In this document: positions 1-5,056 of the stretch, piece by piece
Numbering within the stretch: position 1 is the stretch's first letter
How the letters are laid out: each line of letters starts with the position of its first letter
Source of the DNA: Chloroflexota bacterium
Lineage (GTDB): Bacteria > Chloroflexota > Anaerolineae > Anaerolineales > UBA4823
DNA length: 5,056 nucleotides
Assembly (NCBI GenBank): GCA_030636125.1
Contig: DAOVXM010000244.1
Location: 1-5,056 of the forward strand
Reading direction: 5' to 3'
The notes under the pieces: model-generated
Told to the model about the DNA's origin: nothing
The model's input: the letters and a program-made list of their open reading frames with translations, nothing else
The model's database searches: none
Program-made: the position numbers and the translations under genes

Positions 1-174
1 TACTCTTGCGACGAGGTCTACCAATTGTTGGATCAATATGCTGAAGCGGTTGAACGCGGCGAAGATACTGCTCAACTGATGCCCCTGGTCAAACGCCATT
101 TAGATTTGTGCCGGGATTGCCACGAGGAGTACGAGGCGCTTTTGAACATACTCGAAAGCACTCCCTCAATATAA
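1..174 (+). CDS. Zinc-finger (HxxxCxxC) anti-sigma-like small protein, 3' end
   Basis: The reading frame is open from the window edge to TAA at 172-174, giving the last 57 residues; the start lies outside. It holds a Cys at visible residue 3 and the motif H33-x3-C37-x2-C40, the arrangement of the zf-HC2/ZAS zinc-binding domain of anti-sigma factors. The rest is short, acidic and probably helical, with no membrane segment visible. Known for the family: such domains bind zinc and often hold an ECF sigma factor inactive; small stand-alone versions usually sit just behind their sigma gene. Whether a sigma gene lies upstream cannot be seen. A terminator about 30 nt downstream suggests this is the last gene of its unit. 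It could also be a zinc-finger protein with another partner. The domain call is fairly secure; the regulatory role is inference. Confidence 0.6.
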   Translation, partial: YSCDEVYQLLDQYAEAVERGEDTAQLMPLVKRHLDLCRDCHEEYEALLNILESTPSI

Positions 175-204
175 AGCCAATCGATAGGCATCGAGATTAA
201 CTTC

Positions 205-240
205 CGCGCCCTGATCTTATTCAAGGCGCGATTTATTTAT
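205..240 (+). terminator. Intrinsic terminator after the zinc-finger gene
   Basis: CGCGCC (205-210) pairs with GGCGCG (225-230). After one C/A mismatch, TGA pairs with TCA, leaving the 6-nt loop TCTTAT. The following bases, ATTTATTTAT, are AT-rich but are not a pure T run, so termination may be moderate. The position 30 nt after a stop codon and before a candidate promoter supports the call. Confidence 0.5.
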
Positions 241-259
241 GGCGGGTTGCAGAATAGAA

Positions 260-288
260 TTCAAGCCTGGCAATTTTTCGGATATAAT
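260..288 (+). promoter_or_regulatory. Candidate sigma-70-type promoter for the deiodinase-like gene
   Basis: A consensus -10 box TATAAT lies at 283-288. A weak -35 match, TTCAAG (3 of 6), lies at 260-265 with a 17-nt spacer. Transcription would start near 295 and leave a leader of about 70 nt before the ATG at 368. It sits just beyond the upstream terminator. The call rests mainly on the -10 box. Confidence 0.35.
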
Positions 289-358
289 TTGTGGAACTTG
301 TCCATATATCTGCGAGTAACTTATTTCCCGATATATTGGAACTGCTTTTTAGTAATCT

Positions 359-362
359 GGAG
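359..362 (+). promoter_or_regulatory. Ribosome binding site that sets the start at 368
   Basis: GGAG at 359-362 lies 5 nt before ATG 368. An in-frame GTG at 362 overlaps this site and so cannot be served by it, which makes ATG 368 the better start. A second ATG at 380 lacks comparable spacing. Confidence 0.6.
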
Positions 363-367
363 TGACC

Positions 368-1069
368 ATGACTGATCCAATGCTTCTCTCGTTATACAAT
401 TATGATGAATTCGTTCCGGTTAAGTTCGAACGCTGGTTGAACTTTGGGAATAGCCCTCCTTTAGGTCAAACAGCCCCAGATTTCCCGCTCTGGCACCTGG
501 ATGGCCGCGAGACACACTTGAGCGAAATCTGGTCCCAACATGACTACACAGTTGTTGAATTTGGCAGTTTCACCTGACCGTACTGCGGGATGGCGGCGCC
601 ATCCATGAATGCCATCGCTGATCGTTATAAGGAGCAAGGGGTTGGCTCGATATTTCTTTACACGCACGAGGCCCATCCGGGGGAGAACTATCCTCATCTG
701 ATCTCCATGGAACAAAAATTCAAGCATGCGCAAGCTTTGCAGGAAGTATATGGTGTCTCACGACCGATTTTATTGGATGCCCTGGACGGGGCCTGTCACC
801 GCGCTTATGGGTCAATGCCTAATATGAGCTGGATTTTCACCCGCACAGGGATTCCGGTCTATAAATCGGATTGGACGGATGCCCACAGCGTAGAAAACGC
901 TCTCGAATATTTTAAAGGCGTTACCGAGCGGCGGCGTGCTAAAGTAAGGTTGGCTCCCTTCCAGGTGGAAAGGCTTGATTTTCGCACAAGCGACCGCGAA
1001 AGCTTCTATCGTGGGCTGGAGCGTAATGGCCCCAAAGCTGTTAAGGAATTCCGCGCTGCGTTTGGCTAA
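368..1069 (+). CDS. Iodothyronine-deiodinase-like selenoprotein (Sec70, UPYC motif)
   Basis: Reading TGA 575-577 as selenocysteine gives one 233-residue protein. Residues about 30-60 (PLGQTAPDFPLWHLDGRET) are the entry to a redoxin/thioredoxin fold. A strand then leads into FGSFT-U70-P-Y-C73, matching the FGSCT-U-P active site of animal deiodinases (PF00837 type). Further deiodinase landmarks follow downstream in the same frame: YTHEAHPGENYP, then ILLDALDGACHRAYGSMPN and IFTRTGIPVYKSDW. The last 60 or so residues are a charged extension. Unlike vertebrate enzymes it has no membrane anchor or signal peptide, so it is probably cytoplasmic. Its extra Cys73 makes a UxxC pair, suggesting thiol/selenol redox chemistry; iodothyronine is unlikely to be the substrate in a bacterium. 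It appears to be a single-gene unit. A SECIS-like hairpin follows the UGA. The alternative, a nonsense mutation, is disfavoured by homology continuing in frame on both sides. Confidence 0.9.
588..604 (+). promoter_or_regulatory. Bacterial SECIS hairpin of the deiodinase-like gene
   Basis: GGATGGC (588-594) pairs perfectly with GCCATCC (598-604) around the triloop GGC. The loop begins 18 nt after the last base of the UGA at 575-577 and has G at its first two positions. Published bacterial SECIS models expect a short hairpin just downstream of the UGA, inside the coding region, with a G early in the apical loop for SelB binding. All of these are met. SelB dependence itself is inferred. Confidence 0.8.
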
Positions 1070-1086
1070 AGGTAACTTACTGCCAA

Positions 1087-1117
1087 GCCTCTAGCCCGAG
1101 GCACTATCTTTATTCTC
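1087..1117 (+). terminator. Weak intrinsic terminator after the deiodinase-like gene
   Basis: GCCTC (1087-1091) pairs with GAGGC (1098-1102) around TAGCCC. The tract ACTATCTTTATTCTC follows and is T-rich but interrupted. The stem is only 5 bp, so the call rests largely on position, 18 nt after the stop codon. Confidence 0.35.
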
Positions 1118-1315
1118 TTACCTTTGTCTGGATGCCAGGAATTGGGTTCCATTAGATAATTTACTTAGGTAAGAAAATGCACCATAGTGACATCTATATG
1201 GTTGAAGATGGAAAAAGGAAAGTCCCAACTTCGAACCCAAACCGGCTCCCTGCGATGACAGGTTCGTAGGATAGGTTCGTACGAAAGGTTCGTAATAGGT
1301 AAAGAGTTTCTTCAT
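1118..1315 (-). CDS. Possible small protein of 65 residues, unrecognised
   Basis: On the - strand an ATG at 1315 opens a 65-codon frame ending in TAA. The start is preceded by a purine-rich stretch containing AAGGAGG about 10 nt upstream, the strongest Shine-Dalgarno-like sequence in this part of the window. The product begins MKKLFTYYEPFVRTYPTNL and is moderately aromatic. It has no membrane segment, zinc motif or family I recognise. Part of its N-terminus is encoded by three copies of a 13-nt-period repeat, so this segment could be repeat DNA read by chance. No promoter is clear, and the hairpin at 1344-1374 lies directly upstream. A non-coding stretch with a fortuitous purine tract is at least as likely. 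Confidence 0.25.
   Translation of the reverse strand: MKKLFTYYEPFVRTYPTNLSSQGAGLGSKLGLSFFHLQPYRCHYGAFSYLSKLSNGTQFLASRQR
1260..1294 (+). repeat. Three 9-bp direct repeats (AGGTTCGTA) at 13-nt spacing
   Basis: AGGTTCGTA occurs at 1260-1268, 1273-1281 and 1286-1294, exactly 13 nt apart, with different 4-nt spacers (GGAT, CGAA). The core is invariant. The array could be a protein-binding site, a minisatellite or part of an RNA structure. An inverted CGAACC near 1232 can pair with GGTTCG of the first copy. No function is evident. Confidence 0.7.
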
Positions 1316-1343
1316 TTCTTCTTCTCCTCCTTCTCCTTGTAAG

Positions 1344-1380
1344 TAGCCCCGGTGTCCTCCTCCCGCCGGGGCTATTTATG
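1344..1380 (+). terminator. Strong GC-rich hairpin terminator
   Basis: TAGCCCCGG (1344-1352) pairs perfectly over 9 bp with CCGGGGCTA (1366-1374) around a 13-nt loop; TTTATG follows. The + orientation has the more T-rich tail, so it probably stops + strand transcripts. These could be read-through from the deiodinase-like gene, or an unannotated RNA across 1120-1340. Read on the - strand it would instead be a leader hairpin just before the purine-rich site of the small ORF at 1118-1315. Confidence 0.5.
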
Positions 1381-1403
1381 TGAAAAAATATATCCATCGT
1401 TTG

Positions 1404-1559
1404 CTTAGTGGTTCTCTCGCTAAATTCGGATAGAAACCTGACAGGTTTTAGACTGACTACATGCAGTTGTGATTACTATTATTAGACGATATGTGCCCAG
1501 ATATTCGGGTATTCGTAAACCTGTCAGGTTTTCAGTTACTTAGCGAGAATACCACTTAG
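1404..1559. mobile_element. MITE-like inverted-repeat element with 5-bp flanking duplication
   Basis: Terminal repeat TGGTTCTCTCGCTAA (1409-1423) matches the reverse complement of TTAGCGAGAATACCA (1540-1554) at 13 of 15 positions. Both ends are flanked outside by CTTAG (1404-1408 and 1555-1559), as expected of a target-site duplication. Further inside, each arm carries a near-perfect palindrome: AAACCTGACAGGTTT at 1434-1448 and AAACCTGTCAGGTTT at 1517-1531. The 146-bp interior has no meaningful ORF, so it would be non-autonomous and need a transposase in trans. I do not recognise the parent family. A large cruciform or RNA hairpin without mobility is the alternative, and a 5-bp flank match has some chance probability. 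Confidence 0.5.
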
Positions 1560-1800
1560 TTGCCAAATGGCAGGCATAGGCTTGGCAATATCGGCCCCCA
1601 ATTGTGATTCTATCAATCAAAGGTGTTTTAGTTTTTGCCTCTCGCCATAACTTAAGGCAAGTGCCAGTGCTGTGTAAGAATCGCGCCAATAGTCGCATCA
1701 ATATTGTGAATGAATGGATAACGATTGGTGGTTTTGCGGTTGAGGTGATCTCAGGCATGCATCGCCAATCACTTGTAAGTTTGTCATCGGTTGTTTAACT
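1560..1800. other. Gene-poor stretch before ccdA, no supported gene
   Basis: Short open frames exist on both strands (about 64 to 72 codons) but none has a Shine-Dalgarno site or a recognisable product. TGCCAAATGGCA at 1561-1572 is a small perfect palindrome. The ccdA promoter should lie in the right part, but I see no convincing -35/-10 pair. The open frames may be a decayed gene fragment beside the inverted-repeat element. Confidence 0.4.
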
Positions 1801-1818
1801 TGATTTGGAGAAAATATC

Positions 1819-2568
1819 ATGGAAATCGGATTGGTCGGTTTTCTTGGAGCATTTGCAGCAGGTGTGCTTTCGTTTTTATCGCCCTGTGTTTTTCCTTTAA
1901 TACCCGCCTACTTAGCTCAAATGACCGGGATGTCGTTCGATGAATTGACTGGCTCCCAGGACCAGCAGCAGCGACGGAGGTTGATGGTCAATTCTTTTGC
2001 GTTCGTCATTGGCCTGGCTATTGTATTTGTTTTTTTGGGGGCGTCAGCCACCTTACTAGGACGCTTCCTGGTGCGTAACCAGACTCTAGTGGAGCGCATT
2101 GCCGGGTTGATCATTATTATTTTCGGGCTGCATATGATGAGCGTTATTCGCATCCCCGGCTTAATGCGTGAAGCCCGGGTGGATGTGGCCGACGCTCGCA
2201 AGCGCGCGGCCGGCCCGGTTGGCTCCGGTTTTATGGGGGCAGCCTTTGGTGTGGGGTGGACGCCCTGCATCGGACCGGTATTGGCTTCAATTCTGGCTGT
2301 GGCCAGCCAGGCCAATACGGTCGGCATCGGCATGGCGCTGTTATTAGCCTACGCGCTTGGACTGGGGGTGCCCTTTATTCTGATGGCTTTGTTAATGAAC
2401 CGGGCTATAGGCCGGCGGACAATGGGTCGTGTGCGCCAGTACATACCGCAACTCACCATGGCGAGCGGCGCTCTGCTGATCACAATGGGCCTGCTGGTTT
2501 TCACCGGCAACTTGATCGAGTTGAGCAACTGGATTACAGCAACTTTCGGCACTGGGTTGACAGTATGA
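1819..2568 (+). CDS. ccdA: CcdA-type membrane thiol-electron transporter
   Basis: This 249-residue protein moves reducing equivalents from cytoplasmic thioredoxin across the membrane to extracytoplasmic thiol proteins. Six hydrophobic segments are visible at roughly residues 5-31, 58-84, 92-112, 136-162, 168-192 and 213-235. The two family signature cysteines are present: C23 in FLSPCVFPLIPAYL and C150 in GWTPCIGPVLASIL, each with the flanking prolines of CcdA/DsbD membrane domains. Length fits a stand-alone CcdA; there is no DsbD periplasmic or thioredoxin domain. GGAG at 1807-1810 sits 8 nt before the ATG. The stop is an ordinary TGA. The DUF3179 selenoprotein gene starts 34 nt later with no terminator between, so the two are probably co-transcribed. 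No cytochrome c maturation genes are visible, which favours a role in feeding electrons to the neighbour. Family call secure; partner inferred. Confidence 0.93.
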   Translation: MEIGLVGFLGAFAAGVLSFLSPCVFPLIPAYLAQMTGMSFDELTGSQDQQQRRRLMVNSFAFVIGLAIVFVFLGASATLLGRFLVRNQTLVERIAGLIIIIFGLHMMSVIRIPGLMREARVDVADARKRAAGPVGSGFMGAAFGVGWTPCIGPVLASILAVASQANTVGIGMALLLAYALGLGVPFILMALLMNRAIGRRTMGRVRQYIPQLTMASGALLITMGLLVFTGNLIELSNWITATFGTGLTV

Positions 2569-2602
2569 CCGGTTATCCTTCAAAGAGGATAGATATAAAG
2601 CA

Positions 2603-3658
2603 ATGAAAAAGATCATCCTATCTGCAACTCTTTTTTTAGCTGCTTGTGCGCCGGTGGTGACTCCCACGTTGACGCCGGCGCCGTCAGCGCCTGCGGTACA
2701 AGACCAGCCCCAGGCAACAGCAACCTCTCCAGAACTTGCCTCGCCGGGAACAACGCCGCAGCCAGCGCCGACCAATGCGCGCATAGAAGATGATAAGGAA
2801 TATTTTGTGCCACAAATGCTGGCCTTCGACGCCATCTATCCAGTCTACGATCCAATATTTGCTCCAGCGAGCGAAGCCGCTCTTAACGATGATGAATTAG
2901 TGATGGGCGTGGCCATCGATGGGCAGGCGAAGGCCTACCCGGTATCTGTTTTGCGTTTTCGAGAAATGGTTGACGATGAATTGGCTGGCTGGCCCATTCT
3001 CGTCACCTGGTGACCGATTTGCTACACCGGTCTCGTGCACGACCGGAGAATTGATGGGGTGACCCACACCTTTGGCAACGCGGGGTCGCTTTTTATGAAC
3101 GCCATGACCTGGTATGACCATGAGACAGGCTCGATCTGGTCACAACCCTGGGGGCGGGCGATCCAGGGAGAGCTCAAAGGCGTACAGCTTAATTTGCTTC
3201 CTTTCCAATTGACGACCTGGGAGAACTGGAGGGATGCCCAACCGGATACGCTGGTCATGATGAATGATGTCAATCGCCTGGGCGGGCGCCGGCAGGGCTT
3301 TCAAACAGATTTTGTCGTAGGGCTAGTGCTGGCAGAGGATGCCAAGGCTTATTATTATGAGGATGCCCTGGAAGCAAGGGTGATCAATGATACGCTGGGC
3401 GATATTCCGATCGTCCTTTGGACTTCTGATGAAATTTTCTACGCTTATGTGAGGGAAGTGGATGGAAGCGTTTTGACCTTCAAGGCTGATGGGGATATGT
3501 TGGTTGATGAAGAAACCAACTCGACCTGGGATCCAACCAGGGGCTTAGCGACCTCCGGACCGCTCCAGGGGGAGGGGCTGCGAGCGGTTCCCAGCTTGAG
3601 TTCCTTCGACTGGGCCTGGGAGGATTTTTATCCCGACTCGGAGTTCTATATTCCATAG
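2603..3658 (+). CDS. DUF3179-family lipoprotein, predicted selenoprotein (Sec137, UPIC motif)
   Basis: Reading TGA 3011-3013 as selenocysteine gives 351 residues. Residues 1-15 are a lipoprotein signal (MKKIILSATLFLAAC, lipobox L12-A-A-C15), so the mature protein should be anchored outside the cytoplasmic membrane. A Pro/Thr/Ala-rich linker runs to about residue 60. The DUF3179 domain follows: GVAIDGQAKAYPVSVLR, then GWPILVTW-U137-P-I-C140-YTGLVHDR, then HTFGNAGSLF, a YDHETGSIWSQ box near 171-181, and TTWENW near 204-209. In family members I recall, the Sec site is Cys in VTYCPLC, so this is a Cys-to-Sec replacement leaving a UxxC pair. The biochemical role of DUF3179 is unknown to me. Its probable co-transcription with ccdA suggests extracytoplasmic redox work. 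A purine-rich AGAGGA lies 13 nt before the ATG, a rather long spacing. A SECIS-like hairpin follows the UGA, and a terminator follows the stop. Confidence 0.88.
3027..3046 (+). promoter_or_regulatory. Bacterial SECIS hairpin of the DUF3179 gene
   Basis: CCGGTC (3027-3032) pairs with GACCGG (3041-3046) around TCGTGCAC, starting 13 nt after the UGA. An alternative fold keeps CCGG/CCGG, bulges TC at 3031-3032, then pairs TCG with CGA around the tetraloop TGCA. That version has a bulged U and a G at loop position 2, resembling the E. coli fdhF SECIS. Either fold meets the spacing expected for bacterial SECIS elements. Confidence 0.72.
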
Positions 3659-3686
3659 GTTTGTCAGAAAATCACTCAGGTAACTT

Positions 3687-3717
3687 CGAGAACCTTATGT
3701 ATACTGTCTCGTTTTTT
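3687..3717 (+). terminator. Intrinsic terminator of the ccdA-DUF3179 operon
   Basis: CGAGA (3687-3691) pairs with TCTCG (3707-3711) around a 15-nt loop and is followed directly by six T residues (3712-3717). The stem is short, but the T run and the location 28 nt after the stop codon support it. The - strand side lacks a T run, so it does not obviously serve the converging FmdB-type gene. Confidence 0.6.
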
Positions 3718-3730
3718 GTCATAGATACCC

Positions 3731-3946
3731 TCAAGTGCGTTGGTCATAGGACGCCTTTGAGACCCTTGAGCGATTGTCGTTGACGTAAAAGCCCGACCCT
3801 TTAAAAATAACCGTTGGGACGGAATAATTGCGATGGACTTTCGTGTGACCGTTGGGGCAAATAACCTCCGACAAGTCATCATTCATATTGCTTTTCCTTT
3901 CAAAAGTAGCCCCGCACACATTACATTCAAATACATAGACTGGCAT
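3731..3946 (-). CDS. FmdB-type zinc-ribbon small protein
   Basis: This 71-residue protein starts MPVYVFECNVCGATFERKS and contains VIFKGSGFYVNDN, the two hallmarks of the FmdB/CxxC small zinc-ribbon family (founder: a putative regulator of formamidase genes in Methylophilus). C8 and C11 form the first knuckle. The second is unusual: C30-P-N-G-H34 replaces the common CPxC, so His34 may serve as the fourth zinc ligand. The remaining C-terminal tail is short and basic. AAGGAG (complement of 3952-3957) lies 5 nt before the ATG and contains the stop codon of the upstream gene, so translation is probably coupled. The stop is TGA. Its exact role is unknown; many family members are annotated as regulatory without direct evidence. 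Family call secure, function not. Confidence 0.88.
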   Translation of the reverse strand: MPVYVFECNVCGATFERKSNMNDDLSEVICPNGHTKVHRNYSVPTVIFKGSGFYVNDNRSRVSKASYDQRT

Positions 3947-3955
3947 AGGTTCTCC

Positions 3956-4606
3956 TTACAAGATTTCTTCCAGGTCAGGTGATAAATTAGGTGCATAACC
4001 CTCATCCTTGAGCCGCTTTTCCTCAGCGTGCAGGAAATTGATAAATTGGAGAATGCGGGGATCTTCTTTGTGATTGAAATTATCGAACTTTTCATCTAAA
4101 GCCATTAAACAGGCCATATACAAAGCCAATGGGTCCGCATTCACCAGAAGTTTCTCGTAATTATGCGATTCATTTAGTAGCACAGCCCTACGCTTCGCAA
4201 ATAAGATCTCAATCTCCTCAATATACATCATCAAAGTTGGGTTGGCTGAACTAATCTCCAAGATAGGAGCTGGCGATTCCAAAACACAGGTTGTCACCGT
4301 ATTTCGAGACTTAATGGTTAAACTACCGCCAAAAGTATACGCTTCCTCCTTCTTGCCTCTCCGGTCGACTATCTCTACTAAGCCCGCACAAGCCTGGTAG
4401 GTGTTTGCAAATGTCCAAGGGTGATGGATTGCAAGCCGTTCAATCGAATCTTGCTTGTCTTTAACTGCAAGATGGACAACAGAGGGGTCAAAATGCTTGC
4501 CCGAAGGCACTTTGCTGATGGCAATATCCAAACGTAAAGCGCCAGGGGCATTACCGGAATGATGATACCAATAACCCATTTTAGGTTCTTCATTTAACTC
4601 AGTCAT
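3956..4606 (-). CDS. Unrecognised 216-residue protein, probably cytoplasmic
   Basis: I do not recognise the family. The N-terminal 125 or so residues (from MGYWYHHSGNAPGALRLDI) alternate hydrophobic and polar residues in a pattern suggesting beta structure. Residues about 125-216 look helical and highly charged, ending in NLSPDLEEIL. There is no signal peptide or membrane segment and no clear catalytic motif; the three cysteines are scattered and do not form a metal-binding pattern. ATG 4606 is supported by AAGAGG 5 nt upstream and by an ATGA overlap with the preceding small lipoprotein gene. A second in-frame ATG nine codons on, just before GYWYHHS, is a less supported start. The TAA stop lies inside the ribosome binding site of the FmdB-type gene. 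The tight spacing implies one transcript with both neighbours. It is real by length, start signal and packing; function unknown. Confidence 0.85.
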   Translation of the reverse strand: MTELNEEPKMGYWYHHSGNAPGALRLDIAISKVPSGKHFDPSVVHLAVKDKQDSIERLAIHHPWTFANTYQACAGLVEIVDRRGKKEEAYTFGGSLTIKSRNTVTTCVLESPAPILEISSANPTLMMYIEEIEILFAKRRAVLLNESHNYEKLLVNADPLALYMACLMALDEKFDNFNHKEDPRILQFINFLHAEEKRLKDEGYAPNLSPDLEEIL

Positions 4607-4737
4607 AGGGGCCTCTTAGCAATGTCTGGTAGGATATTATTGGGGGCTGCCTTAATTAGATAAGGATACCCGCTGCAACCGATCATTAAAGGAATAATGA
4701 GCAGGAGAATGAAAATGGAGTAGATGTTACGTTTCAT
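4603..4737 (-). CDS. Small lipoprotein of 44 residues
   Basis: This short gene starts at ATG 4737 with a strong AAAGGAG site (complement of 4744-4750) 6 nt upstream, and ends in TGA overlapping the next ATG (ATGA). The product starts MKRNIYSIFILLLIIPLMIG followed by Cys21. That is a basic N-terminus, a hydrophobic core and a lipobox-like M-I-G-C, so it should be processed and lipid-anchored, leaving a mature peptide of only about 24 residues (SGYPYLIKAAPNN and onward). Met at position -3 of the lipobox is slightly unusual. The mature part has no recognisable domain. Such tiny lipoproteins can be membrane-tethered accessory or entry-exclusion-like factors, but nothing here decides this. If the lipobox is not used, it would be a single-span membrane peptide. 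It is easily missed because of its size, but start signal, overlap and signal sequence all agree. Confidence 0.78.
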   Translation of the reverse strand: MKRNIYSIFILLLIIPLMIGCSGYPYLIKAAPNNILPDIAKRPL

Positions 4738-4781
4738 GCAATGCTCCTTTCCTCGAATGTGTGTGTAATGATCCAAACAGG

Positions 4782-4806
4782 AAAAGCCCCTGGACTACCC
4801 GGGGGC
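4782..4806 (-). terminator. Intrinsic terminator or attenuator upstream of the - strand operon
   Basis: On the - strand GCCCC pairs with GGGGC (4806-4802 with 4790-4786). After one C/A mismatch, GGG pairs with TCC (one G-T wobble) around loop TAG. TTTT (4785-4782) follows directly. It ends 32 nt before the operon's Shine-Dalgarno site. It may end a transcript entering from the right edge, or it may act as an attenuator in the operon's own leader. No promoter between it and the operon is convincing. Confidence 0.6.
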
Positions 4807-4974
4807 CTTCTCTGGCAAATCTGTCGGGGGAGGTCACTCCTAGTAAACCCAATTTCACCGGAAGTGTTCAAATCATTGATATATTATCCACGACATTCAA
4901 TATACATTATTCTTCACAGGTGTGGTTAACTGCTTTCACCTTTTTTAGGATAGCATACTACTATAAGAGATCGA
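4807..4974. other. Intergenic or leader stretch, no supported gene
   Basis: GGAG-GTCA-CTCC near 4830-4841 forms a small perfect hairpin, and AGGTG near 4918-4922 can pair with CACCT near 4937-4941. On the - strand TAATAT near 4886-4881 resembles a -10 box but lacks a matching -35. I do not recognise a riboswitch family in the - strand sequence leading to the terminator at 4782-4806. Short + strand frames here have no start signals. Confidence 0.4.
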
Positions 4975-5056
4975 TTAATCCAATGTGTGAGTTGTGTCTG
5001 AATCGCTACCTAGTTTAACCAACTCCCGAAGGGACACCGTTACAAACGGGCGATCA
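4975..5056 (-). CDS. Possible 3' end of a - strand gene
   Basis: One - strand frame is open from the window edge to TAA (4977-4975), giving 26 residues that end in LVKLGSDSDTTHTLD. The composition is protein-like, but a frame this short is open by chance fairly often. Two small perfect hairpins lie in the same stretch: TCCC/GGGA with a triloop at 5024-5034 and CCGTT/AACGG at 5037-5049. They could instead indicate a structured RNA. No family is recognisable. Confidence 0.25.
   Translation of the reverse strand, partial: DRPFVTVSLRELVKLGSDSDTTHTLD

Follow-up and report, generated by a model that had tools for sequence, protein, structure and literature searches.

Can a frame that is interrupted by a single UGA encode one protein, and what would such a protein do? 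The question is raised by a 5,056-nucleotide stretch of Chloroflexota DNA (hereafter the window), in which two open reading frames of the forward strand, 2603-3013 and 3035-3658, lie in the same frame with one UGA (3011-3013) between them. Searched alone, the two halves match the DUF3179 profile PF11376 at positions 2-64 (E 4.3e-13) and, for the best stretch of the second half, 66-150 (E 2.6e-39). The read-through product matches the same profile with an E value of 9.9e-62 and a score of 209.4 bits, against a Pfam cut-off of 27. These separate and joint matches agree with the earlier note on this DNA, which had taken the two frames for consecutive parts of one domain split by one UGA. The whole gene (2603-3658, + strand) ends in a TAG codon (3656-3658), and its predicted product has 351 amino acids including Sec137. 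The motif across the UGA reads W136-U137-P-I-C140, U taking the place of the first Cys in the CPxC motif of the family; the codon for Cys140, the UxxC partner of Sec137, is at 3020-3022. At its N-terminus, MKKIILSATLFLAAC, the protein has L-A-A-C at residues 12-15 (2636-2647), by direct reading of the sequence. We take this to be lipobox-like by the lipoprotein rule, and the product is predicted to be an exported, membrane-anchored lipoprotein. Cys or Sec is found in the window protein at positions 15, 137 and 140 only.

Homologues were collected in two sets. Scanning genomes yielded 20 loci, every one in a record named Chloroflexota or its classes, and a search of 400 genomes from the phylum of one relative's genome (G001) gave 78 genomes with a match. 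The column of the UGA was read from 86 tblastn hits spanning it, with loci L021-L028 excluded; subtraction of two secondary hits, due to the internal repeat of the protein, and of six identical copies of the same places left 78 distinct genes. At the column, these genes have TGA (43), TGC (28) or TGT (7) and no other codon, and the residue three positions further is Cys in 78/78. The earlier note had placed the UGA on the first Cys of the family motif and expected a Cys/U column in homologues aligned over it; both points hold, with 43 UGA and 35 Cys codons. We infer that its further proposal, a redox role for this Cys family-wide, is supported as well. A quickly built tree with 82 rows (one fragment among the 78 genes left out and five full-length Cys proteins from the database added) requires at least six changes between Sec and Cys, and the two residues therefore swap repeatedly in DUF3179. 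A nonsense change or sequencing error in an ordinary Cys protein, to which the one stop dividing the frame could point, has a negligible probability, and the homologues refute it, save in the case that the window is unlike every one of them: this codon is TGA in 43 distinct genes and TAA or TAG in none, coding conservation continues past the UGA, and 115 of the 120 database matches listed (413 in total) start just past it, at window residue 144, 145 or 153. The other five matches listed are full-length, with 49-56% identity, and all have Cys at the column.

Some loci depart from the simple arrangement. Tandem DUF3179 copies, with UGA and Cys forms adjacent, are found at L012, L013 and L018, and UGA copies with an altered motif, U-T-L-C or U-V-V-C, at L069, L071, L073 and L070. 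At L008 (4755-5672), a second TGA closes the frame some 57 residues short of the end of the relatives' match; a second Sec, a frameshift or an assembly fault are the options.

Bacterial selenoproteins carry a SECIS hairpin at a set distance just past the UGA. In the window, CCGGTC-TCGTGCAC-GACCGG (3027-3046, + strand) would form a SECIS-like hairpin of 6 bp with an 8-nt loop, the apical loop starting from the 20th nucleotide after the UGA. All six stem pairs are formed in 28/43 UGA copies and in 0/35 Cys copies, counts that are not independent because the copies are related. The full stem of the window type is absent from the remaining 15 UGA copies, most of which carry another or a degenerate hairpin. 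Compared with synonymous-codon shuffles, the 54 nucleotides past the column fold with a mean z of -1.18 in the 43 UGA copies and 0.00 in the 35 Cys copies; the hairpin region of the window (z -1.89, p 0.045) is, taken alone, only moderately unusual.

In the 50-row clade that includes the window, the full stem is present in 28 of 31 UGA copies and in none of the 14 Cys copies, where 3 to 5 pairs form. Among these 31 UGA copies, same-residue codon identity at codons 5-11 past the UGA is 0.82, 0.88, 0.86, 0.87, 0.48, 1.00 and 0.94, the low value at codon 9 corresponding to the loop end of the hairpin; elsewhere the median is 0.50, and no other scored codon exceeds 0.78. The 14 Cys copies of the clade give 0.43-0.85 at the hairpin codons for a median of 0.64 elsewhere, and the seven codons have 0.51-0.94 identity when all 43 UGA copies, with their mixed hairpin types, are pooled. 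A previous estimate of 0.93-1.00 at six hairpin codons, obtained from 27 of the 43 UGA copies chosen by their hairpin, was replaced by this clade-defined set, with lower values. A far clade (L049 twice, L050, L051, L066, L067, L068) has a different hairpin, of 7 bp with a 5-nt loop, in which all seven pairs are formed; in L067 a C-G pair is replaced by A-U. At L012 and L013, a full-stem UGA copy stands in tandem with Cys copies having an incomplete stem. An Rfam search of the window gave five hits, all under their gathering scores. Only UGA copies preserve the hairpin at synonymous sites, and the SECIS-suited structure that the earlier note saw just downstream of the UGA is located at 3027-3046.

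The inserted residue is not visible from the sequence alone, and the UGA might be read as Trp or Cys without selenium, through a changed code or leaky termination. This is very improbable: the ccdA gene upstream in the window itself terminates in TGA, the UGA stands on a Cys column where a Trp codon occurs in 0/78 genes, the hairpin is confined to UGA copies, and SelA and SelB are present in relatives. Trp in particular was rejected on these grounds. The most likely reading of UGA 3011-3013 is selenocysteine.

Among 33 tested genomes with UGA copies (G001-G019 and 14 more from the 400-genome search), SelA is found in 32 and SelB over its cut-off in 30, and none is without both. More broadly, SelA is present in 47/48 relatives' genomes, and SelB over cut-off in 18/20 genomes of the first set and in 66/78 of those with a match in the 400-genome search. 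A tRNA-Sec of at least 64 bits was detected in 17/20 relatives' genomes; this threshold was used because the gathering score, passed in 20/20 genomes, was also passed in 5/14 controls (SelB in 2/14 controls). SelB presence was dropped as a test for UGA copies and serves to check consistency without discriminating, because it is common in genomes with stop-free copies only (52/63, versus 14/15 with UGA copies). No tRNA gene was found in the window. Judging from these relatives, the window's own genome would possess the Sec machinery.

The earlier note had suggested that DUF3179 might be a new selenoprotein family. This does not stand, because two reviews already list it: the selenoprotein tables of PMC9312934 (2022; PF11376, UxxC/T) and PMC13188914 (2026; UxxC/T) both include DUF3179, citing Zhang and Gladyshev 2007. 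PMC9230427 mentions DUF3179 once, in a table. The DUF3179 selenoproteins tabled in PMC9312934 and PMC13188914 are, like that of the window, bacterial members of the same Pfam family with Sec in UxxC; the latter is set apart by its Chloroflexota kin, its lipobox and its place beside CcdA and a deiodinase-like selenoprotein, and the table rows themselves carry no function, fold or context. A literature search found no paper joining DUF3179 with Rieske and none joining 'Rieske fold' with selenocysteine. The selenoprotein family itself is old, and what is new here is the Chloroflexota member, its predicted fold and its redox neighbourhood. A plasmid search (blastn, 1201 bases) and one scan of viral contigs gave no match.

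The DUF3179 protein is an internal duplication, with two tandem lobes: the N-lobe (2822-3298, + strand) bears UxxC, and the C-lobe (3299-3643, + strand), its duplicate, has no CxxC. The structure model predicts a nearly all-beta protein, and both lobes are predicted to be of the Rieske type without cluster ligands. The resemblance of the N-lobe to Rieske is weak in Foldseek (E 0.37) and borderline by VIA, and the corresponding profile match is not significant, since 26/60 shuffles score equally high. Pfam did not report PF00355 for the window protein, no thioredoxin profile matched it at E 1e-3, and no PDB chain matched it by sequence up to E 1. The ligand motif of the Rieske [2Fe-2S] cluster, CxH...CxxH, is found in 0/78 DUF3179 genes, and the C-lobe of the window is devoid of Cys. 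Both lobes are predicted to share the fold of Rieske ferredoxins and NirD-type small subunits (e.g. 2qpz, 3c0d), from which DUF3179 differs by its missing CxH/CxxH ligands, by its two lobes in tandem and, probably, by the position of CxxC/UxxC in another turn. A location of UxxC inside the Rieske cluster loop was considered and dropped: the aligned ranges, which are not a residue-level superposition, place it some 12 residues ahead of the first ligand. The cluster loop 2 position may be near D172-T175, with UxxC in a turn.

A Rieske-type lobe could also suggest that UxxC binds a metal or cofactor, as a site for a soft metal or a rebuilt iron-sulfur site, instead of acting as a thiol-disulfide catalyst. 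A passage of PMC13188914, according to which Sec is possibly a metal ligand in some families, points the same way. We regard this as quite unlikely, given the missing ligand motif, the Cys-free C-lobe and the several neighbours of DUF3179 that are thiol-redox genes.

One of the genes surrounding DUF3179 in the window appears to encode a second selenoprotein, of deiodinase-like/AhpC-TSA type (368-1069, + strand; PF08534 E 7.5e-10 and PF00837 E 4.3e-8 for the frame from 362). Its in-frame UGA (575-577), in GSFT-U-PYC, is TGA in all eight distinct copies read, window included. A possible SECIS hairpin, weak, is located at 588-604, from the 11th nucleotide after the UGA, as judged from folds of several copies, with z from -4.16 to +0.70 across copies and -0.24 in the window. 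The protein belongs to the UxxC bacterial selenoproteins of the deiodinase-like family (PF00837), another Pfam family than DUF3179, which is among the selenoproteins in PMC9312934 and PMC13188914. Between the two selenoprotein genes, at 1404-1559, nested inverted repeats (20-nt arms at 1404-1423/1540-1559 and 15-nt arms at 1434-1448/1517-1531) resemble a small non-autonomous insertion element. Elsewhere, contig C134 of G001 has a stretch of about 50 kb rich in selenoprotein genes, with UGA-containing DUF3179, deiodinase-like and a number of AhpC-TSA genes, and L083 has a deiodinase-like fragment (3-272, + strand), with the Sec column outside it, near a DUF3179 Cys copy.

Directly before DUF3179, 34 nucleotides upstream, the window encodes a CcdA/DsbD_TM transmembrane thiol-electron carrier (1819-2568, + strand; PF02683 E 2.2e-21). 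Thiol-redox neighbours are found at 7 of 12 near-clade loci (window, L001-L009, L015, L030). A deiodinase-like gene, each time with TGA, is directly downstream of DUF3179 in L001, L004, L006 and L015, and L002 and L030 have an AhpC-TSA/redoxin gene upstream of it, at 2 nt and 7 nt respectively. At L003, L005, L007, L008 and L009, of which L003 and L005 are short contigs, neither tblastn nor a Pfam scan of 8 neighbours revealed a redox neighbour. At an E value of 1e-8, 11 of these genomes contain 7-12 AhpC-TSA matches apiece, and redoxin genes beside DUF3179 are therefore not expected by chance. The deiodinase-like gene is present in only 13/48 genomes.

Beyond the window, CcdA was searched by tblastn in 97 loci, overlapping ones included, and lies on the DUF3179 strand, no more than 1.4 kb from that gene, at four further places. 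It lies 4 nt upstream of a far-clade UGA copy with the other hairpin type (L049/L065), near a Cys copy (L115/L116), near another Cys copy with a TlpA-like lipoprotein in between (L120), and 97 nt from a stop-free copy (L123). At L115, genes for CcdA, TlpA-like, LGT, DUF3179 and DsbA-like proteins follow one another closely spaced on one strand, and a Thioredoxin_3 gene is upstream of the Cys copy of L052. A tblastn search of the 20 loci collected first gave no CcdA, and most DUF3179 copies have none nearby. The remaining neighbours scanned (Lon, Crp-type, MmgE/PrpD, BrkB and more) had no redox link. Crp-type regulator genes stand directly before related Cys copies at L055, L056, L075 and L077. 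In the window, positions 1-171 encode an anti-sigma-factor-like fragment (TIGR03988, weak, E 0.0016), which recurs near DUF3179 in L001 (3741-3899), and 3731-3946 (- strand) an FmdB-type zinc ribbon protein (TIGR02605).

The protein could be an independent Sec peroxidase, the redox neighbours being just stress genes under shared regulation and its reductant something other than CcdA. The deiodinase-like neighbour, a member of the AhpC/TSA superfamily, and the presence of CcdA near only some DUF3179 copies would fit; against it, CcdA recurs beside DUF3179 in several far clades, including the UGA copy of L049. We consider this alternative unlikely. We favor, with a probability of roughly 0.7, the reading that 2603-3658 is one DUF3179 gene whose UGA specifies Sec, encoding a membrane-anchored UxxC thiol/selenol oxidoreductase outside the cytoplasm that is likely fed by CcdA.

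TlpA and ResA are extracytoplasmic thioredoxin-like proteins fed by CcdA/DsbD. DUF3179 resembles such proteins in its gene neighbourhood, its CxxC/UxxC and its export signal, whereas it is predicted to be nearly all-beta and not of the thioredoxin fold. In the proposed mechanism, Sec137 would attack an oxidised substrate (a disulfide, a sulfenic acid or a peroxide), and Cys140 would then resolve the intermediate to a selenenylsulfide with Sec137. CcdA would carry electrons of cytosolic thioredoxin over the membrane and so reset Sec137 and Cys140. A more ambitious picture, which we hold tentatively and at slightly less than even odds, is that DUF3179 derives from a Rieske-type fold, duplicated and stripped of its iron-sulfur cluster, which now serves as a new, non-thioredoxin scaffold for CxxC/UxxC on an extracytoplasmic lipoprotein fed by CcdA, with Sec and Cys exchanged at least six times.

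The 115 of 120 listed database relatives that begin just past the UGA position expose an annotation fault. If the predicted fold is right, DUF3179 would place its UxxC pair on an unusual scaffold; as electron donor, the neighbouring genes suggest CcdA, which can be tested. The family is named as a domain of unknown function, and its exchange of Sec and Cys indicates which residue is catalytic.
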